64,000 nucleotides of DNA from Vulcanimicrobiota bacterium (GTDB lineage Bacteria; Vulcanimicrobiota; Vulcanimicrobiia; Vulcanimicrobiales; Vulcanimicrobiaceae). The notes beneath the pieces were generated by a model. The model saw only the letters and a program-made list of their open reading frames with translations, had not been told where the DNA came from and did not search any database. Below, piece by piece: positions 1-64,000 of the stretch (position 1 is the first letter of the stretch; each line of letters begins with the position of its first letter). The stretch is from contig DAIDGX010000009.1 in assembly GCA_027452165.1 (NCBI GenBank), positions 1 through 64,000 of the forward strand, written 5' to 3'. Both the position numbers and the translations under genes were made by a program.

Positions 1-1013
1 GAGCCGGTGACCAGAACGAACGGGAGGTTCGGATCTGCGCTGAGGGTGAGCGCGTCGGCGCGAACGCGGTCGCGCTGATGATACGCGACCGCCGCGATCA
101 TGGCGGCGTTATCGGTGCAGTATTTTGGCGGCGGGATGAACTTAGGAACGTTGCGTTTTTCGGACCAGGTGCGGAGTGCGGATTGCAACGCGGAGTTCGA
201 TGCGACACCGCCCGAGAGCACGACGGCGTTGTATGCGGCGCTATCGAACGCGCGATCGAGGCGCGCGAGCAACACATCGACGACGGCGGCTTGAAACGAT
301 GCGGCGACGTCTTCGGGTGCGGCGGCACGACCGGCGTCGGATTCGAGAAAATAGCGCACCGACGTTTTGAGGCCGGAGAACGAGAGGTCGAGGCTACCGG
401 CGTCGGGACGGTGTCGCGGAAACGCGTACGCTTTAGCGTTGCCACGTTTGGCGAGCGCGTCGAGTTGTGGACCGCCGGGATAGCCGAGACCGAGCAGTCG
501 CGCCGTTTTATCGTAGGCTTCGCCGGCGGCGTCGTCGCGCGTGCGACCGATGACGCGCATATCGATGGCGGAACGTACATCGACGAGTTGTGAGTGGCCG
601 CCCGAGACGAGCAGCGCAAGAAACGGATAGGGCGGCGTTTCATCGCGATCGAGGAACGCGGCGAAGATGTGGCCGTGCAGATGGTTCACCGCATAGAGCG
701 GTCGCTCGAGCGCGAAAGCGAGCGCTTTGGCGGCGGCGACGCCGACGACGAGGCTGCCGATGAGCCCGGGCCCGCGCGTGACCGCGAGCGCATCGACGTC
801 GTCGAATCTGACGCCCGCGCGTTCGAGCGCGTCGTCAACGGCGGCGGAGAGCAGCGCGACGTGCTGACGGCTCGCGATTTCCGGGACGATGCCGCCGTAT
901 TTTGCGTGGAACGCATCTTGATTGGTCGAGACGGAAGCGAGCACGGTGCGGCCATCGCGCACGAGCGCGGTCGCCGTATCATCACACGAGGTCTCGATTC
1001 CGAGCAGCAGCAT
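1..1013 (-). CDS. tsaD: tRNA N6-adenosine threonylcarbamoyltransferase TsaD (3' end cut by window)
   Basis: Reading the minus strand from the ATG at 1013 gives MLLLGIETSCDDTATAL, the typical TsaD N-terminus, and the frame stays open to base 1, so the C-terminus lies outside the window. The metal-binding motif is seen as NHLHGH about residue 110, followed by LLVSGGHSQL and, further on, the sugar-kinase-like LSGGVASN segment. TsaD transfers the threonylcarbamoyl group from TC-AMP to A37 of ANN-decoding tRNAs, working with TsaB, TsaE and TsaC, none of which is visible here. About 337 residues are present, close to the usual full length, so little is missing. The next gene upstream on this strand is a chemoreceptor ending 70 bases away, with only a small inverted repeat near 1063-1079 between them. 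Confidence 0.95.
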   Translation of the reverse strand, partial: MLLLGIETSCDDTATALVRDGRTVLASVSTNQDAFHAKYGGIVPEIASRQHVALLSAAVDDALERAGVRFDDVDALAVTRGPGLIGSLVVGVAAAKALAFALERPLYAVNHLHGHIFAAFLDRDETPPYPFLALLVSGGHSQLVDVRSAIDMRVIGRTRDDAAGEAYDKTARLLGLGYPGGPQLDALAKRGNAKAYAFPRHRPDAGSLDLSFSGLKTSVRYFLESDAGRAAAPEDVAASFQAAVVDVLLARLDRAFDSAAYNAVVLSGGVASNSALQSALRTWSEKRNVPKFIPPPKYCTDNAAMIAAVAYHQRDRVRADALTLSADPNLPFVLVTG

Positions 1014-1082
1014 ACCAGTGCTTTCGACGTTCGCCCTACGCGTTCATGGGATGATACGTGGACGAGCGGTCGGCGCTCGCGA

Positions 1083-3053
1083 TTAGGGAGCAATACCCAC
1101 GAGGTCGCTGAGGGCGACGCGTAGGTCGCGCGCGGCGGAGCCGACGCCGCGCGCATCCTCACCAATGGCACGAGCGACGTTCTCGAGCACCTCAATCGCC
1201 GTGGCGAGTTGATCCGCGCCTTGCGCGTGGAGCGCCGATGCAGCCGAAAGTGCTTGGGCGTCTTGCAGCGATGCACCGGCGGAGTGCGTGATCAACGCCA
1301 CCGAGGCGCGATGCTGATCGGCAATGGCGGCGACGTCGTGAGCGCCTTGGGCGATCGCACGGCCTGCGCCATCGAGGCGAGCGACTTGTTCGGAAAAGCT
1401 GCGCGCGCTCGTCGAGGCGACGGCGGTCGCTTCGCCGATTGCGCCGAGCGCTCCATTGGTGCGTTCGGCCAGTTCGAGTACCTCGGCCGAAGCTTGCGCG
1501 GCACGCGATGAGGCACCGGCGGCATGCGATACCCCCCGGCGAATCGACGGAAGAATCGCGGCAATCTCGCGGGTTGATTGCGCCGCTTGCACCGCAAGCT
1601 TGCGAATCTCGCTTGCCACGACGGCGAAGCCGCGGCCGTGTTCGCCCGCCCGCGCCGCTTCAATCGCCGCGTTCAACGCGAGCAGGTTGGTCTGGTCGGA
1701 AATCGCGTCGATCGTCGAAACGATCTCGCCGATTGCGACCGTGCGTGACTCGAGGTCGCTCAGCACCGACTGACTGGCTTCGGCCGCGCTGCGAAGTTCG
1801 TGCGCGGTTTCTCGCGTCTGCTCGGCGCTACGGCGTCCATTGGTGACGAGTTGCTCGGTCGTTTGCACCGCCGTTCCCAACGCCTGGCCGGCTTCTACCA
1901 GTTCTTCAACCGATCGGGTTAAGCCGCGCAGTTCTTCGAGCATCGCGGTCAAGGCGTTGCTCTGCAAAGCGGATCCTTGCGCGATCTCGCGCGCGCCCGA
2001 CGCGAGTTCTGCGATGGAACCGACGATCCGGTCCGAGCTTTCCTTCTGGCCGCGCGCCTGCAGCGAGACGTTCTCTGCGGTGCGTGACACGGCGACGATT
2101 TGTTCGTTGACGCGATGCGCATTGTCGTCGCCGCCCGCCGCAACGACGGCGAGGGAATCGGCGGACGTATCGACCGAGTGAACGACGGCATGAAGCGACG
2201 CGCCCATGGATGCAAAGCCGCGTGAAATCTGCTCGAGTCCGAGGCATAGCTCGTTGTAGCGCTGTCCCAAGAGCGCGAGTTCGTCTCGACCGCTGACGTC
2301 GATGGGACGAGCTGCCGCAACGAAGGTGTGGAGGAAGTCCCCGCGCGAGAAATCTTCAAAGGCGACGGTTAATTCGGGAAGATCGTTGCGGACGACCCCG
2401 TCGATGGCCTCAGAGACCGCGCGCAAGCGTTCGCGAATACTCCGGCCAATCAGCAATGCGAACGCAAGCGACAGTACGATGGCGGCGAGCGAAAGGCTGG
2501 CGAGTGTCAGGACGGCTGTATGGCGCGCGTTCTCGAAATCGGCCGTTGCACTGTTGACGAAGATGGTCGCTTCGGCGCGAATGCGATCGGCGGTGGATTG
2601 GACCGCTCCGAAGGACGCGCGTCCCGATATCATCTGCGCGAGTGCCGCCGCATGCTGTCCGCGGTCCATCAGATCGCTCGCATGATCGATGTTTTGTTGT
2701 TCGGTGCGTACTTCTCGCGCGAACGAATCCATCAGCGATCTGAGCTTTGGACGCCCGGCGTCGTTGCCGTTGATGAAATCGAAATCTTTGACGATGGTGA
2801 GCGATGCGGCATCGGATGCGGACATGTAACTGGAGTCACCCGAGGCGATGTATGCACGAACGCCGGCCTCTTCATTGGCCAGGCGCAAGAGAATATCGTC
2901 CGCGCTCTGTAGGAGGGGGACGCTCAAAGCGATCGCCCGATTCCGCTCGTGCATTTGCCGCATCTCCAGCAGGGAGACGGTGGCAACGAGCGCGAGACAG
3001 AACAGGGCGATCGCGTAGCCGCCCGCGATGGTTCGTACGAGCGAGCGGCGCAT
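1083..3053 (-). CDS. Methyl-accepting chemotaxis protein
   Basis: This 656-residue protein is a transmembrane chemoreceptor. Segment 8-28 is the first membrane helix, residues about 35-178 form a periplasmic sensor with CHASE3-like character ([14 protein letters not shown]), and 180-203 is the second membrane helix. A HAMP-like region follows, then a long helical signalling domain whose hairpin tip (residues 451-487, [20 protein letters not shown] and continuing) is the conserved CheA/CheW contact region. The ligand cannot be read from sequence. It starts with ATG only 3 bases after the stop of the secreted protein at 3057-3647, so the two are almost surely co-transcribed and may act together. 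A flagellar operon lies about 54 kb away in the same window, consistent with a motile cell. Confidence 0.93.
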
Positions 3054-3056
3054 CGG

Positions 3057-3647
3057 CTAGAAGTTGTAGGCGCTCTTCAGATCGGTCATCGCCGTCTGAA
3101 GGACCGTGTGGTAATTCGAATCGGCGTAGCGTCCGAACTTCTTATCGATATCGAGCATGACTTGCACGTGAATGCCGTGCGAAACGAGTTTGTCGAGCAT
3201 GTACTCCACGTCAAAGCCCTGCGGCGAGAGACCTGCGTCGTAGAGCGCCTGTGCCAGGGCCTTGCCCGACTCGGGCGAGGGATTAGGCTGCGAGGGAAGC
3301 GCAACGTGGTCTTGAGCCGCGATCCGCAACGCGTCGCTCACGACGTAATTGAAGACGTTGAGGAACGACGTGACGTCGGCCGAGCCATATTCGCTCGTCA
3401 GCTTCTTTACTTCGGCCTGCGTCTGCGCGCCGGCGAGGACGCCGACCAGTTTGGTGGTCTCAAAGCGCGACGGTCCGCCGCCAGCTTCGATCATCGAGAG
3501 GGTGAGCGGCAAATCGGGCGCGCCGACGTAGCTCAGAACGTTGCTGAAACGGGCACGAGGCGGCTGCGCGCTGGCCGGCGTTGCCGCGACGAGCGGCGCG
3601 AGAAGCGTGGCGGCAAACAGCAGCGACGCGAGGGGGCGAAACGACAT
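3057..3647 (-). CDS. Secreted protein of unknown function, coupled to chemoreceptor
   Basis: The start at 3647 is preferred over a longer frame because AGAGGAAGG lies about 7 bases upstream and the protein then begins directly with a signal peptide (MSFRPLASLLFAATLLAPLV, probable cleavage near ASAQ). The mature part of about 165 residues is soluble, acidic and helical, with no family I recognise and no cysteine pairs or catalytic motif. Its stop lies 3 bases before the chemoreceptor start, so it is the first gene of a two-gene unit. A periplasmic partner or ligand-binding adaptor for the receptor is a reasonable inference from this linkage, but nothing in the sequence proves it. Confidence 0.75.
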   Translation of the reverse strand: MSFRPLASLLFAATLLAPLVAATPASAQPPRARFSNVLSYVGAPDLPLTLSMIEAGGGPSRFETTKLVGVLAGAQTQAEVKKLTSEYGSADVTSFLNVFNYVVSDALRIAAQDHVALPSQPNPSPESGKALAQALYDAGLSPQGFDVEYMLDKLVSHGIHVQVMLDIDKKFGRYADSNYHTVLQTAMTDLKSAYNF

Positions 3648-3834
3648 ACGATGACCTTCCTCTATGAAGAGCGATCGGGGTGATCGGCATGTCAACGCAA
3701 GAGCGCTGGTTATGGATGTATGGGGAACCGGTTACCGGCACGAGGAGGAGAACGAAGCAGCCCGGACGGTGCGAGGCGAGCTAAGAGTAGCTTGAGAGAC
3801 GATTGAGCGACGGTACCGCTAGAATCGAAGGGTC

Positions 3835-5246
3835 GTGCGCAACCCAGTTGCAGAAGCATCCAACGCTCGTGGCGTCGAGTTCCAGCGTTCGGGACGAATG
3901 AGCGAAGCACTCGAGGCGTATCAACGAGCCCTGAGGATCAACCCGGATTTCGTGGATGCGCACAATAACATCGGCACGCTCCTTGGCTCGATCGGCCGCG
4001 TTCGCGAAGCGATCCCACACTTTGAGCGCGCAATCGCGTTGCGGCCGCTTCAGGCCACGACCCACTGTAACTTAAGCGTCGCGTTCTATATGCTTGGGGA
4101 ACTCGATGAGGCGGAAGCGCACTACCGCCGCGCGTTGGCTATCGAGCCGAAGAATGCAGGCGCGCTCGGACACCTCGCCGAGGTACTCATCGAGTTGGGC
4201 CGGCTCGATGAGGCGCGCGAGCTGCTCGAACGCGCAATCGTTCTTGCTCCACGAAGCGGTGGCTCTTTCGGCGCTGGGCTGAAATTAGTCCGGTAGCATC
4301 GGACGCTGCCCCCATCGCGGCCATGGAAGCAAGCCTCGCGCAATCCGCCTCGCTCGCGCCGGACGATCGCATCCAGTTGCACTTTGCGCTCGGAAAGACG
4401 TACGAGGATCTGGGGCGTTACGACGAAGGGTTCAGGCACTTTCAGATCGCCAATATGGAGAAGCGCCAATTCGTTGCTTATGACGAGACGCGAACCCTCG
4501 CCTCTATGGAGATGATACGTTCGACTTGCACGGCCGCATGGATGCAGGAGCACGCCGGGGCTGGTGAGCGATCGTCTGTGCCCGTGTTTATCGTTGGCAT
4601 GCCGCGCTCGGGAACGACGCTCGTGGAGCAGGTACTCGCGGCTCATCCAAGCGTGATGGCCGCGGGAGAACTCGCACTGTTCGAAGATATCGTTGAGCGC
4701 ATGCGAATCGAGTCTTGGGCGAACATCGGCAGAGCGTACATCGAAAGCGTGACCAAACTTGCTCCGTCCGCGGCGCGCATCACGGACAAGACGCTATCGA
4801 ACGTGCAATGCCTTGGGGCGATTCATCTGGCGTTGCCACATGCACGGATCGTGCACGTGAAGAGGGATCCGGTGGATACCTGTTTCTCGTGTTATGCGCA
4901 ACTCTTCAAAAACGGCCAAGCGTTCAGCTACGACCTCGGCGAGTTGGGAAGATATTACCGGGCATATGATGAGCTGATGCGCCATTGGCGTAGCCTGCTT
5001 CCTCCGGGCGTGATGCTCGAGGTACGCTACGAAGAATTGATCGGTGATTTCGAACGGCAGGCGCGCAGCATCGTGAAACATTGCGGTTTGGAATGGCACG
5101 ACGATTGTTTCGCGTTCTACAACGCCGGCCGGCCCGTGCGCACGGCAAGCGCCGTGCAGGTGCGACGGCCGGTGTACGCGACCTCGGTTGGCAGAGGAGC
5201 TTCCTATCGGGCATGGCTCGGCCCGCTCCTCGAAGCACTTGGCTGA
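3835..5246 (+). pseudogene. TPR-sulfotransferase split by a frameshift
   Basis: Two frames together make one protein of a well-known type: TPR repeats followed by a sulfotransferase domain. The first (GTG 3835 to 4296) encodes three to four TPR units. The second, annotated naturally from ATG 4323 to 5246, carries the PAPS 5'-phosphate loop VGMPRSGTTLVEQ and the 3'-phosphate region RIVHVKRDPVDTC. The second frame is already open before 4323 and reads RRWAEISPVASDAAPIAAM at about 4269-4325, which is the kind of linker normally found between these domains. The switch therefore falls near 4240-4262 and equals a loss of one base (or gain of two). No slippery run is obvious, so either a true mutation or an assembly error is likely. 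If corrected, the gene would encode about 470 residues, a normal length. The substrate is unknown. Confidence 0.8.
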
Positions 5247-5331
5247 TGGCCTAGCGACGAGCCGGGCGCTGGCGCTCATCAGCCTGCGTTCATTCCAGCC
5301 GATACTCTAGAGAGAAAGGAGGTGAAATCAC

Positions 5332-5811
5332 TTGAGCATTTCCCCCACCAACGCCTTGCAGTATCTGTTCAATCCGGCACAGGCATCGACCCCATCGTCG
5401 GCGACCGCCCTGAGCGGCGCAACGAACACCGGGGCCGCTACCACTCCGTTTGCTAACCTAAACCTCACGTCGAGCGAACAGAGTCAGATTGCCGCGATAC
5501 TGCAGGGAGCGAACGGCCTTTCGTTCGCGCAACTCGAAGGCAAGATCGACGGTGTCCTGTCGCCGGCGCAGCAGCAAACGTTCCAGAACGACCTGGCAGC
5601 CCTGCGCTCGCATCATGGCGGACATCACGGACACGGCGGCGGTTCCGACGCGTCATCGTCGACAGATACGGCGACCGACGCGTTCGGAGTTCCGTACACG
5701 AGCGCGGCTACACCGGCGGCAACGGCCGGCGCCTCGCTCTTCAGCGATATCGCGGCACAGTTTGCCGCGCAATCGCAATTGCAAGCACAGGACCCGCTGG
5801 CTGGTCTGTAG
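5332..5811 (+). CDS. His/Ala-rich protein of unknown function
   Basis: The start is TTG at 5332, chosen because a near-perfect Shine-Dalgarno sequence (AAGGAGGTGA at 5317-5326) sits just upstream; no ATG fits as well. The 159-residue product has no signal peptide or membrane helix. It has an Ala/Thr-rich N-terminus, a central helical segment (residues about 43-92) with a Leu-Ser-Pro-Ala-Gln-Gln motif resembling the LTxxQ motif of Spy/CpxP-like proteins, then a His/Gly-rich patch (HHGGHHGHGGG) that could bind metal, and a low-complexity tail ending in Gln and Ala. The family is not recognised and the Spy resemblance is only at motif level. A strong intrinsic terminator follows, so it is a single-gene or last-gene transcript. 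The strong ribosome site suggests high expression. Confidence 0.75.
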   Translation: MSISPTNALQYLFNPAQASTPSSATALSGATNTGAATTPFANLNLTSSEQSQIAAILQGANGLSFAQLEGKIDGVLSPAQQQTFQNDLAALRSHHGGHHGHGGGSDASSSTDTATDAFGVPYTSAATPAATAGASLFSDIAAQFAAQSQLQAQDPLAGL

Positions 5812-5838
5812 CGGTCGGACCTCACGGAGGAAAACCGC

Positions 5839-5875
5839 GGGGGCTCCTTTGACTAAGGAGCCCCCGATCTTTTTA
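5839..5875 (+). terminator. Rho-independent terminator
   Basis: An 11-bp perfect GC-rich stem (5839-5849 with 5855-5865) closes a 5-base loop and is followed within a few bases by a T run at 5870-5874. It ends the transcript of the His-rich gene 27 bases after its stop codon. Confidence 0.9.
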
Positions 5876-5933
5876 TACCGAAATGCCGCGATTCGCAGCG
5901 ATACGCCGAGTTTGCAACTTCGAGAAATCGTGT

Positions 5934-6081
5934 CCCTCGCGGTGGTGTACAAGCGGTGGCTTGGCGAGGGTCGCGCTCAGCCGTTGATGACGGCTGTTGA
6001 CGGGCAACGCCCGTACGCAGGTGTCGGCGAGAGCGGTCGATCGCATTGCGCGCGTTGGACATGCGATCGCCGTTCTCGCCG
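5934..6081. other. Cluster of five inverted repeats in a 300-base intergenic stretch
   Basis: The gap 5812-6112 between converging genes holds no credible gene. After the terminator it contains a nested pair of stems (5934-5940/5964-5970 around 5950-5954/5959-5963), then 5978-5984/5990-5996, then 6000-6005/6009-6014, and finally a long imperfect stem 6025-6046/6061-6081 with one mismatch and one bulge around a 14-base loop. None is followed by a clear T run. It could be the 3' untranslated region of the glycoside hydrolase on the minus strand, a structured RNA, or repeat-derived DNA. I found no match to SRP, 6S or RNase P signature motifs. Confidence 0.5.
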
Positions 6082-6112
6082 AACCCTTTCATTGCGTCGT
6101 GTTCGTGGGTCG

Positions 6113-7759
6113 TTAGGCGTCTAGCACCAAGATTTCGGTGGTTTTCGGCGAGAAGGGATTCTCGTGCGTGGGACTCTGATTTTCAAGCACGACCGCCACC
6201 GGCGTCGCGGGGCTCGGCTCCGTCGGAGCGACGGTGGTTCCTTGCGGTATCCCGCTGCCCAAAACGACCGCGCCACCGGCCACGACGGAGTAGGGTATCG
6301 GTGTGCCCGTGTAAAACGTCGCGCGCCAATCTCCCGGATCACCGAATCGCGCGACGATTTGGCCCTCCAACTTCATCGGGAAACACGCCGCGATCGCCTC
6401 GACCAGCGTGCCGCTGCCCTGTGGGCCCGGTGTTGGCGTTAGAGCGTAAACTGGAAAGTCCGCCGTGGGGAACGAATATGGAGAGTAAAAGACGCTTGTC
6501 GCTCCCGTCTTCGCGGTCGTGAACTGCGTAAATTGAAAGAGCCCGGTCTCTTTCTGCGGTTCGTCGTTGAACTCGAAGTAGTTGTAGCCCATCAAGTAGG
6601 TGGAGCTCTGCACCGTACCGCCCTCGTGGTGGGCAAGATACGTCTCGAGCGCTTCGACCTGCCCGACGGCCGCTGCCGCCTGGTCCGTGCCGGTCGGAAA
6701 CGCATCGCGGTTCGGCGTGAAGACCTCCATGAGCAGGAGTGGCACGGTACAGTTGGCTCCGGGCCACGGGGTGGCGCCTTGATCGTAGAGCTTCAACGTC
6801 GCCGCCAAACTATTCGAAAACGGTGATGAGGGCGAGACCTGACTGATGTTCGTGCTGTTGTAATAATAAGTTGCCCAGGTCGCGTCGGCGGCACTCAGAC
6901 CGGTGACCGTAGCACCGAACGTTCCCGACTGTCCGGGGAGCTGCGTTGGCGTGGTCTGCCCTTGCGAAGCGCCGTTGATGACGCAGCCAAACCAACTGCC
7001 GTTTCCAAGTCCTTGATCGCCGTTAGAGAAGGTCGCCGTCAACCGAACGATTGGGGTGGGGCCGTTGACGACGGGCTGGCCGTCGGGCCCGGTAGCACCG
7101 CTACCGTTGATCTGCTGGTGGAGATTCACAATCCACCAAATGGTGCGATACAGAAAGTTCGATGGCGTTGTCTGCTCGTTGAGGCCCTGCCCGATATCGC
7201 CCTCGTTGCCGACGCTGATGGAATGAACGGCCGTGTGAATCCTTCCGGTCTTCGGGTCGGTAATGCTCGCGATGAACTGTTCGAAATCGGTTTGGATTGC
7301 GGCCGGCGCATTGGAATAGTCATAATTTAGCGTCGCTGCCTGATTATTCCACGCGTATTTATCGTCGCAGAGAAAATAGTCGGAGACGGGGACCACGACT
7401 TTGAGACCAAGCGTATGCGCATAGTCGAGAAAGTTGACGTGGTCGAGTCCAACGTTCGACGCGGGAGTCGTGCCTCGCGCCATATCCCAATTGTAGAGAC
7501 GAACGAGATTGAAACCCGCGTCGGCGATGGTCGCCAGATCGTTGCGATAGTTGCGGCCGTTGTTGTGGGGCTGGCTCGGATCGTTTGCCGGTGCGGCTTG
7601 ATACGCTTTGCCCCACAGTGACGCGAAGGCGTCGTTGGCGAAATCCGAATCCCCGGTTTGCGTGCCCTGTGTTCCAGGCTCCCAAGTCGGCCAGGTCGGG
7701 CTGTAATCAACCCCGCGCCAGATCGGCCCGGTGTATTTGGCGTTTCCAGATTGAGTCAT
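6113..7759 (-). CDS. Putative glycoside hydrolase, clan GH-A-like TIM barrel
   Basis: The 548-residue protein starts at ATG 7759 with a good ribosome site (AGGAGG about 9 bases upstream). The N-terminal half reads as a beta/alpha barrel: GVDYSPTWPTW, then NDLATIADAGFNLVRLYNWD (the strand-2 Arg typical of GH17/GH72-like barrels), then a Gly-Asn-Glu motif at residues 184-186 (acid/base candidate Glu186) and LLLMEVFTPNRD with nucleophile candidate Glu345. A Tyr/Phe/Glu-rich strand (YNYFEFNDEP) follows. These features suggest a retaining enzyme acting on beta-glucans, but the family is not assigned with certainty. There is no signal peptide, which is odd for a polysaccharide hydrolase; export may depend on another route or the enzyme may be cytoplasmic. 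The last 100 residues look like a beta-sandwich add-on. A hairpin with a T run lies in its leader. Confidence 0.65.
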   Translation of the reverse strand: MTQSGNAKYTGPIWRGVDYSPTWPTWEPGTQGTQTGDSDFANDAFASLWGKAYQAAPANDPSQPHNNGRNYRNDLATIADAGFNLVRLYNWDMARGTTPASNVGLDHVNFLDYAHTLGLKVVVPVSDYFLCDDKYAWNNQAATLNYDYSNAPAAIQTDFEQFIASITDPKTGRIHTAVHSISVGNEGDIGQGLNEQTTPSNFLYRTIWWIVNLHQQINGSGATGPDGQPVVNGPTPIVRLTATFSNGDQGLGNGSWFGCVINGASQGQTTPTQLPGQSGTFGATVTGLSAADATWATYYYNSTNISQVSPSSPFSNSLAATLKLYDQGATPWPGANCTVPLLLMEVFTPNRDAFPTGTDQAAAAVGQVEALETYLAHHEGGTVQSSTYLMGYNYFEFNDEPQKETGLFQFTQFTTAKTGATSVFYSPYSFPTADFPVYALTPTPGPQGSGTLVEAIAACFPMKLEGQIVARFGDPGDWRATFYTGTPIPYSVVAGGAVVLGSGIPQGTTVAPTEPSPATPVAVVLENQSPTHENPFSPKTTEILVLDA

Positions 7760-7830
7760 GACTTGCGGTCCTCCTCACCGTACGAACGTTGCAAGTGGAG
7801 GTGGACAACCGACGCGCAAAGCTGCGTCGT

Positions 7831-7882
7831 AACAAAATCGCCCACATCCCGACTGCTGAGTTTCGCATTCGGGTAATGTGGG
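7831..7882 (-). terminator. Terminator-like hairpin in the leader of the glycoside hydrolase gene
   Basis: The arms are 7841-7852 and 7869-7882, giving 12 paired bases with a two-base bulge around a 16-base loop. Read on the minus strand the stem is followed by CGATTTTGTT (7840-7831). It lies about 70 bases upstream of the hydrolase start, so it could act as a transcription attenuator or end an upstream minus-strand transcript. A second small hairpin lies between it and the ribosome site. No known riboswitch motif was recognised. Confidence 0.55.
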
Positions 7883-8002
7883 CCTTTATCGCAGCGTTTG
7901 ACAGCCGCACCGTAGGAGCGCGGACGTATCGCTGGAATCCGAAGGGGACGGCGTGATACCTTGGGGGCGCCTCTGTACCCGCGTTCACATGGATGACGAT
8001 CA

Positions 8003-9346
8003 GTGCGTATAGGCAATGGCATACCCAAATTCGTAGTCCAGGATGCTCTCGCGGCGTGCCCTCGTGTTGCGTTCCTCGTGATGATGCTGGTTGCGCTGCC
8101 GGCTGCGGTTCGCGCTGGAGGTCTGACCGCGGCGCAACGAACCGCTGTCCATGCGATCGCCGTACGTGCATTGCGCCGCTACGACATACCTGGGATGAGC
8201 ATCGCGATCGTCGAAGGCGGTCGCCTCCGTTACGCGCGCGGATTCGGCGTTCGCGATCGTGCGCTCGACATGCCGGCGACTGCCCGTACACGTTACGGTA
8301 TCGGTTCGCTTACGAAACAGCTTGTGGCTGCAGCCACCCTACAACTCGTCCAGCGCCGTGAGCTTTCGCTCGATGAGCCAATCGGTCGCTTTTTCGGTCC
8401 GGGACCAGCGGCTCACGTGTCGATTCGTGACTTGCTCGATCAGCGCTCGGGGATTCCGGACTATAACCAGCCGGGCGCGCTCGTACAAGAGTTGCCTTGG
8501 CTCGTCTCGGGTGCGTCGTCACAGCGAGAGCTGGCGCGCGAGATCGTGGCGCGGGCCCTGACGTTTCGGCCTGGCACACGGTTCGCGTATAGTAATTCGA
8601 ATTATGTGCTGCTTGGTGTGATTCTGCGGCGCGTCACGGGCGTGTCGCCTGCACGCCTCCTGCGAAAAAACATCTTTGCTCCGCTCGGTATGACAGCGAG
8701 CGCCCTTGCTGACGCGCGTGCGTGTGATGGCGATACGTCGTGCGCGTACAGTAAAACGCCGTTTGGCGTCCGCGCCGTCACACCGTGGAGCGTTGGATTG
8801 ACATCAACGGCGGGCGGCGTTGTCTCCGACGTCCTCGATCTCGCTCGGTGGGATATCGGTCTGATGGACGGGCGCGTACTCGAAACGCCGATGTTTCGTG
8901 CGATGATCGACCCGATCGGTCGCGGCGGCTATGCATTCGGAGAGTATGCCTACCGCGATACGGCCGGCGACACGATCGTGTGGCACGATGGCACCGTTTA
9001 CGGCTACAAGGCGATGAACATCCTCATTCCTCGCCGGCGCGACGCGATCGTCGTATTATGTAATGCCGACTACGCGCACGCGCAGATCATCGCGATGCAG
9101 ATCGATCGGGCGATGTTCGGCGTGCCAGGCGGAGGACACGAACCGCGCGACCTTGCGCTTCCCGGCTATACCTATCCGATCGCGCTCGTCTCGCTGGTCG
9201 TGCCGGTCGCGCTCGCATTCCTGCGCCGTAAGAGATATGGCCGTGCGCTCATCCTATCGTTTTGTGCGTATCTCGGCGGCGTGTATCTGTGGTTCCTAGC
9301 ACCAGCCTTCGCAGCGCTTGCAATCGCGTTGCAATTCTATCCATAG
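8003..9346 (+). CDS. Serine hydrolase, class C beta-lactamase/PBP-like, with C-terminal membrane helices
   Basis: The protein contains the class C/DD-peptidase triad: Ser102-x-x-Lys105 in GSLTKQ, Tyr196-Ser-Asn198 in FAYSNSNY, and a later His-Asp-Gly segment (VWHDGTVYG) in the place of the third KTG-type motif. Such proteins are serine hydrolases acting on peptides, esters or cell-wall fragments; true beta-lactamase activity cannot be inferred. The last 70 residues form two or three membrane helices, so the catalytic domain is probably anchored outside the inner membrane. The GTG start at 8003 gives an N-terminal hydrophobic segment ending near AVRAGG that could be a signal peptide. An ATG at 8080 is an alternative start, and neither has a strong ribosome site. 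It converges with the MFS gene, with 47 bases between them. Confidence 0.85.
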   Translation: MRIGNGIPKFVVQDALAACPRVAFLVMMLVALPAAVRAGGLTAAQRTAVHAIAVRALRRYDIPGMSIAIVEGGRLRYARGFGVRDRALDMPATARTRYGIGSLTKQLVAAATLQLVQRRELSLDEPIGRFFGPGPAAHVSIRDLLDQRSGIPDYNQPGALVQELPWLVSGASSQRELAREIVARALTFRPGTRFAYSNSNYVLLGVILRRVTGVSPARLLRKNIFAPLGMTASALADARACDGDTSCAYSKTPFGVRAVTPWSVGLTSTAGGVVSDVLDLARWDIGLMDGRVLETPMFRAMIDPIGRGGYAFGEYAYRDTAGDTIVWHDGTVYGYKAMNILIPRRRDAIVVLCNADYAHAQIIAMQIDRAMFGVPGGGHEPRDLALPGYTYPIALVSLVVPVALAFLRRKRYGRALILSFCAYLGGVYLWFLAPAFAALAIALQFYP

Positions 9347-9393
9347 GGCGTTGGTGCACCTGGCGAGGGTCAGGGAGAGCGTCGTGGGGCCCC

Positions 9394-10617
9394 TTAAAAG
9401 ACGTCTTCGCGGCGTTCGGGGCGGATCGCGTTGCCGAGGATCGTCATGACGATGACGGCGGCGAAGATGAGGAGCATAAACGTGGCCATCGCGTGGCCAT
9501 AATCGGGGGAACCGTTCGGGAACGCGAAGCGCGTTGCGGCAAGGGCGGCAATGATCTGTGACGTGGGTGAAGCGATTAGGTTTCCGAGTTGATAGACGAA
9601 ACCTGGAAAGGTGCCGCGCGCGAGCGATGGCGCGATTTCGTTGAGGTGCGCGGGGATGATGCCCCAGGCGCCTTGCACCATGAACTGCATGAGAAATCCG
9701 CCGAGCGCAAGAAGCGCGATCGTGGATCCGAATGCCCAGAGCGGGATCGCGATCAGGCCGAGCAGCGCGGCGATAACGATGCAGATGCGACGGCCGAAGC
9801 GTTGCGAGAGCGCACCGAAGATCACACCGCCAAGAATTGCGCCGATGGCGGTGACGCTGCCAAGTTGCCCAACGAGCGCGGGCGAAAAACCATGTTGCTT
9901 GGTGAGAAACGTCGCGTAGATATCTTGCGTGCCGTGCGACATGAAATTGAACGCGGCCATGAAGAGCATGCCGTAGATGACGAGCGGCCAGTGGCGCTTG
10001 AGCGTGGTGACGAGCACGTCGCCGCCGTGCGCGAGGCGTTCGTGCTGTTGCGCAAGCCACGCCGGTGATTCGGACACGCTTGCGCGAATGAAGAAGATGA
10101 GGAACGCGGGCAGTGCGCCGACGACAAACATGCCGCGCCAGCCGATGCGATCGTAGAGTAGCCAGAGCGCGAGGTTGGCAAGCAGATAGCCGACGGCGTA
10201 GCCTTCTTGCAAGATGCCGCTGAAGAGGCCGCGGCGCTGCGGTGGTAACGACTCCATCGCGAGTGCGGCGCCGATGCCCCATTCACCGCCCATCGCGATG
10301 CCGAAGAGCGCGCGCAGCACCAAGAAGACGGTGAAGTTCGGCGAGAACGCGGTGAGCAGTTCGAGCACGGAGTAGAGCGCGATGTCGATCATGAGCGGCG
10401 TGCGGCGGCCGTAACGATCGGAGAACCAGCCGAAGAGCAGCGCGCCGACCGGACGCAGCGCGAGCGTGAGCGTGACGGCGAAGAGCACGTCGATCACGCT
10501 GCGCCCGAGATCGTGCGCGAGGTGCGGCACGACGACGATGACGAGGAAGAAGTCGAACGCGTCGAGCGTCCACCCGAGGAAGCTCGCGACGAACGTTCTC
10601 CTCGCCGCGGAGGTCAC
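9394..10617 (-). CDS. MFS transporter, sialate/carboxylate symporter-like
   Basis: The 407-residue protein has twelve predicted membrane helices. It carries the marker GWTLDAFDFFLVIVVVPHLA, seen in the sialate:H+ symporter/carboxylate (lactate, JEN1-like) branch of the major facilitator superfamily, and the loop motif GWFSDRYGRRTPL between helices 2 and 3. It most likely imports or exports a small organic acid by proton symport; the substrate is not readable. The start is GTG at 10617, overlapping the stop of the lipoprotein gene by GTGA, so translation is probably coupled. This makes it the third gene of the thrS unit. The coupling to a proline-rich lipoprotein is unusual for this family. 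Confidence 0.85.
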   Translation of the reverse strand: MTSAARRTFVASFLGWTLDAFDFFLVIVVVPHLAHDLGRSVIDVLFAVTLTLALRPVGALLFGWFSDRYGRRTPLMIDIALYSVLELLTAFSPNFTVFLVLRALFGIAMGGEWGIGAALAMESLPPQRRGLFSGILQEGYAVGYLLANLALWLLYDRIGWRGMFVVGALPAFLIFFIRASVSESPAWLAQQHERLAHGGDVLVTTLKRHWPLVIYGMLFMAAFNFMSHGTQDIYATFLTKQHGFSPALVGQLGSVTAIGAILGGVIFGALSQRFGRRICIVIAALLGLIAIPLWAFGSTIALLALGGFLMQFMVQGAWGIIPAHLNEIAPSLARGTFPGFVYQLGNLIASPTSQIIAALAATRFAFPNGSPDYGHAMATFMLLIFAAVIVMTILGNAIRPERREDVF

Positions 10618-11555
10618 GGCGATGCGCTTACCTGCGGCGAGGCCGACGCCTCGGAAGATGGCTGCGGCGAGGCGCCCGGTGAGCTACTCGGCATAGCGCT
10701 CGGCGAAGCGCTTGCGGTTGCGCTCGGACGTTCGTCACCGTAGAGGACGAACATCCACGTCTCGTCTTTTTTGATTTGCAGCTTCGGCACGTTCAGGGTG
10801 AAGGTGAGCACGTTCTTTTGGAGCGTCGATTGCGAGTACGAGCCGAAAAAGGTGTCGGTGGTTTTGTGGTGCTTTTGTTGCTCGTGGAAGAGCTGCACGG
10901 CAAAACCGCGGCCGCCGATCTGTGCTTGCGGTAGCGTGAATGTTGCGATGGCACGTCCGTCGAGCAGCACGTCGGCGTCGCTCTTCATGCGGACGCTCAC
11001 GAGCGCGATCGTGGCAACCGCCTTGGGGTCGGGATCGATCATCGCGGGCGCGTTGGTGGGCATCGCTGCGAGCGTGAGCGTGAGCTTGGGGCCGGGGCTT
11101 GCCGACGGCGAGGGTTTGGCCGATGGCGAGGCGGAGCCGCTGGGCGCGGGACTTGGCGTCGGTGTCGGTGTCGGTGTGGGCGTGGGCGTGGGCGATGCGG
11201 ATGCGCTTGCCATCGCATGAGCCGATGCGCCGGGTGATGGCGACGGCGATGCGGGCGGCAGGTTGAACTGCAGAAAGCAGGTGTAGCCCTGATCTTGCGG
11301 ACACTGCAGGCCCTTCGGGCCGTCGGCAAACGCGTACGACGCGGTGGTGCCCGGCGGAATGCTCGGCGCGGGCGAGGCTTTGGGCGTGTCCGTCGGGGCC
11401 GGCGCAGGCGTGGCGGGAACCTGTTGGTTGACCGGCGGCGTCATGCCGCCGGGCGCGGAGGTGCCGCCGAAGCCGCCCTGACATGCGGTGAGCGCGGCGG
11501 CGGCGAGCACGGCGAGCGCGTACTGCGGGAAGCGCGGTGTGACACGATGGCTCAT
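10614..11555 (-). CDS. Proline/threonine/serine-rich lipoprotein
   Basis: The frame runs further upstream into thrS, but the start is placed at ATG 11555 because this overlaps the thrS stop (ATGA) and gives a lipoprotein signal peptide with lipobox LTAC at about residues 22-25. The 313-residue product has two long low-complexity regions rich in Pro, Thr, Ser and Ala (including a TP repeat encoded at about 11159-11196) that flank a central beta-rich domain (residues about 150-270). No family is recognised for that domain. The low-complexity arms look like spacers across the periplasm or the cell surface. The gene is translationally coupled on both sides, to thrS before and an MFS transporter after. 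Confidence 0.8.
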   Translation of the reverse strand: MSHRVTPRFPQYALAVLAAAALTACQGGFGGTSAPGGMTPPVNQQVPATPAPAPTDTPKASPAPSIPPGTTASYAFADGPKGLQCPQDQGYTCFLQFNLPPASPSPSPGASAHAMASASASPTPTPTPTPTPTPSPAPSGSASPSAKPSPSASPGPKLTLTLAAMPTNAPAMIDPDPKAVATIALVSVRMKSDADVLLDGRAIATFTLPQAQIGGRGFAVQLFHEQQKHHKTTDTFFGSYSQSTLQKNVLTFTLNVPKLQIKKDETWMFVLYGDERPSATASASPSAMPSSSPGASPQPSSEASASPQVSASP

Positions 11556-13321
11556 GCGCGGGATTCGACCTTTCCGTGGAGCTCTTCGGCGAAGGCGGCA
11601 ACCGAGATCGTGCGTTTTTCGTCGATCGCGCGCTCGTTGACGTTGACCGTGCCGTCGGCGGCTTCTTGTTTGCCGACGACGAGAATGTAGGGCACCTTCT
11701 GCGTCTTCCAGTGCCGAATTTTGTAGCCGAGCTTCTCGTTGCTCTCGTCGATCTCGACTCGGAAGCCCTTGGCTTTGAGCGTGGTGGCGACTTCGCGCGC
11801 GTAGTCGAGTTGATGCTCGGAGATTGGCGCGAGCACCGCTTGCACCGGGGCGAGCCACGCCGGGAACGCGCCGCCGAAGTGCTCGACCAAAATGCCGAAG
11901 AAGCGCTCCATCGAGCCCGCGAGCGCGCGGTGAATCATGACGGGGCGGTGATCGTGGCCGTCGTTTCCGCGATACTTCAGATCGAAGCGCTGCGGCAGCA
12001 CGAAATCGACCTGTACGGTGCCGAGTTGCCATTTACGGCCGATCGCGTCGCGCACGTTGATATCGAGTTTGGGGCCGTAGAAGGCGCCGCCGCCTTCGTC
12101 GATGCCGTAGGGAAGCCCGTAGCGTTCGAGCGCGCGACGGATCGCCTCTTCGGCGATGGGATCGGTTTCGCCGCGTAGCTGCGCTTCGCGCGTGGAGAGG
12201 AAATATTCGAAGTCGGTGAAGCCGAACGCCTTCATCAAGCGCAACGCTTCGTCGAGCGTTTGCTCGAATTCGCTCTGCAGTTGATCGGGCGTGCAGAAGA
12301 GATGCGCGTCGTCCTGCGTGAATCCGCGCACGCGCGTGAGCCCGTGCAGCACGCCCGAGCGCTCGTAGCGATAGACCGTGCCGAACTCGGAGAAGCGAAT
12401 CGGCAGATCGCGGTAGCTGCGCAGATGGCTACGATAGATGAGGATGTGGCCGGGACAGTTCATCGGTTTGAGGCGGAAGCGCTGCTCCTCGACCTCGAGC
12501 GGACCGAACATCCCGTGCTGATAATTTTCGAGATGGCCCGAGATCTCGTAGAGCTTTTCGCTGACGACGTGCGGTGTGACGACCGGCTGATAGCCGCGTT
12601 CGCGCAGGCCCTCGCGGATGAATTGTTCGACGATCGCGCGCACCGTCGCGCCCTTGGGATGCCAGAAGACGAGGCCTCCGCCCGCGTCCTCCTCGATGGA
12701 GAAGAGATCGAGTTCGACGCCGAGCTTGCGGTGATCGCGCTTTTGCGCTTCTTCGATCTGGTGCAGGTACGCGTCGAGTTCGTCCTTGCCGTACCACGCG
12801 GTGCCGTAGATGCGCTGCAGCATCGGATTCTTCTCGTCGCCGCGCCAATATGCGCCGGCCACGTTCATGAGCTTGACCGCGCCGATCTCGCCCGTGGTGT
12901 GGGCGTGGCCGCCGCGGCAGAGATCGGTGAATGCGCCGATCGTGTAGAGCGTGATCGGCTCGCCCGCGGGAATCTCACGCGCGATCTCCACTTTGAACGG
13001 ATTGCCGGCGAAGGCTTCGATTGCTTGGTCGCGCGTGACTTCGCGACCGGTCATCGGGTAGTTCGCCGCGATGATCTCGGTCATCCGCGCTTCGAGCCGC
13101 GCCAAATCCTCGGGCGTGAACGGCGTCTCGCGCGCAAAATCATAGTAAAAGCCGTTTTCGATCGCAGGGCCGATCGTGGGCTTGGCCTCGGGGAAGAGGT
13201 CTTGAACCGCGTAGGCCAAGACGTGCGCCGCCGTGTGGCGCAGCTCGGGGAGGCTCGTCGCGTGGGCGTGGGGTGCTTCGGGCATAGGGGACGCCGATTC
13301 GTCGGAAGGCCCGGGCGTCAC
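11552..13321 (-). CDS. thrS: Threonine-tRNA ligase, lacking the TGS domain
   Basis: The protein begins almost directly with the editing domain, showing HTAAH near residue 30 and a later Cys-containing FTDLCRGGHA, followed by the class II catalytic core. In the core, motif 2 is RFSEFGTVYRYERSG, and zinc ligands are Cys in MNCPGH, His in DDAHLFC and His in MIHRALAGS. The anticodon-binding domain occupies the last 100 residues (VQAVLAPISEHQ onward). The usual N-terminal TGS domain of about 60 residues is absent, as in some other bacteria. The start could be GTG 13321 or ATG 13285; neither has a clear ribosome site. The enzyme charges tRNA-Thr and edits Ser-tRNA-Thr. It is first in a coupled unit with the lipoprotein and MFS genes. 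Confidence 0.95.
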   Translation of the reverse strand: MTPGPSDESASPMPEAPHAHATSLPELRHTAAHVLAYAVQDLFPEAKPTIGPAIENGFYYDFARETPFTPEDLARLEARMTEIIAANYPMTGREVTRDQAIEAFAGNPFKVEIAREIPAGEPITLYTIGAFTDLCRGGHAHTTGEIGAVKLMNVAGAYWRGDEKNPMLQRIYGTAWYGKDELDAYLHQIEEAQKRDHRKLGVELDLFSIEEDAGGGLVFWHPKGATVRAIVEQFIREGLRERGYQPVVTPHVVSEKLYEISGHLENYQHGMFGPLEVEEQRFRLKPMNCPGHILIYRSHLRSYRDLPIRFSEFGTVYRYERSGVLHGLTRVRGFTQDDAHLFCTPDQLQSEFEQTLDEALRLMKAFGFTDFEYFLSTREAQLRGETDPIAEEAIRRALERYGLPYGIDEGGGAFYGPKLDINVRDAIGRKWQLGTVQVDFVLPQRFDLKYRGNDGHDHRPVMIHRALAGSMERFFGILVEHFGGAFPAWLAPVQAVLAPISEHQLDYAREVATTLKAKGFRVEIDESNEKLGYKIRHWKTQKVPYILVVGKQEAADGTVNVNERAIDEKRTISVAAFAEELHGKVESRA

Positions 13322-13444
13322 TTCTCGGGCGAAAGATTAAGGGCGTCATAAGGCGCTTTTAAAGTCACCATAGCGCGGAAGGCCGCACCATAGAGCGTGT
13401 GAGCACTCGTGCTCGAAGCAGCCTTACATAGGAGCGTTTTTTTC

Positions 13445-14497
13445 ATGCGTAAGACCCTGGCGCTCGCGTTCGCGGCGCTCATCGCGGCCGGTACGCTCGG
13501 CGGCGGTAAAGCCTTGGCCAGCACCTCGCTTCTCGAAACCGGTTCGACCCTTCTCTATCCGCTCATGAACCTGTGGGTCGCGGATTATCAGAAGGCGCAC
13601 GGCGACGTGCAGATCACCACGCAGGGTACGGGCTCGGGTACCGGCATCTCGCAGGCGATTTCGGGCGTGGCGCAGATCGGCGCGTCGGATGCCTATATGG
13701 CCGACTCGCAGATGAAGGGCACGCCGATGCTCAACATTCCGCTCGCGATCTCGGCACAGCAGATCAACTACAATCTGCCGGGCCTCAACAATCGCCACCT
13801 GAACCTGTCGGGTCCGGTGCTCGCCGGCATCTACTCGGGACGCATTCAGTACTGGGATGACAAGCAGATCGCCGAGATGAACCGCGGCGTGAAATTGCCG
13901 CACCGCATCATCGTGCCGATCCACCGTTCCGACGGTTCGGGCGATACGTTCATCTTCTCGCAGTACCTGTCGTTCTCGACGCCCTCGTGGAAGAACGGCC
14001 CGGGCTACGGCACCTCGATCAGCTGGCCGGCCGTGAGCACGGCTGTCGGCGCGAACGGCAACCCCGGCATGGTGCAGACCTGCCAGCACACGCCGTACTC
14101 GATCGCGTACATCGGTGTGAGCTTCCTGAACGAGACGAACCGCGCGCACCTCGGCTACGCGGCCCTCAAGAACCGCGCCGGCCACTTCGTGCTGCCGACC
14201 GCAGCCACGATCCACGCCGCCGCTTCGACACTCTCGTCGCGTACGCCGCGTGACGAGCGCATCTCGCTCGTGTTCGCTCCGGGCGCGTCGTCGTACCCGA
14301 TCATCAACTACGAATACGCGATCGTGAACCCGCATCAGGCCGACGGCGCGAAGGCCGGACAGCTCAAGCAGTTCCTCATGTGGGCGATCGAACCGCATGG
14401 CGGCCAGCAAGCGCGCTTCCTGAACGCCGTGCACTTCCTCCCGCTGCCGGGACCGATCGTCGCACTTAGCAAGGCTCAGATCGAAAAGATCAAATAA
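13445..14497 (+). CDS. pstS: Phosphate ABC transporter, periplasmic binding protein PstS
   Basis: The start at 13445 is chosen over an upstream in-frame codon because it gives a signal peptide (MRKTLALAFAALIAAG, cleavage near ALA-ST) and has AGGAG 12 bases upstream. The mature protein opens with a typical PstS phosphate-binding strand (ETGSTLLYPLMNLW) and the loop QGTGSGTGISQAISG, and later has HRSDGSGDTFIFSQYL, another phosphate ligand segment. PstS captures phosphate in the periplasm and hands it to PstC/PstA. The product is about 350 residues, normal for the family. pstC starts 7 bases after the stop. No convincing PHO box was found in the 120-base leader. Confidence 0.95.
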   Translation: MRKTLALAFAALIAAGTLGGGKALASTSLLETGSTLLYPLMNLWVADYQKAHGDVQITTQGTGSGTGISQAISGVAQIGASDAYMADSQMKGTPMLNIPLAISAQQINYNLPGLNNRHLNLSGPVLAGIYSGRIQYWDDKQIAEMNRGVKLPHRIIVPIHRSDGSGDTFIFSQYLSFSTPSWKNGPGYGTSISWPAVSTAVGANGNPGMVQTCQHTPYSIAYIGVSFLNETNRAHLGYAALKNRAGHFVLPTAATIHAAASTLSSRTPRDERISLVFAPGASSYPIINYEYAIVNPHQADGAKAGQLKQFLMWAIEPHGGQQARFLNAVHFLPLPGPIVALSKAQIEKIK

Positions 14498-14503
14498 GGC
14501 AGA

Positions 14504-15547
14504 ATGGCCTCGATGGACATTCGGGCTGGGGGTACCGCGAACGCGGTATCCCCAGCTGCGCTTCAACGGACGGGATCGCAAACGATCCTCGCTGTGCTTA
14601 CCGGGCTCGCGGCTGTCGCGAGCTTTGCCATTATCTTTTTGATGCTGTTCTTTCTGTTGGCGTACGCCTATCCGGCGATCCGCTTCAACGGCATCGATTT
14701 CTTCACCAATAGCATTTGGAATATCGGCAATCAGTACGGCAGCGGGACGATAACGCGCAACGGCTTCACCGCGCAGCCGGGCGCGTCGTTTGGTGCGCTC
14801 GTGTTCATCTTCGGCACCTTGATCACAGGCGCGCTTGCGATGCTCGTCGCGGTGCCGCTCTCGCTCATGGTGGCGCTCTCACTCGTGTACACCGTGCCCA
14901 AATCGATTCGCCCGATTGCAAACGCGCTCGTCGAATTAATGGCGGGCGTGCCGTCGGTCGTGTACGGCGTGTGGGGATTGGTTGTGCTCGTTCCCTGGAT
15001 CGGCACGAAGCTCGCGCCGTGGGTCACGGGGCACTTTGGCTTTATACCGTTTCTCGGCGGCGCAGCGGGAAGCGGCAACGGCCTTGCGGCATCAGTGTTC
15101 ATTCTCGCGCTGATGGTGATCCCGATCATGGTCGCGACAACTCGCGACGTGATCCTTGCGCAATCGAATTCGCTGTTTGAGGCGAGCATGGCGGTCGGGA
15201 GCACCAGTTGGCAGGCAATGACGCGCGTCGTGCTGCCGAGCGTTCGCAACGGTATCGCCGCGTCGGTGCTGCTTGCTTTCGGGCGCGCGCTTGGTGAAAC
15301 GATGGCGGTGTTGATGGTGTGCGGTGCGGCGATTAACACGTATCCGCAAAACATCTTTTCGCCCATCAACACGATCGCTTCGGTGATCGTGTCGCAACTC
15401 GAATCGGCGCTGACCGATGCAAGCGGCATGGCGCAACGTTCGCTTGCAGAACTCGCGTGCGCGCTCTTCTTGATCACGCTCATCATCAACGTAATCGCGC
15501 GCGCCGTGATGCGCGGCGCCGATCGTCGCGAAGGACGGGCTGCGTAA
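14504..15547 (+). CDS. pstC: Phosphate ABC transporter permease PstC
   Basis: This 347-residue inner-membrane protein has six predicted helices. It carries the permease coupling segment GRALGETMAVLMVCGAA near residues 263-279, where PstC proteins contact the ATPase. It forms the phosphate channel with PstA. An unusually long periplasmic loop follows the first helix (residues about 55-95). The pstA start overlaps the stop by one base (TAATG), giving coupled translation. The operon is pstS-pstC-pstA and has no ATPase gene. Confidence 0.94.
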   Translation: MASMDIRAGGTANAVSPAALQRTGSQTILAVLTGLAAVASFAIIFLMLFFLLAYAYPAIRFNGIDFFTNSIWNIGNQYGSGTITRNGFTAQPGASFGALVFIFGTLITGALAMLVAVPLSLMVALSLVYTVPKSIRPIANALVELMAGVPSVVYGVWGLVVLVPWIGTKLAPWVTGHFGFIPFLGGAAGSGNGLAASVFILALMVIPIMVATTRDVILAQSNSLFEASMAVGSTSWQAMTRVVLPSVRNGIAASVLLAFGRALGETMAVLMVCGAAINTYPQNIFSPINTIASVIVSQLESALTDASGMAQRSLAELACALFLITLIINVIARAVMRGADRREGRAA

Positions 15548-16404
15548 TGGCGATCGCACGTACCGGAATGTCGCCTAAAACGTGGGCCAGCCGCACGTGG
15601 TGGGCGGTTAGCTCCGCATGTCTGGTTGCGGTCGTCGGGATACTATTTTCGATCTTCGCCTTCGTGCTTGCGCGCGGGTTACCGGCATTTAAATGGTCGC
15701 TCTTTACGACCGTCACGACGGGGACCGCAGGCGGGCTTCTGAACGCGATCGTGGGCACGTTTTCGCTCGTTGCCATTGGGCTCGTCTTCGTAACATTCGT
15801 CGGCCTCGGAACCGCGATTTGGACGGTCGAGTTCGCACCACCATGGGCAAAGCGCCTGATTCGATTTATGGTCGATGTGCTTGCGGGCGTGCCATCGATC
15901 GTGGTGGGATATTTCCTCTACGTTGCGCTTGTTGAAGAAGCGGGTTGGGGATTCTCGCTCCTTGCCGGTGCGCTCGCGCTTGCGATTTTCATGTTGCCGT
16001 ACGTGGTACGCGCCGCGGACGTAGCGCTTTCGAATGTGCCGCGCACGTTACGCGAGGGCGCGGTTGCGCTTGGGGCGCGTCCTGCGATGGTGGTTTTCTC
16101 CATCGATTTTCCGTGGGCGCTGCCGGGGATTCTCACGGGGTTGCTCGTCGCAGTCGGCATTGGTCTCGGGGAGACGGCTCCGCTCATCTACACCGCGGGC
16201 TGGTCGAACTACATGCCGACGCTTGCACCTACGCATTCGCCGGTCGGCTATTTAACGTACGTCATCTGGACGTATATCAGCCAACCATTCTCCGAATCGC
16301 ACCGCTTGGCGTATGCGGCGGCAGCGTTGCTGATGATCTTCATCTTCGCAACGAACCTGCTCGCTCGCAGTTTCGTCGAGTACAAGACGAACAGGTCGCG
16401 CTGA
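15547..16404 (+). CDS. pstA: Phosphate ABC transporter permease PstA
   Basis: The ATG at 15547 overlaps the pstC stop and opens a 285-residue membrane protein; a longer open frame upstream lies inside pstC and is not used. It has about six helices and the coupling segment VGIGLGETAPLIYTAGW near the C-terminus. It pairs with PstC to form the phosphate channel. The next gene, the phospholipase C-like gene, lies on the other strand, so the operon ends here without pstB. phoU is found about 22 kb downstream as a separate unit. Confidence 0.94.
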   Translation: MAIARTGMSPKTWASRTWWAVSSACLVAVVGILFSIFAFVLARGLPAFKWSLFTTVTTGTAGGLLNAIVGTFSLVAIGLVFVTFVGLGTAIWTVEFAPPWAKRLIRFMVDVLAGVPSIVVGYFLYVALVEEAGWGFSLLAGALALAIFMLPYVVRAADVALSNVPRTLREGAVALGARPAMVVFSIDFPWALPGILTGLLVAVGIGLGETAPLIYTAGWSNYMPTLAPTHSPVGYLTYVIWTYISQPFSESHRLAYAAAALLMIFIFATNLLARSFVEYKTNRSR

Positions 16405-16429
16405 TAGCGGCGTTGCCGCTGACGCCGAG

Positions 16430-18124
16430 CTAGTGCTCGAGCGTCAGCGGTGCGAAACCTTTGGGCGGGGTGTTCTCGTTCGGGATGACGGCCGGAACGA
16501 TACCAAGGCTTGAGCACGACATGTGCGGGGGAACGCCGACGTCGTCGATGATCGCGGCGCTTGCGGGAATTGGTAGCTTCGTGCCCGCAAGACGTTCGGG
16601 GTCGAGTGCTCCGAGGAGATTCGACAGGCGCGGATTCGTATCGCGCGGACCCTCCGGCAAGTACGGTTTTTCGTCGGGCAGCGACGCGAGCGCGGGCAGA
16701 TTGAAGATGGCGCCGAGCATCTTCGCAAAGGACGCGTGATCCGAGAGGTCGTGGACGATGGCGTGATCCTTGGCAAACGGCGAGATGATGATCGCCGGTA
16801 CGCGTGGGCCATCGCCGCATGGGTTGCCGTCGGGACAGCGTTCGAAGCTTGGCGGAGCGACGTGGTCGTAGAAGCCTTCCGAATCGTCCCAGGTGATCAG
16901 GATCAGCGAATCATGCCAATATTTCGACTTGGCAATTGCGTTGACGACCTTCGCAACCATCGCTTCGGAGACCTGACTGTCGGAGTATCCTGGATGGTCA
17001 TCGTCGCCGCGAAAATTCTGCTGAATCTCCGGACTTTTGTTGGCAGGCTTGAATCCGAACGGATCGACGGAACCGCCCTTCACGAAGACCACACCGCGGT
17101 TGCCGAGTTCTCCGTGCTCGATCGTTGGGATCAATGCCGTGAGATCGTGCACGCCGTTCCAGAAATATGGATTCTTGCGCAGATATCCAAAGTACTGAAC
17201 CGCGTTGTGATGCGTAACGTAAGGATTATCGATGCTACCAGGTGTCGAGGCGAAGCCTTCTTGATACCAGCCCCACGGAATCGCCGCCTTGCCGCGATGA
17301 GCGAGATCGGCGATATCTTGCTTGATGTCGTCGTCATCGTGTTTTGCTTGCGTGGCTTCCTTGCCGCTTAGGGTCAGCATCAACGTTGCAAAGGTCAGAT
17401 CGTCTTGCCTGTGGCGGAACGTGGGCCGCGAGCCGCTGCCGTATGGGCCGAATGCGGGCTCGAGATCGTTCACAACGGGAACGCCCGGTCCGGTGCTGTG
17501 CGGGCTCACCTCCATCGTGGCGTCGCGTGCCCATTGCGTCTGCCCAGTCTGCGCGGCGATCAAATCGATGTTTCCTGGAGTGGACGGGCCGTACATGCCT
17601 TGGAAAAAGTGATCGAAGAGCGCAAAGTTGTGCGCGTACTTCCAAAGATACGGGATCGTGTCGCAATCTTCGAACGCCATCGTAAGAAGGCCGACGCGTT
17701 GCGCGTCCTCGCGGGAATAGCCGCGTGCGAGCAGCCCGAACTCCTCGGTGCTTACGAAGAGATCCATGCGTCCGCCATCGGCTTTGGTAATGAGCGCAGG
17801 GCGCGAATGATTGGCGTCCGCTGTGTCCGAAGCGGTGATGCGAAACGGTGTCACCCACTGATGGCCCAGCGGATCGTATTGGCGAAATCCTTGCGAGTTT
17901 GCGATCGCGTCGGTCAGATTGTCGGCCCCCGGGAACGTGCCGAAATAGGAGTCGAACGAGCGATTCTCCTGATAGATGACGAACACGTGCTTGATGCGCT
18001 TGCGTACGAGCGCGAGGAACGCGCTATCGGTTGACGCCTTGCGCGGCGGTGCCTGGGCGGGCGACGGCGCCGAGGTGGCGAGCAGCGTGAGCGAGCAGAG
18101 GAATGCGGCGACGGTGCGCTTCAC
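16430..18124 (-). CDS. Secreted phospholipase C-type phosphoesterase
   Basis: The start GTG 18124 is preferred because GGAGG lies 6 bases upstream and it gives a signal peptide (VKRTVAAFLCSLTLLATSAPS) of a 564-residue protein. The core matches the bacterial phospholipase C/acid phosphatase family (PF04185): the opening HVFVIYQENRSFDSYFGTFP, a metal-site PSTPGNIDLIAAQ, and DDSEGFYDHVAPP further on. These enzymes cleave phosphate esters of phospholipids or other organophosphates outside the cell. It converges with the pstSCA operon, 25 bases apart. A role in freeing phosphate for that transporter is a natural inference, though the two are on opposite strands and not co-transcribed. A small inverted repeat lies in its leader. 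Confidence 0.88.
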   Translation of the reverse strand: MKRTVAAFLCSLTLLATSAPSPAQAPPRKASTDSAFLALVRKRIKHVFVIYQENRSFDSYFGTFPGADNLTDAIANSQGFRQYDPLGHQWVTPFRITASDTADANHSRPALITKADGGRMDLFVSTEEFGLLARGYSREDAQRVGLLTMAFEDCDTIPYLWKYAHNFALFDHFFQGMYGPSTPGNIDLIAAQTGQTQWARDATMEVSPHSTGPGVPVVNDLEPAFGPYGSGSRPTFRHRQDDLTFATLMLTLSGKEATQAKHDDDDIKQDIADLAHRGKAAIPWGWYQEGFASTPGSIDNPYVTHHNAVQYFGYLRKNPYFWNGVHDLTALIPTIEHGELGNRGVVFVKGGSVDPFGFKPANKSPEIQQNFRGDDDHPGYSDSQVSEAMVAKVVNAIAKSKYWHDSLILITWDDSEGFYDHVAPPSFERCPDGNPCGDGPRVPAIIISPFAKDHAIVHDLSDHASFAKMLGAIFNLPALASLPDEKPYLPEGPRDTNPRLSNLLGALDPERLAGTKLPIPASAAIIDDVGVPPHMSCSSLGIVPAVIPNENTPPKGFAPLTLEH

Positions 18125-18159
18125 GAGAGACCTCCGGGCATGCGAGGGTAGTACACGCT

Positions 18160-18178
18160 GCTTCGCAGTGTGCGAAGC
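18160..18178. repeat. Short inverted repeat, arms GCTTCGCA/TGCGAAGC
   Basis: Eight-base arms (18160-18167 and 18171-18178) surround a three-base loop in the leader of the phospholipase gene. The same arm sequence makes the hairpin at 33503-33524, so the two may belong to a dispersed intergenic hairpin family. Confidence 0.45.
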
Positions 18179-18234
18179 CACAACATGCTAAGATTAACGT
18201 CAGGTGAAGAACTTCGCGCGTTTTGGTGCTCTGA

Positions 18235-19092
18235 TCATGGGTTTTTGATGGCGAAGACGGCCGGCGCGAGTTCGTCTGGAAACGCGATATGCGTGAGCTG
18301 GTACGACCAGGTTCCATGGTGGAAGGAGATGCCGAATGCGCGCAGCGTTCCGTCCAGAAAGCCACCGGTTTGGATCCAGTACCCATTCACGTTGCCGTAG
18401 TACTGATCGAGCGTTCCGTGAAACCCGGTGCCGCCATGGTCGTTGAAGCGCATCATGCAGAACCGTTTGTTCGCGAGATCGACGATGACGTCGGTGAGTT
18501 GATGGCGACCGCCGCGTACGCGCGACATGAGGTGGAGCGCTCGACCCGGATCGCCGTCCGTACAGGTGGCTGGACCGCGGTCGTACACGTTGTAAACCTG
18601 CGGGCCCATGACGTGGACGACGTCGATGATGCTCAAGCCTAGGTTCGGGATTGGACCGGGTGCTGGATTGAGGGAGCGCGGCGGGGCAGCATCCTGTGTG
18701 TCAAACATGCCTTGATGAAGCGCGCGGTACGCTCCATACCACGTGGGGTCGAAAAATGAACGCGCGGTGCGATAGCGCGTCGTGCCGTCCGTGAAAACCG
18801 TTTCATAGTCGTAGGTCCGGTGTTTGATGCGCCAGGTCTGCGTACCCGAGCCGCTGCTGATTGTGAGCCATACGTTGCCACCTTGCACGACCGGATTGAC
18901 CCTGAGGCCAGAGCCGCGCGAGGTCAAGTCATAGGTGAGGAACTGCGGCTGCGGCAAGTCGGTCATCGCCGCGATCGCTTGCGAGTATAGCTTTGCCGCC
19001 GTTACGGGGCTGGCGCTTGCCGGTGACGCGGCGCAAGGCAGAAGAGCCGCTATCGCGGCTAGGGCAAGAGACAGGGTTCGTGGATAAAACAC
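18235..19092 (-). CDS. Secreted protein of unknown function
   Basis: The frame extends upstream over the tRNA-Val gene, so a later start is needed. GTG 19092 gives a protein beginning with a signal peptide (VFYPRTLSLALAAIAALLP, cleavage near ASASP), but the ribosome site is weak and the start is tentative. The mature part of about 260 residues looks all-beta with several Trp/Tyr-rich strands (WLTISSGSGTQTWRIKHRTYDYET) and two conserved-looking cysteines around TCTDGD and FCMMRF. It reminds me of outer-membrane lipoprotein carrier-type folds, but this is not firm. It lies 110 bases before the phospholipase gene on the same strand. Confidence 0.7.
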   Translation of the reverse strand: MFYPRTLSLALAAIAALLPCAASPASASPVTAAKLYSQAIAAMTDLPQPQFLTYDLTSRGSGLRVNPVVQGGNVWLTISSGSGTQTWRIKHRTYDYETVFTDGTTRYRTARSFFDPTWYGAYRALHQGMFDTQDAAPPRSLNPAPGPIPNLGLSIIDVVHVMGPQVYNVYDRGPATCTDGDPGRALHLMSRVRGGRHQLTDVIVDLANKRFCMMRFNDHGGTGFHGTLDQYYGNVNGYWIQTGGFLDGTLRAFGISFHHGTWSYQLTHIAFPDELAPAVFAIKNP

Positions 19093-19139
19093 GTGATCGG
19101 TACGGCGAGCGTCCTGCAAAAGTTTCAAGCAATACAATA

Positions 19140-19163
19140 AAGCCCCGCGTTGTTGCGGGGCTT
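19140..19163 (-). terminator. Terminator hairpin after tRNA-Val(GAC)
   Basis: A 9-bp perfect stem (19140-19148 with 19155-19163) with a six-base loop lies 13 bases beyond the 3' end of the tRNA. Read on the minus strand it is followed by the T-rich ATTGTATTG. Confidence 0.7.
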
Positions 19164-19175
19164 TGTTGTATATGG

Positions 19176-19247
19176 TGTGCGTGGTAGGGATTGAACCTAC
19201 GACCCCCACCGTGTCAAGGTGGTGCTCTCCCACTGAGCTACACGCAC
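19176..19247 (-). tRNA. tRNA-Val (anticodon GAC)
   Basis: The minus strand folds into a standard cloverleaf of 72 bases. The acceptor pairs are GTGCGTG with CACGCAC, the D arm GCTC/GAGC, the anticodon stem CCACC/GGTGG around loop TTGACAC, and the T arm GTAGG/CCTAC. Loop positions 34-36 are GAC, so it reads valine codons GUC and GUU. The CCA end is not encoded. A near-consensus promoter and a terminator bracket it. Confidence 0.95.
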
Positions 19248-19266
19248 GTACCCTGGGGCCTTCGGG

Positions 19267-19295
19267 AGTATAGCAAAGCCCCCCGAGGGCGTCAA
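19267..19295 (-). promoter_or_regulatory. Sigma-70-type promoter of tRNA-Val(GAC)
   Basis: The minus strand shows TTGACG (19295-19290), exactly 17 bases, then TATACT (19272-19267). The expected start point falls near 19260, about 13 bases before the mature tRNA. This is the best promoter match in the window and indicates that the host uses a standard housekeeping sigma factor. Confidence 0.8.
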
Positions 19296-19341
19296 ACGGA
19301 TTAGGCGAAGCGCGCGCCTCCCCTGCCGCGATGGTGGCGGC

Positions 19342-19809
19342 TCAGAGGAAGATGCGCTGCGGACCCGCTTCGTAAGCGTCGATAGCACGGCGCCACTCGT
19401 CCGGAATGGCGATCGTGGCGTGGTGTATGAAATCGTACGCAACGACTGTTGTGATACCATGTGCCGCCCGGTGGGCCTTGGTTTCGCTCCAAATTTCGTA
19501 GGCAAAGTCCCACGATTTCGTTCCGAGTCGCGAGATCCGTACGCCGATTGCGATCTGCTCGCGATATTCGAGCTCTCTTTCGTAAACGAAGTTGATCGTC
19601 GCTTGAATCATGCCGCGGTCGCCGTTAATCGGCGTTTGCATCACCTGCGCGAAGTACTCGGCGCGCATCATCTCGCACCAGCGAATATAGGCGACGTTGT
19701 TGACATGTCGCATCATGTCCACGTCGGCAAACGGGACCGAGAACCGGGAGAGCAGGGGGAAGCCTTCGAGCATGGGCGGCGGGATTCTACCGAAGAGGCT
19801 GGACAACAT
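19342..19809 (-). CDS. Acyl-CoA thioesterase, 4HBT hot-dog fold
   Basis: The protein carries a hot-dog thioesterase signature: FSVPFADVDMMRHVNNVAYIRWCE, with the Asp and Asn/His positions typical of 4-hydroxybenzoyl-CoA thioesterase-like enzymes (YbgC/FadM type), followed by FVYERELEYREQI. It most likely releases fatty or aromatic acids from CoA thioesters in the cytoplasm. Three starts are possible in frame: TTG 19842, ATG 19809 and ATG 19773. None has a clear ribosome site; 19809 is a compromise that keeps a full domain of about 155 residues. A candidate tRNA promoter overlaps its start on the other strand. Confidence 0.85.
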   Translation of the reverse strand: MLSSLFGRIPPPMLEGFPLLSRFSVPFADVDMMRHVNNVAYIRWCEMMRAEYFAQVMQTPINGDRGMIQATINFVYERELEYREQIAIGVRISRLGTKSWDFAYEIWSETKAHRAAHGITTVVAYDFIHHATIAIPDEWRRAIDAYEAGPQRIFL

Positions 19810-19828
19810 GCCGCCGATAGGATAAACT
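19800..19828 (+). promoter_or_regulatory. Possible sigma-70 promoter for the tRNA-Val(CAC)/tRNA-Asp unit
   Basis: TGGACA (19800-19805), 17 bases, then TAAACT (19823-19828) gives a moderate match to the housekeeping consensus. A transcript would start near 19835, 24 bases before the tRNA. Confidence 0.4.
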
Positions 19829-19858
19829 GCCGTCTTGTCCAACGATCTTGGACGCTTC

Positions 19859-19933
19859 GGGCGCGTAGCTCAGTGGGAGAGCATCCGCTTCACACGCGGG
19901 GGGTCATAGGTTCGAATCCTATCGTGCCCACCA
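19859..19933 (+). tRNA. tRNA-Val (anticodon CAC)
   Basis: The sequence folds as a cloverleaf with acceptor GGGCGCG/CGTGCCC (one G-T pair), D arm GCTC/GAGC, anticodon loop TTCACAC and T arm ATAGG/CCTAT. Positions 34-36 are CAC, reading GUG. The CCA end is encoded. It is followed 28 bases later by tRNA-Asp and probably shares its transcript, which ends at the terminator at 20060-20099. Confidence 0.95.
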
Positions 19934-19961
19934 TCAGGTTCTCGAAGCATAGGTTGGCGAT

Positions 19962-20038
19962 GGCGCTGTAGCTCAGTTGGTTAGAGCGCCGCCCTGTCAC
20001 GGCGGAGGTCATGGGTTCGAGCCCCACCAGCGTCGCCA
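19962..20038 (+). tRNA. tRNA-Asp (anticodon GTC)
   Basis: This is a 77-base cloverleaf with acceptor GGCGCTG/CAGCGTC, anticodon loop CTGTCAC (anticodon GTC), T arm TGGG-TTCGAGC-CCCA and an encoded CCA. The discriminator base is G, as usual for tRNA-Asp. It sits directly before a strong terminator. Confidence 0.95.
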
Positions 20039-20059
20039 TTTTGATCGGTAGAACCGATA

Positions 20060-20099
20060 AAAGAGAGCCTCTCGTGAATATCGAGAGGCTCTCTTTTTA
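20060..20099 (+). terminator. Rho-independent terminator of the tRNA-Val/tRNA-Asp unit
   Basis: A 15-bp perfect stem (20060-20074 with 20082-20096) with a seven-base loop runs directly into a T tract at 20094-20098. The A-rich left flank makes it usable in both directions. Confidence 0.92.
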
Positions 20100-20186
20100 C
20101 TGCGTGCATGGTGGATCCCGTGCGCCGCGTTTCGTGCGGCGGATCGATGCGCGTCACAACACTTTTGGTTGACGCATTGATCGTGC

Positions 20187-20837
20187 ATGAAACGTCGGAG
20201 TGATCGCATTCTCTTATGGGCTTTAGGCGTCTCGATTGTCGCGCACGGTGCGCTTGCGCTTGCCGTCCGAACGCTTCCGCGCGTTGAGGCGCATCCAGAG
20301 CAGCCGCCGGCGCGAATCGACATCATCGTCCGACCCACCCTTCCTCCACCGACGCCTCAGCCGCCCCGCAAGGTGGCGGTGCATCGGCGCGTCGTCGCCG
20401 CCCGCCCGCGACACCTTGCGCCTCCGGTCGTTCCGAACGTGCCCGCAGTACCCGGCCCTGCCGTCGCGCCGCCGACGGGTCCGACGGGTGCTCCCGGGCC
20501 CTTGGACGGAGCGACCTCCGGGCCATCGGCATCGCCTGCGCCGACGCCTACGCCGAAGCCGTCGTGCGCAGCGCCGGACGTTGCGGCAAAGGCGATCGAC
20601 GTCGTGCAGCCGAGCACGCCCGACGACGCCGAACAGATGACGGGAACCGCGAAAGTGGCGGTCGCCCTCACGCCGAGCGGATCGGTCTCAGCGGCGAGCA
20701 TCTACCGCTCGACGGGCGACATGATGCTCGATCGTGCGGCGCTGCGCGCGGCACGTATGAGCACCTACAGCCCCGAGGTGCGCGATTGCACGCCGGTCGG
20801 CGGTACCTACCTCTTCACGGTCGATTTCACGAACTGA
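20187..20837 (+). CDS. TonB-type energy transducer
   Basis: This 216-residue protein has the TonB layout: one N-terminal membrane helix (residues about 8-27), a long Pro/Ala-rich stretch (about 36-130) that can span the periplasm, and a C-terminal TonB domain (about 150-214, including GTAKVAVALTPSGSVSAASI). TonB proteins pass proton-motive energy from ExbB/ExbD to outer-membrane receptors. No exbB, exbD or receptor gene is close. The C-terminal domain contains a Cys (VRDCTPV) and a second Cys lies before it (PSCAAP), which could form a disulphide. It stands alone, after a tRNA terminator and before tRNA-Phe. Confidence 0.85.
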   Translation: MKRRSDRILLWALGVSIVAHGALALAVRTLPRVEAHPEQPPARIDIIVRPTLPPPTPQPPRKVAVHRRVVAARPRHLAPPVVPNVPAVPGPAVAPPTGPTGAPGPLDGATSGPSASPAPTPTPKPSCAAPDVAAKAIDVVQPSTPDDAEQMTGTAKVAVALTPSGSVSAASIYRSTGDMMLDRAALRAARMSTYSPEVRDCTPVGGTYLFTVDFTN

Positions 20838-20928
20838 GATGACGCGTGCAAAATCTCGCGAGCGAGCTACTTTTATCAGAAGGGTGAGCGCTATGCCCGC
20901 CGAACCCGCAGCAGTCGCCCAGCGGCGA

Positions 20929-21004
20929 GCCAAGGTAGCTCAGTCGGTAGAGCACGCGCCTGAAAAGTGCGGTGTCGCCGGTTCGATTCCGGCCCTTGGC
21001 ACCA
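20929..21004 (+). tRNA. tRNA-Phe (anticodon GAA)
   Basis: The cloverleaf has acceptor GCCAAGG/CCTTGGC, D arm GCTC/GAGC, anticodon stem CGCGC/GTGCG around loop CTGAAAA (anticodon GAA), T arm GCCGG/CCGGC and an encoded CCA. It lies between the tonB-like gene and the binding-protein gene. Confidence 0.96.
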
Positions 21005-21011
21005 TGTCGAA

Positions 21012-21040
21012 CGAGGGACTCGCCATTGGCGGGTCCCTCG
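21012..21040 (+). terminator. Terminator-like hairpin after tRNA-Phe
   Basis: A 13-bp stem (21012-21024 with 21028-21040, one G-T pair) with a three-base loop starts 8 bases after the tRNA. Only a short T run (GCGTTTG) follows, so it may end transcription weakly or serve as a processing signal. Confidence 0.55.
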
Positions 21041-21098
21041 GCGTTTGCCGGGCGCTCGCTTCGTAATGCCAACGCGCCCGCGCGCCGATACATGCTCT

Positions 21099-21914
21099 AT
21101 GAGCAGACTGTTCCGGGCCGGTGCGCCCGTTCTCGCCGCGCTCTTTTTTGCGTGTGTCGGCGTCGTCTCGGCCGCCGGTCTAAAAGTAGGGTCGGATATC
21201 TCGTACGCTCCGCTCGAGTTCTACGGGCCGCATCAAACGATGCGCGGTTTCGATCTCGATTTGATTCGGGCGGTCGCGTCGAAGCTTGCGATGCCGATCA
21301 CGATCGAAAATCACACCTTCGACGATCTGATTCCAAGCGTGCAGAAGGGGCGGTTTGACTTGGCAATTTCGGCAATTTCGGACACGCGTTCCCGCGAAGC
21401 GCGAGTGGATTTCGTGGACTATCTTTTGGCGGGGAGTGGGATGCTCGTCCCGGCTGGGAATCCCAATCACGTCTTCAATTTAGGTGGGCTTTGCGGCTTG
21501 CGTGTTGACGTACAGCGTGGCACCTCGCAACAAGCGGCAATCGAGGCCCAGTCGAAGCAGTGTACGGCCGTACATCTCGGGGCAATCCATATCACGAGTT
21601 TTGCAACCGATTCAGAAGGTTTCAAAGCTTTCTCCGAGGGCAAGTCAGACGTGCATATCACCGATTTTCCCGTGGTAGCATACTTGGCAAAAAGCAGCGG
21701 TGGAAAATACGAGGTTGCGGGCCGGCAGTTCGCGCTCGTACCCTATGGCATTGCGTTTGCTAAAGGGAATACGGTGCTTCGCTCGCGCGTGGCAGCGGCG
21801 CTCACCGAAGTCATTGCCGATGGCACGTATGACAGATTGCTGAAGAAGTGGGGGCTCGAACAAGGAGCGCTGCGTTCTGTTCCGATCAATGCGGGAACGC
21901 TTTTCGATAAATAG
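21099..21914 (+). CDS. Amino-acid-type ABC transporter substrate-binding protein (SBP_bac_3)
   Basis: The 271-residue protein has a signal peptide (MSRLFRAGAPVLAALFFACV, cleavage near VSAAG) and the fold markers of polar amino-acid binding proteins: SYAPLEFYGPHQTMRGFDLDLIRAVA, then IPSVQKGRFDLAISAIS and a long second lobe ending in a Lys/Trp-rich helix (LLKKWGLEQG). It would bind an amino acid or related solute in the periplasm. No permease or ATPase gene is adjacent, so it is an orphan. It could serve a distant transporter or a sensor. The start ATG 21099 has no strong ribosome site; ATG 21066 is an alternative. A bidirectional terminator follows. Confidence 0.88.
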   Translation: MSRLFRAGAPVLAALFFACVGVVSAAGLKVGSDISYAPLEFYGPHQTMRGFDLDLIRAVASKLAMPITIENHTFDDLIPSVQKGRFDLAISAISDTRSREARVDFVDYLLAGSGMLVPAGNPNHVFNLGGLCGLRVDVQRGTSQQAAIEAQSKQCTAVHLGAIHITSFATDSEGFKAFSEGKSDVHITDFPVVAYLAKSSGGKYEVAGRQFALVPYGIAFAKGNTVLRSRVAAALTEVIADGTYDRLLKKWGLEQGALRSVPINAGTLFDK

Positions 21915-21933
21915 GTCCCATTGCAACCAAGCA

Positions 21934-21971
21934 AGAGAGCGGGGCAGCGCAAACGCGCCGCCCCGCTCTCT
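21934..21971. terminator. Bidirectional terminator between converging genes
   Basis: A 12-bp perfect outer stem (21934-21945 with 21960-21971) encloses a second small stem (21947-21950 with 21955-21958). T-containing flanks occur on both sides (TTTGTGTCT on the plus strand). It separates the binding-protein gene from the converging dienelactone hydrolase gene. Confidence 0.8.
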
Positions 21972-21991
21972 TTGTGTCTGGATGCCGGGTG

Positions 21992-22672
21992 CTACGCCAA
22001 GTGCTTTTTAAAGAAATCGATCGAGCGGTGCCAGGATAAATCCGCCAGCACCTTATCGTAATTCCCAAGACCGCTGGAACCTGGCTCGTTCGGATTGTGG
22101 AACGCGTGCTTGGCGTCGTAGCGATGGAACTCGTAAGGCACGTGGGCCTCTTTGAATCGCGCCTCGATCTGATCGACGCGTGCGATCGGAAAGAACTCGT
22201 CGTGCGTCGCCCAATGACCTTGGAAGGGAATCGCGATCGATCCGGGATCGCCCGCTTCGGGCGGTGGAAAACCGTAGTAATCCACCGCGGCGTCGAACTC
22301 GCGAACGAACATCGCCGAGAGCATCGTGAGCGCTCCGCCCATGCAGAAGCCGATGACGCCGACCTTTGGGCTGCCTGTTGCCTTGAGATATTGCGCTGCG
22401 CCGCGCGCATCTTGCGTCGCCGCATCGCCAAAATCGAGGCCTTGCATCAGATGGTTCGCTTCGTCTCCGATCGCTGCGACGCGGCCACGATAGAGATCGG
22501 GTACCAGCACCCGGAAGCCTGCCGCAGCGAGCGCGTCAGCGGTGTGTTTGATGTGCTCGGTAACGCCCCACCATTCTTCCAAAAGAACGATGCCGGGCTG
22601 GTGATCCCCGTTCGCGGGAGCCGCGTAGTAGCCGGGCGCTTTCTGCCCGTCGGGGCGCTGAAACTCGATCAT
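21992..22672 (-). CDS. Dienelactone hydrolase family protein
   Basis: The start ATG 22672 lies just beyond the stop of the DUF5069 gene and gives a 226-residue alpha/beta hydrolase; a longer open frame upstream would read through that gene. The family catalytic residues are visible: nucleophile Cys in GFCMGGAL, an Asp in WATHDEFFP and His in DAKHAFHNP. It also has the N-terminal VLLEEWWGVTEHIKHTADALA stretch typical of dienelactone hydrolases. Such enzymes open lactone or ester bonds in the cytoplasm; the true substrate here is unknown. It is second in a pair with DUF5069, with GGAG about 14 bases before the start. Confidence 0.9.
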   Translation of the reverse strand: MIEFQRPDGQKAPGYYAAPANGDHQPGIVLLEEWWGVTEHIKHTADALAAAGFRVLVPDLYRGRVAAIGDEANHLMQGLDFGDAATQDARGAAQYLKATGSPKVGVIGFCMGGALTMLSAMFVREFDAAVDYYGFPPPEAGDPGSIAIPFQGHWATHDEFFPIARVDQIEARFKEAHVPYEFHRYDAKHAFHNPNEPGSSGLGNYDKVLADLSWHRSIDFFKKHLA

Positions 22673-22677
22673 GCCGC

Positions 22678-23028
22678 TCAAACAGTTACTCCTTCTTCGG
22701 CGTCTTGCCGGTCGAGGTTGGCGCATTTTTCGTGCAAGAGCCACACATTTGCTTGTGCGATTCGCTCCGGTGTCGTCTTCGCGAGCAGCCACGCGTGCAG
22801 GGCATCGTCGCTGAGGTGCGTGCGAGTTGCCGCGTTGAACTCGCTCACGGTAACGCCCCAGCGCTCCAGGACACCCTGGTCCATTGGACAGGGGTAGATG
22901 TAATCGTGGATCGTTCCGGCGGCAGCGGCACGCGCTTTATCCGCTATGCGAGCGAGCCATAGGACATCGCCGATCGCTTGGCGCCCCCGCCGTGGAAACG
23001 TTTTGCCGTCTCGAAAATCGGTAGCCAT
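22678..23028 (-). CDS. DUF5069 family protein
   Basis: This 116-residue cytoplasmic protein matches the DUF5069 pattern: DFRDGKTFPRRGRQAIGDVLWLARIADKARA near the start, then a Tyr-Pro-Cys-Pro-Met-Asp segment and Phe/Asn-rich helices. The function of the family is unknown. It lies 5 bases before the dienelactone hydrolase, so the two form a small operon. The protein has no signal peptide and no obvious cofactor motif. Confidence 0.82.
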   Translation of the reverse strand: MATDFRDGKTFPRRGRQAIGDVLWLARIADKARAAAAGTIHDYIYPCPMDQGVLERWGVTVSEFNAATRTHLSDDALHAWLLAKTTPERIAQANVWLLHEKCANLDRQDAEEGVTV

Positions 23029-23087
23029 ACACGCTAGAACGCGCGCAATGCGAAGGCGGTTGCCGACCGCGCGCGAATCGTGCGGCC

Positions 23088-23753
23088 GTGGTACCCGATG
23101 CTTGGCAGGCCCGCGCCGCCGTTGTAGCAGGCCTCATCCTCTACATGCTGCTCCCGCCGAAGTTGACGTTCGGACCCGTGTGGGCCGCGCCGCTCTTGAT
23201 CGCATTTTTTCTCATCCCGATCGTGGCGCTCCACCCGACCCGTCACGCCGACAGTCGCGCCATGCGCGTCCTTTCGATCGGGTTGATCGCGGTGTTGAAT
23301 CTGCTTAACATGATCTCGATCGCGTTGTTGGTCGCCGATCTCGTTCACGCGGGCCATGGCATACACGTAACCGTCTCTGCTCTCGATCTATTGCGCAACG
23401 GTGCATTGATTTGGGCTACGAACATAGCGGTGTTTGCGCTATGGTTCTGGGAGCTTGATTCGGATGGTCCACTCGGACGGGCAAAGTATCATTGCGCGGT
23501 TGAGTTCAACCAACCCGATTTCTTGTTCCCGCAGATGCAAATGGATCCCAAACGCATCAAAGGCTACGACGCGTCGTGGAAACCGTATTTTGTCGATTAT
23601 CTGTATCTTTCGTTTACGAACGCGCTTGCGGTGAGCCCAACCGACACGATGCCGCTTTCGCGTTGGGCGAAGATGTTGATGTTGCTCGAGTCCCTGATAT
23701 CGTTCATCACGGTTGCGCTCATCCTCGCGCGCTCGGTCAATATTTTGAGCTGA
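23088..23753 (+). CDS. Integral membrane protein, DUF1345-like
   Basis: The 221-residue protein has five predicted membrane helices (roughly residues 11-24, 31-48, 62-88, 105-121 and 192-218). The conserved stretch YLYLSFTNALAVSPTDTMPL near residue 170 resembles the pore-like segment of DUF1345 proteins, which have been compared with ion-channel pore domains. No transport function is proven. The start is GTG 23088 and is tentative; no good ribosome site is seen. It converges with the DUF4239 gene, 6 bases apart. Confidence 0.7.
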   Translation: MVPDAWQARAAVVAGLILYMLLPPKLTFGPVWAAPLLIAFFLIPIVALHPTRHADSRAMRVLSIGLIAVLNLLNMISIALLVADLVHAGHGIHVTVSALDLLRNGALIWATNIAVFALWFWELDSDGPLGRAKYHCAVEFNQPDFLFPQMQMDPKRIKGYDASWKPYFVDYLYLSFTNALAVSPTDTMPLSRWAKMLMLLESLISFITVALILARSVNILS

Positions 23754-23759
23754 ACGTCC

Positions 23760-24542
23760 TTAAGGCGCGGTGTCGGTGAAGGCGGTGTAATCCTTCGCGT
23801 AGGCGGTTGGGGCGATCTGCATCGATCCGCGAAACGGAAGATCGAGTTCGACCAGCAGGACGAAGATCGCTCCGATCACCGCCGCGAGCGCCGCCGTCAT
23901 CACGGCGTGCGCAACCAGGTTGTCGACGCGGAAAAAGTATGCCGAGCCGAGGGTGACGAGGGCGATGAAGATCATCATGCCCCAAAGCAGGTGCGGCATG
24001 GCCTCTTCGTTGGCGAAGAGCCGCTCGCGGCGGGCATCGAGGAATCCGTGTGCGTGCCGAAGTGCATCGGCTTGGGCCGTCTGCTCGCCGAGGGTCGTGG
24101 GGCGAAAGCTTTGTACGAGTTCGATCGCGTGGATGGCGGCGATGCGCGTCCGCGCGCTCTCCTGACCCTCGTGCATGCGCGGCCATTCGTTGTGCACGAC
24201 GAGCGCGACGTAATTGCGAAGCGCCGCATGGATGCCACTGCGCCAGGGCTGCGGGAAGATCGCTGCCTCGTGATAGAGATCCGCAATCTCGCCCGCCTCG
24301 TGCGTCACATACGAGCTAGCGGTATCGTACTCTTGCCACATCGTCACAACCATGAACGAGAGCATCACCGCGAGCACGGTGCCCAGGGTGGCCATGATGG
24401 GGCCGGCGACGTCGTTGTGGGTGATCGAGTGCTGCGTTACGCGCAGGCGCACGAGCAACAGCCCGGCCGTTGCGATCGAGGTCATGCCGCCGATGAAGAT
24501 GCAGCACGTGGCCCATATGGGGAGGTCGTAGATCCACGCCAT
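23760..24542 (-). CDS. DUF4239 family membrane protein
   Basis: Start ATG 24542 is chosen because the frame upstream overlaps the tRNA-Gly gene on the other strand and has no conserved character. The 260-residue protein has two N-terminal helices, a long cytoplasmic or periplasmic middle rich in Ala/Glu/His (residues about 75-175), and two C-terminal helices. This layout and the stretch MVVTMWQEYDTASSYVTHEA match DUF4239, also described as bestrophin-like. Function is unknown. It converges with the neighbouring membrane-protein gene; a functional link is possible but not shown. Confidence 0.78.
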   Translation of the reverse strand: MAWIYDLPIWATCCIFIGGMTSIATAGLLLVRLRVTQHSITHNDVAGPIMATLGTVLAVMLSFMVVTMWQEYDTASSYVTHEAGEIADLYHEAAIFPQPWRSGIHAALRNYVALVVHNEWPRMHEGQESARTRIAAIHAIELVQSFRPTTLGEQTAQADALRHAHGFLDARRERLFANEEAMPHLLWGMMIFIALVTLGSAYFFRVDNLVAHAVMTAALAAVIGAIFVLLVELDLPFRGSMQIAPTAYAKDYTAFTDTAP

Positions 24543-24608
24543 CGTGTTGGATCGCTTGCGGCACAGGACGCGTTCGGGCCTGCAACGAATGGGGGGCCGC
24601 CGTGGAAC

Positions 24609-24682
24609 GCGGGTATGATGTAATGGTAGCCTGCGACCTTCCCAAGGTTGATGCGTGGGTTCGATTCCCACTACCCGCTCCA
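24609..24682 (+). tRNA. tRNA-Gly (anticodon CCC)
   Basis: The cloverleaf has acceptor GCGGGTA/TACCCGC, anticodon stem CGACC/GGTTG around loop TTCCCAA, T arm GTGGG/CCCAC and an encoded CCA. Loop positions 34-36 are CCC, reading GGG. It lies divergent to the DUF4239 gene. Confidence 0.94.
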
Positions 24683-24773
24683 CCCGGACCCGCTGCAACC
24701 GGCGGGACCGTAGGCGTATTTAAGACAATCGTGTTGCACTCGAGACGCGAACGCGCGCCGTCGAGTGCCGTAC

Positions 24774-24848
24774 GGCGACGTAGCCAAGTGGTAAGGCAGG
24801 GCTCTGCAAAAGCCCCATTCGGCAGTTCGAATCTGCCCGTCGCCTCCA
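24774..24848 (+). tRNA. tRNA-Cys (anticodon GCA)
   Basis: The cloverleaf has acceptor GGCGACG/CGTCGCC, anticodon stem GGGCT/AGCCC around loop CTGCAAA (anticodon GCA), T arm GGCAG/CTGCC and an encoded CCA. panE begins 17 bases after it, so they may share a transcript. Confidence 0.96.
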
Positions 24849-24864
24849 AGTTTTCCAAGCAGAT

Positions 24865-25815
24865 ATGCGAATAGCGGTAGTCGGCGCGGGCGCGATCGGT
24901 GGATTCCTCGCTGCGGCCCTGGCGCGAGGCGGTCACGATGTCGCGGTCGTCGCTCGCGGGGCGCATCTCGATGCAATCCGGCGCAAGGGCATCGAGCTCG
25001 TCGCGAGCGACTTCGGGCCGTTTTCCGTCCGCGTCGCCGCTGGCTCCGATCTGCGCGACCTCGGTGCCTTCGAGGTCGTCATCGCGACGTTCAAAGCCCA
25101 CCAGTGGCCGACGCTCATCGAGCAGTTGGCGCCGCTTTCAGGCAGCGCGACACGGATAGTCACCTTGCAAAACGGCGTTCCGTTTTGGTATGTGCGTACG
25201 CCGTGGCTAGAGCGCGTCGATCCCGGCGGGAAGATCGGCGCGCTCTTCGACGACACGCAGGCGCTCGGCGGGGTCGTGCATGTGTCGGGACACATCGTCG
25301 AGCCGGGACGCATCCATCAGAGCGGAGGCACACGGTACGTGCTGGGTTCGCCCGATGGGCGAATCGATGCCGGCGTCGATGCGCTCGTTGCGGCGATGCA
25401 GTTGGCCGGACTTCATGCCGAGCGCGACGAGGATGTGCGCGCGACGGTCTGGCTCAAGCTCGTCAATAACGTCGGACTCAATACGGTGAGCACGCTTTAC
25501 GAACGCACGATTCATGCAATGCTTTCCGACGCGCCCAGGCGTGCGGAGGTTCGCGCGCTGATGTGCGAGGCGCTTGAGGTCGGCCGCGCGCTGGGTGTCG
25601 TGCAGAATGTTGATGTCGAAACGCGCATTGCCTATGCCGAACGCTTGGGTGACGTTCGTACCTCGATGTTGCAAGATGCGCTCGCTGGCCGTCCGCTCGA
25701 ACTCGATCCAATCGTGGGAGCGGTGGTCGAGCTTGGTACGCGGCTGGGGGTCCCGGTGCCGCGGCTAAACGAGACGTACCACACGCTACGCGCACGCTAC
25801 GGGCCGGGCGCATGA
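24865..25815 (+). CDS. panE: 2-dehydropantoate 2-reductase
   Basis: The 316-residue protein starts with a Rossmann fold (MRIAVVGAGAIGGFLAAAL) for NADPH and continues with the ketopantoate reductase core: TLQNG near residue 100, then the Lys-Leu-Val-Asn-Asn active-site stretch (WLKLVNNVGLNTVST) and a helical C-terminal domain. It reduces 2-dehydropantoate to pantoate in coenzyme A synthesis. coaD, a later step of the same pathway, lies about 6 kb downstream on the same strand. The recG start overlaps its stop by four bases (ATGA). Members of this family can act on other 2-keto acids, so the substrate is inferred. Confidence 0.9.
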   Translation: MRIAVVGAGAIGGFLAAALARGGHDVAVVARGAHLDAIRRKGIELVASDFGPFSVRVAAGSDLRDLGAFEVVIATFKAHQWPTLIEQLAPLSGSATRIVTLQNGVPFWYVRTPWLERVDPGGKIGALFDDTQALGGVVHVSGHIVEPGRIHQSGGTRYVLGSPDGRIDAGVDALVAAMQLAGLHAERDEDVRATVWLKLVNNVGLNTVSTLYERTIHAMLSDAPRRAEVRALMCEALEVGRALGVVQNVDVETRIAYAERLGDVRTSMLQDALAGRPLELDPIVGAVVELGTRLGVPVPRLNETYHTLRARYGPGA

Positions 25816-27866
25816 CCGCGCTTGGCGATCTCGCCGGCGTCGGTCCCAAAAGCGTCGCGCTCTTTCGCGAGCTCGGAATCACGACCGACCGCGAACTTTT
25901 GGATTATCTCCCATTTCGTTACGACGACTTGCGGTTTCCGACGCCGTCGTCGCGCCTAGGTTCGACGGGCGGCGCTGAAGAGAATGCCGTCGGCGTGATC
26001 GAGCATATACGGGAGCGGCGCGTGCGTGGGCTCGAGATCGTCGAGGCGCGCTTGCGTGACGACCACGGCGTCTTCGTCGCGAAATGGATCGGACGCAATC
26101 GCTACGTGTACGGGCGCTTTCGAGCGGGGATGCGCCTGTTCGTGCGCGGACGTGTCGAGCGTACGCTCGCTGGGCCGAGCATCAACGTCACCCATTACGC
26201 GCAACTCGGCGACGACGAAACCTATCATGGCGAGATGGTGCCGATCTATCGTGCGAGCAAAGAACTGACGACGCGCAAGATCGCCGCGGTGGTGGAGAAG
26301 AACCTGCCGGCGCTGCTCGCGCTCGTGGATGAGGATCCGCTGCCGCAGGCGCTGCGGGAACGAAAAGGGTATCCGGCGCTGCGCGAGGCGTACCGTGCCG
26401 TCCACGCGCCGCGTGCGCCCGAGGAGGCCGAACGCGCCCGCGAGAGTTTCATCTTTACCGAATTTCTCGCGCTCGCGACCGCCGCGCACCTGCGTCGCCT
26501 GGAGCGCGAGTCGGCGCACGACGCTCGCGCGCTCGCGGTTCCACCGGGTTTGCTCGATGCGTTTCAAGCGGCATTACCCTTCGCGCTGACCGGAGCGCAG
26601 CGGCGCGCGATCGCGGAGATTTGGGACGACATGACGCGTGATGTCCCGATGAACCGGCTCTTGCAAGGCGATGTCGGAAGCGGAAAGACGTTGGTTGCGG
26701 CGGCCGCCATCGTGCTTTGTGCCCAAAACGGCCTTCAAGCCGCCCTGATGGCGCCGACAGAGATCCTCGCGGCGCAGCATGCGAGCAAGCTTGCGCCGCT
26801 CTTGATGCCGTTCGGCATCGCGGTCGAAGCCGTGTTCGGGAGTCAGAGCGCACGTTCGCGCGCCTCAGCGCTTGATCGCCTCTCAAGCGGCGAAGCAGCG
26901 TGCGCCGTCGGAACGCACGCATTGCTCACCGAGGGCGTGGATTTCGCGCGCCTAGGCCTCGCGATCATCGACGAACAGCACCGCTTCGGCGTCGAGCAGC
27001 GTGCACGTTTGCGCGCGAAGGGCAGCGCCCCGCACACGTTGCACATGACGGCCACGCCGATTCCGCGGACCCTTGCGCAGTCGGTCTATGCTGACCTCGA
27101 TTGCTCGGTTATCGACGAGGTTCCGCCCGGCCGCACGCCGATCGAGACCTATGCGGTGCGCACGAGCCGTCTCGAACGAGTCTATGCCTTCGTACGGGAG
27201 AACGTCGTGCGCGGGCACCAGGCCTACGTTGTGGCACCTGCTATAGACGACGACGGCGAGAGCACGCTCACGAGCGTCGTTGCCGAGGCCGAGCGCTTGA
27301 AAAACCAGGTGCTGCCGGACCTACGTATCGGCCTGCTTCATGGGCGTTTGAGCGCGCGAGAGAAGGACGAGGTCATGGGGCGCTTTGCTCGCGGCGAGAT
27401 CGATGTACTCTTGGCGACGACGGTCGTTGAGGTGGGCGTCGATGTGCCGAACGCGAGCGTGATGGTGGTGCTGGATGCCCACCGCTACGGCCTCGCGCAA
27501 CTCCACCAACTGCGCGGCCGCGTCGGGCGCGGCGCGGCAAAGTCGTACTGCGTGCTGGTCTATCCCGACGACGCGGGCGCAAGCGAGCGCCTTGCGATCC
27601 TCACCGAATCGACCGACGGCTTTCGCATTGCGGAGGAGGACCTGCGGATCCGCGGTGCCGGTGAGTTTGCCGGCACGGCGCAATCCGGCGCGGCGGACCT
27701 GTGGATCGCCGATCTGGTGCGCGATATCGACGTCTATCGCGACGCGCAGCGGGAGGCAGCGCAGATTCTCGCCGGAGACCCGGACCTGCGCCGCCCGGAG
27801 CACCGCGGGTTGCACGCCATGCTCGCGCGCCGGCCCTCGACGCGCTCGTTGGTCCTTTCTTCCTAG
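25812..27866 (+). CDS. recG: ATP-dependent DNA helicase RecG
   Basis: The 684-residue protein shows the RecG order: an N-terminal helix-hairpin segment (GVGPKSVALFRELGI) and OB-type wedge domain (residues about 1-250), then the superfamily 2 helicase core with Walker A GDVGSGKTLVA, the RecG-type DEQH box in IIDEQHRFG, motif III TATPIPRTLAQ, and motif VI in HQLRGRVGRG. RecG remodels stalled replication forks and branched DNA. The length is normal. Translation is coupled to panE by ATGA. The M16 protease gene follows after 74 bases with its own strong ribosome site. Confidence 0.96.
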   Translation: MTALGDLAGVGPKSVALFRELGITTDRELLDYLPFRYDDLRFPTPSSRLGSTGGAEENAVGVIEHIRERRVRGLEIVEARLRDDHGVFVAKWIGRNRYVYGRFRAGMRLFVRGRVERTLAGPSINVTHYAQLGDDETYHGEMVPIYRASKELTTRKIAAVVEKNLPALLALVDEDPLPQALRERKGYPALREAYRAVHAPRAPEEAERARESFIFTEFLALATAAHLRRLERESAHDARALAVPPGLLDAFQAALPFALTGAQRRAIAEIWDDMTRDVPMNRLLQGDVGSGKTLVAAAAIVLCAQNGLQAALMAPTEILAAQHASKLAPLLMPFGIAVEAVFGSQSARSRASALDRLSSGEAACAVGTHALLTEGVDFARLGLAIIDEQHRFGVEQRARLRAKGSAPHTLHMTATPIPRTLAQSVYADLDCSVIDEVPPGRTPIETYAVRTSRLERVYAFVRENVVRGHQAYVVAPAIDDDGESTLTSVVAEAERLKNQVLPDLRIGLLHGRLSAREKDEVMGRFARGEIDVLLATTVVEVGVDVPNASVMVVLDAHRYGLAQLHQLRGRVGRGAAKSYCVLVYPDDAGASERLAILTESTDGFRIAEEDLRIRGAGEFAGTAQSGAADLWIADLVRDIDVYRDAQREAAQILAGDPDLRRPEHRGLHAMLARRPSTRSLVLSS

Positions 27867-27940
27867 AGGGCTCGCGCTCGGCGTCTCAAAACTCCCTCGG
27901 GTTCGGCGCCGCTCGGCGTCATTGCTCTAAGGAGGTCTCT

Positions 27941-30607
27941 TTGCGTTTCATCCGTCTTGCGGCACCGGCGTTCGCGCTGTGCGCCGCAGTACTCTTCGCC
28001 GTAGCGCCGGCGTACGCGCAGAGCGGGGTTACCGTTACTCGCGCGACGCTCGCAAACGGCATGCGCGTCGTCGTCGTGCGCGATACGCTCGCGCCGGTCG
28101 TCACGACGATGCTCAACTATGAAGTCGGCTCCGACGAAGAATCGATCGACGGCGAGGCTCACGCGCTCGAACACATGATGTTCCGTGGCAGCAAGTCGCT
28201 TTCGTCGTCGCAACTGATGGACGCGATCAGCATCACCGGCGGCGCATTCGATGCGGATACGCAGGATGCGGTTACGCAGTACTTTTTTACGGTGCCGTCG
28301 CAGTATCTGGATATCGCCCTGCACGCCGAACGCTCGCGCGCGACCGGATTGTCGCTTGCGACCGCGCAGTGGAATCAGGAGCGCGGAGCGATCACCCAAG
28401 AGGTGACGCAGGACAATAGCAATGCGCTCTACCGCCTCTTCACGAAGATGCTCAATCGTACGCTCGGCGGTACGCCGTATGCAAAGAACGGCCTCGGTAC
28501 CGTGTACGGTTTTGCACATCAGGTGACGATGCCGCGCCTGCGCAAGTTTTACAGCGAGTGGTATCATCCGAACAATGCCGTGTACGTCATCGTCGGCGAC
28601 GTTAACGCCAAGCAGACGATCGCTAAAGTAAAACGCCTTTTCGGCAGCATCCCCGCGGCTAAACTCCCGGCGCGACCCGCCGTAAAGCTAGCCCCGATGC
28701 AATCGAAGGTCTATCGCGACACATCGGACCAGCCATATACCGCCGTGATGCTCGGCTACCGCATGCCCGGATATTCGAGCCGTGACTATGCAGCCTCTCA
28801 GATCCTCAGCGACGTGCTCAATAGCCCGCGAAGCAATCTCTATAACTTAGTTGCAACCGGCAAAGCGCTCGGCGTCGGCGTGCAACCGCAGACGTTCCAA
28901 CAGGCAGGGCTCGGCCTTGTCATCGCGTTCGTCCCGGTGACGACGAAACCCGAGACGATCGATCAAGCGATGCGTGCCGTGATCGACGGCTATCGCAAAA
29001 CCGGAGTTCCCGCCGATCTCGTTGCCGCAGCGAAACGCCGTGAGATCGCACAGCTCGCCTTCAACGCGAATTCGATCGAAGGGCTCGCCTTTGAGTGGAG
29101 TCAAGCCGTTGCGGTGCAGGGCCTCTCGTCGCCTGATGCGATGAAGGCCGCATTCGAGCGCGTGACCACTGCCGATGTGAATCGCGTACTGCGCACGTAT
29201 TTGGACAACGACCACGTCGTCGCGGCGTACGCCGTACCGAAAAACACGGGAGCAGTAAACGCGGGCTCGGGCTCGATGGCCAAAGAGAACAACCTGATTC
29301 CGCCGAGCAAGCATCAACCGCTTCCGGCGTGGGCGAACTCGGTGCTCGCGCATCTGCATGTGCCGAACAAAACGCTCGCCCCGGTCTCGATGACGCTGCC
29401 GAATGGCGTGCGCCTCATCGTGCAACGCGAGACGATCTCGCCGACCGTGGTCGTTTCGGGTCAGATTGAGAACAATCCGTTCGTTCAGGAACCGGCGGCG
29501 CAGCGCGGCGTCAACGATCTCACCACCGCTCTCTTCCCGTTCGGTACCAGCACCTATGGGCGTCTTGCGTATCAGGCGCAACTTGATAAGATCGCCGCGA
29601 CGGTCAACGCCGGTACGAGCTTCGGGCTGCAGGTGCTCGCAAAGAACTTCGACCGAGGCGTGCAACTGCTTGCCGACGACGAACTGCATCCGGCATTTAG
29701 CCCACAGAGCTTTGCCATCGTCAAGATGCAACAAGTCGGTGCGATGAAGGGCGAGATGACCTCTCCCGATTACCTCGCACGCGTTGCATTGAATGACGCG
29801 CTCTATCCACTCGGCGATCCGATGCGAAATTTCGCAACGGTGAGCACCGTCAGTTCGCTCACACTCGCCGACGTCAAGCAGTGGTATGCGACGGCGTATC
29901 GCCCCGATCTCACCTCAATCGTGGTGATCGGCGACGTGACGCCACAGCAAGCGCGTGCGGTCTTCACCAAGTACTTCGGCTCGTGGCGCGCAGAGGGACC
30001 GAAGCCCACCGTCTTCCCGCCGCCCGTGGCGCTCAACGCTCCCGCGCAGGTGGTTGTGCCGGCGCAGGGCCGCGTGCAATCCTCGGTGCAACTCGTCGAG
30101 CTCGCTAACGTCCATCGCAAGGACGCGGCATGGGCGCCGCTGCAACTCGCGAACACCGCGCTGACCGGCGGCTTCTACTCGTCGATCCTGTACCACGATC
30201 TGCGTGAAGTGCACGGCTATGCGTACGCGGTCGGCAGCCATCTGAACGCTGGCAGGGTGCGCTCCACCTTTGCCGTCGAGTATGCATGCGATCCGCAGAA
30301 CATCGTTCCCGCGGAAGACCTGGTACTCGCCGATTTGCGCGAACTGCAGGCACATCCGCTCTCGAACGAGGCGTTGCTGCGCGCGAAGGCTCTGTTGCTC
30401 GGCGACGTGCCGATCCGCCAGGCCAGCTACGACGGGGTCACCTCGCTGCTGCTCGGCTATGCAGCCGACGGGCTACCGCTCGATCAGTACGAGACCGATG
30501 CGCAGGCCTTCCTGAATGCGACGCCCGCGACCGTGCAGGCCGCCTTCGCGAAGTACGTGCGCCCGCAGAGCTTCGTCCGCGTGGTCACGGGACCGGGGCC
30601 GAAGTAG
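27941..30607 (+). CDS. Secreted M16-family zinc metalloprotease (pitrilysin/PqqL-like)
   Basis: The TTG at 27941 is the likely start: AAGGAGGT lies 6 bases upstream and the product begins with a signal peptide (LRFIRLAAPAFALCAAVL, cleavage near AYAQ). The 888-residue protein has two M16 halves. The first holds the inverted zinc motif HxxEH (HALEH in GEAHALEHMMFRG) and the distal Glu in RGAITQEVTQ. The second lacks the zinc site but keeps the Arg/Tyr pair in LREVHGYAYAVGS, as in fused single-chain M16 peptidases. It would cleave peptides in the periplasm or outside the cell. It follows recG and precedes the HAD gene by two bases. Confidence 0.93.
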   Translation: MRFIRLAAPAFALCAAVLFAVAPAYAQSGVTVTRATLANGMRVVVVRDTLAPVVTTMLNYEVGSDEESIDGEAHALEHMMFRGSKSLSSSQLMDAISITGGAFDADTQDAVTQYFFTVPSQYLDIALHAERSRATGLSLATAQWNQERGAITQEVTQDNSNALYRLFTKMLNRTLGGTPYAKNGLGTVYGFAHQVTMPRLRKFYSEWYHPNNAVYVIVGDVNAKQTIAKVKRLFGSIPAAKLPARPAVKLAPMQSKVYRDTSDQPYTAVMLGYRMPGYSSRDYAASQILSDVLNSPRSNLYNLVATGKALGVGVQPQTFQQAGLGLVIAFVPVTTKPETIDQAMRAVIDGYRKTGVPADLVAAAKRREIAQLAFNANSIEGLAFEWSQAVAVQGLSSPDAMKAAFERVTTADVNRVLRTYLDNDHVVAAYAVPKNTGAVNAGSGSMAKENNLIPPSKHQPLPAWANSVLAHLHVPNKTLAPVSMTLPNGVRLIVQRETISPTVVVSGQIENNPFVQEPAAQRGVNDLTTALFPFGTSTYGRLAYQAQLDKIAATVNAGTSFGLQVLAKNFDRGVQLLADDELHPAFSPQSFAIVKMQQVGAMKGEMTSPDYLARVALNDALYPLGDPMRNFATVSTVSSLTLADVKQWYATAYRPDLTSIVVIGDVTPQQARAVFTKYFGSWRAEGPKPTVFPPPVALNAPAQVVVPAQGRVQSSVQLVELANVHRKDAAWAPLQLANTALTGGFYSSILYHDLREVHGYAYAVGSHLNAGRVRSTFAVEYACDPQNIVPAEDLVLADLRELQAHPLSNEALLRAKALLLGDVPIRQASYDGVTSLLLGYAADGLPLDQYETDAQAFLNATPATVQAAFAKYVRPQSFVRVVTGPGPK

Positions 30608-30609
30608 CG

Positions 30610-31299
30610 GTGGGCTTCGCGGTCGGGTTCGATATCGATCATACGCTTGCGATCGACAACAAACTCGAGCGCGTCGCGCTGCTCCATCTGCTCGATCGTA
30701 TCGTTGCCGAGGGCGGGCATGCCCTCGGCACGTTGCAGCACGAGACGGAGGCGATCGATGCCCTCCTCGCGCACCAGCGCGAGGGTGGAAGCTCGATCGA
30801 CGATGCCGTCGCGCGCTTTGCGAAGGAGCGAGGCGGCCGGACGCCCGAGGCATATGCCGAGGGCTTCCGGCGCCTCTGCCTGCGTATGGCGGAAACGTTC
30901 ATCGTTGCCGATCCGGAGGCCAAGCACACGATCGATCGCCTCCACGCCCGCGGTGTGCCGATCGGCGTGCTGAGCAACGGGTGGAATCCGCTGCAGACGG
31001 CGAAAGCCCGCCGCGCGGGGTTCATGGGAACGGTCCTCGCAAGCGGGGACATCGGCGCGCGCAAACCGGAACCGGAGGCCTTCGCGGCGCTTTGCCGTAG
31101 CCTCGGGGTCGAGCCGGAACAGTGTTTCTACGTCGGCGACGATCCGGCCGCCGACGTGATGGGCGCGATGCGCGCCGGTCTCCAGGCCGTCTGGCTCGAT
31201 AACGAAGGGCGCCGTTACCCGGCCGATCTGCCGCCCCCGCATCACACCATTCGCTCGCTGCGCGACGTGCTCGACCTCGTTCCGGCGGCGGTCTCGTGA
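30610..31299 (+). CDS. HAD-family hydrolase
   Basis: The GTG at 30610 follows the protease stop closely and opens directly on the HAD nucleophile motif GFDIDHTL (Asp-x-Asp). Motif II is GVLSNG, the motif-III Lys is in GARKPEPEAF and motif IV is VGDDPAADVMGA, all in order. The protein of 229 residues is a typical small phosphatase with a helical cap; the substrate is unknown. It overlaps rsmD by GTGA. A longer open frame upstream lies inside the protease gene and is not used. Confidence 0.88.
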   Translation: MGFAVGFDIDHTLAIDNKLERVALLHLLDRIVAEGGHALGTLQHETEAIDALLAHQREGGSSIDDAVARFAKERGGRTPEAYAEGFRRLCLRMAETFIVADPEAKHTIDRLHARGVPIGVLSNGWNPLQTAKARRAGFMGTVLASGDIGARKPEPEAFAALCRSLGVEPEQCFYVGDDPAADVMGAMRAGLQAVWLDNEGRRYPADLPPPHHTIRSLRDVLDLVPAAVS

Positions 31300-31847
31300 G
31301 CCCGAAGATCACCGGCGGAAGTCTCGGGAGCCGAAAGTTGAAATCACCCAAAGGTACGAACGTCCGGCCCACGCCCGGTCGCGTGAAAGAGTCGCTCTTC
31401 TCGATCCTGATGCATCGGATCGAGGGTGCGGCCGTGCTCGATCTCTTTGCCGGTACCGGCGCGATCGGCTTCGAGGCGGCGTCGCGTGGTGCGACGCGCG
31501 TGGTTAGCGTCGAGGCACACCGCGAGACGGCGCAGGCGATTGAAGAAGCGGTAGCCGACCTCGGGCTGGGCGATCGCGTCGGCGTGATGGCGGCGCCGGC
31601 CGAGCGCGCGCTCTACCGGATCGAAGGTCCGTTCGACATCGTGTATATGGACCCGCCGTATGCGAACGAGGTGCCGCTCCAGCTCTTCCGGCTGATGCTC
31701 GAGCGCAAGCTCCTGGCACCCGACGCGCTCGTGATCTACGAGCACGCGGCGAAGCGAATTCTCCCGGATATACCGGGGTATCGCTCGACGCGCGAAGAAG
31801 TCTATGGCGATGTTGCGTTGGCGTTCTTTACGCCCGAAGGCGCGTGA
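31296..31847 (+). CDS. rsmD: 16S rRNA (guanine966-N2)-methyltransferase RsmD
   Basis: The protein has the RsmD signature KITGGSLGSRKLKSP at the start, the SAM-binding loop LDLFAGTGAIGFEAASRG and the catalytic motif DPPY (VYMDPPYANE). It methylates N2 of G966 in 16S rRNA. The start GTG 31296 overlaps the HAD stop and its own stop overlaps coaD by four bases. The rsmD-coaD order is a common arrangement in bacteria, which supports both calls. Confidence 0.95.
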   Translation: MSPKITGGSLGSRKLKSPKGTNVRPTPGRVKESLFSILMHRIEGAAVLDLFAGTGAIGFEAASRGATRVVSVEAHRETAQAIEEAVADLGLGDRVGVMAAPAERALYRIEGPFDIVYMDPPYANEVPLQLFRLMLERKLLAPDALVIYEHAAKRILPDIPGYRSTREEVYGDVALAFFTPEGA

Positions 31848-32359
31848 GTAGCGGTTTGCGTCCACAGGGTTCGCGCGCGATCTACCCGGGATCGTTCGAT
31901 CCGCTCACGAACGGTCATCTCGACGTCATCGAACGCGCCGCGGGTGTATTCGATGAGTTGATCGTCGCAATTGTCGTCAATCCACAAAAGCGTAATCCGA
32001 TGTTCACGCTTGGAGAGCGGGAGAAGATGCTTGCCCGCTGCGTCGAGCATCTGCCGAACGTTCGTGTGGAGCCGTTTCGCGGCTTGCTCGCCGATTACGT
32101 GCGCGCCATTGACGCGGATGTCATCGTCAAGGGCTTGCGAGTCGTTTCCGATTTCGAGAGCGAGATGTCAACCGCGCTCATGAACCGTTCGCTTAGCAAC
32201 GTCGATACGCTCTTTCTGATGTCGGATGCCAAGTATTCGTTCGTCAGTTCGAGCCTCGTCAAAGAAGTCTCGTTTCTGGGCGGCGATGTCGCGCCGTTCG
32301 TCCCGGCTCCCGTACTCGAGGTCATGACCTCAAAACGCTCTGCTCTCAAAGGCTCGTAA
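31844..32359 (+). CDS. coaD: Phosphopantetheine adenylyltransferase CoaD
   Basis: The 171-residue protein shows YPGSFDPLTNGHLDVIERA, with the nucleotidyltransferase TxGH motif, and the C-terminal adenylate segment VSSSLVKEVS. It joins ATP and 4'-phosphopantetheine to dephospho-CoA, the penultimate step of CoA synthesis. The first ten residues are longer than usual. The start is GTG 31844, overlapping rsmD. It is followed after 12 bases by a coiled-coil protein. Confidence 0.95.
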   Translation: MSSGLRPQGSRAIYPGSFDPLTNGHLDVIERAAGVFDELIVAIVVNPQKRNPMFTLGEREKMLARCVEHLPNVRVEPFRGLLADYVRAIDADVIVKGLRVVSDFESEMSTALMNRSLSNVDTLFLMSDAKYSFVSSSLVKEVSFLGGDVAPFVPAPVLEVMTSKRSALKGS

Positions 32360-32371
32360 CGGAGGTACTCC

Positions 32372-32938
32372 ATGTCGGTCGATCGCGTATTGGACAAGCT
32401 CGAAGCCTATGTGCGTGAGGGCACGTGGCTGCCCGCTGGCTACCGCATCCTCTCCGAAGAGCGCTTGCTCGAGTTCGTCGAAAAGATTCGCTCGACGCTT
32501 CCCGAGGAAGTCGGTCGCGCAAAGATCATCGCAAAAGATCAAGACCGCGTCTTACGCGCCGCGCAAGAAAAGGCGCAGGCGATTGTCGAGCAAGCAGCGA
32601 CCGTGCACGAAGAGCTCGTCGATCACAACGAGGTTGTGCAGCGTGCGCGAACCACAGCCGAGCGCGTATTGCAAGACGCCGAAGAACGTGCGCGGAAGAT
32701 TCGTGCCGGGGCCGACGAGTACGCGGCTGGAGTCCTCGCCGAAATGGAAGCGCGTCTCGCAAGCGCCCTCGGGTCGGTCCAGAAGGGCCGCGCGGCGCTC
32801 GCGAACGCTCCGCGACCATCGACGTCGCCGGCCAACGTGGCACTAGCCGAGGCGGCCGCCAAGAGCAAACGCGCCGCCTTTGATATCCAGGCGCCCGATG
32901 AAACCGCGGCGCTCGAATCGGTCGCAGTCGAAATCTAA
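32372..32938 (+). CDS. Coiled-coil protein of unknown function linked to coaD
   Basis: The 188-residue protein starts at ATG 32372 with GGAGG 8 bases upstream. Residues about 40-150 form a long, heptad-like helix rich in Ala, Glu, Arg and Lys (for example ERVLQDAEERARKIRAGADE), similar in style to DivIVA or ATP synthase b-subunit stalks, but no family is certain. The N-terminal 40 residues (VDRVLDKLEAYVREGTWLPAGYRILSEERLLEF begins here) may be a small globular cap. There is no signal peptide or membrane helix. The gene ends the panE-to-coaD run. Confidence 0.7.
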   Translation: MSVDRVLDKLEAYVREGTWLPAGYRILSEERLLEFVEKIRSTLPEEVGRAKIIAKDQDRVLRAAQEKAQAIVEQAATVHEELVDHNEVVQRARTTAERVLQDAEERARKIRAGADEYAAGVLAEMEARLASALGSVQKGRAALANAPRPSTSPANVALAEAAAKSKRAAFDIQAPDETAALESVAVEI

Positions 32939-32948
32939 GAGGAGACGT

Positions 32949-33491
32949 TCAGCGCGGCGTGATGCGCACAACGCAAACGCGCGCACCCGGCTCGGCGACG
33001 ATCTCGATGCGCTCGACCGAATCGAGGTAGACGGTCTCCCCCGCAACGCACGCGACGGAATCGACGCGTGCGTTGCCCTGTGCGAGATACACGAAGACAA
33101 GCTCGTCATCGTCGACGAGAAAGACGCTGCGACCGTTCACGATCTCTACGTCGTGCATGAAGGCATCGCGCGCCGTCATCACGTTGAAGTCTCGAGCCGG
33201 TCCAGCCGCGATCCGGCACGTCACCGAGTCCTCGCCGCGAAATATAAACGGCGTTAGCGGCGTGAGCGCGAACGACGATGCGTTGCACGTGAGCTCGACT
33301 GATCCGTCGAGCGCGACGATGGTGCGGTCGTAGCCGGAGAAGTCGGAGAAGGGCCCGTCGCGGTCGATCGTCGCAACGGACAAGCGCCAGAGCGGGGGTG
33401 TCCCCGCCTCCGCTGCAATCTCATGCGTAACGCCGCCGCCGTTCTTCCACGGCATCGTCCGATACGCCGTAACCGGCACGTGCTCGATCAT
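32949..33491 (-). CDS. HutD/Ves-family cupin protein
   Basis: The 180-residue protein matches the HutD family: TMPWKNGGGVTHEIAAE near the start, then WRLSVATIDRDGPFSDFSGYDRTI, and a beta-rich body with LAQGNARVDSV. Family members are double-stranded beta-helix proteins, some placed in histidine degradation clusters; their biochemical role is poorly defined. No hut genes are near, so I do not assign it to that pathway. The stop lies 10 bases from the coiled-coil gene end on the other strand. The Crp-like regulator lies just upstream. Confidence 0.85.
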   Translation of the reverse strand: MIEHVPVTAYRTMPWKNGGGVTHEIAAEAGTPPLWRLSVATIDRDGPFSDFSGYDRTIVALDGSVELTCNASSFALTPLTPFIFRGEDSVTCRIAAGPARDFNVMTARDAFMHDVEIVNGRSVFLVDDDELVFVYLAQGNARVDSVACVAGETVYLDSVERIEIVAEPGARVCVVRITPR

Positions 33492-33502
33492 TCGACCGCA
33501 TC

Positions 33503-33524
33503 GTGCGAAGCCTCAGCTTCGCAC
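33503..33524. repeat. Inverted repeat with GCTTCGCA/TGCGAAGC arms
   Basis: Nine-base perfect arms (33503-33511 and 33516-33524) with a four-base loop lie between the regulator and hutD genes. The core arm matches that at 18160-18178. There is no T run, so a REP-type element is as likely as a terminator. Confidence 0.5.
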
Positions 33525-33532
33525 ACCAAGAG

Positions 33533-34480
33533 CTAGACCGGCGGTGCTTGGACGTTTTGTGCGAAGGCTTCGAGACGCTGGCGATCGATCGCCTTGACGC
33601 GTCCGCGATCGAGCTCGACGGCGCCCGCATTCTTCAAACGGAGCAGCGCGCGCGCCGCCATATCGCGGACGGTTCCGGCAGCGGCTGCAATCTGCGCCTG
33701 GGAGAGGTTTTCGACGCCGGGCAGACCGCGCGTCATGCCGACGGACGCGCGTGCATAGCCGAGCAAGAACTTTGCGACACGCTGTAAGACATGTGCAAAG
33801 GCGAGGTCGGCGATCGTGTCGATCGAGCGACGGCGCGCCTGCGAACTTGCGATCAAAAAGCCGAGCGCGAGTTCGGCATCGTTGCGGATCGCATGCATCA
33901 CGGCTTCGCTCGGGAGGGTGACCACCGTCGCGTCGGTGAGCGCCTCGGCGCGCGTGGTCGCGCCGCCGCCGTCGAAGCTGCCACTCTCGTTGAGGGTGTC
34001 GTGGGTCAGACGTTCGCCGATCGTGTGGGTCTTGCCGTCGGGAGAGAGCAGGGTATAGATGACCTTGCCGGTTTTGACGATGCCGAGGTACGGCCACATC
34101 TCGCCTTCGTCGAAGATCGTATCGCCCGACTTGTACGTGCGCTCGCTCATCTGGCCCGCGAGTTCCTTGATCGTCGTCGCTTTCGCGGCGGTGAACTGCG
34201 AAACGTGGGAGAGAAAGCCTTCGCCGTCCGCGTTTTCGTCGATGCGTTCCAGCCGGACCGTCCAGCGGTTGCCGCCGAGGTTACGCGCATCCCAGCTGAA
34301 ACGGCCGGGACGTAGCTGCGTCATCTCGTTGCGGAGCGCGCGGGGGTCGCCCTCTTCGTTGATCTCGAGCGCTCCACCGATCGGCAGTTTGTCGAAGTGT
34401 TCGAGGATGCTCTCGGTCTTGCTCGCAGGCGACAAGGACCGGGCATCGAGCGTGATGGCGGCAGGACGGTTAATTGGCAT
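33533..34480 (-). CDS. Crp/Fnr-type regulator with N-terminal DUF2249 domain
   Basis: The 315-residue protein has three parts. Residues about 8-80 match DUF2249 (ITLDARSLSPASKTESILEHFDKLP), about 103-195 form a cyclic-nucleotide-type sensor domain (YKSGDTIFDEGEMWPYLGIVKTGKV), and about 255-305 a Crp-type winged helix (LSQAQIAAAAGTVRDMAARALLRLKNAG). DUF2249 is normally found alone or in nitric oxide and respiratory contexts; its fusion to a Crp regulator is unusual. No Cys cluster for an Fe-S centre is present. Targets are unknown. The gene is divergent from the thiolase, which it may control. The effector is not readable. Confidence 0.88.
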   Translation of the reverse strand: MPINRPAAITLDARSLSPASKTESILEHFDKLPIGGALEINEEGDPRALRNEMTQLRPGRFSWDARNLGGNRWTVRLERIDENADGEGFLSHVSQFTAAKATTIKELAGQMSERTYKSGDTIFDEGEMWPYLGIVKTGKVIYTLLSPDGKTHTIGERLTHDTLNESGSFDGGGATTRAEALTDATVVTLPSEAVMHAIRNDAELALGFLIASSQARRRSIDTIADLAFAHVLQRVAKFLLGYARASVGMTRGLPGVENLSQAQIAAAAGTVRDMAARALLRLKNAGAVELDRGRVKAIDRQRLEAFAQNVQAPPV

Positions 34481-34559
34481 GACCCGCGTTGCTTAGGGAC
34501 GGCGGCGATTTTTCCTCGGTGCCGGACCCGAGCGGGTCGATGGGGAATAGACCGCGCCC

Positions 34560-35774
34560 ATGAGCATCCCCATCAGCGACAACGATATCGTCATCATCGC
34601 GGGCGCGCGCACGCCGTTCGGAAACTTCGGCGGCGCCCTCGCAGGCCTCACCGCTACCGACCTCGGCCTGGTGGCCGCCGAGGCGGCGATCGCCCGTAGT
34701 GGCGTCCCTAAGGAAAAGTTCGACGAGGTCGTCTTCGGCAACGTCATGCAGACGAGCGCCGATGCCATCTACCTCGCACGTCACATCGGCCTACGCGCCG
34801 GACTCCCGGTCGGCGTTCCGGCGCTCACCCTCAACCGGCTCTGCGGTTCGGGGCTCCAGGCGATCTTGAGCGCGGCGCAGTCCCTGGCGCTCGGTACCGC
34901 GACCTACGCGCTGGCCGGCGGCGCCGAGAACATGAGCCAGGCGCCGCACGTGGTACGCGGCGCGCGCAAGGGTTTTCACCTCGGGGCCAACGTCCCGTTC
35001 GAGGACTCGCTCTGGACGGCGCTGACCGACTCGTACAACAACACGCCGATGGCCGTCACTGCGGAAAACCTCGCGAAAAAGTACGCGATCACGCGTGAGG
35101 CGTGCGATGAGTTCGCGCTTGCGAGCCAGGAGCGCGCGCTCGAGTCGCAGAGCAACGGCTACTTTGCCGATGAAATCGCCCCGGTGAGCGTTCCGGGGCC
35201 GAAGGGAACCCATACCGTGATCGACACCGACGAGGGCCCGCGTGCGGGACTCTCGCTCGAGAAACTCGGCAAACTTCCCGCGCGCTTCGTGAATAACGGG
35301 GTGGTGACGCCTGGAAACGCAAGCGGCATCACCGACGGCGCCGCTGCGGTCGTGTTGACGACGGTGAAGCAGGCGCGAGCCGACGGCCTCAGGTGGATCG
35401 GGCGTTTGCTCGGCGCGAGCGTGGTCGGCGTCGATCCGGATATCATGGGCATCGGTCCCGCGGTCGCGATCCCCAAAGCACTCGAACGCGCCGGCATCGC
35501 GGCGAAAGACCTCGCCGTGATGGAGATCAACGAAGCCTTCGCACCGCAGGTGCTCGCGTGTATCAAGGATATGGAGCACGCCCATGCGGCAAACGGCATG
35601 CGCCTCAATCCGCACGGCGGGGCGATCTCGCTCGGGCACCCGCTCGGCGCATCGGGCGCACGCATCGCCCTGACGGCGCTGAACGACCTGCGCCACCTCG
35701 GCGGCGGATACGGCGTCGCGTCGGCGTGCATCGGCGGTGGCCAGGGGATCGCCGCGGTCTTCGCGGCCGAGTAA
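34560..35774 (+). CDS. Acetyl-CoA C-acetyltransferase (thiolase)
   Basis: This is a full-length thiolase of 404 residues. The acyl-carrying Cys is Cys95 in LNRLCGSGLQA, the His-containing motif is GGAISLGHPLGASGAR and the second catalytic Cys is in SACIGGGQG. The enzyme joins or splits acetyl-CoA units, giving acetoacetyl-CoA or ending beta-oxidation. The hydroxyacyl-CoA dehydrogenase and enoyl-CoA hydratase genes lie 1.3-3 kb away on the other strand, so the three could work in one pathway. The start ATG 34560 has no strong ribosome site, but the N-terminus fits the family. The TlpA gene begins one base after the stop. Confidence 0.93.
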   Translation: MSIPISDNDIVIIAGARTPFGNFGGALAGLTATDLGLVAAEAAIARSGVPKEKFDEVVFGNVMQTSADAIYLARHIGLRAGLPVGVPALTLNRLCGSGLQAILSAAQSLALGTATYALAGGAENMSQAPHVVRGARKGFHLGANVPFEDSLWTALTDSYNNTPMAVTAENLAKKYAITREACDEFALASQERALESQSNGYFADEIAPVSVPGPKGTHTVIDTDEGPRAGLSLEKLGKLPARFVNNGVVTPGNASGITDGAAAVVLTTVKQARADGLRWIGRLLGASVVGVDPDIMGIGPAVAIPKALERAGIAAKDLAVMEINEAFAPQVLACIKDMEHAHAANGMRLNPHGGAISLGHPLGASGARIALTALNDLRHLGGGYGVASACIGGGQGIAAVFAAE

Positions 35775-35775
35775 C

Positions 35776-36315
35776 GTGGACGAACCGAAACGGCGGCCGT
35801 GGCTCAGCCTCGGCCGCCTGTTCGATCTCGTCGCGCTCGCGGTGATCGCGTTCGTGCTCTGGAAAATCTTCATCGCGCCGCGCGCGTTCAAAGCACCCGA
35901 CGCATACCCGGCACCGCGCATCGCCTATGCGAAGCTCGATGGCGGCACGTTCCGCATTCCGCAGGCGCGCGGCAAGGTGCTCTTCCTCGACTTCTTTGCG
36001 ACATGGTGCGAGCCGTGTCGTTTGGAGCTGCCGATGGTCGAGCACTTCGCACGCACGCATCCGAACGTCCAAGTGGTACCGATCGACGTGGGCGAGTCAC
36101 GTGCGGCGGTTGCGGCATTTGCCAGCCGCATGCGCCTGCGCGACGTCGCGCTCGACCCCACGAGCAGCGCGCAGGGGTTCTTTGCCGTGCAGGGCTTCCC
36201 GACGATCGTGGTGATCGACCCCAAGGGCGACATCCGCGCAACGTGGTCGGGTTTCAATCCCGCGATTGCGCTTGCGATGAACCACGCGGCCCGCACCCTC
36301 GGCGGTACGAACTAG
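35776..36315 (+). CDS. Membrane-anchored TlpA-like thioredoxin
   Basis: The GTG at 35776 begins one base after the thiolase stop; a frame extending upstream lies in thiolase. Residues about 14-30 form a membrane anchor (LVALAVIAFVLWKIF), and the rest is a thioredoxin fold with the active site WCEPC in FFATWCEPCRLELP and the cis-Pro in GFPTIVVID. It would act as a periplasmic thiol-disulphide reductant, for example for cytochrome c maturation or other secreted Cys proteins. The stop overlaps the converging desaturase gene by four bases. Confidence 0.88.
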   Translation: MDEPKRRPWLSLGRLFDLVALAVIAFVLWKIFIAPRAFKAPDAYPAPRIAYAKLDGGTFRIPQARGKVLFLDFFATWCEPCRLELPMVEHFARTHPNVQVVPIDVGESRAAVAAFASRMRLRDVALDPTSSAQGFFAVQGFPTIVVIDPKGDIRATWSGFNPAIALAMNHAARTLGGTN

Positions 36316-37115
36316 GGGATCCTCGCCTGCGCACCGCGCGCGAGGCGCGCAAAGAACGCACGATAGAACGCGCCATAGCTGCACGTTTCGACGCTTCCAG
36401 GTTCCAGAGCGGTAAAGGCGCCGCGTAGGCTCGCGATCGGGAGCCGGGGGGCGACGTGATGGATTGCGTGATAGTTGTTGGCATTCACGAGCCACGTGAC
36501 GAAGGCGCCGGCGGGGAGCACGCGCGAGTTGCGTAACGGATCGTTGCTTGCGATTGCGTCCAATCCGAGATGTTCGGGAAGCTCGATGTGCGTGTGGACG
36601 ATCGCCGCGAGCGGAAGCGGCGCGATCCACAGCACGATCGGAAGCCACGAATGCAACGCCGCCGCCACGCATGCCACGAGCGCGAGCGCAACCGTCACGG
36701 CGCGATAGCGCCGGTCGCCGCGCGCGATGCAGACGGCGGCATCGGCAAAGTGACGTAGCATGAGCGCGTGGAGCGCGTACTCGGGCCACGTTGTCAGGCG
36801 GTCGTAGGCATAGCGAAAACCTTCGATGCGCACGTCGCGATGGTGTTGCATGTGCTCGCGTCGCCAGCGCGTGAAGCTGACGAGCATCGGAATGCCCAAG
36901 AGCGTTCCGAAGAGCGCGTTCGCACGCGGGCGCGGTAGCGCGGTTGCGTGCAGGCATTCGTGCATGAACTCGAGGTTGCGCGCATAGACCAAGCCGAGAA
37001 GCGCAACGCCGGCGAGCGCCGCCGGCGTTGCGGAGATCACGAGTGCGTATCCGGCAAGCCAGATCGCGCCCTGTTCGGCCAGGCGCCGCGTGAAGCGGGC
37101 TACTTGGCCTTCCAT
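36312..37115 (-). CDS. Fatty-acid-desaturase-type membrane di-iron enzyme
   Basis: The 267-residue protein has three His boxes typical of membrane desaturases and hydroxylases: HECLH (residues about 52-56), HMQHH about 88-92 and HAIHH near residue 217. Three or four membrane stretches flank them. It may desaturate lipid acyl chains or act on another hydrophobic substrate such as a carotenoid. The start ATG 37115 lies inside the end of the enoyl-CoA hydratase gene (16-base overlap), so it is third in the hbd operon. Electron partners are not in the window. Confidence 0.87.
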   Translation of the reverse strand: MEGQVARFTRRLAEQGAIWLAGYALVISATPAALAGVALLGLVYARNLEFMHECLHATALPRPRANALFGTLLGIPMLVSFTRWRREHMQHHRDVRIEGFRYAYDRLTTWPEYALHALMLRHFADAAVCIARGDRRYRAVTVALALVACVAAALHSWLPIVLWIAPLPLAAIVHTHIELPEHLGLDAIASNDPLRNSRVLPAGAFVTWLVNANNYHAIHHVAPRLPIASLRGAFTALEPGSVETCSYGAFYRAFFARLARGAQARIP

Positions 37116-37891
37116 GTGGGTTTGCGTTTTTCGAGAAACGCGCCGGTACCCTCGCGGAAATCCCCGGTATCGACGAGCGTACCAAACTCCAATGCTTCGA
37201 GTTCCAGGGCGTCGTCGATCGCGAGGTGTGCGCCGCCGTTGATCGCGCGTTTGCAGGCCGCGATTGCAAGCGGCGCCTTCTGCGCGATCGCGTTTGCCAC
37301 GCGCTTGGCTTCGGTCATGAGCTCGGCCAGGGGCACGACCTTCTCGACGAGGCCGATGCGATGTGCTTCGGCGGCCGGGATCATCTCGCCCGTGAGGCAG
37401 AGGTACATGGCCATCCCTTTGCCGACCAGGCGCGTGGTGCGCTGCGAGCCGCCGTAGCCGGGAATGAGACCGAGGTTCACCTCGGGTTGTCCGAACTTGG
37501 CGTTCTCGCTTGCGATGCGGATGTCGCCCGCCATCGCAAGCTCGCAGCCGCCGCCCAGGGCGAAGCCGTTGATCGCCATGATCACCGGTGTGCGCATGCG
37601 CTCGATCTGCCGCGTGATCGCCTGTCCCTTGCGGGCCTGATCGGCGCCGGCAACGGCATTTTCGAGCGCGTTGAGTTCACCGATATCCGCGCCCGCCGCA
37701 AAGGCTTTCTCGCCCGCTCCGGTTACGATCACCGCTCGCACATCGGCGTCGTGTTCGAAGCCCGCGAGCGCGCACGAAACCTCGCCGAGCAGCCCTGCGT
37801 TGAGGGCATTCAAGACGCTCGGTCGGTTGAGCGTGATGATGCCGATCGCGCCGTCGCGCTCGACCGCGATGTGGTGCAGCGACTCACTCAT
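37100..37891 (-). CDS. Enoyl-CoA hydratase/isomerase
   Basis: The start ATG 37891 overlaps the end of the dehydrogenase gene by 8 bases; the frame upstream belongs to that gene. The 263-residue protein has the crotonase motifs: LNRPSVLNALN, the oxyanion stretch KAFAAGADIGEL, NGFALGGGCELAMAGDIRIA and the catalytic segment FGQPEVNLGLIPGYGG with Glu. It hydrates enoyl-CoA to 3-hydroxyacyl-CoA. With hbd upstream and the thiolase nearby it would support fatty-acid oxidation or C4 acyl-CoA synthesis. Confidence 0.94.
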   Translation of the reverse strand: MSESLHHIAVERDGAIGIITLNRPSVLNALNAGLLGEVSCALAGFEHDADVRAVIVTGAGEKAFAAGADIGELNALENAVAGADQARKGQAITRQIERMRTPVIMAINGFALGGGCELAMAGDIRIASENAKFGQPEVNLGLIPGYGGSQRTTRLVGKGMAMYLCLTGEMIPAAEAHRIGLVEKVVPLAELMTEAKRVANAIAQKAPLAIAACKRAINGGAHLAIDDALELEALEFGTLVDTGDFREGTGAFLEKRKPTWKAK

Positions 37892-38738
37892 AGTCGTAGA
37901 AGCCTCGGCCGCTTTTGCGACCGAAGCGCCCGGCGAGCACCATGCGCTTGAGCAGCGGCGGCGCCGCCATGATCGGGTCTTTGAACTCATCGAACATGAT
38001 CTCGGCGATGTAGTACGTCGTATCGAGGCCGACGAAATCGAGCAGTTCGAAGGGACCCATCGGGTAGCCGCAACCGAGCTTCATGCCTTTGTCGATATCC
38101 TCTTTGCTCGCGAGTCCGCCTTCGAGGCACCGAATCGCATAGAGCAGGTACGGAATCAGCAGGCGGTTGACGACGAATCCCGGCGTGTCTTGCGCGAGGA
38201 TCGGTTCTTTGCCGAGTTTCGTCGCGAAGGCAAAGAGCGCGTCGACCACGTCTTGCGTCGTTGCAATCGTCTTCACGACCTCGACAAGCTTCATGATCGG
38301 CACGGGGTTGAAGAAGTGCAGGCCGGCGACGCGATTGGGGCGCTTGGTCTTCGCGGCAAGCTCGATCACGCACAGGCTCGAGGTGTTCGTGCAGATGATC
38401 GCGTGAGGCGCGAGCACGTCGTCCAACTGCTGGAAAAGCTTGGTCTTGATCTCGACGTTTTCGACGATTGCCTCGATCACGAGGTCGCAATGCTTCATGC
38501 CCGCGACATCGGTCGTAGTCGTGATGCGCGCGAGCGTGGCGTCACGCTCCGCCTGGGGCAGTTTGCCTTTCTCGACGAACTTGTCGAGTGATTTGGTGAT
38601 GGAGGCGAGGCCCCGCTTCAGGGGTTCCTCGGCAACCTCCATCAGGACCACGTTGAAGCCGGCGGCGGCGCAGGTTTGCGCGATGCCGTTGCCCATCAAG
38701 CCGGCGCCGCAGACGCCTACCGTACGGATCTCGGACAC
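37884..38738 (-). CDS. hbd: 3-hydroxybutyryl-CoA dehydrogenase
   Basis: The 284-residue enzyme opens with the NAD-binding loop VGVCGAGLMGNGIAQTCA and has the family motifs TNTSSLCVIELA and GLHFFNPVPIMKLVEVV with the catalytic His, and GFVVNRLL. It oxidises or reduces 3-hydroxybutyryl-CoA. The start is GTG 38738 with GGAGAT 8 bases upstream. It heads the minus-strand operon hbd-enoyl-CoA hydratase-desaturase. The phoU gene is divergent, with 128 bases between. Confidence 0.95.
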   Translation of the reverse strand: MSEIRTVGVCGAGLMGNGIAQTCAAAGFNVVLMEVAEEPLKRGLASITKSLDKFVEKGKLPQAERDATLARITTTTDVAGMKHCDLVIEAIVENVEIKTKLFQQLDDVLAPHAIICTNTSSLCVIELAAKTKRPNRVAGLHFFNPVPIMKLVEVVKTIATTQDVVDALFAFATKLGKEPILAQDTPGFVVNRLLIPYLLYAIRCLEGGLASKEDIDKGMKLGCGYPMGPFELLDFVGLDTTYYIAEIMFDEFKDPIMAAPPLLKRMVLAGRFGRKSGRGFYDYE

Positions 38739-38794
38739 GAATATCTCCCTGTTGACCTTATGGTTTGATAAAGAGCGCAGGTGCTTTCTCTGCG

Positions 38795-38823
38795 TTGCGG
38801 TAGAGTCACCTGTACCCTATACT
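38795..38823 (+). promoter_or_regulatory. Possible sigma-70 promoter of phoU
   Basis: TTGCGG (38795-38800), 17 bases, then TATACT (38818-38823). The -10 is a five-of-six match and identical to that of the tRNA-Val promoter; the -35 is weaker. The transcript would start about 38830, leaving a 35-40 base leader with AAGGAGGAG before the GTG. Confidence 0.5.
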
Positions 38824-38866
38824 GAAGCGAGTTTTATCGCAGGTCTATAAGGAGGAGTTCGGCAAG

Positions 38867-39502
38867 GTGCGCACCGCCTACCATGAGGCGCTCGAAGCCA
38901 CACGATTGGACGTCGTACGACTCGGCGCCCTCTGCGGCGACGCGATTCGCGTCGCGGTGGAGTCGCTCGACCGTCGCGACGCCACGGCTGCAGCGCGCGT
39001 CGTCGCCGGGGACGACACGATCGACGACCTGCGCCGCCGGATCGAATCGCACTGCATCGAGCTGATCTGGCGCCAGCAGCCGGTTGCCGGGGAACTCCGT
39101 GAGATCGCCGCGATGCTCGAGATCGCAACGGACCTCGAGCGTATCGGTGACTACGCCGTCGATATCGCCAAAAATGCGATCAAGCTTGCCGATCAGGCGC
39201 TGCGGCCGCAGAAGGTGGAGATCGACCGGATCGCAAGCGTCGCCCACGGCATGCTGCTCGATGCCATGCGCGCATATACCGAACGCGACGAGAATCTCGC
39301 CACCGACGTGATCGAACGTGATGACGAGGTCGATAAGCTCTACAAGCGTAGCATCAAGCTGCTGCAAGAGGAGATGCAGGCCGATCCGGAGCTCGTACGC
39401 TCGGGTACGCGCTACCTCTTCGTGCTCGCGTCGCTCGAACGCGTGGGCGATCGGGCCAACAACATCGCCTGGCATACCAAGGAGATGATCGGCGCCGAGT
39501 GA
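38867..39502 (+). CDS. phoU: Phosphate-uptake regulator PhoU
   Basis: The 211-residue all-helical protein has two PhoU repeats, each with a Glu/Asp-rich metal-binding helix (ATDLERIGDYAVDIAKN and ASLERVGDRANNIAWH). The GTG start at 38867 is backed by AAGGAGGAG about 8 bases upstream. PhoU restrains phosphate uptake by the Pst system and signals to PhoR. It is unlinked from pstSCA, which lies 22 kb away, and no pstB or phoB/phoR is near. Its stop overlaps the aminotransferase start by GTGA. Confidence 0.94.
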   Translation: MRTAYHEALEATRLDVVRLGALCGDAIRVAVESLDRRDATAAARVVAGDDTIDDLRRRIESHCIELIWRQQPVAGELREIAAMLEIATDLERIGDYAVDIAKNAIKLADQALRPQKVEIDRIASVAHGMLLDAMRAYTERDENLATDVIERDDEVDKLYKRSIKLLQEEMQADPELVRSGTRYLFVLASLERVGDRANNIAWHTKEMIGAE

Positions 39503-40674
39503 CCTTTCGACGGACGCAGGATGACATAACGCCGTTACCGCGCGGCGAATTCGCCGTCACCGAACGCTACACATACCTCAACCATGCCGCCGTCGGCGTA
39601 CTGGCCCGCAGCACGCAGGCTGCACTCGACGGGTTCATCGCCGCACACGCCTCGGGCGGCGTCATGGGCGTTTTTCCCTACGAAGCACAGATGCCGGCGT
39701 ACCGCGAGCGGGTCGGCGCATTTCTCGGGGCAAGCGGCGCTGAGGTGGCAATCCTGCGCAACACCGGCGATGGCGCGACCGCACTCGCCCAGGGCGTTGA
39801 TTGGCGTGCCGGCGACGAACTGATTCTCGCCGACGATGAATTCCCGTCGAACGCAATTCCCTGGCTCGCGCTTCGCGAGCGTGGCGTGCGCACGCGTTTC
39901 ATCCAGCGTGCGCACGAACGTCTTACGCCCGACGCGTTGCGCGCGACGATAACGCCACGCACGCGGTTGGTTACGGTATCCTGGGTGGGGTTTGCCGACG
40001 GGTATCGTTGCGATCTCGCCGCGCTAGCCGAGATCGCGCATGCCCATGGCGCGCTCTTTTGCGTCGATGCGATTCAGGGACTCGGTGCCTTTCCGCTCGA
40101 CGTGCGCGCGCTCGGTATCGACGCGCTTTATGCGAGCGGCGCGAAGTGGATGCTCGCGCTGCAAGGCGTCGGCTTTTTGTATGTGAGCAACGCGGTGCGC
40201 GAGCGCCTGCGCGTCGCCGCGCCGGGATGGCGGACGAAACGCGACATCTGGGATTTCTTGAACTACGAGCAGCCCGATGCGCTCGAGGCCTCGCGTTTCG
40301 AAGGCGGGACCCCGAACTTCATCGGTGCGCTCTCGCTCGACCGTGCGATCGACGGGCTCGAACGGGCCGGCGTCGCGCGTATCGGCGAGCACGTGTTGCA
40401 TCTCACCGACCGTCTGTACGAGGGCCTGCTACGGGCGGGGGCCGAGCTTACGACCGTGCGCGGGCCGGGCGTCTCGTCGGGCATCGTCACCTTCTCGATG
40501 CCTGGGTGTGAAAGCATCGCGCTCGGCAAGGCGCTCCAGCATGACGAAGGGATCGTGACGACCTGGCGCGCAAACGGCATCCGCGTCTCCCCGCATGGCT
40601 ACAACACGGCCGACGAGATCGACCGCCTGCTCGAAGCCCTGCCGCGCTGCGTCCACACGCTGCGCGCGTCGTAA
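39499..40674 (+). CDS. Class V aminotransferase (SufS/isopenicillin-N epimerase-like)
   Basis: The 391-residue protein has the class V PLP fold: YLNHAAVGVLARSTQAAL at the start, the strand FCVDAIQGLGAFPLDV with the PLP Asp/Gln, and the PLP Lys in YASGAKWMLALQG. The C-terminal domain ends in ANGIRVSPHGYNTADEID. Candidates are a cysteine desulfurase, kynureninase-like or epimerase activity; the active-site Cys loop of cysteine desulfurases is not evident, so I leave the reaction open. It is translationally coupled to phoU. The next gene begins 21 bases later. Confidence 0.87.
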   Translation: MTFRRTQDDITPLPRGEFAVTERYTYLNHAAVGVLARSTQAALDGFIAAHASGGVMGVFPYEAQMPAYRERVGAFLGASGAEVAILRNTGDGATALAQGVDWRAGDELILADDEFPSNAIPWLALRERGVRTRFIQRAHERLTPDALRATITPRTRLVTVSWVGFADGYRCDLAALAEIAHAHGALFCVDAIQGLGAFPLDVRALGIDALYASGAKWMLALQGVGFLYVSNAVRERLRVAAPGWRTKRDIWDFLNYEQPDALEASRFEGGTPNFIGALSLDRAIDGLERAGVARIGEHVLHLTDRLYEGLLRAGAELTTVRGPGVSSGIVTFSMPGCESIALGKALQHDEGIVTTWRANGIRVSPHGYNTADEIDRLLEALPRCVHTLRAS

Positions 40675-40695
40675 CAATCCGGAGGTACCTCGCCC

Positions 40696-41346
40696 GTGCT
40701 GATCCCTCTCACCCTCGCCGCCGTTCTCGCCGCGGCGCCTGTCCCCGCAATCGCGCCGGGCACCTACACCTATCGCGCGACCTATAACGGGCAGAACGTG
40801 GGCACCTCGACGATCGTGGTGAAGGCGAACGGCACGTCCACCGAGCTCGACGAGCGCGTGAGCGGGGATTTTCAGGGGACGGCTGCCACGGGCGACGCAA
40901 CGCTCATGCTCGCTGGCGACCTCTCGCCCTCCAGCTACACGGTGGTCGGGAACGTGGGTGGCCTGCCGACCCATACGGTGACCACCATCGCAGGCAGCAC
41001 GGCAACCATCAAAGACGGCCGGCGCCTGTCGTCGTACGGGCTGAGCGCAGGGTCGCGCCACTTCGTCGTCGTCGATCTCGGCACGTTCGTCGGCTTCATG
41101 CCGCTTGCGGCACAGATGAAAGCCTGGAACGACGCGACGGTGACGGCGGTTGTGCCGTCATTCGATCAGTCGCTTGCGATCGCACCGCAGGCAAGCGCAA
41201 CCGCTGCGCGCCCCGCAAACGTTCCGGCAAGCGATGTCGCGATCTCGTTTGGCGGCGAAGCGCCTTTCACCATCTGGTACGATCCCACCACGTACGTGCC
41301 CGACGAGATCGTTACTGCGCAGGGCATTACCGTCACCCGCTCCTAG
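40696..41346 (+). CDS. Secreted beta-rich protein of unknown function
   Basis: GTG 40696 has GGAGGT 12 bases upstream and begins a short signal peptide (MLIPLTLAAVLAAAPVPA). The 200-residue mature chain is beta-rich, with alternating Thr/Val strands (TYTYRATYNGQNVGTSTIVV). It resembles periplasmic proteins of the DUF3108 or LolA-like type in style, but I cannot assign a family. It ends the phoU-aminotransferase run and faces the ATP-grasp-like gene. Confidence 0.72.
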   Translation: MLIPLTLAAVLAAAPVPAIAPGTYTYRATYNGQNVGTSTIVVKANGTSTELDERVSGDFQGTAATGDATLMLAGDLSPSSYTVVGNVGGLPTHTVTTIAGSTATIKDGRRLSSYGLSAGSRHFVVVDLGTFVGFMPLAAQMKAWNDATVTAVVPSFDQSLAIAPQASATAARPANVPASDVAISFGGEAPFTIWYDPTTYVPDEIVTAQGITVTRS

Positions 41347-41352
41347 CGTGCG

Positions 41353-42789
41353 CTAATAACCGTTCTCTTTCACGAATGACGACGTCATCACGGCATCGGT
41401 CATGCCGTGGATCAGGCGTTTGTCCGCAGGTGCGATCGTCGCGAGCACGCCGCCGAGCGTCACGCTCGTGTCGCCGGTCACGAAGTAGTATGGGCATAGG
41501 CGCACGCGACCGTCGAACATGCGAATCTCACCCTCGGTACGATCGAGGTATGGCATGCGTATGCGCTTGCCCTTATGGAATCGCTGCAGGATATACGGCG
41601 TCCGTTCGAACGAGGCAAGGGCCTCGTCGAGGGCCGCTGCCCACGCCTCCTTGGTGAGATCGTTTGCAATCTTCACCCCGCGCGATCCCCACGCGAGCGC
41701 CGAAAATCCCGACGGCTTCACCACGTAATCGCGCTCGCTCTTGCCGAGATCGATCAGCGCGCGCCAATCTTGCACCGGCGTGCCGTTGGCGTGGAGATCG
41801 TGGATGAAGGCCTGCGGCGGCAGCGGGCGTGGATCCAGCACCCAGGTCTGCGGAAAGAGCGCGCGCAAGCGCGTAAAGGTCTCTTTGCCGAGTTCCGCCT
41901 GCCACAGCGACGCGAGGGCCGGGTGGTGGAAGAGCGCAAAGGCGAGCTTCTCTTCGAGCGCGGCCTTGGGCGGCGGCGTCATCTTCACGCGATTGTGCCG
42001 CGCGGCGTAGAGCATCAGCTCGTGCTTGGGAACGTTGAGCAGATCGAAGAGTTCGAAATTGCGATAGAGTGCGTCAAGCTTGTCCTCGCGGCCGTCGTCG
42101 AGACGAACGAAGAGCGCATCTTCGGTGAAGATGATCGCCTCGGGCGCGCAGACGTGCGCGATCGCTTCGCCGGTTGCGTTCACGGCCTGCGCGAGCCACG
42201 TCAACTCCGGCACGTAATCGGCGGATTCTTCGGAGACCACGATTGCCACGGTTGGGCGTGCCGCTCCGCTTGCGTGCGCGATCATGCGCGCGAATCCGTG
42301 CGCGATACCCTCCACGCCGCCGATCGACTCGATCCCGGCCTTGCAGTACGCCTGTGCGAGCGCCCCGACAAAGCCCATGCCTCCCGGAACGCTGTCGAGT
42401 TCCGAGGCGGTATAGCCGGTGTCCGTTAACAGAAGGTCCGGGCGGATGACGCCGGGGAGCTCTTGTTTGAAGCGATTCTGGCGCGCGAGCCGTACGATGT
42501 GCTCGGGCTTGCCGCGGTCGAGATATTCCGCCACGAACGCGGGCGCGGTGCCGCGGGCACTCCGGTTGTAGAGGCTATTGAGCGCGCGGTAGAAGGCGAG
42601 GAGATCGTTGCCGATGCGTTCGAGTTCGGCGACGGTTTTGGGGGACAATGCAAACGGCTCGGGACTTACGCGCCACGGAATCCGTTCGTGCTCGTCTTCG
42701 ATTTTGAAGAGGCCGTCCGGAAGCGAATCGTGGATGAACTGCGCTTGTTCACGAGCCGTGAGGTTCGGCGCACTGGCCGTACAGGACAT
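41353..42789 (-). CDS. ATP-grasp-like protein of unknown function
   Basis: The start ATG 42789 is chosen because AGGAG lies 10 bases upstream and the chain before it is low-complexity. The C-terminal part (residues about 355-450) has ATP-grasp features: DYVVKPSGFSALAWGSRGV (Lys and Gly-rich loop for ATP), PYILQRFHKGKR, and a Met/Phe-rich EIRMFDGRVRLCPYYFV strand. The N-terminal 300 residues are unlike common ligases. The arrangement recalls circularly permuted ATP-grasp ligases, such as glutathionylspermidine-synthase-like proteins. The substrates are unknown. Neighbours give no pathway. Confidence 0.65.
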   Translation of the reverse strand: MSCTASAPNLTAREQAQFIHDSLPDGLFKIEDEHERIPWRVSPEPFALSPKTVAELERIGNDLLAFYRALNSLYNRSARGTAPAFVAEYLDRGKPEHIVRLARQNRFKQELPGVIRPDLLLTDTGYTASELDSVPGGMGFVGALAQAYCKAGIESIGGVEGIAHGFARMIAHASGAARPTVAIVVSEESADYVPELTWLAQAVNATGEAIAHVCAPEAIIFTEDALFVRLDDGREDKLDALYRNFELFDLLNVPKHELMLYAARHNRVKMTPPPKAALEEKLAFALFHHPALASLWQAELGKETFTRLRALFPQTWVLDPRPLPPQAFIHDLHANGTPVQDWRALIDLGKSERDYVVKPSGFSALAWGSRGVKIANDLTKEAWAAALDEALASFERTPYILQRFHKGKRIRMPYLDRTEGEIRMFDGRVRLCPYYFVTGDTSVTLGGVLATIAPADKRLIHGMTDAVMTSSFVKENGY

Positions 42790-42925
42790 AGAAAAGCTAC
42801 TCCTACCGACAACAACCGTCGGGGATCTTGGCGCTGACGAACGCGATGTATCGACGTCGCATATTGTTCCCATAGATTGCCTCAAAGCCGTCGGGGTTGC
42901 AATCGACGGCGAGGCAGGCAAAGGG

Positions 42926-43309
42926 CTACTTGACGATGACCGCCCCGGGCGTGAGCAGCGCACTCTCGACCCGCACGAGCCCCCCCGCGTAGACGAGGGT
43001 CAAATGCAGGGTGCCGGTGATCCCAAGTGGGGCCAGATCGATGCTCTCGAGCAGACGCGAGGGGCCCTCAGCCGTGAGGAAACGCATGGTCGTCGTCCGG
43101 GCGATCGTATGGCCGCCCCCCGCATAGGAGGCCGCCACGATGAGCGCGACCTCGCCCGCGCCGGCCGGCTTCGATGCCTCGACGCAGTATCCCACGGCGA
43201 CCGGCGTCCCAAGAACGCTCAGCGTCTCGTGGGAGCAGGGCGCCTGGCCCGACGCCGCCGACGGCGAAGCGATGAGCAGAAGGAGCAGGGCTAGGGTTGC
43301 GTACTTCAT
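42926..43309 (-). CDS. Small secreted protein of unknown function
   Basis: Start ATG 43309 gives a clean signal peptide (MKYATLALLLLLIASPSAASG) and a mature protein of about 105 residues. Two cysteines (QAPCSHE and GYCVEA) may form a disulphide. The body is beta-rich. No family is recognised. It lies 136 bases upstream of the ATP-grasp-like gene on the same strand, so co-transcription is possible. Confidence 0.68.
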   Translation of the reverse strand: MKYATLALLLLLIASPSAASGQAPCSHETLSVLGTPVAVGYCVEASKPAGAGEVALIVAASYAGGGHTIARTTTMRFLTAEGPSRLLESIDLAPLGITGTLHLTLVYAGGLVRVESALLTPGAVIVK

Positions 43310-43390
43310 TCTGATGAGGGAACGGTTCGGCTTGCGAAAAGATCGCACCCTCGTCGACGCGCGGTTTGACGCGGGGCGTTATGCTAGAGC

Positions 43391-44212
43391 GTGGTGTCCA
43401 CCATCGACCTCATCGCCCTCGATCTCGACGGCACGCTCCTCGACTCCCACGACGCGATTTCGCCGGGTAATCGCGCGGCGATTCGCGCCGCCCTTGCGGC
43501 GGGCGTGCGTGTGGTGCTCGTCACCGGACGCGGTGCCGACGCGCCCGCGGCCTTCGCGCGCGAGCTCAACCTCAACCTCCCGGTCATCTGCGCGCATGGC
43601 GCCCTCACCAAGGACTTCCTAGCGAACAAGGTGCTGGGGCACATTCCCGTGCCGCTGGTGCATGCTAAACCGATGATCGAGTTTGCCGAGGCACATGAGC
43701 TCAATGTCGCGGTCTATCTCGACGAGTGCTTCCATCGCTTACGCTCGATGCCGCACTACATGGAGGACATGCACGGCCCGCACTGGCGCGACGTCGCGAG
43801 CTTCGGGCCGATCCTGGGGAGCGCACCGACGTTTCTGCGCTTCTTCGGACACGACGCGGTGCGCGCGGTGCGCGAGACGTTTGGCGATTTGCCGTTGCAC
43901 TTTAAATACGAGACGTGGGGTGACTTCGAAGAGCTTGCGGTGACGAGCATCGACGCCACGAAGAAGAACGCGCTCGAGCGTCTCTGCGCCGACCTCGGTG
44001 TCGTACCGGAACGGGTGCTCGCCGTCGGCGATTCCCGAAACGACGTTCCGATGCTGCGGTTTGCCGGCATCGGTGTCGCGATGGGCAACGCGCTTGCCGA
44101 GGTGCGGTCGGCCGTCAAATACGTAACCGCGAGCAACGACGACGACGGCGTCGCCCGCGCGATCGAGCGTTTTGTCCTCAATCCCCCCGCCGACGAGCAG
44201 AAGAGCGCGTAA
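43391..44212 (+). CDS. Cof-type HAD hydrolase
   Basis: The 273-residue protein has HAD motif I ALDLDGTLLDS, motif II VLVTGRG, and the C-terminal Lys/Asp motifs ATKKNALERLC and AVGDSRNDVPML with the C2-type cap in between. Such enzymes dephosphorylate sugar phosphates, flavin nucleotides or similar compounds. The start is GTG 43391; GTG 43394 is equally possible and neither has a good ribosome site. The next small gene starts 2 bases after the stop, so it heads the molybdopterin-containing run. Confidence 0.9.
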   Translation: MVSTIDLIALDLDGTLLDSHDAISPGNRAAIRAALAAGVRVVLVTGRGADAPAAFARELNLNLPVICAHGALTKDFLANKVLGHIPVPLVHAKPMIEFAEAHELNVAVYLDECFHRLRSMPHYMEDMHGPHWRDVASFGPILGSAPTFLRFFGHDAVRAVRETFGDLPLHFKYETWGDFEELAVTSIDATKKNALERLCADLGVVPERVLAVGDSRNDVPMLRFAGIGVAMGNALAEVRSAVKYVTASNDDDGVARAIERFVLNPPADEQKSA

Positions 44213-44214
44213 CG

Positions 44215-44472
44215 ATGAACAACGCTAATCCGAGTCCCGCATACGAGGCCCAACTGCGTGCGATCCTGACCGCTTATGATTGGCAGGCGCTTCGCGAGTT
44301 CGCGCGCGCGCAGAGCCAGATTCCCGACGACATCTATGCCAAGGACCAGCACTTCTGGGAGGTGATGTTGCACAAGCTGATCTGCAATCGGATCGACATG
44401 CTCGCGCTTCACGAGTCCGCGCGCGCGTGGCTCGCCGAACGCGGATATACGGCCGATATCGGTGGCTACTGA
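44215..44472 (+). CDS. Small protein of unknown function before moaD
   Basis: This 85-residue, mostly helical protein has no signal peptide or recognised domain (the central AYDWQALREFARAQSQIPDD is Ala/Glu-rich). It starts 2 bases after the HAD gene and overlaps moaD by 11 bases, so it is a real member of the run. Its conserved-looking spacing and Trp/His residues suggest a folded protein. The function is unknown. Confidence 0.7.
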   Translation: MNNANPSPAYEAQLRAILTAYDWQALREFARAQSQIPDDIYAKDQHFWEVMLHKLICNRIDMLALHESARAWLAERGYTADIGGY

Positions 44473-44725
44473 GACGATCCGCGTAAAGGTGCGGGCCTTT
44501 GCGCGGTTGCGAGAACTCCTCGGTGCGGGAGACTTTGAGCTTGAGCTGCCCGACGGCGCGACGCTTGTGACACTGTGGGAAACGCTACGCCTACGCAATA
44601 GAGCGATCGATGCGCTCGGCGCGAGCACGCGCATGGCGCGCAACGGCCGTGTCGCTGCGCTCTTGAACGTGGCGCTCGCCGACGGCGACGAGATCGCTCT
44701 GCTTCCCCCCGTCGGAGGCGGTTAG
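44462..44725 (+). CDS. moaD: Molybdopterin synthase sulfur carrier subunit MoaD
   Basis: The 87-residue ubiquitin-like protein begins with a beta-grasp strand (IRVKVRAFARLRELLG) and ends in PPVGGG, the Gly-Gly tail needed for thiocarboxylation. It brings sulfur to MoaE during molybdopterin synthesis. The GTG start at 44462 overlaps the previous gene, and moaE starts two bases after its stop. The MoeB-like activating gene is three genes downstream. Confidence 0.93.
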   Translation: MATETIRVKVRAFARLRELLGAGDFELELPDGATLVTLWETLRLRNRAIDALGASTRMARNGRVAALLNVALADGDEIALLPPVGGG

Positions 44726-44727
44726 CC

Positions 44728-45144
44728 GTGCTTCGCATCGCGCCCGAGCCGATCGACCCGCGCGCGCTCGAGCACGCGCTGCGCCGCGACGGAGACGGCG
44801 GTATCGTCACGTTTCTCGGCGTCGTACGCGACCGGGCAAACGATGGGCGCGCGGTCAGGGGCCTTGCATACGAAGCACATGAAGAGCTCGCGCTCGCCGA
44901 GTTTGTCGAGATTGCGCGCGAGGCGTCCGAGCGTTTTGGCGACGTTCGGGTGGCGATCGTCCATCGCGTGGGTGAGTTGGCGATCGGAGAGATCGCGGTC
45001 GCCGTTTGCGCGGCGAGCCCTCATCGTGCGGCGGCCTTTGCTGCGTGCGCGTACGCGATCGATCAGCTGAAGGAGCGCGCGGCGATTTGGAAGCACGAGC
45101 AGTATGCCGACGGAACGGAAGCCTGGATTGCCAATGAGTGTTGA
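44728..45144 (+). CDS. moaE: Molybdopterin synthase catalytic subunit MoaE
   Basis: The 138-residue protein has the MoaE pattern: GGIVTFLGVVRDRANDG near residue 25, then VAIVHRVGELAIGEIAVAV and the active-site segment LKERAAIWKHEQYADG with Lys/Lys-type residues. It adds two sulfurs to cyclic pyranopterin to give molybdopterin. The GTG start at 44728 lies 2 bases after moaD. Its end overlaps the alpha/beta hydrolase gene by 11 bases. Confidence 0.94.
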   Translation: MLRIAPEPIDPRALEHALRRDGDGGIVTFLGVVRDRANDGRAVRGLAYEAHEELALAEFVEIAREASERFGDVRVAIVHRVGELAIGEIAVAVCAASPHRAAAFAACAYAIDQLKERAAIWKHEQYADGTEAWIANEC

Positions 45145-45853
45145 GCTGTTTCGGGTGCATGCACGCACCAATGATGTGGCCGTGCTGCGATACGTACCCC
45201 GGCGGGCGCGTGGCGTCACGCTCGTGGCCGGACACGGCTACTCCTCGAGCAAGCACAATCTCGACGCGTTGTGTGCGTTTCTCGCAAGCCACGGGTTCGG
45301 CGTGTATAGTCTTGATTTTCCGGGGCACAAACTCGGCGCGAGCGGCGGGGTGTTGCGCGGCATCGAGGATTGCATCGATGCGATGCAAGCGGTAATCGCA
45401 CACGCGCGCGAAGACGGCGCGCAACCGATATACACGCTTGGCCATAGCATGGGCGCGATGACGGCGCTCTTTGCCGCTGCGAGCGACCCGTCGGTTGCGG
45501 GCGCGATCGCGATTGCGACCGGCTACGGCCGCCCGAGCGCGCTTGCCACCTTGCGCGCCGCGGGCGCGACCGATTTTCGTGCCTCGTATGTCGATGGCGT
45601 CGATCTTCCGGCGCTCGTGGAGGGCGTCGATGCCTACTACGCGCGGTTACTGCCGCAGTTGTCCGGGCGTCCCGTGCTCTACGTCGCGGCCTCGCGCGAC
45701 GGTATGGTGAGCCCCGCAAGCGTACGCGAGTTGCACGATCGTGCTCCCGAACCGAAGTCGTTCGTGACGATCGAAAGCGATCATACCTATGCCGGCGAAC
45801 ATGCGCGCGGTGAGGTGTTGCAATGGTTAGACGCGCTCCATCGGCGGGCGTGA
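45134..45853 (+). CDS. Alpha/beta hydrolase
   Basis: The ATG 45134 overlaps the end of moaE and gives a 239-residue alpha/beta hydrolase. The nucleophile elbow is GHSMGAM, the oxyanion loop is in VAGHGYSSSKHN, and the catalytic Asp and His are in RDGMVSPAS and ESDHTYAG. It is a cytoplasmic lipase- or esterase-like enzyme with an unknown substrate. Its location inside a molybdopterin cluster may reflect chance co-transcription. The next gene overlaps by GTGA if its start is at 45850. Confidence 0.87.
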   Translation: MSVELFRVHARTNDVAVLRYVPRRARGVTLVAGHGYSSSKHNLDALCAFLASHGFGVYSLDFPGHKLGASGGVLRGIEDCIDAMQAVIAHAREDGAQPIYTLGHSMGAMTALFAAASDPSVAGAIAIATGYGRPSALATLRAAGATDFRASYVDGVDLPALVEGVDAYYARLLPQLSGRPVLYVAASRDGMVSPASVRELHDRAPEPKSFVTIESDHTYAGEHARGEVLQWLDALHRRA

Positions 45854-46959
45854 ACTTGGCGGGTACTCCTGCGCTACGCCGCTACAGCCGTCATCTGTTG
45901 ATTCCCGAGGTCGGGCTTGCCGGCCAAGAGCGCCTAGCAGCCGCGCGCGTGCTCGTTATCGGTGCGGGCGGATTGGGTTCGCCCGTGCTGCAGTACCTCG
46001 CTGCCGCGGGGGTCGGACGCATCGGTATCATGGACGATGATACCGTCGATGAGACGAACCTGCAGCGCCAAACGATCTTTACGACATCCGACATCGGCGT
46101 TGCGAAGGCACGGGCGGCGGCGGCGTACGTCCACGCGCTCAACCCGTACGTTGCGGTCGATCCGATTCCGCTGCGCTTTGCGCCGGAGAACGCGCGCGAA
46201 CTCGTGCGGCTCTACGACGTCGTCGTCGATTGCACGGATCGCTTCCCGACGCGCTACCTCATCAACGACGCGTGCGTGCTCGAGGGAAAGCCCGACGTCT
46301 ATGCCTCGATCTTTCGCTTCGACGGTCAGGTGAGCGTCTTTCACGCGCATGGCGGGCCATGCTACCGCTGTCTCTACCCCGAGGCGCCGCCCGTGGGAAG
46401 CGTTCCGTCATGCGCGGAGGGCGGCGTGCTCGGCGTACTCGGCGGTATCGTTGGCACGCTACAGGCAAGCGAAGCGCTCAAGTTGCTGCTTGGCATCGGT
46501 GAGCCGCTGGTCGGACGCCTCAATCTGATCGATGCGCTCGGCGGCCGGATGCACGAGGTGCGCTTCGAACGCGATCCGGACTGCGCGATCTGCGGCGAGG
46601 TGCCGACGATCCGCGAGGCGCGCTTGATGGACGACGACGAGGAACCTGTGCCGGGCGAAGAACTTGGCCCCGAGGAGTTGGATGCGGCGCTGCGTGAGGC
46701 GGTGCTGCTCGACGTACGTGAGCCGCACGAAGTGGTACTCGGCATCGTCGAGGATGCGCTCCATCTTCCGGCGTCGCAACTCGAAGCGCGCTTGCACGAA
46801 CTCGATCTCACGACGCACTACATCGTCGCGTGCCGTGTCGGCTCGAAATCGCGCTGGGCCGTTCAACGTCTGCGCGATGCGGGATTCACACGCGTGCGCC
46901 ATCTACGCGGCGGGTTGCTGGCATACGCTGCGACCCGGCCCGAGTTCGCGTTTTTCTGA
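45850..46959 (+). CDS. moeB: MoeB/ThiF-type adenylyltransferase fused to rhodanese
   Basis: The enzyme starts either at ATG 45823 or at GTG 45850; I prefer 45850, which overlaps the hydrolase stop as GTGA. The first 250 residues are an E1-like domain: ATP loop VIGAGGLGSPVLQYLAAAGVG, Asp/Asn/Arg site VDETNLQRQTIF, zinc pair CYRC and a later CAIC, and the catalytic Cys region PSCAEGGVLGVLGG. The last 100 residues form a rhodanese with active Cys in ACRVGSKSRWA. It adenylates and sulfurises the MoaD C-terminus, with rhodanese supplying persulfide. It may serve ThiS too. Confidence 0.92.
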   Translation: MNLAGTPALRRYSRHLLIPEVGLAGQERLAAARVLVIGAGGLGSPVLQYLAAAGVGRIGIMDDDTVDETNLQRQTIFTTSDIGVAKARAAAAYVHALNPYVAVDPIPLRFAPENARELVRLYDVVVDCTDRFPTRYLINDACVLEGKPDVYASIFRFDGQVSVFHAHGGPCYRCLYPEAPPVGSVPSCAEGGVLGVLGGIVGTLQASEALKLLLGIGEPLVGRLNLIDALGGRMHEVRFERDPDCAICGEVPTIREARLMDDDEEPVPGEELGPEELDAALREAVLLDVREPHEVVLGIVEDALHLPASQLEARLHELDLTTHYIVACRVGSKSRWAVQRLRDAGFTRVRHLRGGLLAYAATRPEFAFF

Positions 46960-47810
46960 TGCGCACCGCGCCGTTCGGCGCGACGGGCGTCGCGCTGCCC
47001 GCGATCGGACAAGGCACGTGGGACCTCCCCGAATCCGGCGCGCGCCGCCGCGAAGCCCAACGGGCGATAGCGCACGGCATCGAACTCGGCATGACGCACA
47101 TCGATACGGCGGAGATGTACGGTGCGGGTGGCGTGGAGGAGATGCTCGGCGAGGCGATCGCGGGCATTCCGCGTGAACGCGTCTTCGTGACGAGCAAAGT
47201 GCTTCCGAGTAACGCGACCTACGAGGGCACGATCGCGGCGTGCGAGCGCAGCTTGCGTCGCCTACGGCTCGCGTATCTCGATTGCTATCTGTTGCACTGG
47301 CCCAGCCACGTGCCGCTGGCTGAGACGATGGGTGCGCTCCGCTCGCTCGTTGAGATGGGAAAGACGCGTTTCGTCGGCGTCAGCAATTTTGACACGCAGG
47401 AGATGCTGGAGGCGCAGCGTGCGCTCGGCGACGTGCCGCTCGCCTGCAATCAGGTGCTGTATCATCTGCACGCGCGTGGTATCGAGCACGATCTGCTCCC
47501 GGCTGCGCGTGCCGCCGGAATCGCGGTCGTCGGGTACACGCCCTTCGGGCGTGGCACGTTCCCGCGTGAAGCGGCGCAACCGGCCGGTCTGCTTGGCCGC
47601 ATCGCAGCCAAGCACGGTGTGACGGCGCGAGCCGTGATTCTTGCGTTCTTGACGCGCGGCGAACAGGTGTTGGCGATTCCGAAAGCCTCGAGTATCGCGC
47701 ACGTCGATGACAATGCCGGCGCCTCGGATCTGCGGCTGGATGCCGAGGACGTGGCTGCAATCGATGCTGCCTTCCCACGTGGCGATGCCGGACCTCTTGC
47801 AACGCTCTGA
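46959..47810 (+). CDS. Aldo/keto reductase
   Basis: The ATG 46959 overlaps the moeB-like stop by one base (TGATG) and begins a 283-residue TIM-barrel oxidoreductase. The catalytic tetrad is visible: Asp in HIDTAEMYG with its Tyr, Lys in VTSKVLPSN and His in YLLHWPSH. NADPH contacts are near IPKASSIAHVDDN. It reduces carbonyl compounds; the substrate is unknown. It overlaps queG by 26 bases and lies within the molybdopterin run. Confidence 0.92.
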   Translation: MRTAPFGATGVALPAIGQGTWDLPESGARRREAQRAIAHGIELGMTHIDTAEMYGAGGVEEMLGEAIAGIPRERVFVTSKVLPSNATYEGTIAACERSLRRLRLAYLDCYLLHWPSHVPLAETMGALRSLVEMGKTRFVGVSNFDTQEMLEAQRALGDVPLACNQVLYHLHARGIEHDLLPAARAAGIAVVGYTPFGRGTFPREAAQPAGLLGRIAAKHGVTARAVILAFLTRGEQVLAIPKASSIAHVDDNAGASDLRLDAEDVAAIDAAFPRGDAGPLATL

Positions 47811-48936
47811 TCCGGCCGCGATCAAGGCGCGCGCCGTCACGATTGCGCGTGCCCACGGCGCGGCTGACGTGCGCGTTGCGGCCGCCGTCCCCGATCGGGC
47901 GAGTCGCGAGCGCATGGCCGCGTCGTTTGCGCGGGGCGATTTTGCCACGTGGGGCTACGATGCCGCGTACGCACAGCGCGCAAACGATCCGCGCGAGTTG
48001 CTCGAGGGAGCGCTTAGCGTCATCTGCATCGTGGTCCCGTACGCGACGCCGCATCCGAAGCGCATCCCACCGCTGCATGGACGCGTTTCGAACTATGCGT
48101 GGTCGGAAGACTACCATCGACGCATGCGCGAACTCTTGCGTCTGGTCGCGGCGGAGATCGATGCGGCAGCCGGGGCACCGGTGACCGCGATCGCGTGCGA
48201 TACCAAACCGCTCGCCGAACGCGCCTTTGCCGCACGAGCCGGGGTTGGCTGGGTGGGCAAGCATACGAATCTGATCTCACCGCATGCCGGCTCTTTCGTC
48301 TTCTTAGGAGAGATCGTCACGACGCTCGCGCTACCGCTCGACGAGCCGTTACGCAAGACGTGCGGCGCCTGCACGCGCTGCGTCGATGCGTGTCCTACCG
48401 GCGCACTGCGGGGCGACTATACGATCGACGCGACCCGCTGCATTGCTGACCTCACTCAGCGTACCGACGCCGTGCCGCGTGCCCTGCGGCCATGGATGGG
48501 CTTGTGGACCTGGGGATGTGATCTTTGCCAAGCAGTCTGCCCGCCGACGCAACGGGCCGGCGTGCGCGGGGCGCCATCCTTCGCGCCCTTTGACGGCGCC
48601 ACCGCGCAACCGTCGCTCGTCGCGTTGCTGCGGCTGCGTAGCGGTGAATTCAAGCGGCGCTACGAGCGCACCGCGATGGGCTGGCGTGGTGCCGCGATCT
48701 TGCGGCGCAACGCGGCGATCGCGCTCGGAAACGCGCTCGACCGCAGTGCGGTTGGGGTCCTCGCCGAAGCACTGCGCGAGGATCCGCATCCGATGGTTCG
48801 AGGTGCTGCGGCCTGGGCGCTGGGGCGCATCGGCGCGCCGGCGGCCCGCGCGTCCTTGCGTACGCTGCGCAACGGCGAAGCCGATGCAACGGTTCTGGAA
48901 GAGATCGACGCTGCTTTGAAAGCGGGCGGAGCATGA
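47785..48936 (+). CDS. queG: Epoxyqueuosine reductase QueG
   Basis: The start ATG 47785 is chosen because the chain before it is not conserved; it overlaps the aldo/keto reductase end by 26 bases. The 383-residue protein has the cobalamin-binding N-terminal half, the region YHRRMRELLRL, and two 4Fe-4S motifs: CGACTRCVDACPTGAL and WGCDLCQAVCPP. The last 90 residues are HEAT-type repeats. It reduces epoxyqueuosine to queuosine in the tRNA wobble position. It overlaps moaA by four bases. Confidence 0.94.
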   Translation: MPDLLQRSDPAAIKARAVTIARAHGAADVRVAAAVPDRASRERMAASFARGDFATWGYDAAYAQRANDPRELLEGALSVICIVVPYATPHPKRIPPLHGRVSNYAWSEDYHRRMRELLRLVAAEIDAAAGAPVTAIACDTKPLAERAFAARAGVGWVGKHTNLISPHAGSFVFLGEIVTTLALPLDEPLRKTCGACTRCVDACPTGALRGDYTIDATRCIADLTQRTDAVPRALRPWMGLWTWGCDLCQAVCPPTQRAGVRGAPSFAPFDGATAQPSLVALLRLRSGEFKRRYERTAMGWRGAAILRRNAAIALGNALDRSAVGVLAEALREDPHPMVRGAAAWALGRIGAPAARASLRTLRNGEADATVLEEIDAALKAGGA

Positions 48937-49943
48937 CCCACACGATCGATCTGACGCAGGCGCTCGCCGATGCGTTCGATCGCCCCATCACCTACCTGCG
49001 CGTCTCCGTGACCGACAAGTGCAACTTGCGCTGTGTCTATTGCATGCCCGAATCCGGCTTGCCGTGGCTGGAGCGCGACGAGCTGCTGCGCTATGAGGAG
49101 ATCGTCGAAATCGTGCGTGCCGCGGCGAGCGTGGGGGTTCGCACGGTACGCCTAACCGGCGGCGAGCCGCTCGTACGGCGCGATCTCGATCGCCTGGTCG
49201 CGGGTATCCGCGCGATCGACGGGATCGAGGAGATCGCGCTCTCCACGAACGCCGTGCTCTTGGACGAACAACTGCCGGCGTTGTTGCGCGCAGGGTTGAC
49301 CCGCGTGAACGTGTCGCTCGACACGTTGCGTGAGGAACGGTTTGTCGATATCGCCCGGCGCCCGGGGCTCGACCGCGTGTTGCGCGGCATCGATGCGGCG
49401 ATCGAAGCCGGACTCTCGCCGGTCAAGCTCAATTGCGTCGTCATGCGTGGGAAGAACGACGACGAGATCGCCGCCTTTGCCGGCCTTACCCGGACCAAGG
49501 CGATCTTCGTGCGCTTCATCGAGGTGATGCCCGTGCATGAGAATCTGGAGCTCCAACGCGAGCACTATGTGCCCTCGGACGAGATTCTCGAACGCGTGCG
49601 AGCGATCGGCGAGATCGCACCCGTGGCCGGGCCTGTTGGGAACGGTCCGGCCCGATACTTCGCGTTCGCGGGGGCACCGGGCGCGATCGGGGTGATCAGC
49701 CCGCTCTCGCACGAGTACTGCGAACGTTGCAACCGCGTGCGTCTCACGGCCGACGGCCGCCTGCGCCTCTGCCTCTTCGGCGACCAGCACGTGGATCTGC
49801 GCACGCCGCTGCGCGCGGGAGCCTCGACCGGCGACCTGGCCGCGATGCTGCGGGCGGCGATGACGATCAAGCCTCAGCGTCACCACCTGCAACTGGGCGA
49901 GGCCTCGTCGCGGATGCGGGCGTTTTCCGAGATCGGTGGGTAG
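48933..49943 (+). CDS. moaA: GTP 3',8-cyclase MoaA
   Basis: The 336-residue radical SAM enzyme has the N-terminal cluster motif TDKCNLRCVYCMPE and the C-terminal 4Fe-4S motif CERCNRVRLTADGRLRLCLFG, and it ends in Gly-Gly, which is needed for activity in MoaA. It performs the first step of molybdenum cofactor synthesis. The start ATG 48933 overlaps queG (ATGA). It ends the run that begins with the HAD gene at 43391. moaC, mogA, moeA and mobA are not in the window. Confidence 0.96.
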   Translation: MTHTIDLTQALADAFDRPITYLRVSVTDKCNLRCVYCMPESGLPWLERDELLRYEEIVEIVRAAASVGVRTVRLTGGEPLVRRDLDRLVAGIRAIDGIEEIALSTNAVLLDEQLPALLRAGLTRVNVSLDTLREERFVDIARRPGLDRVLRGIDAAIEAGLSPVKLNCVVMRGKNDDEIAAFAGLTRTKAIFVRFIEVMPVHENLELQREHYVPSDEILERVRAIGEIAPVAGPVGNGPARYFAFAGAPGAIGVISPLSHEYCERCNRVRLTADGRLRLCLFGDQHVDLRTPLRAGASTGDLAAMLRAAMTIKPQRHHLQLGEASSRMRAFSEIGG

Positions 49944-49999
49944 CCGGTCACAGGCGGCGAAGCCCATCCGTTAACGCGCTACGAAGAGGAGGGCCACGG

Positions 50000-50524
50000 A
50001 TGGAGGAGGTCTACCTCGCGACCGGTTCGACCGAGTCGAGAGCGCACGCCCGGGTCGAGGATCTCGCTCGGGAGTACCAGACGAAGCTTGCGCGTTACCT
50101 TCGCCGGATGGTCGGAGATAGCGACGTCGCGCTCGATCTCACGCAAGACGTATTCTTTGCTGCATTTCGCACGCTTCGGAGCGATCCCGAACGTCCGTTG
50201 ACCGCCGGATGGCTCTACAAAACGGCGACGAATGGCGCGATATCGTTCTTGCGGCGTAAAAAGATCATCCGCATGCTTCCGCTCGACCGCGACCACGATG
50301 TCCACTCGTGGCGTATCGACGAGCAGAGCGCGGTCTCGCTCGATCTCCAATCGGCGATCGACCGGTTACCGCCGGAGCAAGCGTCGGCGGTGCTGCTCAC
50401 AAGCTATGCGGGATACTCGTCGCACGAAGCCGCGGCGATCCTTGGAACCACGGCCGACGCGGTACGCCAGCGCGTCTGCCGTGCGATGAAAACACTGCGT
50501 ACGATCATGACGGAGACATCGTGA
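50000..50524 (+). CDS. ECF-type RNA polymerase sigma factor
   Basis: The ATG 50000 has GAGGAGGG 7 bases upstream and gives a 174-residue sigma factor. Region 2 spans about residues 22-90 (LRRMVGDSDVALDLTQDVFFAAF), and region 4 about 115-168 (LPPEQASAVLLTSYAGYSSHEAAAILGTTADAVRQRV), with the helix-turn-helix that binds the -35 element. The gene ends at the GTG of the zinc-finger/TonB protein (GTGA overlap), the common position for an anti-sigma factor. The promoter it recognises is not evident. It may be autoregulated. Confidence 0.92.
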   Translation: MEEVYLATGSTESRAHARVEDLAREYQTKLARYLRRMVGDSDVALDLTQDVFFAAFRTLRSDPERPLTAGWLYKTATNGAISFLRRKKIIRMLPLDRDHDVHSWRIDEQSAVSLDLQSAIDRLPPEQASAVLLTSYAGYSSHEAAAILGTTADAVRQRVCRAMKTLRTIMTETS

Positions 50525-51543
50525 AGACAGCCTGCGCTCGCGCAGAGATCCTTGCCGGAGCGATCGCGCTCGGCGAAGCAACCGATCCGGAGCGCGACGA
50601 GTATCGCCGCCATATCGCGGCCTGCGCGCCCTGCGTGCAGTCGCTTGGCGGCGAACGCGAGATCGAGCGCGTGATGCATACCGTGGTGCAGGCGCGCGAG
50701 ATGGAGACATGGCAGCCGCTCGTCCCGTCGTTCGCGGCGCGTCGCGCACGCGTGGCGCGCTCGCTCGCTCGCGTAGGCCTCTGGAGTGTGGTGGTGGCGC
50801 TCGCGCTCTCGCTTGCCGTCCATGTGCTCGTGGCGGCGGCGATACGGCCGATGGACGTTGCGCGAGCAGGCGCGCCGAAGGTTGCGACCGGTATCATGCA
50901 CGTGACGTTTGAGCACCGCGCGGGAACGCCGGCCGTCGTGCCCGCGCCGCATCCGCGTCCCCTACGTCCGGCCCGCGTCGTGACGCCGAGCCTCGTCGTC
51001 GTGCACAACGTCATTACGCTCAAAGCACCCGAACGCATCGCGGACCGGCACGCGGAGAAGACCCTACCCGCGGCCGAAACGCGCATTACGACGACCCAAG
51101 TTGCCTCGCTCTCGGCAGGTCCTGCGAACGTGCCGATTTGGCGTCGCGGTTCCGCGCTTCCACGCGCACACGCAGCGCCGCCAATCCTCCAGGGCCGGGC
51201 TGAATCCATCGCGATCGCGCCGAACACGGTGATCCGTGACGTGAGCCCGCTTGGCGGTGACGCGGCGATCAATCCTCGTCCCCCGCTGATTGCGTACTCG
51301 CAGGGCGCACAGGGCACGACGGCGTTCGAGGTGAGCGTTGACGATCGTGGTGTCCCGCGACGCTGCACGATCACCAAATCGTCGGGCTTTCTTTCGCTCG
51401 ACGGAGCGGTGTGTGCCGCGGCGATGCATGCGCGCTACGCGCCGAGGACGGTGAACGGCCGCCCGACGCCGGGCGTCTATCGCGATGCGTTCACCTTCCG
51501 CGCGGAGCAGACCGACACGACGTCGCTTCCCGAGATGCAGTAG
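50521..51543 (+). CDS. Anti-sigma zinc finger fused to TonB C-terminal domain
   Basis: The start GTG 50521 overlaps the sigma factor stop. Residues 20-40 contain the ZAS zinc motif His31-xxx-Cys35-xx-Cys38 typical of anti-sigma factors. A membrane helix lies at about 85-108. A long, Pro/Thr/Arg-rich periplasmic stretch follows (110-260). Residues about 266-328 form a TonB C-terminal domain (TAFEVSVDDRGVPRRCTITKSSG), with two Cys (282 and 298) that may pair. The arrangement suggests a transmembrane anti-sigma factor whose periplasmic end can also contact outer-membrane receptors. That coupled role is an inference. The 340-residue length fits one chain without frameshift. Confidence 0.83.
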   Translation: MKTACARAEILAGAIALGEATDPERDEYRRHIAACAPCVQSLGGEREIERVMHTVVQAREMETWQPLVPSFAARRARVARSLARVGLWSVVVALALSLAVHVLVAAAIRPMDVARAGAPKVATGIMHVTFEHRAGTPAVVPAPHPRPLRPARVVTPSLVVVHNVITLKAPERIADRHAEKTLPAAETRITTTQVASLSAGPANVPIWRRGSALPRAHAAPPILQGRAESIAIAPNTVIRDVSPLGGDAAINPRPPLIAYSQGAQGTTAFEVSVDDRGVPRRCTITKSSGFLSLDGAVCAAAMHARYAPRTVNGRPTPGVYRDAFTFRAEQTDTTSLPEMQ

Positions 51544-51552
51544 ATCTCGCGG

Positions 51553-52614
51553 TTAGGGCCGGCTGGCCGCGCGTTGTGCGACCATCGCGCGCACGGCATC
51601 GTGAATGCGTAAGGCTGCGGCACGGCGGCTCGCAAGTGAGTTTCCCGAATCGGGAACATAGATCGTCATGGCGGCGTTTGCTTCGAAGACGACGACGTCA
51701 CCGCGGTCATCGAGCGTGTAGTCGATGCCCGCGTAGTCGAGCCCAAGTCGCTCGGCGATGGTGGCAAGCGCGCCCATCGCGCGCTCGCCGAGATAGCCCG
51801 CCATATCGTCGCAGTAGCGACGTTGGGACGCCTGCTCTTCCTCGCCCATCTCCGCGCTAAAATAGTGTACGTTCCAGCGTCGTGAGACGGCTAGGTGAGC
51901 GGGGTAAGGTATTCCGTCGACAAGCATCGCGCGGTACTTCCAATAGCGTCCAGCTGCATCGGTGCAATCGACGAATTCGATTGCGTAGAGCTCGTCGCCG
52001 GGAAGTGTGGCAAGCGTCGCGTCGAGATCGCTCGAACCCTCGACTTTCACGAAGTGCTCGCCGTTGTGAAAGCCGATCGCGCGCAGGAGCAGCGGAAAGG
52101 TAAGCCCGCGGCTTTCGAGAGCCGCCGATCCAAGCGTCGCCAACGCCCGCTTACTGAGACGTGCGATGCGCGGCGTGCGCACGTCGGGAAGGCCGGTGAG
52201 GTTTTCGCGGTTACCCATGCGGCCGGCCGCGAGCGACGCCGAAGGTGCGTTCAATACCGGGCGCGGGGAACGCTCGGCGATCGCGCGGGCGATCGCGAGC
52301 GGCGCCGTCCCGAGGTCGGGGTCGGCAATCAGGTTGAAGAGCACGTCGTGGGCGGGCAACGGCTGCGTGAGGTTCCAATGCTCGACGAGCATCGTCGTCA
52401 CTTCGTATCGGTCGGCGGTAAAGATCTGATCGGTATTCGTGTGACCGCCGGGTATCGACGAGCCGAGTTGTAGAAGACGAATCGGCGTCCCGCTCCCCGT
52501 GTACGGTTGGACGAGCGCAGCACGGGCGCTGCTTGCAGCGAGCAACGATGCGCGAATGCGTTGGACCTGCGCCTCCGCAGCGGCTAAGAGCTCGAGCTGC
52601 GTTCGATTATCCAC
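51553..52614 (-). CDS. ATP-grasp protein of unknown substrate
   Basis: The 353-residue protein starts with GTG 52614. Its centre and end have ATP-grasp character: TPRIARLSKRAL, RAIGFHNGEHFVKVEG, ELYAIEFVDC, WKYRAMLVDG and the metal-binding strand VVVFEANAAMTIYVP near residue 310. The N-terminal 100 residues form a pre-ATP-grasp domain with LLQLGSSIPGG. It resembles RimK/D-Ala-D-Ala-ligase-like ligases and would join a carboxylate to an amine with ATP. Substrates are unknown. It is convergent with the TonB fusion gene, 9 bases apart, and is downstream of the acetyltransferase gene. Confidence 0.72.
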   Translation of the reverse strand: MDNRTQLELLAAAEAQVQRIRASLLAASSARAALVQPYTGSGTPIRLLQLGSSIPGGHTNTDQIFTADRYEVTTMLVEHWNLTQPLPAHDVLFNLIADPDLGTAPLAIARAIAERSPRPVLNAPSASLAAGRMGNRENLTGLPDVRTPRIARLSKRALATLGSAALESRGLTFPLLLRAIGFHNGEHFVKVEGSSDLDATLATLPGDELYAIEFVDCTDAAGRYWKYRAMLVDGIPYPAHLAVSRRWNVHYFSAEMGEEEQASQRRYCDDMAGYLGERAMGALATIAERLGLDYAGIDYTLDDRGDVVVFEANAAMTIYVPDSGNSLASRRAAALRIHDAVRAMVAQRAASRP

Positions 52615-52637
52615 GGGAGCGGTGCGACGCCGGCGCG

Positions 52638-53129
52638 CTAGTCCACGGACTTGCGGAAGAAGGCGAGCATCTTGTCGCGTTCGGGCATGATGCGGAACTC
52701 CTCGAATCCCCAGCTCTTCACTTGCGCGATGCCGCGATTATTGTTCATCGAGACGAGGAACGTGAGCGTCTTGACGTTGCGCTTCATTGCCAGGCGCTGC
52801 ACCTCGCCGACGAGCTCGCTCCCGACCTCCGCCGGCGCACCCTGACGCACGCGCAAGCTCTCGATCATCGCGACGTCCATGCCGTTGGCGGCTTCGGGGT
52901 CTTCGTAGCCGATCGGCAGCTTGAAGACAAGTTGTACCATGCCGAGCAGTCCCGAGTGATCCTCGGCGATGAGGATGACGCGACGGCCCGCCTTCTGCTC
53001 CGCGAGGCACTTGACCATACGCTGGTTCCAGGATTCATTCGCGGCAGGCACGCCAGTCAGAACCCCCTCGCGGGTGAGCCGATCGATGTCGGTCGCCTGG
53101 GCGAAGCGAATGAAGATCTTGTTGGCCAC
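52638..53129 (-). CDS. GNAT-family N-acetyltransferase
   Basis: The 163-residue protein has the GNAT layout: an N-terminal IRFAQATDIDRLTREGV, a core strand VILIAEDHSGLLGMVQLV, the acetyl-CoA loop region SLRVRQGAPAEVGSELVGEVQRLA (Arg/Gly segment), and the end NNNRGIAQVKSWGFEEF. It acetylates an unknown amine using acetyl-CoA. The next gene downstream is the ATP-grasp ligase, 23 bases away, so both may be one unit. The divergent gene is a cytochrome c lipoprotein. Confidence 0.87.
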   Translation of the reverse strand: MANKIFIRFAQATDIDRLTREGVLTGVPAANESWNQRMVKCLAEQKAGRRVILIAEDHSGLLGMVQLVFKLPIGYEDPEAANGMDVAMIESLRVRQGAPAEVGSELVGEVQRLAMKRNVKTLTFLVSMNNNRGIAQVKSWGFEEFRIMPERDKMLAFFRKSVD

Positions 53130-53187
53130 GCCGGTCTTGTTCCGTACGTGGGGAGAAGAGCACCTTCATCAAGAATGCGCGAGCACG

Positions 53188-53547
53188 ATGGATCGCCGCG
53201 TTACGCTGATCGCAGTGCTAGTATTGCTCGCCGCCACGAGCGGGTGCGGTCACCACCGGAAGGCGCACGCCGCCATCGCTGCATACGACGACGCGGTGCC
53301 CACGCCCGCGAGCGCGAGTGCAGGCCGCGGCGCGGCCATCTTTGCGCAGCAGTGCGCCGCCTGTCACGGCGCGCAGGGTGCAGGCGGGCGTATCGGTCCC
53401 AGCCTCACGGGCGAGCGGGAGCGCAAAGACCTGGCGTCCGTCGTTGCTATCATTAAAGACCCCGAACCGCCTATGCCAAAGCTCTTTCCCGGCGAGCTTT
53501 CAGCCCAGGACGTGGAGGATCTCGCCGCCTACATCGAGCGCCTGTGA
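53188..53547 (+). CDS. Cytochrome c lipoprotein (monohaem)
   Basis: The start ATG 53188 gives a 119-residue protein with a signal peptide and lipobox TSGC (residues about 17-20), so it is lipid-anchored. The haem motif is CAACH, the sixth ligand Met is in PPMPKLFPG, and the end AQDVEDLAAYIERL is the usual C-terminal helix. It would carry electrons in the periplasm at the membrane. No oxidase is close. The photolyase gene starts 7 bases after the stop. Confidence 0.92.
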   Translation: MDRRVTLIAVLVLLAATSGCGHHRKAHAAIAAYDDAVPTPASASAGRGAAIFAQQCAACHGAQGAGGRIGPSLTGERERKDLASVVAIIKDPEPPMPKLFPGELSAQDVEDLAAYIERL

Positions 53548-53554
53548 GTTCCCG

Positions 53555-54982
53555 ATGACGAACGCTCCGTTCATCTTTCGCTTTACGCACGACCTTCGCG
53601 TGGAGGATCACGCCGGACTCGTGCAGGCGGCGGCGCACGGCGAAGTGTTGCCCGTCTTCGTCATCGACCGAGCATTCGAGGCGCGTATGGCGCGTTCGCC
53701 GCGGCGCGCTGCCTATGCGGTCGCCGCGCTCTCCGCGCTCGACCGTGCCCTGCGCGAGCGGGGTGCGCGCTTGATCGTCCGGCGCGGCACGGCCGCAGCG
53801 ATCCTCAAACAGGTGGCCCGCGCAAGCGGAGCGCGCGGGGTGGCGTGGACCGCACGCTACGACGGGGCGGGCGCGCAGGCCGACGACCGGCTGCGCTCGG
53901 AACTCGAAGAGGCCGGCTTGCGTGCGCTCGTGGTCCACGACGCGCCGGCAATCGCTCCGGAGGAGACCGCCGCTGCGCGACCGAGCGGCGGCAACGGCTA
54001 CCGTGCGTTCGTGCCGTACTTCGAGGTGTGGCGCACGCTTGCGGTCGCGGCCTTCGATGCCCCGCTGCTCGTGCGCTTCGCCGCAACCGATCTCCAGAGC
54101 GAACCACTACCGCAGGCAAGCGAGTTCAACGCCTCCGGCGGCGCGAGCGCAGTAGCCGCACTCGACGTGCGCGAGGGACTCATGCGTTTCCTCGCCGGGG
54201 CGGCGTTGCAGTACGCCTCCGGCATGAACGTACCGAGCCTTGATGGCACCGCGCGGCTGTCGGCACATCTGTCGTTCGGCGTGATCTCGGCGCGAAGCGT
54301 CGTGCGTGCGACCCGGAAGCGCTTGGAAGACCCGTTTCTTTTGAGCGAGGAGCGGGCGAGCCTTCGCATCTTTTTGCGCTCGCTCGCGATGCGCGACTTT
54401 TTTCTGCAATTGGCGTTTTTTCATCCGTATGCCGATAACGAACCGCTGCAAGAGCGGATGCGCGCGTTTACATTCGCGCGTTCGCACCGCGCGCTCGATG
54501 CGTGGCGCGCGGGTACGACGGGCTTTCCGCTCGTCGATGCGGGCATGCGCGAGCTACACGAGACGGGATGGATGCATCCGCACGTACGCGCGGTGGCCGC
54601 ATCGTTTCTCTGTTACGATTTGGGGGTAGATTGGCGTGTCGGACGCGACGAGTGGGATCGCTATCTCGTCGAAGACGATCCTGCGCTTGCGACCGGGAAT
54701 TGGCAGTGGATCGCCGGTGTCGGCGCCGACCTCGTGCAATACCCGCGTATCTACAACCCCGACAAGCAGCGGCGCCGCTTCGATCCGAACGGCGCGTACG
54801 TGAAACGCTACGTGCACGAGCTTGCGGCGGTTCCGGTTGCGGCGTGGGACGGCGCGCATGCGCGCGAGGGGCAGTTGAGCCTCGCGCTCTTCGCCCATGA
54901 CGACTACCCGCAACCGGTGGTCGACCATGACGAGGCTGCGCGCGCATTTCTCGCGCGCTACCGTGCGTTCGTTAATGGGTAG
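53555..54982 (+). CDS. phr: Cryptochrome/DNA photolyase family protein
   Basis: The start ATG 53555 follows the cytochrome stop by 7 bases and gives 475 residues. The N-terminal antenna domain has RFTHDLRVEDHAGLVQAAA. The FAD-binding domain holds the sequence VDAGMRELHETGWMHPHVR, the Trp-rich NWQWIAGVGADLVQYPRIYNP, and NGAYVKRYVHEL. In class I CPD photolyases the corresponding segments hold FAD and the damaged DNA. It could repair cyclobutane dimers with light or sense light. The exact subclass is not settled. Confidence 0.92.
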   Translation: MTNAPFIFRFTHDLRVEDHAGLVQAAAHGEVLPVFVIDRAFEARMARSPRRAAYAVAALSALDRALRERGARLIVRRGTAAAILKQVARASGARGVAWTARYDGAGAQADDRLRSELEEAGLRALVVHDAPAIAPEETAAARPSGGNGYRAFVPYFEVWRTLAVAAFDAPLLVRFAATDLQSEPLPQASEFNASGGASAVAALDVREGLMRFLAGAALQYASGMNVPSLDGTARLSAHLSFGVISARSVVRATRKRLEDPFLLSEERASLRIFLRSLAMRDFFLQLAFFHPYADNEPLQERMRAFTFARSHRALDAWRAGTTGFPLVDAGMRELHETGWMHPHVRAVAASFLCYDLGVDWRVGRDEWDRYLVEDDPALATGNWQWIAGVGADLVQYPRIYNPDKQRRRFDPNGAYVKRYVHELAAVPVAAWDGAHAREGQLSLALFAHDDYPQPVVDHDEAARAFLARYRAFVNG

Positions 54983-54999
54983 CGTGTAGCGCTGCGGCG

Positions 55000-55584
55000 T
55001 TAGGCCGCGGGAAGCCGCTCGTCGATCCAGTCGCCGATGATCGGCACGTGCACATCGTCGCCGTGCCATACCTTGATGCCGAAATAAACCCCGGCGATGA
55101 TGAAGAGCGGCAAGAGGAATGGCAGGATGACGCTCGATGAGAATCCGAGGACCGGGATGTTGCTGGCGAACGCGAGGATGGCGCCGAATGCCGCGAATCC
55201 GACGTTGAAGCCGAGCGCCTGGAGCGCTTGCTTCTTCAGATAGCGTGATTGCTTGCGGTCGAAGAGCCCGAGCAGCGCGAGCGGCCAAAGCGGATAGCCG
55301 AGCGCGACGAGCGCGCGCGACTCCACCGGATCGAGCGGGGCCGAAACGCCGACGCTCGCGTAGGGCTGCGCCCGCGGCGGCTGCTGCGGCGGAGGGGAGG
55401 CGTGGGGCCGCGGCGGCACTTGGCCGCCGAGCGGGGTGCGCGTGCCGGTTGCCGCGTCGATTTTCTCGGCAAGGCGGCAGCTCGGGCAGGTGCCGCGCTC
55501 GTCACGGCACGTCGCGCAGATCGCCTTGCTGCAGTGCATGCAGGGCGCGATCGAAGGGACGTTCGGGTGGAAGTAGCAATCCAT
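55000..55584 (-). CDS. Zinc-finger membrane protein (B-box-like, DUF4870-like)
   Basis: The 194-residue protein starts MDCYFHPNVPSIAPCMHCSKAICATC, a B-box/RING-like arrangement of Cys and His pairs (residues 3-36) that would bind zinc. A Pro-rich linker (55-80) leads to a membrane part with two or three helices (about 92-170: ALVALGYPLWPLALLGLFDRK). The membrane part resembles DUF4870. The function is unknown; a cytoplasmic sensor or recruitment role for the zinc domain is possible. It lies alone, opposite the photolyase and ABC genes. Confidence 0.75.
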   Translation of the reverse strand: MDCYFHPNVPSIAPCMHCSKAICATCRDERGTCPSCRLAEKIDAATGTRTPLGGQVPPRPHASPPPQQPPRAQPYASVGVSAPLDPVESRALVALGYPLWPLALLGLFDRKQSRYLKKQALQALGFNVGFAAFGAILAFASNIPVLGFSSSVILPFLLPLFIIAGVYFGIKVWHGDDVHVPIIGDWIDERLPAA

Positions 55585-55678
55585 CGTTCTTCGCAGTAAC
55601 TCCGTGGGCGTACATCCTCACGTACCGTGCAAAGCCGGGCAGGTTTCACCCGTGCGCGGGTAGCACACGGCTCCACCG

Positions 55679-57439
55679 ATGACCGACCGAGCAACGATCG
55701 CACGCCTCGCCCGCGAGGCGCGTCCGTACTACCCGAGGCTCACCGTGGCCGTCCTGCTGGGCGCCGTCAACAGCGCGCTCATGGTCGTCGCGCCCTGGGC
55801 CCTCGGCGTCATCTTCAATCAGGTCATCGAGCCGGCCACCTCGAGCGGGGCGCATGGGCTACCCGACTTGCGGGTGCTCTACTGGGCGCTTGCGGCGATC
55901 TATTTCTCGGTCGTGCTCTCGAACTTCGCGACCTATGGGATCAGCTATATCACCACGTGGTGCGGTCAGCGTTTTCTTGCAAAGCTGCGCCAGTCGCTCT
56001 ACGAGCGGCTGCTCAACCTGCCGCTACAGGTCTTCGATCGCTGGCGACCGGGTGAGTTGATCGCGCGCTTCAACAGCGACTTACAGGTGATGAGCGACGC
56101 GGTATCGGTGTCGTTACCGCAATTGATCGGCGCCATCTTGACCTTCATCGGTTCATTCGTCGCGATGATCATGATCGATTGGTTGCTCACGCTCGTCCTC
56201 GTCGTTATCGCACCGTTGATGTCGTTTGCCGTGTCGCGTTTCCAAACACTGATCTCGACGAGCATGGCACGCTCGCAGTCGCGCGTGGCCGACATGTCGG
56301 CGGCGCTCACCGAAAGTCTCCACGCGCAGCGCGTTGTCAAGGCGTTCGGGCGAGAGACTTTCGAGGCGACGCGATTCGGGGATCGCAACGATGACTATTT
56401 CGGCGCGTTCATGAAAATGAACCAGTTCGTCTTTATGCAGCCTGCCGTGATCTCGTCGATTCTTACCCTCGGCGTGGTCGCGATCATCTGGCTCTCGGCG
56501 CGCGAGGTTTTGGTCGGACATCTCAACGGCGGCGGCATCCTCAACTATTGGGCGCTCGTCGTCAACTTAGTGAACCCGATGAATCGGATGGCGGCGTTCG
56601 TCGGCGATCTCAGTAAAGCGATCGTTTCGACCGGGCGCGCGTTCGAGTTGCTCGATCTCCCGGTGGAAGAGGACGACGTTACGGCGCCCGTTGCTCTTGG
56701 ACGCATCCACGGCGCGGTCGTCTTCGAAGAGGTCGGCTTCTCGTACGACGAAGAGTCGGGTCGCGCGCTCGACGGCGTGAACGCCCAGATCGAGCCGGGC
56801 GACATCGTCGCGCTCGTCGGTCCCTCGGGCGCCGGCAAGACGACGATCGTGAACTTGATCCCGCGCTTCTATCGCCCGCAGCACGGACGCGTGCTGATCG
56901 ATGGCATCGACATCGCGCGCGTACGCCTCGCCGATCTGCGCGCGCAGATCGCGATCGTGCCCCAAGACCCGCAACTCTTCCGTGCGTCGATCGCCGAGAA
57001 CATCCGGTACGGACGGCTCGACGCGAGCGATGACGAGGTGCGCCGTGCGGCGCGCGAAGCCAATGCCGAGGAGTTCGTCGCCCAGCTCCCCGAGGGCTAC
57101 GCGACCGAGGTGGGGGAGCGCGGCGTGCGCCTTTCGGGCGGGCAGCGCCAGCGAATCGCGATCGCCCGCGCCATCGTGCGCGACCCACGCATCCTGATCC
57201 TCGACGAGGCGACGAGCGCCCTCGACTCGCACTCCGAGGCGCTGATCGAGCAGGCCCTCGATCGCCTCTTGCCCGGTCGTACCACGTTCATCATCGCCCA
57301 TCGCCTCTCGACGATCCGGCGTGCCACGAAGATCCTCTTCATCGAGGCCGGCCGCGTGCTCGAGGTGGGCACGCACGAGGAACTGCTCGCACGCGGCGGT
57401 CACTACGCCCGCTTGCATGCCGCGCAGTTCTCGGTCTAG
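55679..57439 (+). CDS. ABC transporter, fused permease-ATPase (exporter)
   Basis: The 586-residue protein is a half-transporter with six membrane helices in residues 1-310 and the coupling and ATPase parts after. Walker A is GPSGAGKTTIVN, the signature is LSGGQRQRIAIARA, Walker B is ILILDEATSALD, and the switch His is in IIAHRLSTI. Such exporters move lipids, peptides or drugs outward; this one resembles MsbA/MdlB-type proteins. The substrate is not readable. It ends 41 bases before flgB. A link with the flagellar operon is not evident. Confidence 0.93.
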   Translation: MTDRATIARLAREARPYYPRLTVAVLLGAVNSALMVVAPWALGVIFNQVIEPATSSGAHGLPDLRVLYWALAAIYFSVVLSNFATYGISYITTWCGQRFLAKLRQSLYERLLNLPLQVFDRWRPGELIARFNSDLQVMSDAVSVSLPQLIGAILTFIGSFVAMIMIDWLLTLVLVVIAPLMSFAVSRFQTLISTSMARSQSRVADMSAALTESLHAQRVVKAFGRETFEATRFGDRNDDYFGAFMKMNQFVFMQPAVISSILTLGVVAIIWLSAREVLVGHLNGGGILNYWALVVNLVNPMNRMAAFVGDLSKAIVSTGRAFELLDLPVEEDDVTAPVALGRIHGAVVFEEVGFSYDEESGRALDGVNAQIEPGDIVALVGPSGAGKTTIVNLIPRFYRPQHGRVLIDGIDIARVRLADLRAQIAIVPQDPQLFRASIAENIRYGRLDASDDEVRRAAREANAEEFVAQLPEGYATEVGERGVRLSGGQRQRIAIARAIVRDPRILILDEATSALDSHSEALIEQALDRLLPGRTTFIIAHRLSTIRRATKILFIEAGRVLEVGTHEELLARGGHYARLHAAQFSV

Positions 57440-57480
57440 GCCGCCTCTAAGATCGAGCCCGGAGCACGCCGATAGAACAG

Positions 57481-57918
57481 ATGATGGCGGATATCAGCGG
57501 AATTTCGTTCGGCACGACCACCGATCTGCTCGCGAACGCGATCAAGGGTGCCGACCTCGAAGACGATCAGATCGCGAACAACATCGCGAACGTCAACACG
57601 CCGAACTTCCGGCGCTCGACGACGAATTTCAAAGAGGCGCTGCAGGCATCGCTCGGGGCCCCGCCGCCACCGGGTACGCTCGGCCTCGCGACCGACAACG
57701 CGCGCCAGTTCCAGATCGACGACGGAACCGCTCCGCAGCCCTTCGACCCGAAGGCGATGGTCGATACGACCGACCAGATGCGGGTCGATCACAGCAACGT
57801 CGATATCGACCAAGAGTCGGCGCAGCTGGCCGCGAACTCCGGCTACGGCCAGACGATGGCACAGCTGTTGCAAGAGCAGTACAAGTTTATCCGCGAAGCG
57901 GTCACGGAGCAGCCGTAA
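57481..57918 (+). CDS. flgB: Flagellar basal-body rod protein FlgB
   Basis: The 145-residue protein has the flagellar rod motif, with NNIANVNTPNFRRSTTNFKEAL near residue 32, and a C-terminal helix NSGYGQTMAQLLQEQYKFIREAV. It forms the proximal rod with FlgC and FlgF. ATG 57481 and ATG 57484 are both possible starts, and no ribosome site is seen. Its stop overlaps the flgC start by one base (TAATG). It is the first gene of the flagellar operon in this window. Confidence 0.95.
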   Translation: MMADISGISFGTTTDLLANAIKGADLEDDQIANNIANVNTPNFRRSTTNFKEALQASLGAPPPPGTLGLATDNARQFQIDDGTAPQPFDPKAMVDTTDQMRVDHSNVDIDQESAQLAANSGYGQTMAQLLQEQYKFIREAVTEQP

Positions 57919-58367
57919 TGGGTTTTTATACCGCAACCGAGATCAGCGCATCCGGCCTCTCGGCCGAGCGTCTGGCAATGGACGTCATCGCGAACAATAT
58001 CGCGAACGCGAACACGACGCGTACGCCGCAAGGCGGCGCCTTCAAACGTCAACTGGTCGTCTTTGCGCAAAAGCCTGGCGCGACCGAGTCAAGTAGCGAT
58101 CCTTTCGATCCGTTCAAACCCGAGAAGGCGCAAGTGGAAGGCGTGCAAGTGCTCGGCATCGTGCAGGATCAGAGCCCCGATCGGCTGGTCTTCGATCCGG
58201 GGAACCCCGACGCCGATGCGCGGGGCTACGTGCATTACCCGAACGTCCAGATCGTCAAAGAAATGGTCGATATGATGGCTGCGTCGCGTGCCTACCAGGC
58301 GAACGTCGCGGCGATCACGGAGAACCGGAACATGAACAACGCCGCCATGCAGTTGCTCAAGAGCTGA
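57918..58367 (+). CDS. flgC: Flagellar basal-body rod protein FlgC
   Basis: The ATG 57918 overlaps the flgB stop and gives a 149-residue protein with the N-terminal EISASGLSAERLAMDVIANN and NIANANTTRTPQGGAFKRQ, and the C-terminal YPNVQIVKEMVDMMAASRAY typical of FlgC. It is part of the proximal rod. Its stop overlaps the fliE start by one base (TGATG). Confidence 0.95.
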   Translation: MGFYTATEISASGLSAERLAMDVIANNIANANTTRTPQGGAFKRQLVVFAQKPGATESSSDPFDPFKPEKAQVEGVQVLGIVQDQSPDRLVFDPGNPDADARGYVHYPNVQIVKEMVDMMAASRAYQANVAAITENRNMNNAAMQLLKS

Positions 58368-58717
58368 TGGATATCAACGGCTACAACGACGCGATCGCCA
58401 AGGTGCTCCCTGGTAGCTTCGTGCCCGACGTATCGCCGCAGGGACCGCGCTCGGAACCGTTGCCCGCAGATGCGCAGGGTGTCGCCGGCGTTGCCGGGAC
58501 CTCGTTCAAGGACACCGTCAAGCAGATGCTCTCGGACGTGAACGATCAGATGGTCACCGCGCAGCAGAAGTCGGTCGATCTGGCGCTCGGCAAGTCGCAC
58601 GACCTGGAGGGTACGGTCAAGTCCCTTGAAGAGGCGAGCCTCGCGATGCAGTTTACCTTGGCGGTGCGCAACAAGCTCTTGGACGCTTATAAAGAGATCG
58701 ACCAGATGCAGTTCTAA
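58367..58717 (+). CDS. fliE: Flagellar hook-basal body protein FliE
   Basis: The 116-residue protein has a variable N-terminal half, and the C-terminal half VKSLEEASLAMQFTLAVRNKLLDAYKEI is the FliE signature, an alpha-helical stretch that joins the MS ring to the rod. It starts one base into the flgC stop codon. A strong hairpin follows at 58730-58755, so flgBC-fliE may form its own transcript. Confidence 0.94.
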   Translation: MDINGYNDAIAKVLPGSFVPDVSPQGPRSEPLPADAQGVAGVAGTSFKDTVKQMLSDVNDQMVTAQQKSVDLALGKSHDLEGTVKSLEEASLAMQFTLAVRNKLLDAYKEIDQMQF

Positions 58718-58729
58718 AGAGACCCGCGA

Positions 58730-58755
58730 GGCCCCCGGACTAAACTCCGGGGGCC
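58730..58755 (+). terminator. GC-rich hairpin after fliE
   Basis: A 10-bp perfect stem (58730-58739 with 58746-58755) with the loop CTAAAC lies 12 bases after the fliE stop. There is no T run, so it may be a weak terminator or processing site. The loop contains the -35 core of the promoter-like element at 58741-58767. Confidence 0.55.
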
Positions 58756-58767
58756 CCGTGCCGATTG
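58741..58767 (+). promoter_or_regulatory. Sigma-28 (FliA)-like promoter upstream of flgF
   Basis: TAAACTCC (58741-58748), 11 bases, then GCCGATTG (58760-58767) matches the flagellar sigma-28 consensus TAAAGTTT-N11-GCCGATAA at 5 of 8 and 6 of 8 positions, with exact spacing. It would drive flgF-flgG-flgA and onward, giving a leader of about 145 bases. Confidence 0.55.
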
Positions 58768-58773
58768 AAGAAG

Positions 58774-58919
58774 ATGAGGCCGTCCGGATACTGCGGACGG
58801 ACTTGCGGCCTGGACACCTGTGCACGAAGGGTGGGGGCCGCGCGAGACCCGATTGATCGACGGTCTCGCACGCGACGGATGTATTCCGGAGCACACCCGT
58901 TCGTGCGGAGGTTTTTCTT
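58774..58919 (+). other. Structured leader upstream of flgF
   Basis: This non-coding stretch can fold into several stems, for example AGGCC(G) with (C)GGCCT around an inner GTCCG/CGGAC stem, GCGAGACC with GGTCTCGC near 58836-58863, and a small GCAC/GTGC stem just before the ribosome site GGAGGT. No match to the c-di-GMP riboswitch motif was seen. Confidence 0.45.
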
Positions 58920-59717
58920 TTGGTACGTGGCCTGTACACGGCAGCGAGTGGTGCACTCGTTGCACAGAGCATGGTCGATAACGTGGCGAATAACCTCGCT
59001 AACGTCAATACGACCGGCTTCAAAAAGACGTTGTTGCAGATTCAGTCGGCGCCGTCGATGGATATCTACCGCGTTCAGACCGATCCCGGGCAGACGTCGA
59101 AGAGCGCGCTCCCCGGCGTGCCCACGGCACAGTACGTGGGTCGCCTCGGGACCGGCTCGTGGGTGTACGATACGCCGACGAGCTACGAGCAAGGTGCGCT
59201 GCAATCGACGGGCAACCCGCTCGATCTTGCGATCAGCGGAACGAGCAACGCGTTCTTTACCGTTGCCACCCCGAACGGCATTCGCTACACGCGCGACGGC
59301 GAGTTCGTCAAGGATGCGCAGGGCGTGCTGCGGACGCAAGATGGGTTTGCGGTGCTCTCAACGCAGGGCCAGCCGATCACGCTGCAGGGGCAAGGCGACA
59401 TCACGGTCGCGAACGACGGCACGGTGTCTCAGAACGGTTTGCCGCTTGCGCAGTTGCAACTGACCTCGTTCGGCAACCTTCTCAACCTCCGCCCCGAGGG
59501 CGCGAACAATTATGTCGTCTCCGGAAATGCAGGGCCCGCACCCGCAACCGGAGCGAGCGTACAACAGGGCTTTCTCGAGAAGAGCAACGCCAACGTCGTG
59601 CGTTCGATGGTCGATTTGATCACGGCGGAACGCTGGTTCGACGCAAACGAAAAATCCATCAAAACGCAAGACGACGCAACACAGACGGCGATCACGCAAG
59701 TCGCCAAGACGCAATAG
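58920..59717 (+). CDS. flgF: Flagellar basal-body rod protein FlgF
   Basis: The TTG 58920 start is supported by GGAGGT 9 bases upstream and by the conserved opening LVRGLYTAASGALVAQSMVDN. The 265-residue protein has the distal-rod domain NNLANVNTTGFKK and the C-terminal NANVVRSMVDLITAERWFDAN. It is one of two tandem FlgG-type proteins here; the order and shorter sequence identify it as FlgF (proximal rod). It is followed by flgG after 15 bases. Confidence 0.9.
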   Translation: MVRGLYTAASGALVAQSMVDNVANNLANVNTTGFKKTLLQIQSAPSMDIYRVQTDPGQTSKSALPGVPTAQYVGRLGTGSWVYDTPTSYEQGALQSTGNPLDLAISGTSNAFFTVATPNGIRYTRDGEFVKDAQGVLRTQDGFAVLSTQGQPITLQGQGDITVANDGTVSQNGLPLAQLQLTSFGNLLNLRPEGANNYVVSGNAGPAPATGASVQQGFLEKSNANVVRSMVDLITAERWFDANEKSIKTQDDATQTAITQVAKTQ

Positions 59718-59732
59718 GAGCACGTACCTGAT

Positions 59733-60527
59733 ATGATGCGAGCACTCTACACTGCGGCAAGCGGCATGATCGCCCAGCAGTACAACATGGACACGATCTC
59801 CAATAACCTCGCGAACGTCGATACGACGGGTTTTAAGGGCAATCAAGCGCGGTTTCAAGACCTGGTGTACCAGCAGATTCAAGCGCCCGGAACGCCGGTC
59901 GGCGCGACGCTCGTGCCGGTCGGTCAACAGGTCGGCCTCGGCGTGAAGGTGGCATCGTCCGAGAAAATCTTCACCCAAGGCTCGCTGATGCAGACGGGCA
60001 ATCCGCTCGATGTGGCGATCGAAGGAGACGGATTCTTCCAGGTAACGTTGCCCGACGGTACCACGGGCTATACGCGCGACGGTAGCTTCAAAGAAGATGC
60101 GAATGGCTCGATCGTGACCGCGAACGGATACTTCGTCCAGCCGCAGATCACGATTCCGCAAAACGCGATTGCGGTGAACATCGGTCAGGACGGTACGGTT
60201 TCGGCGCAGGTCCCCGGGAGCACGCAACCGCAGACGCTGGGCCAGATCCAACTCGCACGTTTCGTCAATCCGGCCGGCCTCTCGCCGATCAGCGGTAACA
60301 ACATCTATACGCAGACCGCCGCGAGCGGTCCGCCGATCGTGACGACGCCGGGCCTCAACGGCGCGGGCGCGCTTCAGGGCGGCTACCTGGAGAATTCCAA
60401 CGTCCAAGTGGTCAACGAGATCGTCAACATGATCGTCGCGCAACGCGCGTACGAGGCCAACTCGAAGTCGATCGGCGCCGCCGATCAGATGATCGCGACC
60501 GCGGTCAACCTCTCGCCGTTCCAATAG
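59733..60527 (+). CDS. flgG: Flagellar basal-body rod protein FlgG
   Basis: The 264-residue protein starts MMRALYTAASGMIAQQYNMD and has NNLANVDTTGFKGNQARFQ, then the C-terminal GYLENSNVQVVNEIVNMIVAQRAYEANSK typical of FlgG. It forms the distal rod. ATG 59733 and 59736 are both possible. It precedes flgA by 10 bases in the run. Confidence 0.95.
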   Translation: MMRALYTAASGMIAQQYNMDTISNNLANVDTTGFKGNQARFQDLVYQQIQAPGTPVGATLVPVGQQVGLGVKVASSEKIFTQGSLMQTGNPLDVAIEGDGFFQVTLPDGTTGYTRDGSFKEDANGSIVTANGYFVQPQITIPQNAIAVNIGQDGTVSAQVPGSTQPQTLGQIQLARFVNPAGLSPISGNNIYTQTAASGPPIVTTPGLNGAGALQGGYLENSNVQVVNEIVNMIVAQRAYEANSKSIGAADQMIATAVNLSPFQ

Positions 60528-60537
60528 GAGCATAGCC

Positions 60538-61257
60538 ATGCGCATCGCCGCCGTCGCCGCAACCATCGCGCTCGCCGTCCTCGCTTCCGGCGTGCCGATG
60601 GTTGCGCGTGCGCAAATGGCGACGCAGCGAATCCCCGGCGCACGACTGGAGGCGCTCGCCAAGCCGCAACTTGCACGCGTGCATCTGCAGGGCGACGCCG
60701 AGTTGCAGCGCTCGTTTCCGGTGGCCGATCAGATCGTGCCGAGCGGCAAGCTCGCGCTCGTGGTCGGCTCGGCGATCGCATCGCCCTCGTACGTGAACGT
60801 GCCGATCGACATCGACGTCAACGGAACCTTCGTTCGGCAGGTGTTCGTGGGGTATCGCGTGCAGCGGTACGTCCACACCGCGGTTGCCGCGCACGACCTC
60901 GTGCCGGGAACGGTGTTGACGCCGAATGATCTCACCATGGCTCGTATCCCCTGGAACGGCGGCCGGACGAACGGCGAAAACGTGCTGATCGGACGCAAGA
61001 TCCTCTCGGCGGTGCGCAAGGGCGCGCCGATCGCAATCGAGAGTACGCAGGTCAACCAGATCGTCAAGCCTGGCGCCACCGTCGTCATGATCGTCCGCGA
61101 TAACGGCGTTGCCGTCGTTGCCGATGTCGTTGCTCGCACGGGCGGGGGGCTGGGCGAGGGTGTGACCGTCTATAACCCGCAAACGAACAGAACGCTCTCG
61201 GGCACGGTAGTCGGGCCCGACCGCGTCGAACTCAACCTCTCGGGAGACGCACCGTGA
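60538..61257 (+). CDS. flgA: Flagellar P-ring assembly chaperone FlgA
   Basis: The 239-residue protein has a signal peptide (MRIAAVAATIALAVLASGVPM) and a C-terminal SAF domain with HTAVAAHDLVPGTVLTPNDL and LIGRKILSAVRKGAPI. FlgA is a periplasmic chaperone for P-ring (FlgI) assembly. The start ATG 60538 fits a ribosome site TAGGAGC 6 bases before it. Its stop overlaps flgH by GTGA. Confidence 0.92.
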   Translation: MRIAAVAATIALAVLASGVPMVARAQMATQRIPGARLEALAKPQLARVHLQGDAELQRSFPVADQIVPSGKLALVVGSAIASPSYVNVPIDIDVNGTFVRQVFVGYRVQRYVHTAVAAHDLVPGTVLTPNDLTMARIPWNGGRTNGENVLIGRKILSAVRKGAPIAIESTQVNQIVKPGATVVMIVRDNGVAVVADVVARTGGGLGEGVTVYNPQTNRTLSGTVVGPDRVELNLSGDAP

Positions 61258-61847
61258 GAACTCTGATAACGCTCGCCGCGATCGCGGCATTGTTGGTACC
61301 TGGCCTCGCGCAGGCGGATACCCTCTACCAGGCCGCCCCGCCGCCGGCGGGTCCGGGTCATCCCTTGCAACTTGGACCGGACCACCGCGCGCAGCAGATC
61401 GGCGATCTCGTGTACGTTGCATTCGACTTCGCCGCGGCGAACTCGCATACGAACAACTATTCTTCAAATAAGCAAGGCGCGGTGAACGGCGGCAACGGGA
61501 CCGGGCTCTTCGGGCTCCCCTTCGTGCGTCTTTCGAACACCTTTAGCGGTCAATCGACGACATCGACCGCGCAGAGTGCGACGGGCGCCGACTCGTTCAC
61601 TTCGACGATGATGGCGACGGTGACGAACGTGCTGCCAAGCGGTACCCTGCAGATTTCGGGCGACCAGGGCGTCACCGTGAACGGACGCGCGCAGACGCTG
61701 CACATCACGGGGCTGATCCGGCCCGAAGATATCGACAGCACGGACACGGTCCTCTCGTCGCGTGTTGCCGACGTGCACGCCTCGTTCAAGGGGAACGATC
61801 AACAGCATAAGGGCCTGCTCGCGCGGATCGTGAACTGGCTCTTCTAG
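61254..61847 (+). CDS. flgH: Flagellar L-ring protein FlgH, without lipobox
   Basis: The 197-residue protein has the L-ring pattern GDLVYVAFDFAAANSHTNNYSSNK and the C-terminal LHITGLIRPEDIDSTDTVLSSRVADV. FlgH forms the L ring in the outer membrane. The usual lipidated Cys is missing: the signal peptide (residues 1-21) ends in Ala-Asp-Thr rather than a lipobox. The GTG start overlaps flgA. The presence of an L ring implies a diderm envelope. Confidence 0.9.
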   Translation: MRTLITLAAIAALLVPGLAQADTLYQAAPPPAGPGHPLQLGPDHRAQQIGDLVYVAFDFAAANSHTNNYSSNKQGAVNGGNGTGLFGLPFVRLSNTFSGQSTTSTAQSATGADSFTSTMMATVTNVLPSGTLQISGDQGVTVNGRAQTLHITGLIRPEDIDSTDTVLSSRVADVHASFKGNDQQHKGLLARIVNWLF

Positions 61848-61860
61848 GGGAACGACGACG

Positions 61861-62982
61861 ATGACGATGCTCAAGGCGATGGCAGCGATGGTGTTGACGG
61901 TGGCAATTGCCGCCCTGCCCGCGCTTGCCCAAAACACGGGCACGTCGGTACGCGTCAAAGATATTGCCCACGTCCAGGGCGTTACCGGAAACCAACTGGT
62001 GGGATACGGGGTGGTGGTCGGCCTGCAAGGGACCGGCGATTCGACCTCGGTCATCTTCACGAGCCAGACGATCCAGAATATCTTACAGTCATTCGGCTTG
62101 ACGGTTTCGCAGCAGGAAGTGCGCACGCGCGACGTCGCCGCCGTCATCGTCACGGCGACGTTGCCGCCGTTTGCCCACTCGGGCGACAACGTGGACGTCG
62201 ATGTCTCGGCAATGGGCGATGCGACGAGCTTGCAGGGTGGAACCCTCGTGCTCACCGAGTTGCGCGCGGCCAACAACCTCGTCTATGCGACCGCACAAGG
62301 CCCCGTCTCGGTGGGTGGTTTCGTCGCCGGGTTCTCGGGCTCGTCGGTCAATAAGAATTACACCGGCGCCGGACGTATCCCCAACGGTGCGGTGATCGCA
62401 CGCAGCATGGATACCCCGCTGACGAACGGGAACAACGAATTTAACTACGTGCTCACAACGCCCGATTTCAAAACCGCGGCGAATCTAGCCGCCGCGCTCA
62501 ACGCGCACTTCGGTGCGCGCACGGCCCGGGCGACGGACGCCGAGACCGTACATGTAACGCTCCCGCCCGCCTATGCAGGGAACCCCGTACAATTTCTCGC
62601 CGACGCCGACGATATCTCGTTCCATCAGAACGAGACGGCAAAGGTGGTCATGAACGAGCGCACGGGTACGATCGTTTTCGGCGGCGATATCAAACTTGCG
62701 CCCTGCGCGATTGCGCACGGCGATCTCACGATCACGATCGCGACGCAGAATCAAGTTTCGCAGCCGAACCCGCTCGCCAGCGGTCAGACGGCGCTTCAAC
62801 AAAATTCAACGATCCAAGCCTCGGAGAAGGGCCATCAGCTCACCTTCGTCGCCGGCGCAACGACCCTTTCCTCGGTCGTGCGCGCACTTAACGTGCTCGG
62901 CGTCTCGCCTCGTGATTTGATCGCGATCGTGCAGGCGCTACGGCAAGCGGGTTCACTACAAGCAGACCTGGAGATGATCTAG
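61861..62982 (+). CDS. flgI: Flagellar P-ring protein FlgI
   Basis: The 373-residue protein has a signal peptide, the FlgI opening VKDIAHVQGVTGNQLVGYG, VVGLQGTGDSTSV and the sequence DVDVSAMGDATSLQGGTLVLT. It ends with LRALRQAGSLQADLEMI-like residues. FlgI forms the periplasmic P ring around the rod. It lies 13 bases after flgH and 2 bases before flgJ. Confidence 0.96.
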   Translation: MTMLKAMAAMVLTVAIAALPALAQNTGTSVRVKDIAHVQGVTGNQLVGYGVVVGLQGTGDSTSVIFTSQTIQNILQSFGLTVSQQEVRTRDVAAVIVTATLPPFAHSGDNVDVDVSAMGDATSLQGGTLVLTELRAANNLVYATAQGPVSVGGFVAGFSGSSVNKNYTGAGRIPNGAVIARSMDTPLTNGNNEFNYVLTTPDFKTAANLAAALNAHFGARTARATDAETVHVTLPPAYAGNPVQFLADADDISFHQNETAKVVMNERTGTIVFGGDIKLAPCAIAHGDLTITIATQNQVSQPNPLASGQTALQQNSTIQASEKGHQLTFVAGATTLSSVVRALNVLGVSPRDLIAIVQALRQAGSLQADLEMI

Positions 62983-62984
62983 CC

Positions 62985-63332
62985 ATGAGCGATCTATCGA
63001 ACGTCGGCAAGACGCAGGCGCAGCCACTGACGCCGGTTCAGCAAGAAGCGCTCGCGCGATTACACCAGGCAGCGACCAAGCTCGAAGGCGTGTTTTTGCA
63101 GATGGTGATGAGTTCGATGCAAGACACCGTTCCCAAGGATTCGATTTTCGGCAAACAATCCGCCTCGGAATCGACCTGGCAAGGCATGCTCAACGACGAG
63201 CGTGCGCAGGCGATGGCCAAGAGCGGCGCGGTCGGTATCGCGAAGGTGCTCGAGGAGCAACTGCGCAGCCAGGTCCTGGGAGATGCGCAGCGCGAGGCGC
63301 ATGTCCAGGTGGATGGGAGGATTGGACCATGA
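62985..63332 (+). CDS. flgJ: Flagellar rod-binding protein FlgJ (no muramidase domain)
   Basis: The 115-residue protein has only the N-terminal rod-binding domain of FlgJ: KLEGVFLQMVMSSMQDTVPKDSIFG and WQGMLNDERAQAMAKSGAVGIAKVL. It helps cap and assemble the rod. The C-terminal muramidase domain of enterobacterial FlgJ is absent, so a separate cell-wall hydrolase would be needed. It overlaps flgN by four bases (ATGA). Confidence 0.93.
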   Translation: MSDLSNVGKTQAQPLTPVQQEALARLHQAATKLEGVFLQMVMSSMQDTVPKDSIFGKQSASESTWQGMLNDERAQAMAKSGAVGIAKVLEEQLRSQVLGDAQREAHVQVDGRIGP

Positions 63333-63808
63333 ACGATTCGTGGGAAACCTTCATCGCCGTTCTTGGGGACGAGGCCTCGTTGCTCTCGAACGTACACGAC
63401 GCCGCCCAGCGCCTGACGCGAGCGCTCGTGGCGAACGAACTCGACGAGGTCGCCGCAGCGGAGCGCGCGCTCGACGCTGCGCGTCAGGGCTATCAGACAG
63501 CCTCGGCCAAGCGGCGGGGTATGCAGGTGCGCGGCTTCGGCAACCTGACCTTGCGTCAAGTGTGCGCCTATGCGCCACGCAACTTGTGGCCGACGCTCAA
63601 CCAGCGCCTGACCGAACTGACGACCACCTCGATCGCCCTCGGCATTACGAACAACAACAACAAATCGTTGATCATGAGCGGCATGCAGCGTCTGATGAAG
63701 GTGACGTCGGCGTTACAGGCCGCCTCAAACGACGGTCCCCGTACGTACAAGCGTCGCGGTATCGTCGCACCACCGTCGAACAGCGTTCTCGTGAGTAGCA
63801 AAGCATGA
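63329..63808 (+). CDS. flgN: FlgN-like flagellar chaperone
   Basis: This 159-residue helical protein fits FlgN in position (between flgJ and flgK) and style: an N-terminal helix SWETFIAVLGDEASLLSNVHDAAQ and a C-terminal Asn-rich region (GITNNNNKSLIMSGM). FlgN binds the hook-associated proteins FlgK and FlgL before export. Sequence conservation in this family is weak, so the call rests partly on order. The stop overlaps flgK (ATGA). Confidence 0.75.
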   Translation: MNDSWETFIAVLGDEASLLSNVHDAAQRLTRALVANELDEVAAAERALDAARQGYQTASAKRRGMQVRGFGNLTLRQVCAYAPRNLWPTLNQRLTELTTTSIALGITNNNNKSLIMSGMQRLMKVTSALQAASNDGPRTYKRRGIVAPPSNSVLVSSKA

Positions 63809-64000
63809 GCAGTTTTTTCCCGCAGGGTACGTTCTTCGGGCTCGATCTCATGGCGACGTCGCTCCAATCGTTCTCCGTCGCCGAGAACGTGACGAGCGAC
63901 AACATCTCGAACGTGAATACGCCGGGTGCTTCGCGCCAGCAGGTAAACTTCACCGAGGCCCCGCCCATTGCCGGCTCTCCCTTCATGGCAACGCACGTCG
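63805..64000 (+). CDS. flgK: Flagellar hook-associated protein FlgK (5' part)
   Basis: The ATG 63805 overlaps the flgN stop and opens MSSFFPQGTFFGLDLMATSL, then NISNVNTPGASRQQVNF, the typical FlgK N-terminus with the rod/hook motif. The gene runs past the end of the window after 65 residues. FlgK forms the first hook-filament junction. Confidence 0.9.
   Translation, partial: MSSFFPQGTFFGLDLMATSLQSFSVAENVTSDNISNVNTPGASRQQVNFTEAPPIAGSPFMATHV

Follow-up and report, generated by a model that had tools for sequence, protein, structure and literature searches.

An ECF sigma factor gene in the window (the whole stretch of DNA analysed, 64,000 nt) is followed by an overlapping gene whose product joins a zinc-binding ZAS domain, a membrane helix and a TonB C-terminal domain in one unbroken frame of 340 aa (50521-51543, forward strand). 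A sequence-only reading of the window had proposed this three-part arrangement, and it holds in every part. Full fusions of the same architecture are found at the same syntenic locus in ~34 Eremiobacterota genomes. Our best explanation, which we hold tentatively, is that the fusion is the anti-sigma factor of the ECF sigma factor encoded by the overlapping gene, with a TonB energy-transducer module serving as its envelope input.

Anatomy of the fusion protein

The fusion gene begins with a GTG start codon and overlaps the sigma factor gene by 4 bp (GTGA). Its first 68 residues (50521-50724) form a ZAS/zf-HC2 domain with the motif H31-x3-C35-x2-C38; the three residues lie where the sequence-only reading had placed them and are invariant in 30 of 30 relatives. 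The transmembrane helix, put by that reading at about residues 85-108, is located at approximately 87-108 (50779-50844) and contains the motif S97-x3-H101. It is followed by a predicted disordered periplasmic linker (residues 111-240, 50851-51240), with pLDDT below 50 over most of residues 111-231, and by the TonB C-terminal domain (residues 241-328, 51241-51504), which carries the invariant Cys282 and Cys298. Across the fusion alignment, the linker has a median length of 130 residues, is disordered, contains 11% proline and is long enough to span the periplasm. An HNV motif at residues 162-164 (51004-51012) is nearly invariant within this disordered linker.

How well do profiles and structures support these assignments? 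The Pfam TonB_C profile matches residues 255-326 (E 2.6e-10, 41.1 bits against a cut-off of 24.6), close to the span of about 266-328 suggested from the sequence, and it matches 30/30 relatives. The zf-HC2 profile matches residues 5-38 with E 0.0031 and 18.0 bits, which is under its cut-off of 22.2, and it matches 27/30 relatives at E<=0.01. In this domain search, suggested earlier as a check on the three-part arrangement, the TonB domain of the window protein thus scores above its threshold and the zinc-finger domain a little under it. The AlphaFold model has a four-helix ZAS part at residues 3-62, a long helix at 71-107, disorder at 111-231 and a TonB fold at 246-326, the last with pLDDT mostly above 90. 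The best match to the C-terminal fold is TonB bound to TbpA (PDB 9dc4_T, Z 11.8 over 86 residues), and the scores against TonB structures, including the FoxA (6i97), BtuB (2gsk) and FhuA (2grx) complexes, range from Z 11.8 to 8. For the N-terminal fold, comparison with sigma-bound RskA, MucA, RslA, RsiW and ChrR gives Z 5.4-3.2; the matches recur consistently, but the values are weak for a helical domain. Beyond the membrane helix, the model contains the disordered linker and TonB_C only; the Pfam scan returns just TonB_C and zf-HC2, and a FecR-type domain is absent from the fusion. Gene overlap and fold together suggest that the first 84 residues bind the sigma factor, and the protein would be oriented in the membrane with its C-terminus in the periplasm.

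The membrane helix has features of a TonB helix. In the fusion alignment, Ser97 is kept in 21/30 and His101 in 25/30 proteins within an otherwise variable hydrophobic helix, and the fusion in the window has both. The five replacements of His101 are three Arg, one Asn and one Pro. The family's ordinary TonB2 proteins have SxxxH at the same helix depth in 30/30 cases, and its ordinary TonB1 proteins have SxxxH or SxxxN, again at the same depth. Ser-x3-His is absent from the five other membrane-anchored zf-HC2 proteins compared, four from the host genome and one from a relative. In E. coli TonB, Ser16 and His20 contact Ser34 and Trp38 of ExbB, and the Ser/His part of the TonB SHLS motif is its most conserved part (PMC12215075). 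In clade C, a related group whose proteins lack TonB_C, the helix mostly has Ser-x3-Asn at the equivalent place. Profile comparison with hhalign gives P 2.4e-5 for TonB2 against the fusion helix and P 7.7e-5 for TonB1 against clade C, both weak matches between short hydrophobic segments. Descent of the clade C helix from a TonB helix is thus a weakly supported suggestion from these sequences. The fusion gene is not encoded with exbB or exbD; the host has an exbB-exbD-exbD-tonB-tonB cluster on another contig, C26. A second TonB_C protein is encoded in the window (20631-20828, in a 218-residue frame), also away from the exbBD operon.

The locus, the sigma factor and its predicted targets

The host genome is 2.6 Mb in size, and the window lies on its contig C9. 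Its relatives by sequence are Candidatus Eremiobacterota (Vulcanimicrobiota), a poorly known soil phylum. The syntenic gene order is queG, moaA, sigma factor, anti-sigma factor, (cytochrome c), photolyase, DUF4870 and ABC transporter, and the order of sigma factor then anti-sigma factor is kept in all syntenic loci. One locus with full Eremiobacterota synteny around the sigma/fusion pair (L085) is filed as a Rhodospirillales MAG and is probably misnamed. In the window, a small c-type cytochrome (Pfam Cytochrome_CBB3; 52969-53547, forward strand) and a DNA photolyase (FAD_binding_7 3.1e-61, DNA_photolyase 7e-29; 53555-54982, forward strand) lie downstream, and two reverse-strand genes separate the fusion gene from the cytochrome gene. 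Photolyase is the downstream partner at nearly all orthologous loci. In many relatives, the cytochrome c and/or photolyase genes start 20-60 bp past the anti-sigma gene and in its orientation, which makes co-transcription with it probable.

The sigma factor itself (50000-50524, forward strand) is a 174-aa protein with matches to Sigma70_r2 (5.7e-13) and Sigma70_r4_2 (7.7e-13). Of the phylum's 149 genomes, 60 have an orthologue, always as a single copy, and these 60 belong to a single family; a search of viral contigs with the sigma protein found no relatives. A predicted autoregulated ECF promoter on the same strand (49947-49973; -35 GTCACA, 16-bp spacer, -10 CGTTA) begins 3 bp past the moaA stop codon. 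The pattern GTCAC[A/G]-N16-CGTT stands 5' of the sigma gene at 45/47 loci; with 46 occurrences in the 892 kb of these loci, it is found almost exclusively before that gene. Genome-wide, strict sites number 40 across 12 relatives, compared with 9 for a reversed control.

Which other genes might this sigma factor control? The host genome has 16 strict motif sites, and the real-looking targets among them are only the sigma factor's own operon and one secreted protein. The latter (C13:68459; L114:1500-1893) is a small secreted protein of ~118 aa with a weak CarboxypepD_reg match. Four relatives have this gene too (L139, L142, L150 and L151), with the site at an unchanged distance from the ATG and with differing spacers, such that the motif lies ~35 bp 5' of the start codon in five genomes. 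The small secreted protein is thus a probable core target. The motif also stands upstream of a DUF4139 protein and of a membrane protein with a weak DoxX match, each in two genera (L147/L157 and L156/L158), of which one has the full fusion (G074) and the other the truncated form (G051); another motif-preceded protein is common to two genomes of genus g5. The regulon is likely to comprise envelope and secreted proteins together with cytochrome c and photolyase. There are no receptors among the shared predicted targets. The host's TonB operon or receptors were also considered as sigma factor targets and rejected, with 0/16 strict sites on contig C26.

Distribution, selection and evolution

Full-length orthologues of the fusion are present in 31 genomes, and three further genomes have both parts in gapped or divergent form. 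A frameshift between the parts, which the sequence-only reading had named as grounds for giving up the fusion, is excluded by these full-length orthologues. In one genome (L073/L101, G034), the fusion is divided between two frames, with an unresolved base close to the break; this is probably an assembly error. By genome, the tally is ~34 with the full fusion, 15 with a truncated TonB_C (genus g5) and 11 with no TonB_C (clade C). When close pairs are compared, TonB_C has a dN/dS of 0.00-0.13, the ZAS part one of 0.11-0.28 and the linker one of 0.11-0.52, so that no other part of the chain is as constrained as TonB_C. Outside the phylum, contigs were scanned with exact short peptide patterns, a method that reaches close relatives only, and all matches were Eremiobacterota or syntenic with them. 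A tblastn search of plasmids gave weak matches to the TonB domain only.

The two variant groups show what can be removed from the fusion. Genus g5 keeps the sigma factor and the promoter, while its TonB domain is missing the last strand, its linker is short and the TonB-type His is absent; the truncated protein gives a poor structural model (pLDDT 59). In the sigma factor tree, genus g5 nests inside the fusion group, so its truncation is a secondary loss. Clade C is set apart by a branch with full support (100/100), and the tree leaves it unrooted because the outgroups are too distant. Clades with a truncated or absent TonB domain keep the sigma pair; hence, the TonB part is an add-on input rather than the core of the switch. 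Whether clade C lost TonB_C or never had it, the TonB part modifies a pre-existing sigma/anti-sigma switch.

How might the fusion work?

The mechanism that we favour, and hold provisionally, would run as follows. The cytoplasmic ZAS domain would hold the sigma factor, while the membrane helix, through its TonB-type Ser-x3-His, would dock on the ExbB-ExbD motor as an ordinary TonB does. The flexible linker would take the TonB domain across the periplasm, where it would bind a TonB-box-like segment of a putative outer-membrane or periplasmic partner. Engagement, its loss, or force through the helix may then lead to the anti-sigma part being altered or cleaved, and through this conformational change or proteolysis to release of the sigma factor. 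Once free, the sigma factor would switch on the operon that encodes it, in many cases together with cytochrome c and photolyase, as well as a few secreted and membrane proteins. A TonB-module input is favoured because both domains share one frame and fold, because ~34 genomes keep the full fusion and purifying selection on it is strongest in TonB_C, and because S97 and H101 match the family's TonB2 and TonB1 and are absent from the zf-HC2 proteins compared. It is also favoured because ExbB is present in all genomes tested, the host having an ExbB-ExbD-TonB operon and 10 TBDT plugs, and because the promoter occurs at 45/47 loci and before shared targets elsewhere. Counted against it are the loss of the His in 5/30 fusions, a linker with only ~11% proline, the ability of genus g5 and clade C to run the sigma switch without a full TonB_C, and the lack of any consistent association with TBDT genes. 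A more specific version is also possible, and we put it forward with somewhat less confidence: the proton-driven TonB/ExbBD motor may act directly on the sigma inhibitor, such that partner engagement or motor energy is passed to transcription by a single inner-membrane protein.

Are outer-membrane receptors the partners? The sequence-only reading had suggested that one chain may hold the sigma factor and reach outer-membrane receptors or other proteins, as a one-protein shortcut. The chain itself fits this suggestion: it combines an anti-sigma domain with a genuine TonB domain, a TonB-type helix and a linker that can cross the periplasm, and there is no FecR-type protein. The receptor arm fares less well. 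A TBDT gene is adjacent at only 1 of ~35 loci (L064), where a secreted protein, a lipoprotein-like gene and a TonB-dependent receptor (L064:7424-12219) take the place of the cytochrome c/photolyase pair. The predicted targets are not receptors, and two related groups keep the sigma/anti-sigma pair with a truncated or missing TonB domain. ExbB and 3-20 TBDT plugs are present in every genome tested, with or without the fusion; the idea that TBDT number tracks the presence of the fusion was rejected, the counts being equal in the two sets of genomes. Contact of the TonB end with outer-membrane receptors is plausible.

There are other ways to read the same chain. The TonB-fold domain could be a periplasmic redox or stress sensor, in which the disulfide state of Cys282 and Cys298 controls the anti-sigma factor in response to light or oxidative stress, although we consider this rather unlikely. 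The two cysteines are invariant in 30/30 full fusions and survive in the truncated domain of genus g5, 7 of the 11 clade C proteins still end in a Cys pair without having TonB_C, the host's ordinary TonB proteins have their cysteines elsewhere, and the gene cluster often runs on into cytochrome c and photolyase. However, a structural disulfide would be invariant too, the clade C tails are not recognisably homologous to TonB_C, and a redox sensor leaves the conserved Ser-x3-His and the ~130-residue linker unexplained. Redox sensing by Cys282/Cys298 is the strongest rival explanation, and it is compatible with a TonB-module input.

It is less likely still that the protein is a conventional anti-sigma factor of the zf-HC2 type, governed by regulated proteolysis or by the redox state of its zinc site, with a TonB domain that carries no signal and serves only to dimerise the protein or to anchor it at the cell wall or outer membrane. 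Such a role would suit the related clades in which all or half of the TonB domain is missing and the sigma gene, promoter and synteny are intact, but where the domain is present its dN/dS is the lowest in the chain, below that of the ZAS part, and the TonB helix motif is retained. Another suggestion, that the fusion is mainly a transport protein, a third TonB whose appended ZAS domain reports the amount free, is improbable: no TonB part is missing and genomes with full fusions have ordinary TonB1 and TonB2 as well, yet the gene sits beside a sigma factor rather than beside exbBD, and the anti-sigma part persists in clades that lack the TonB part. The sub-threshold zf-HC2 match, taken alone, might raise the suspicion of an artefact (a frameshift, a mis-assembly or a chance profile match), which is already refuted for practical purposes by the full-length orthologues of 31 separate genomes, and is opposed by the purifying selection and the confident fold.

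What are the implications of a TonB-module input, the reading that we prefer? The conserved fusion raises the possibility of a direct link between TonB or envelope state and a transcription switch. In the known routes from the envelope to a sigma factor, the sensor, TonB and the anti-sigma factor are separate proteins, or the signal passes through a proteolysis cascade. A sigma inhibitor joined to TonB would allow a direct test of TonB force or occupancy as a signal for transcription. At the orthologous locus, the TonB domain is full, truncated or absent beside the same sigma factor and promoter, a natural series in which the contribution of TonB could be studied, and the promoter motif is a ready reporter.

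Comparison with known systems

The fusion shares features with several known systems and differs from each of them. Like the ZAS/zf-HC2 anti-sigma factors RsrA, RslA, RsiW and ChrR, it has an overlapping sigma gene, an HxxxCxxC motif and a four-helix N-terminal domain. The known members of this group have other extracytoplasmic domains or none, and none is known to have TonB_C. Like the TonB/ExbB/ExbD transducers, it has one Ser-x3-His helix, a flexible linker and a TonB_C fold; unlike them, it has ~84 anti-sigma residues before the helix, a sigma-linked gene and a distinct Cys pair. The FecI-FecR-FecA system also pairs an ECF sigma factor with an anti-sigma factor that spans the membrane once, and the TonB machinery takes part in its signalling (PMC9249621). 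There, however, FecR is a protein distinct from TonB, and the N-terminal domain of the receptor signals to the periplasmic domain of FecR, whereas here the anti-sigma factor is of the ZAS type, the TonB domain is in the same chain and a receptor gene is rarely adjacent. Dma proteins, reported from Bacteroidota only, are likewise single anti-sigma chains that extend out of the cytosol in the direction of the outer membrane (PMC13088901). Their own domains cover the whole distance between outer membrane and cytosol; the outer-membrane contact of the fusion would be non-covalent, through the TonB domain.

A precedent for a fused TonB_C is the MxcH type (NCBIfam NF038079): the TonB_C of 28/30 fusions matches the N-terminal part of this receptor model, with TonB_C attached to a receptor there and to an anti-sigma factor here. 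The promoter also has a known counterpart. ECF41 promoters have a -35 TGTCACA, a spacer of 16+/-1 bp and a -10 CGTC (PMC3426412), and GTCACA-N16-CGTT is close to these. Unlike ECF41 sigma factors, which have a fused C-terminal regulatory extension, the 174-aa sigma factor consists of the core regions and has a separate anti-sigma factor. A published description of a sigma-inhibitor/TonB fusion was not found in the literature searched, of which coverage was partial. The architecture may exist in other phyla too. The parts are known; what would be new is their combination in one conserved chain with the TonB helix motif, as a new input module.
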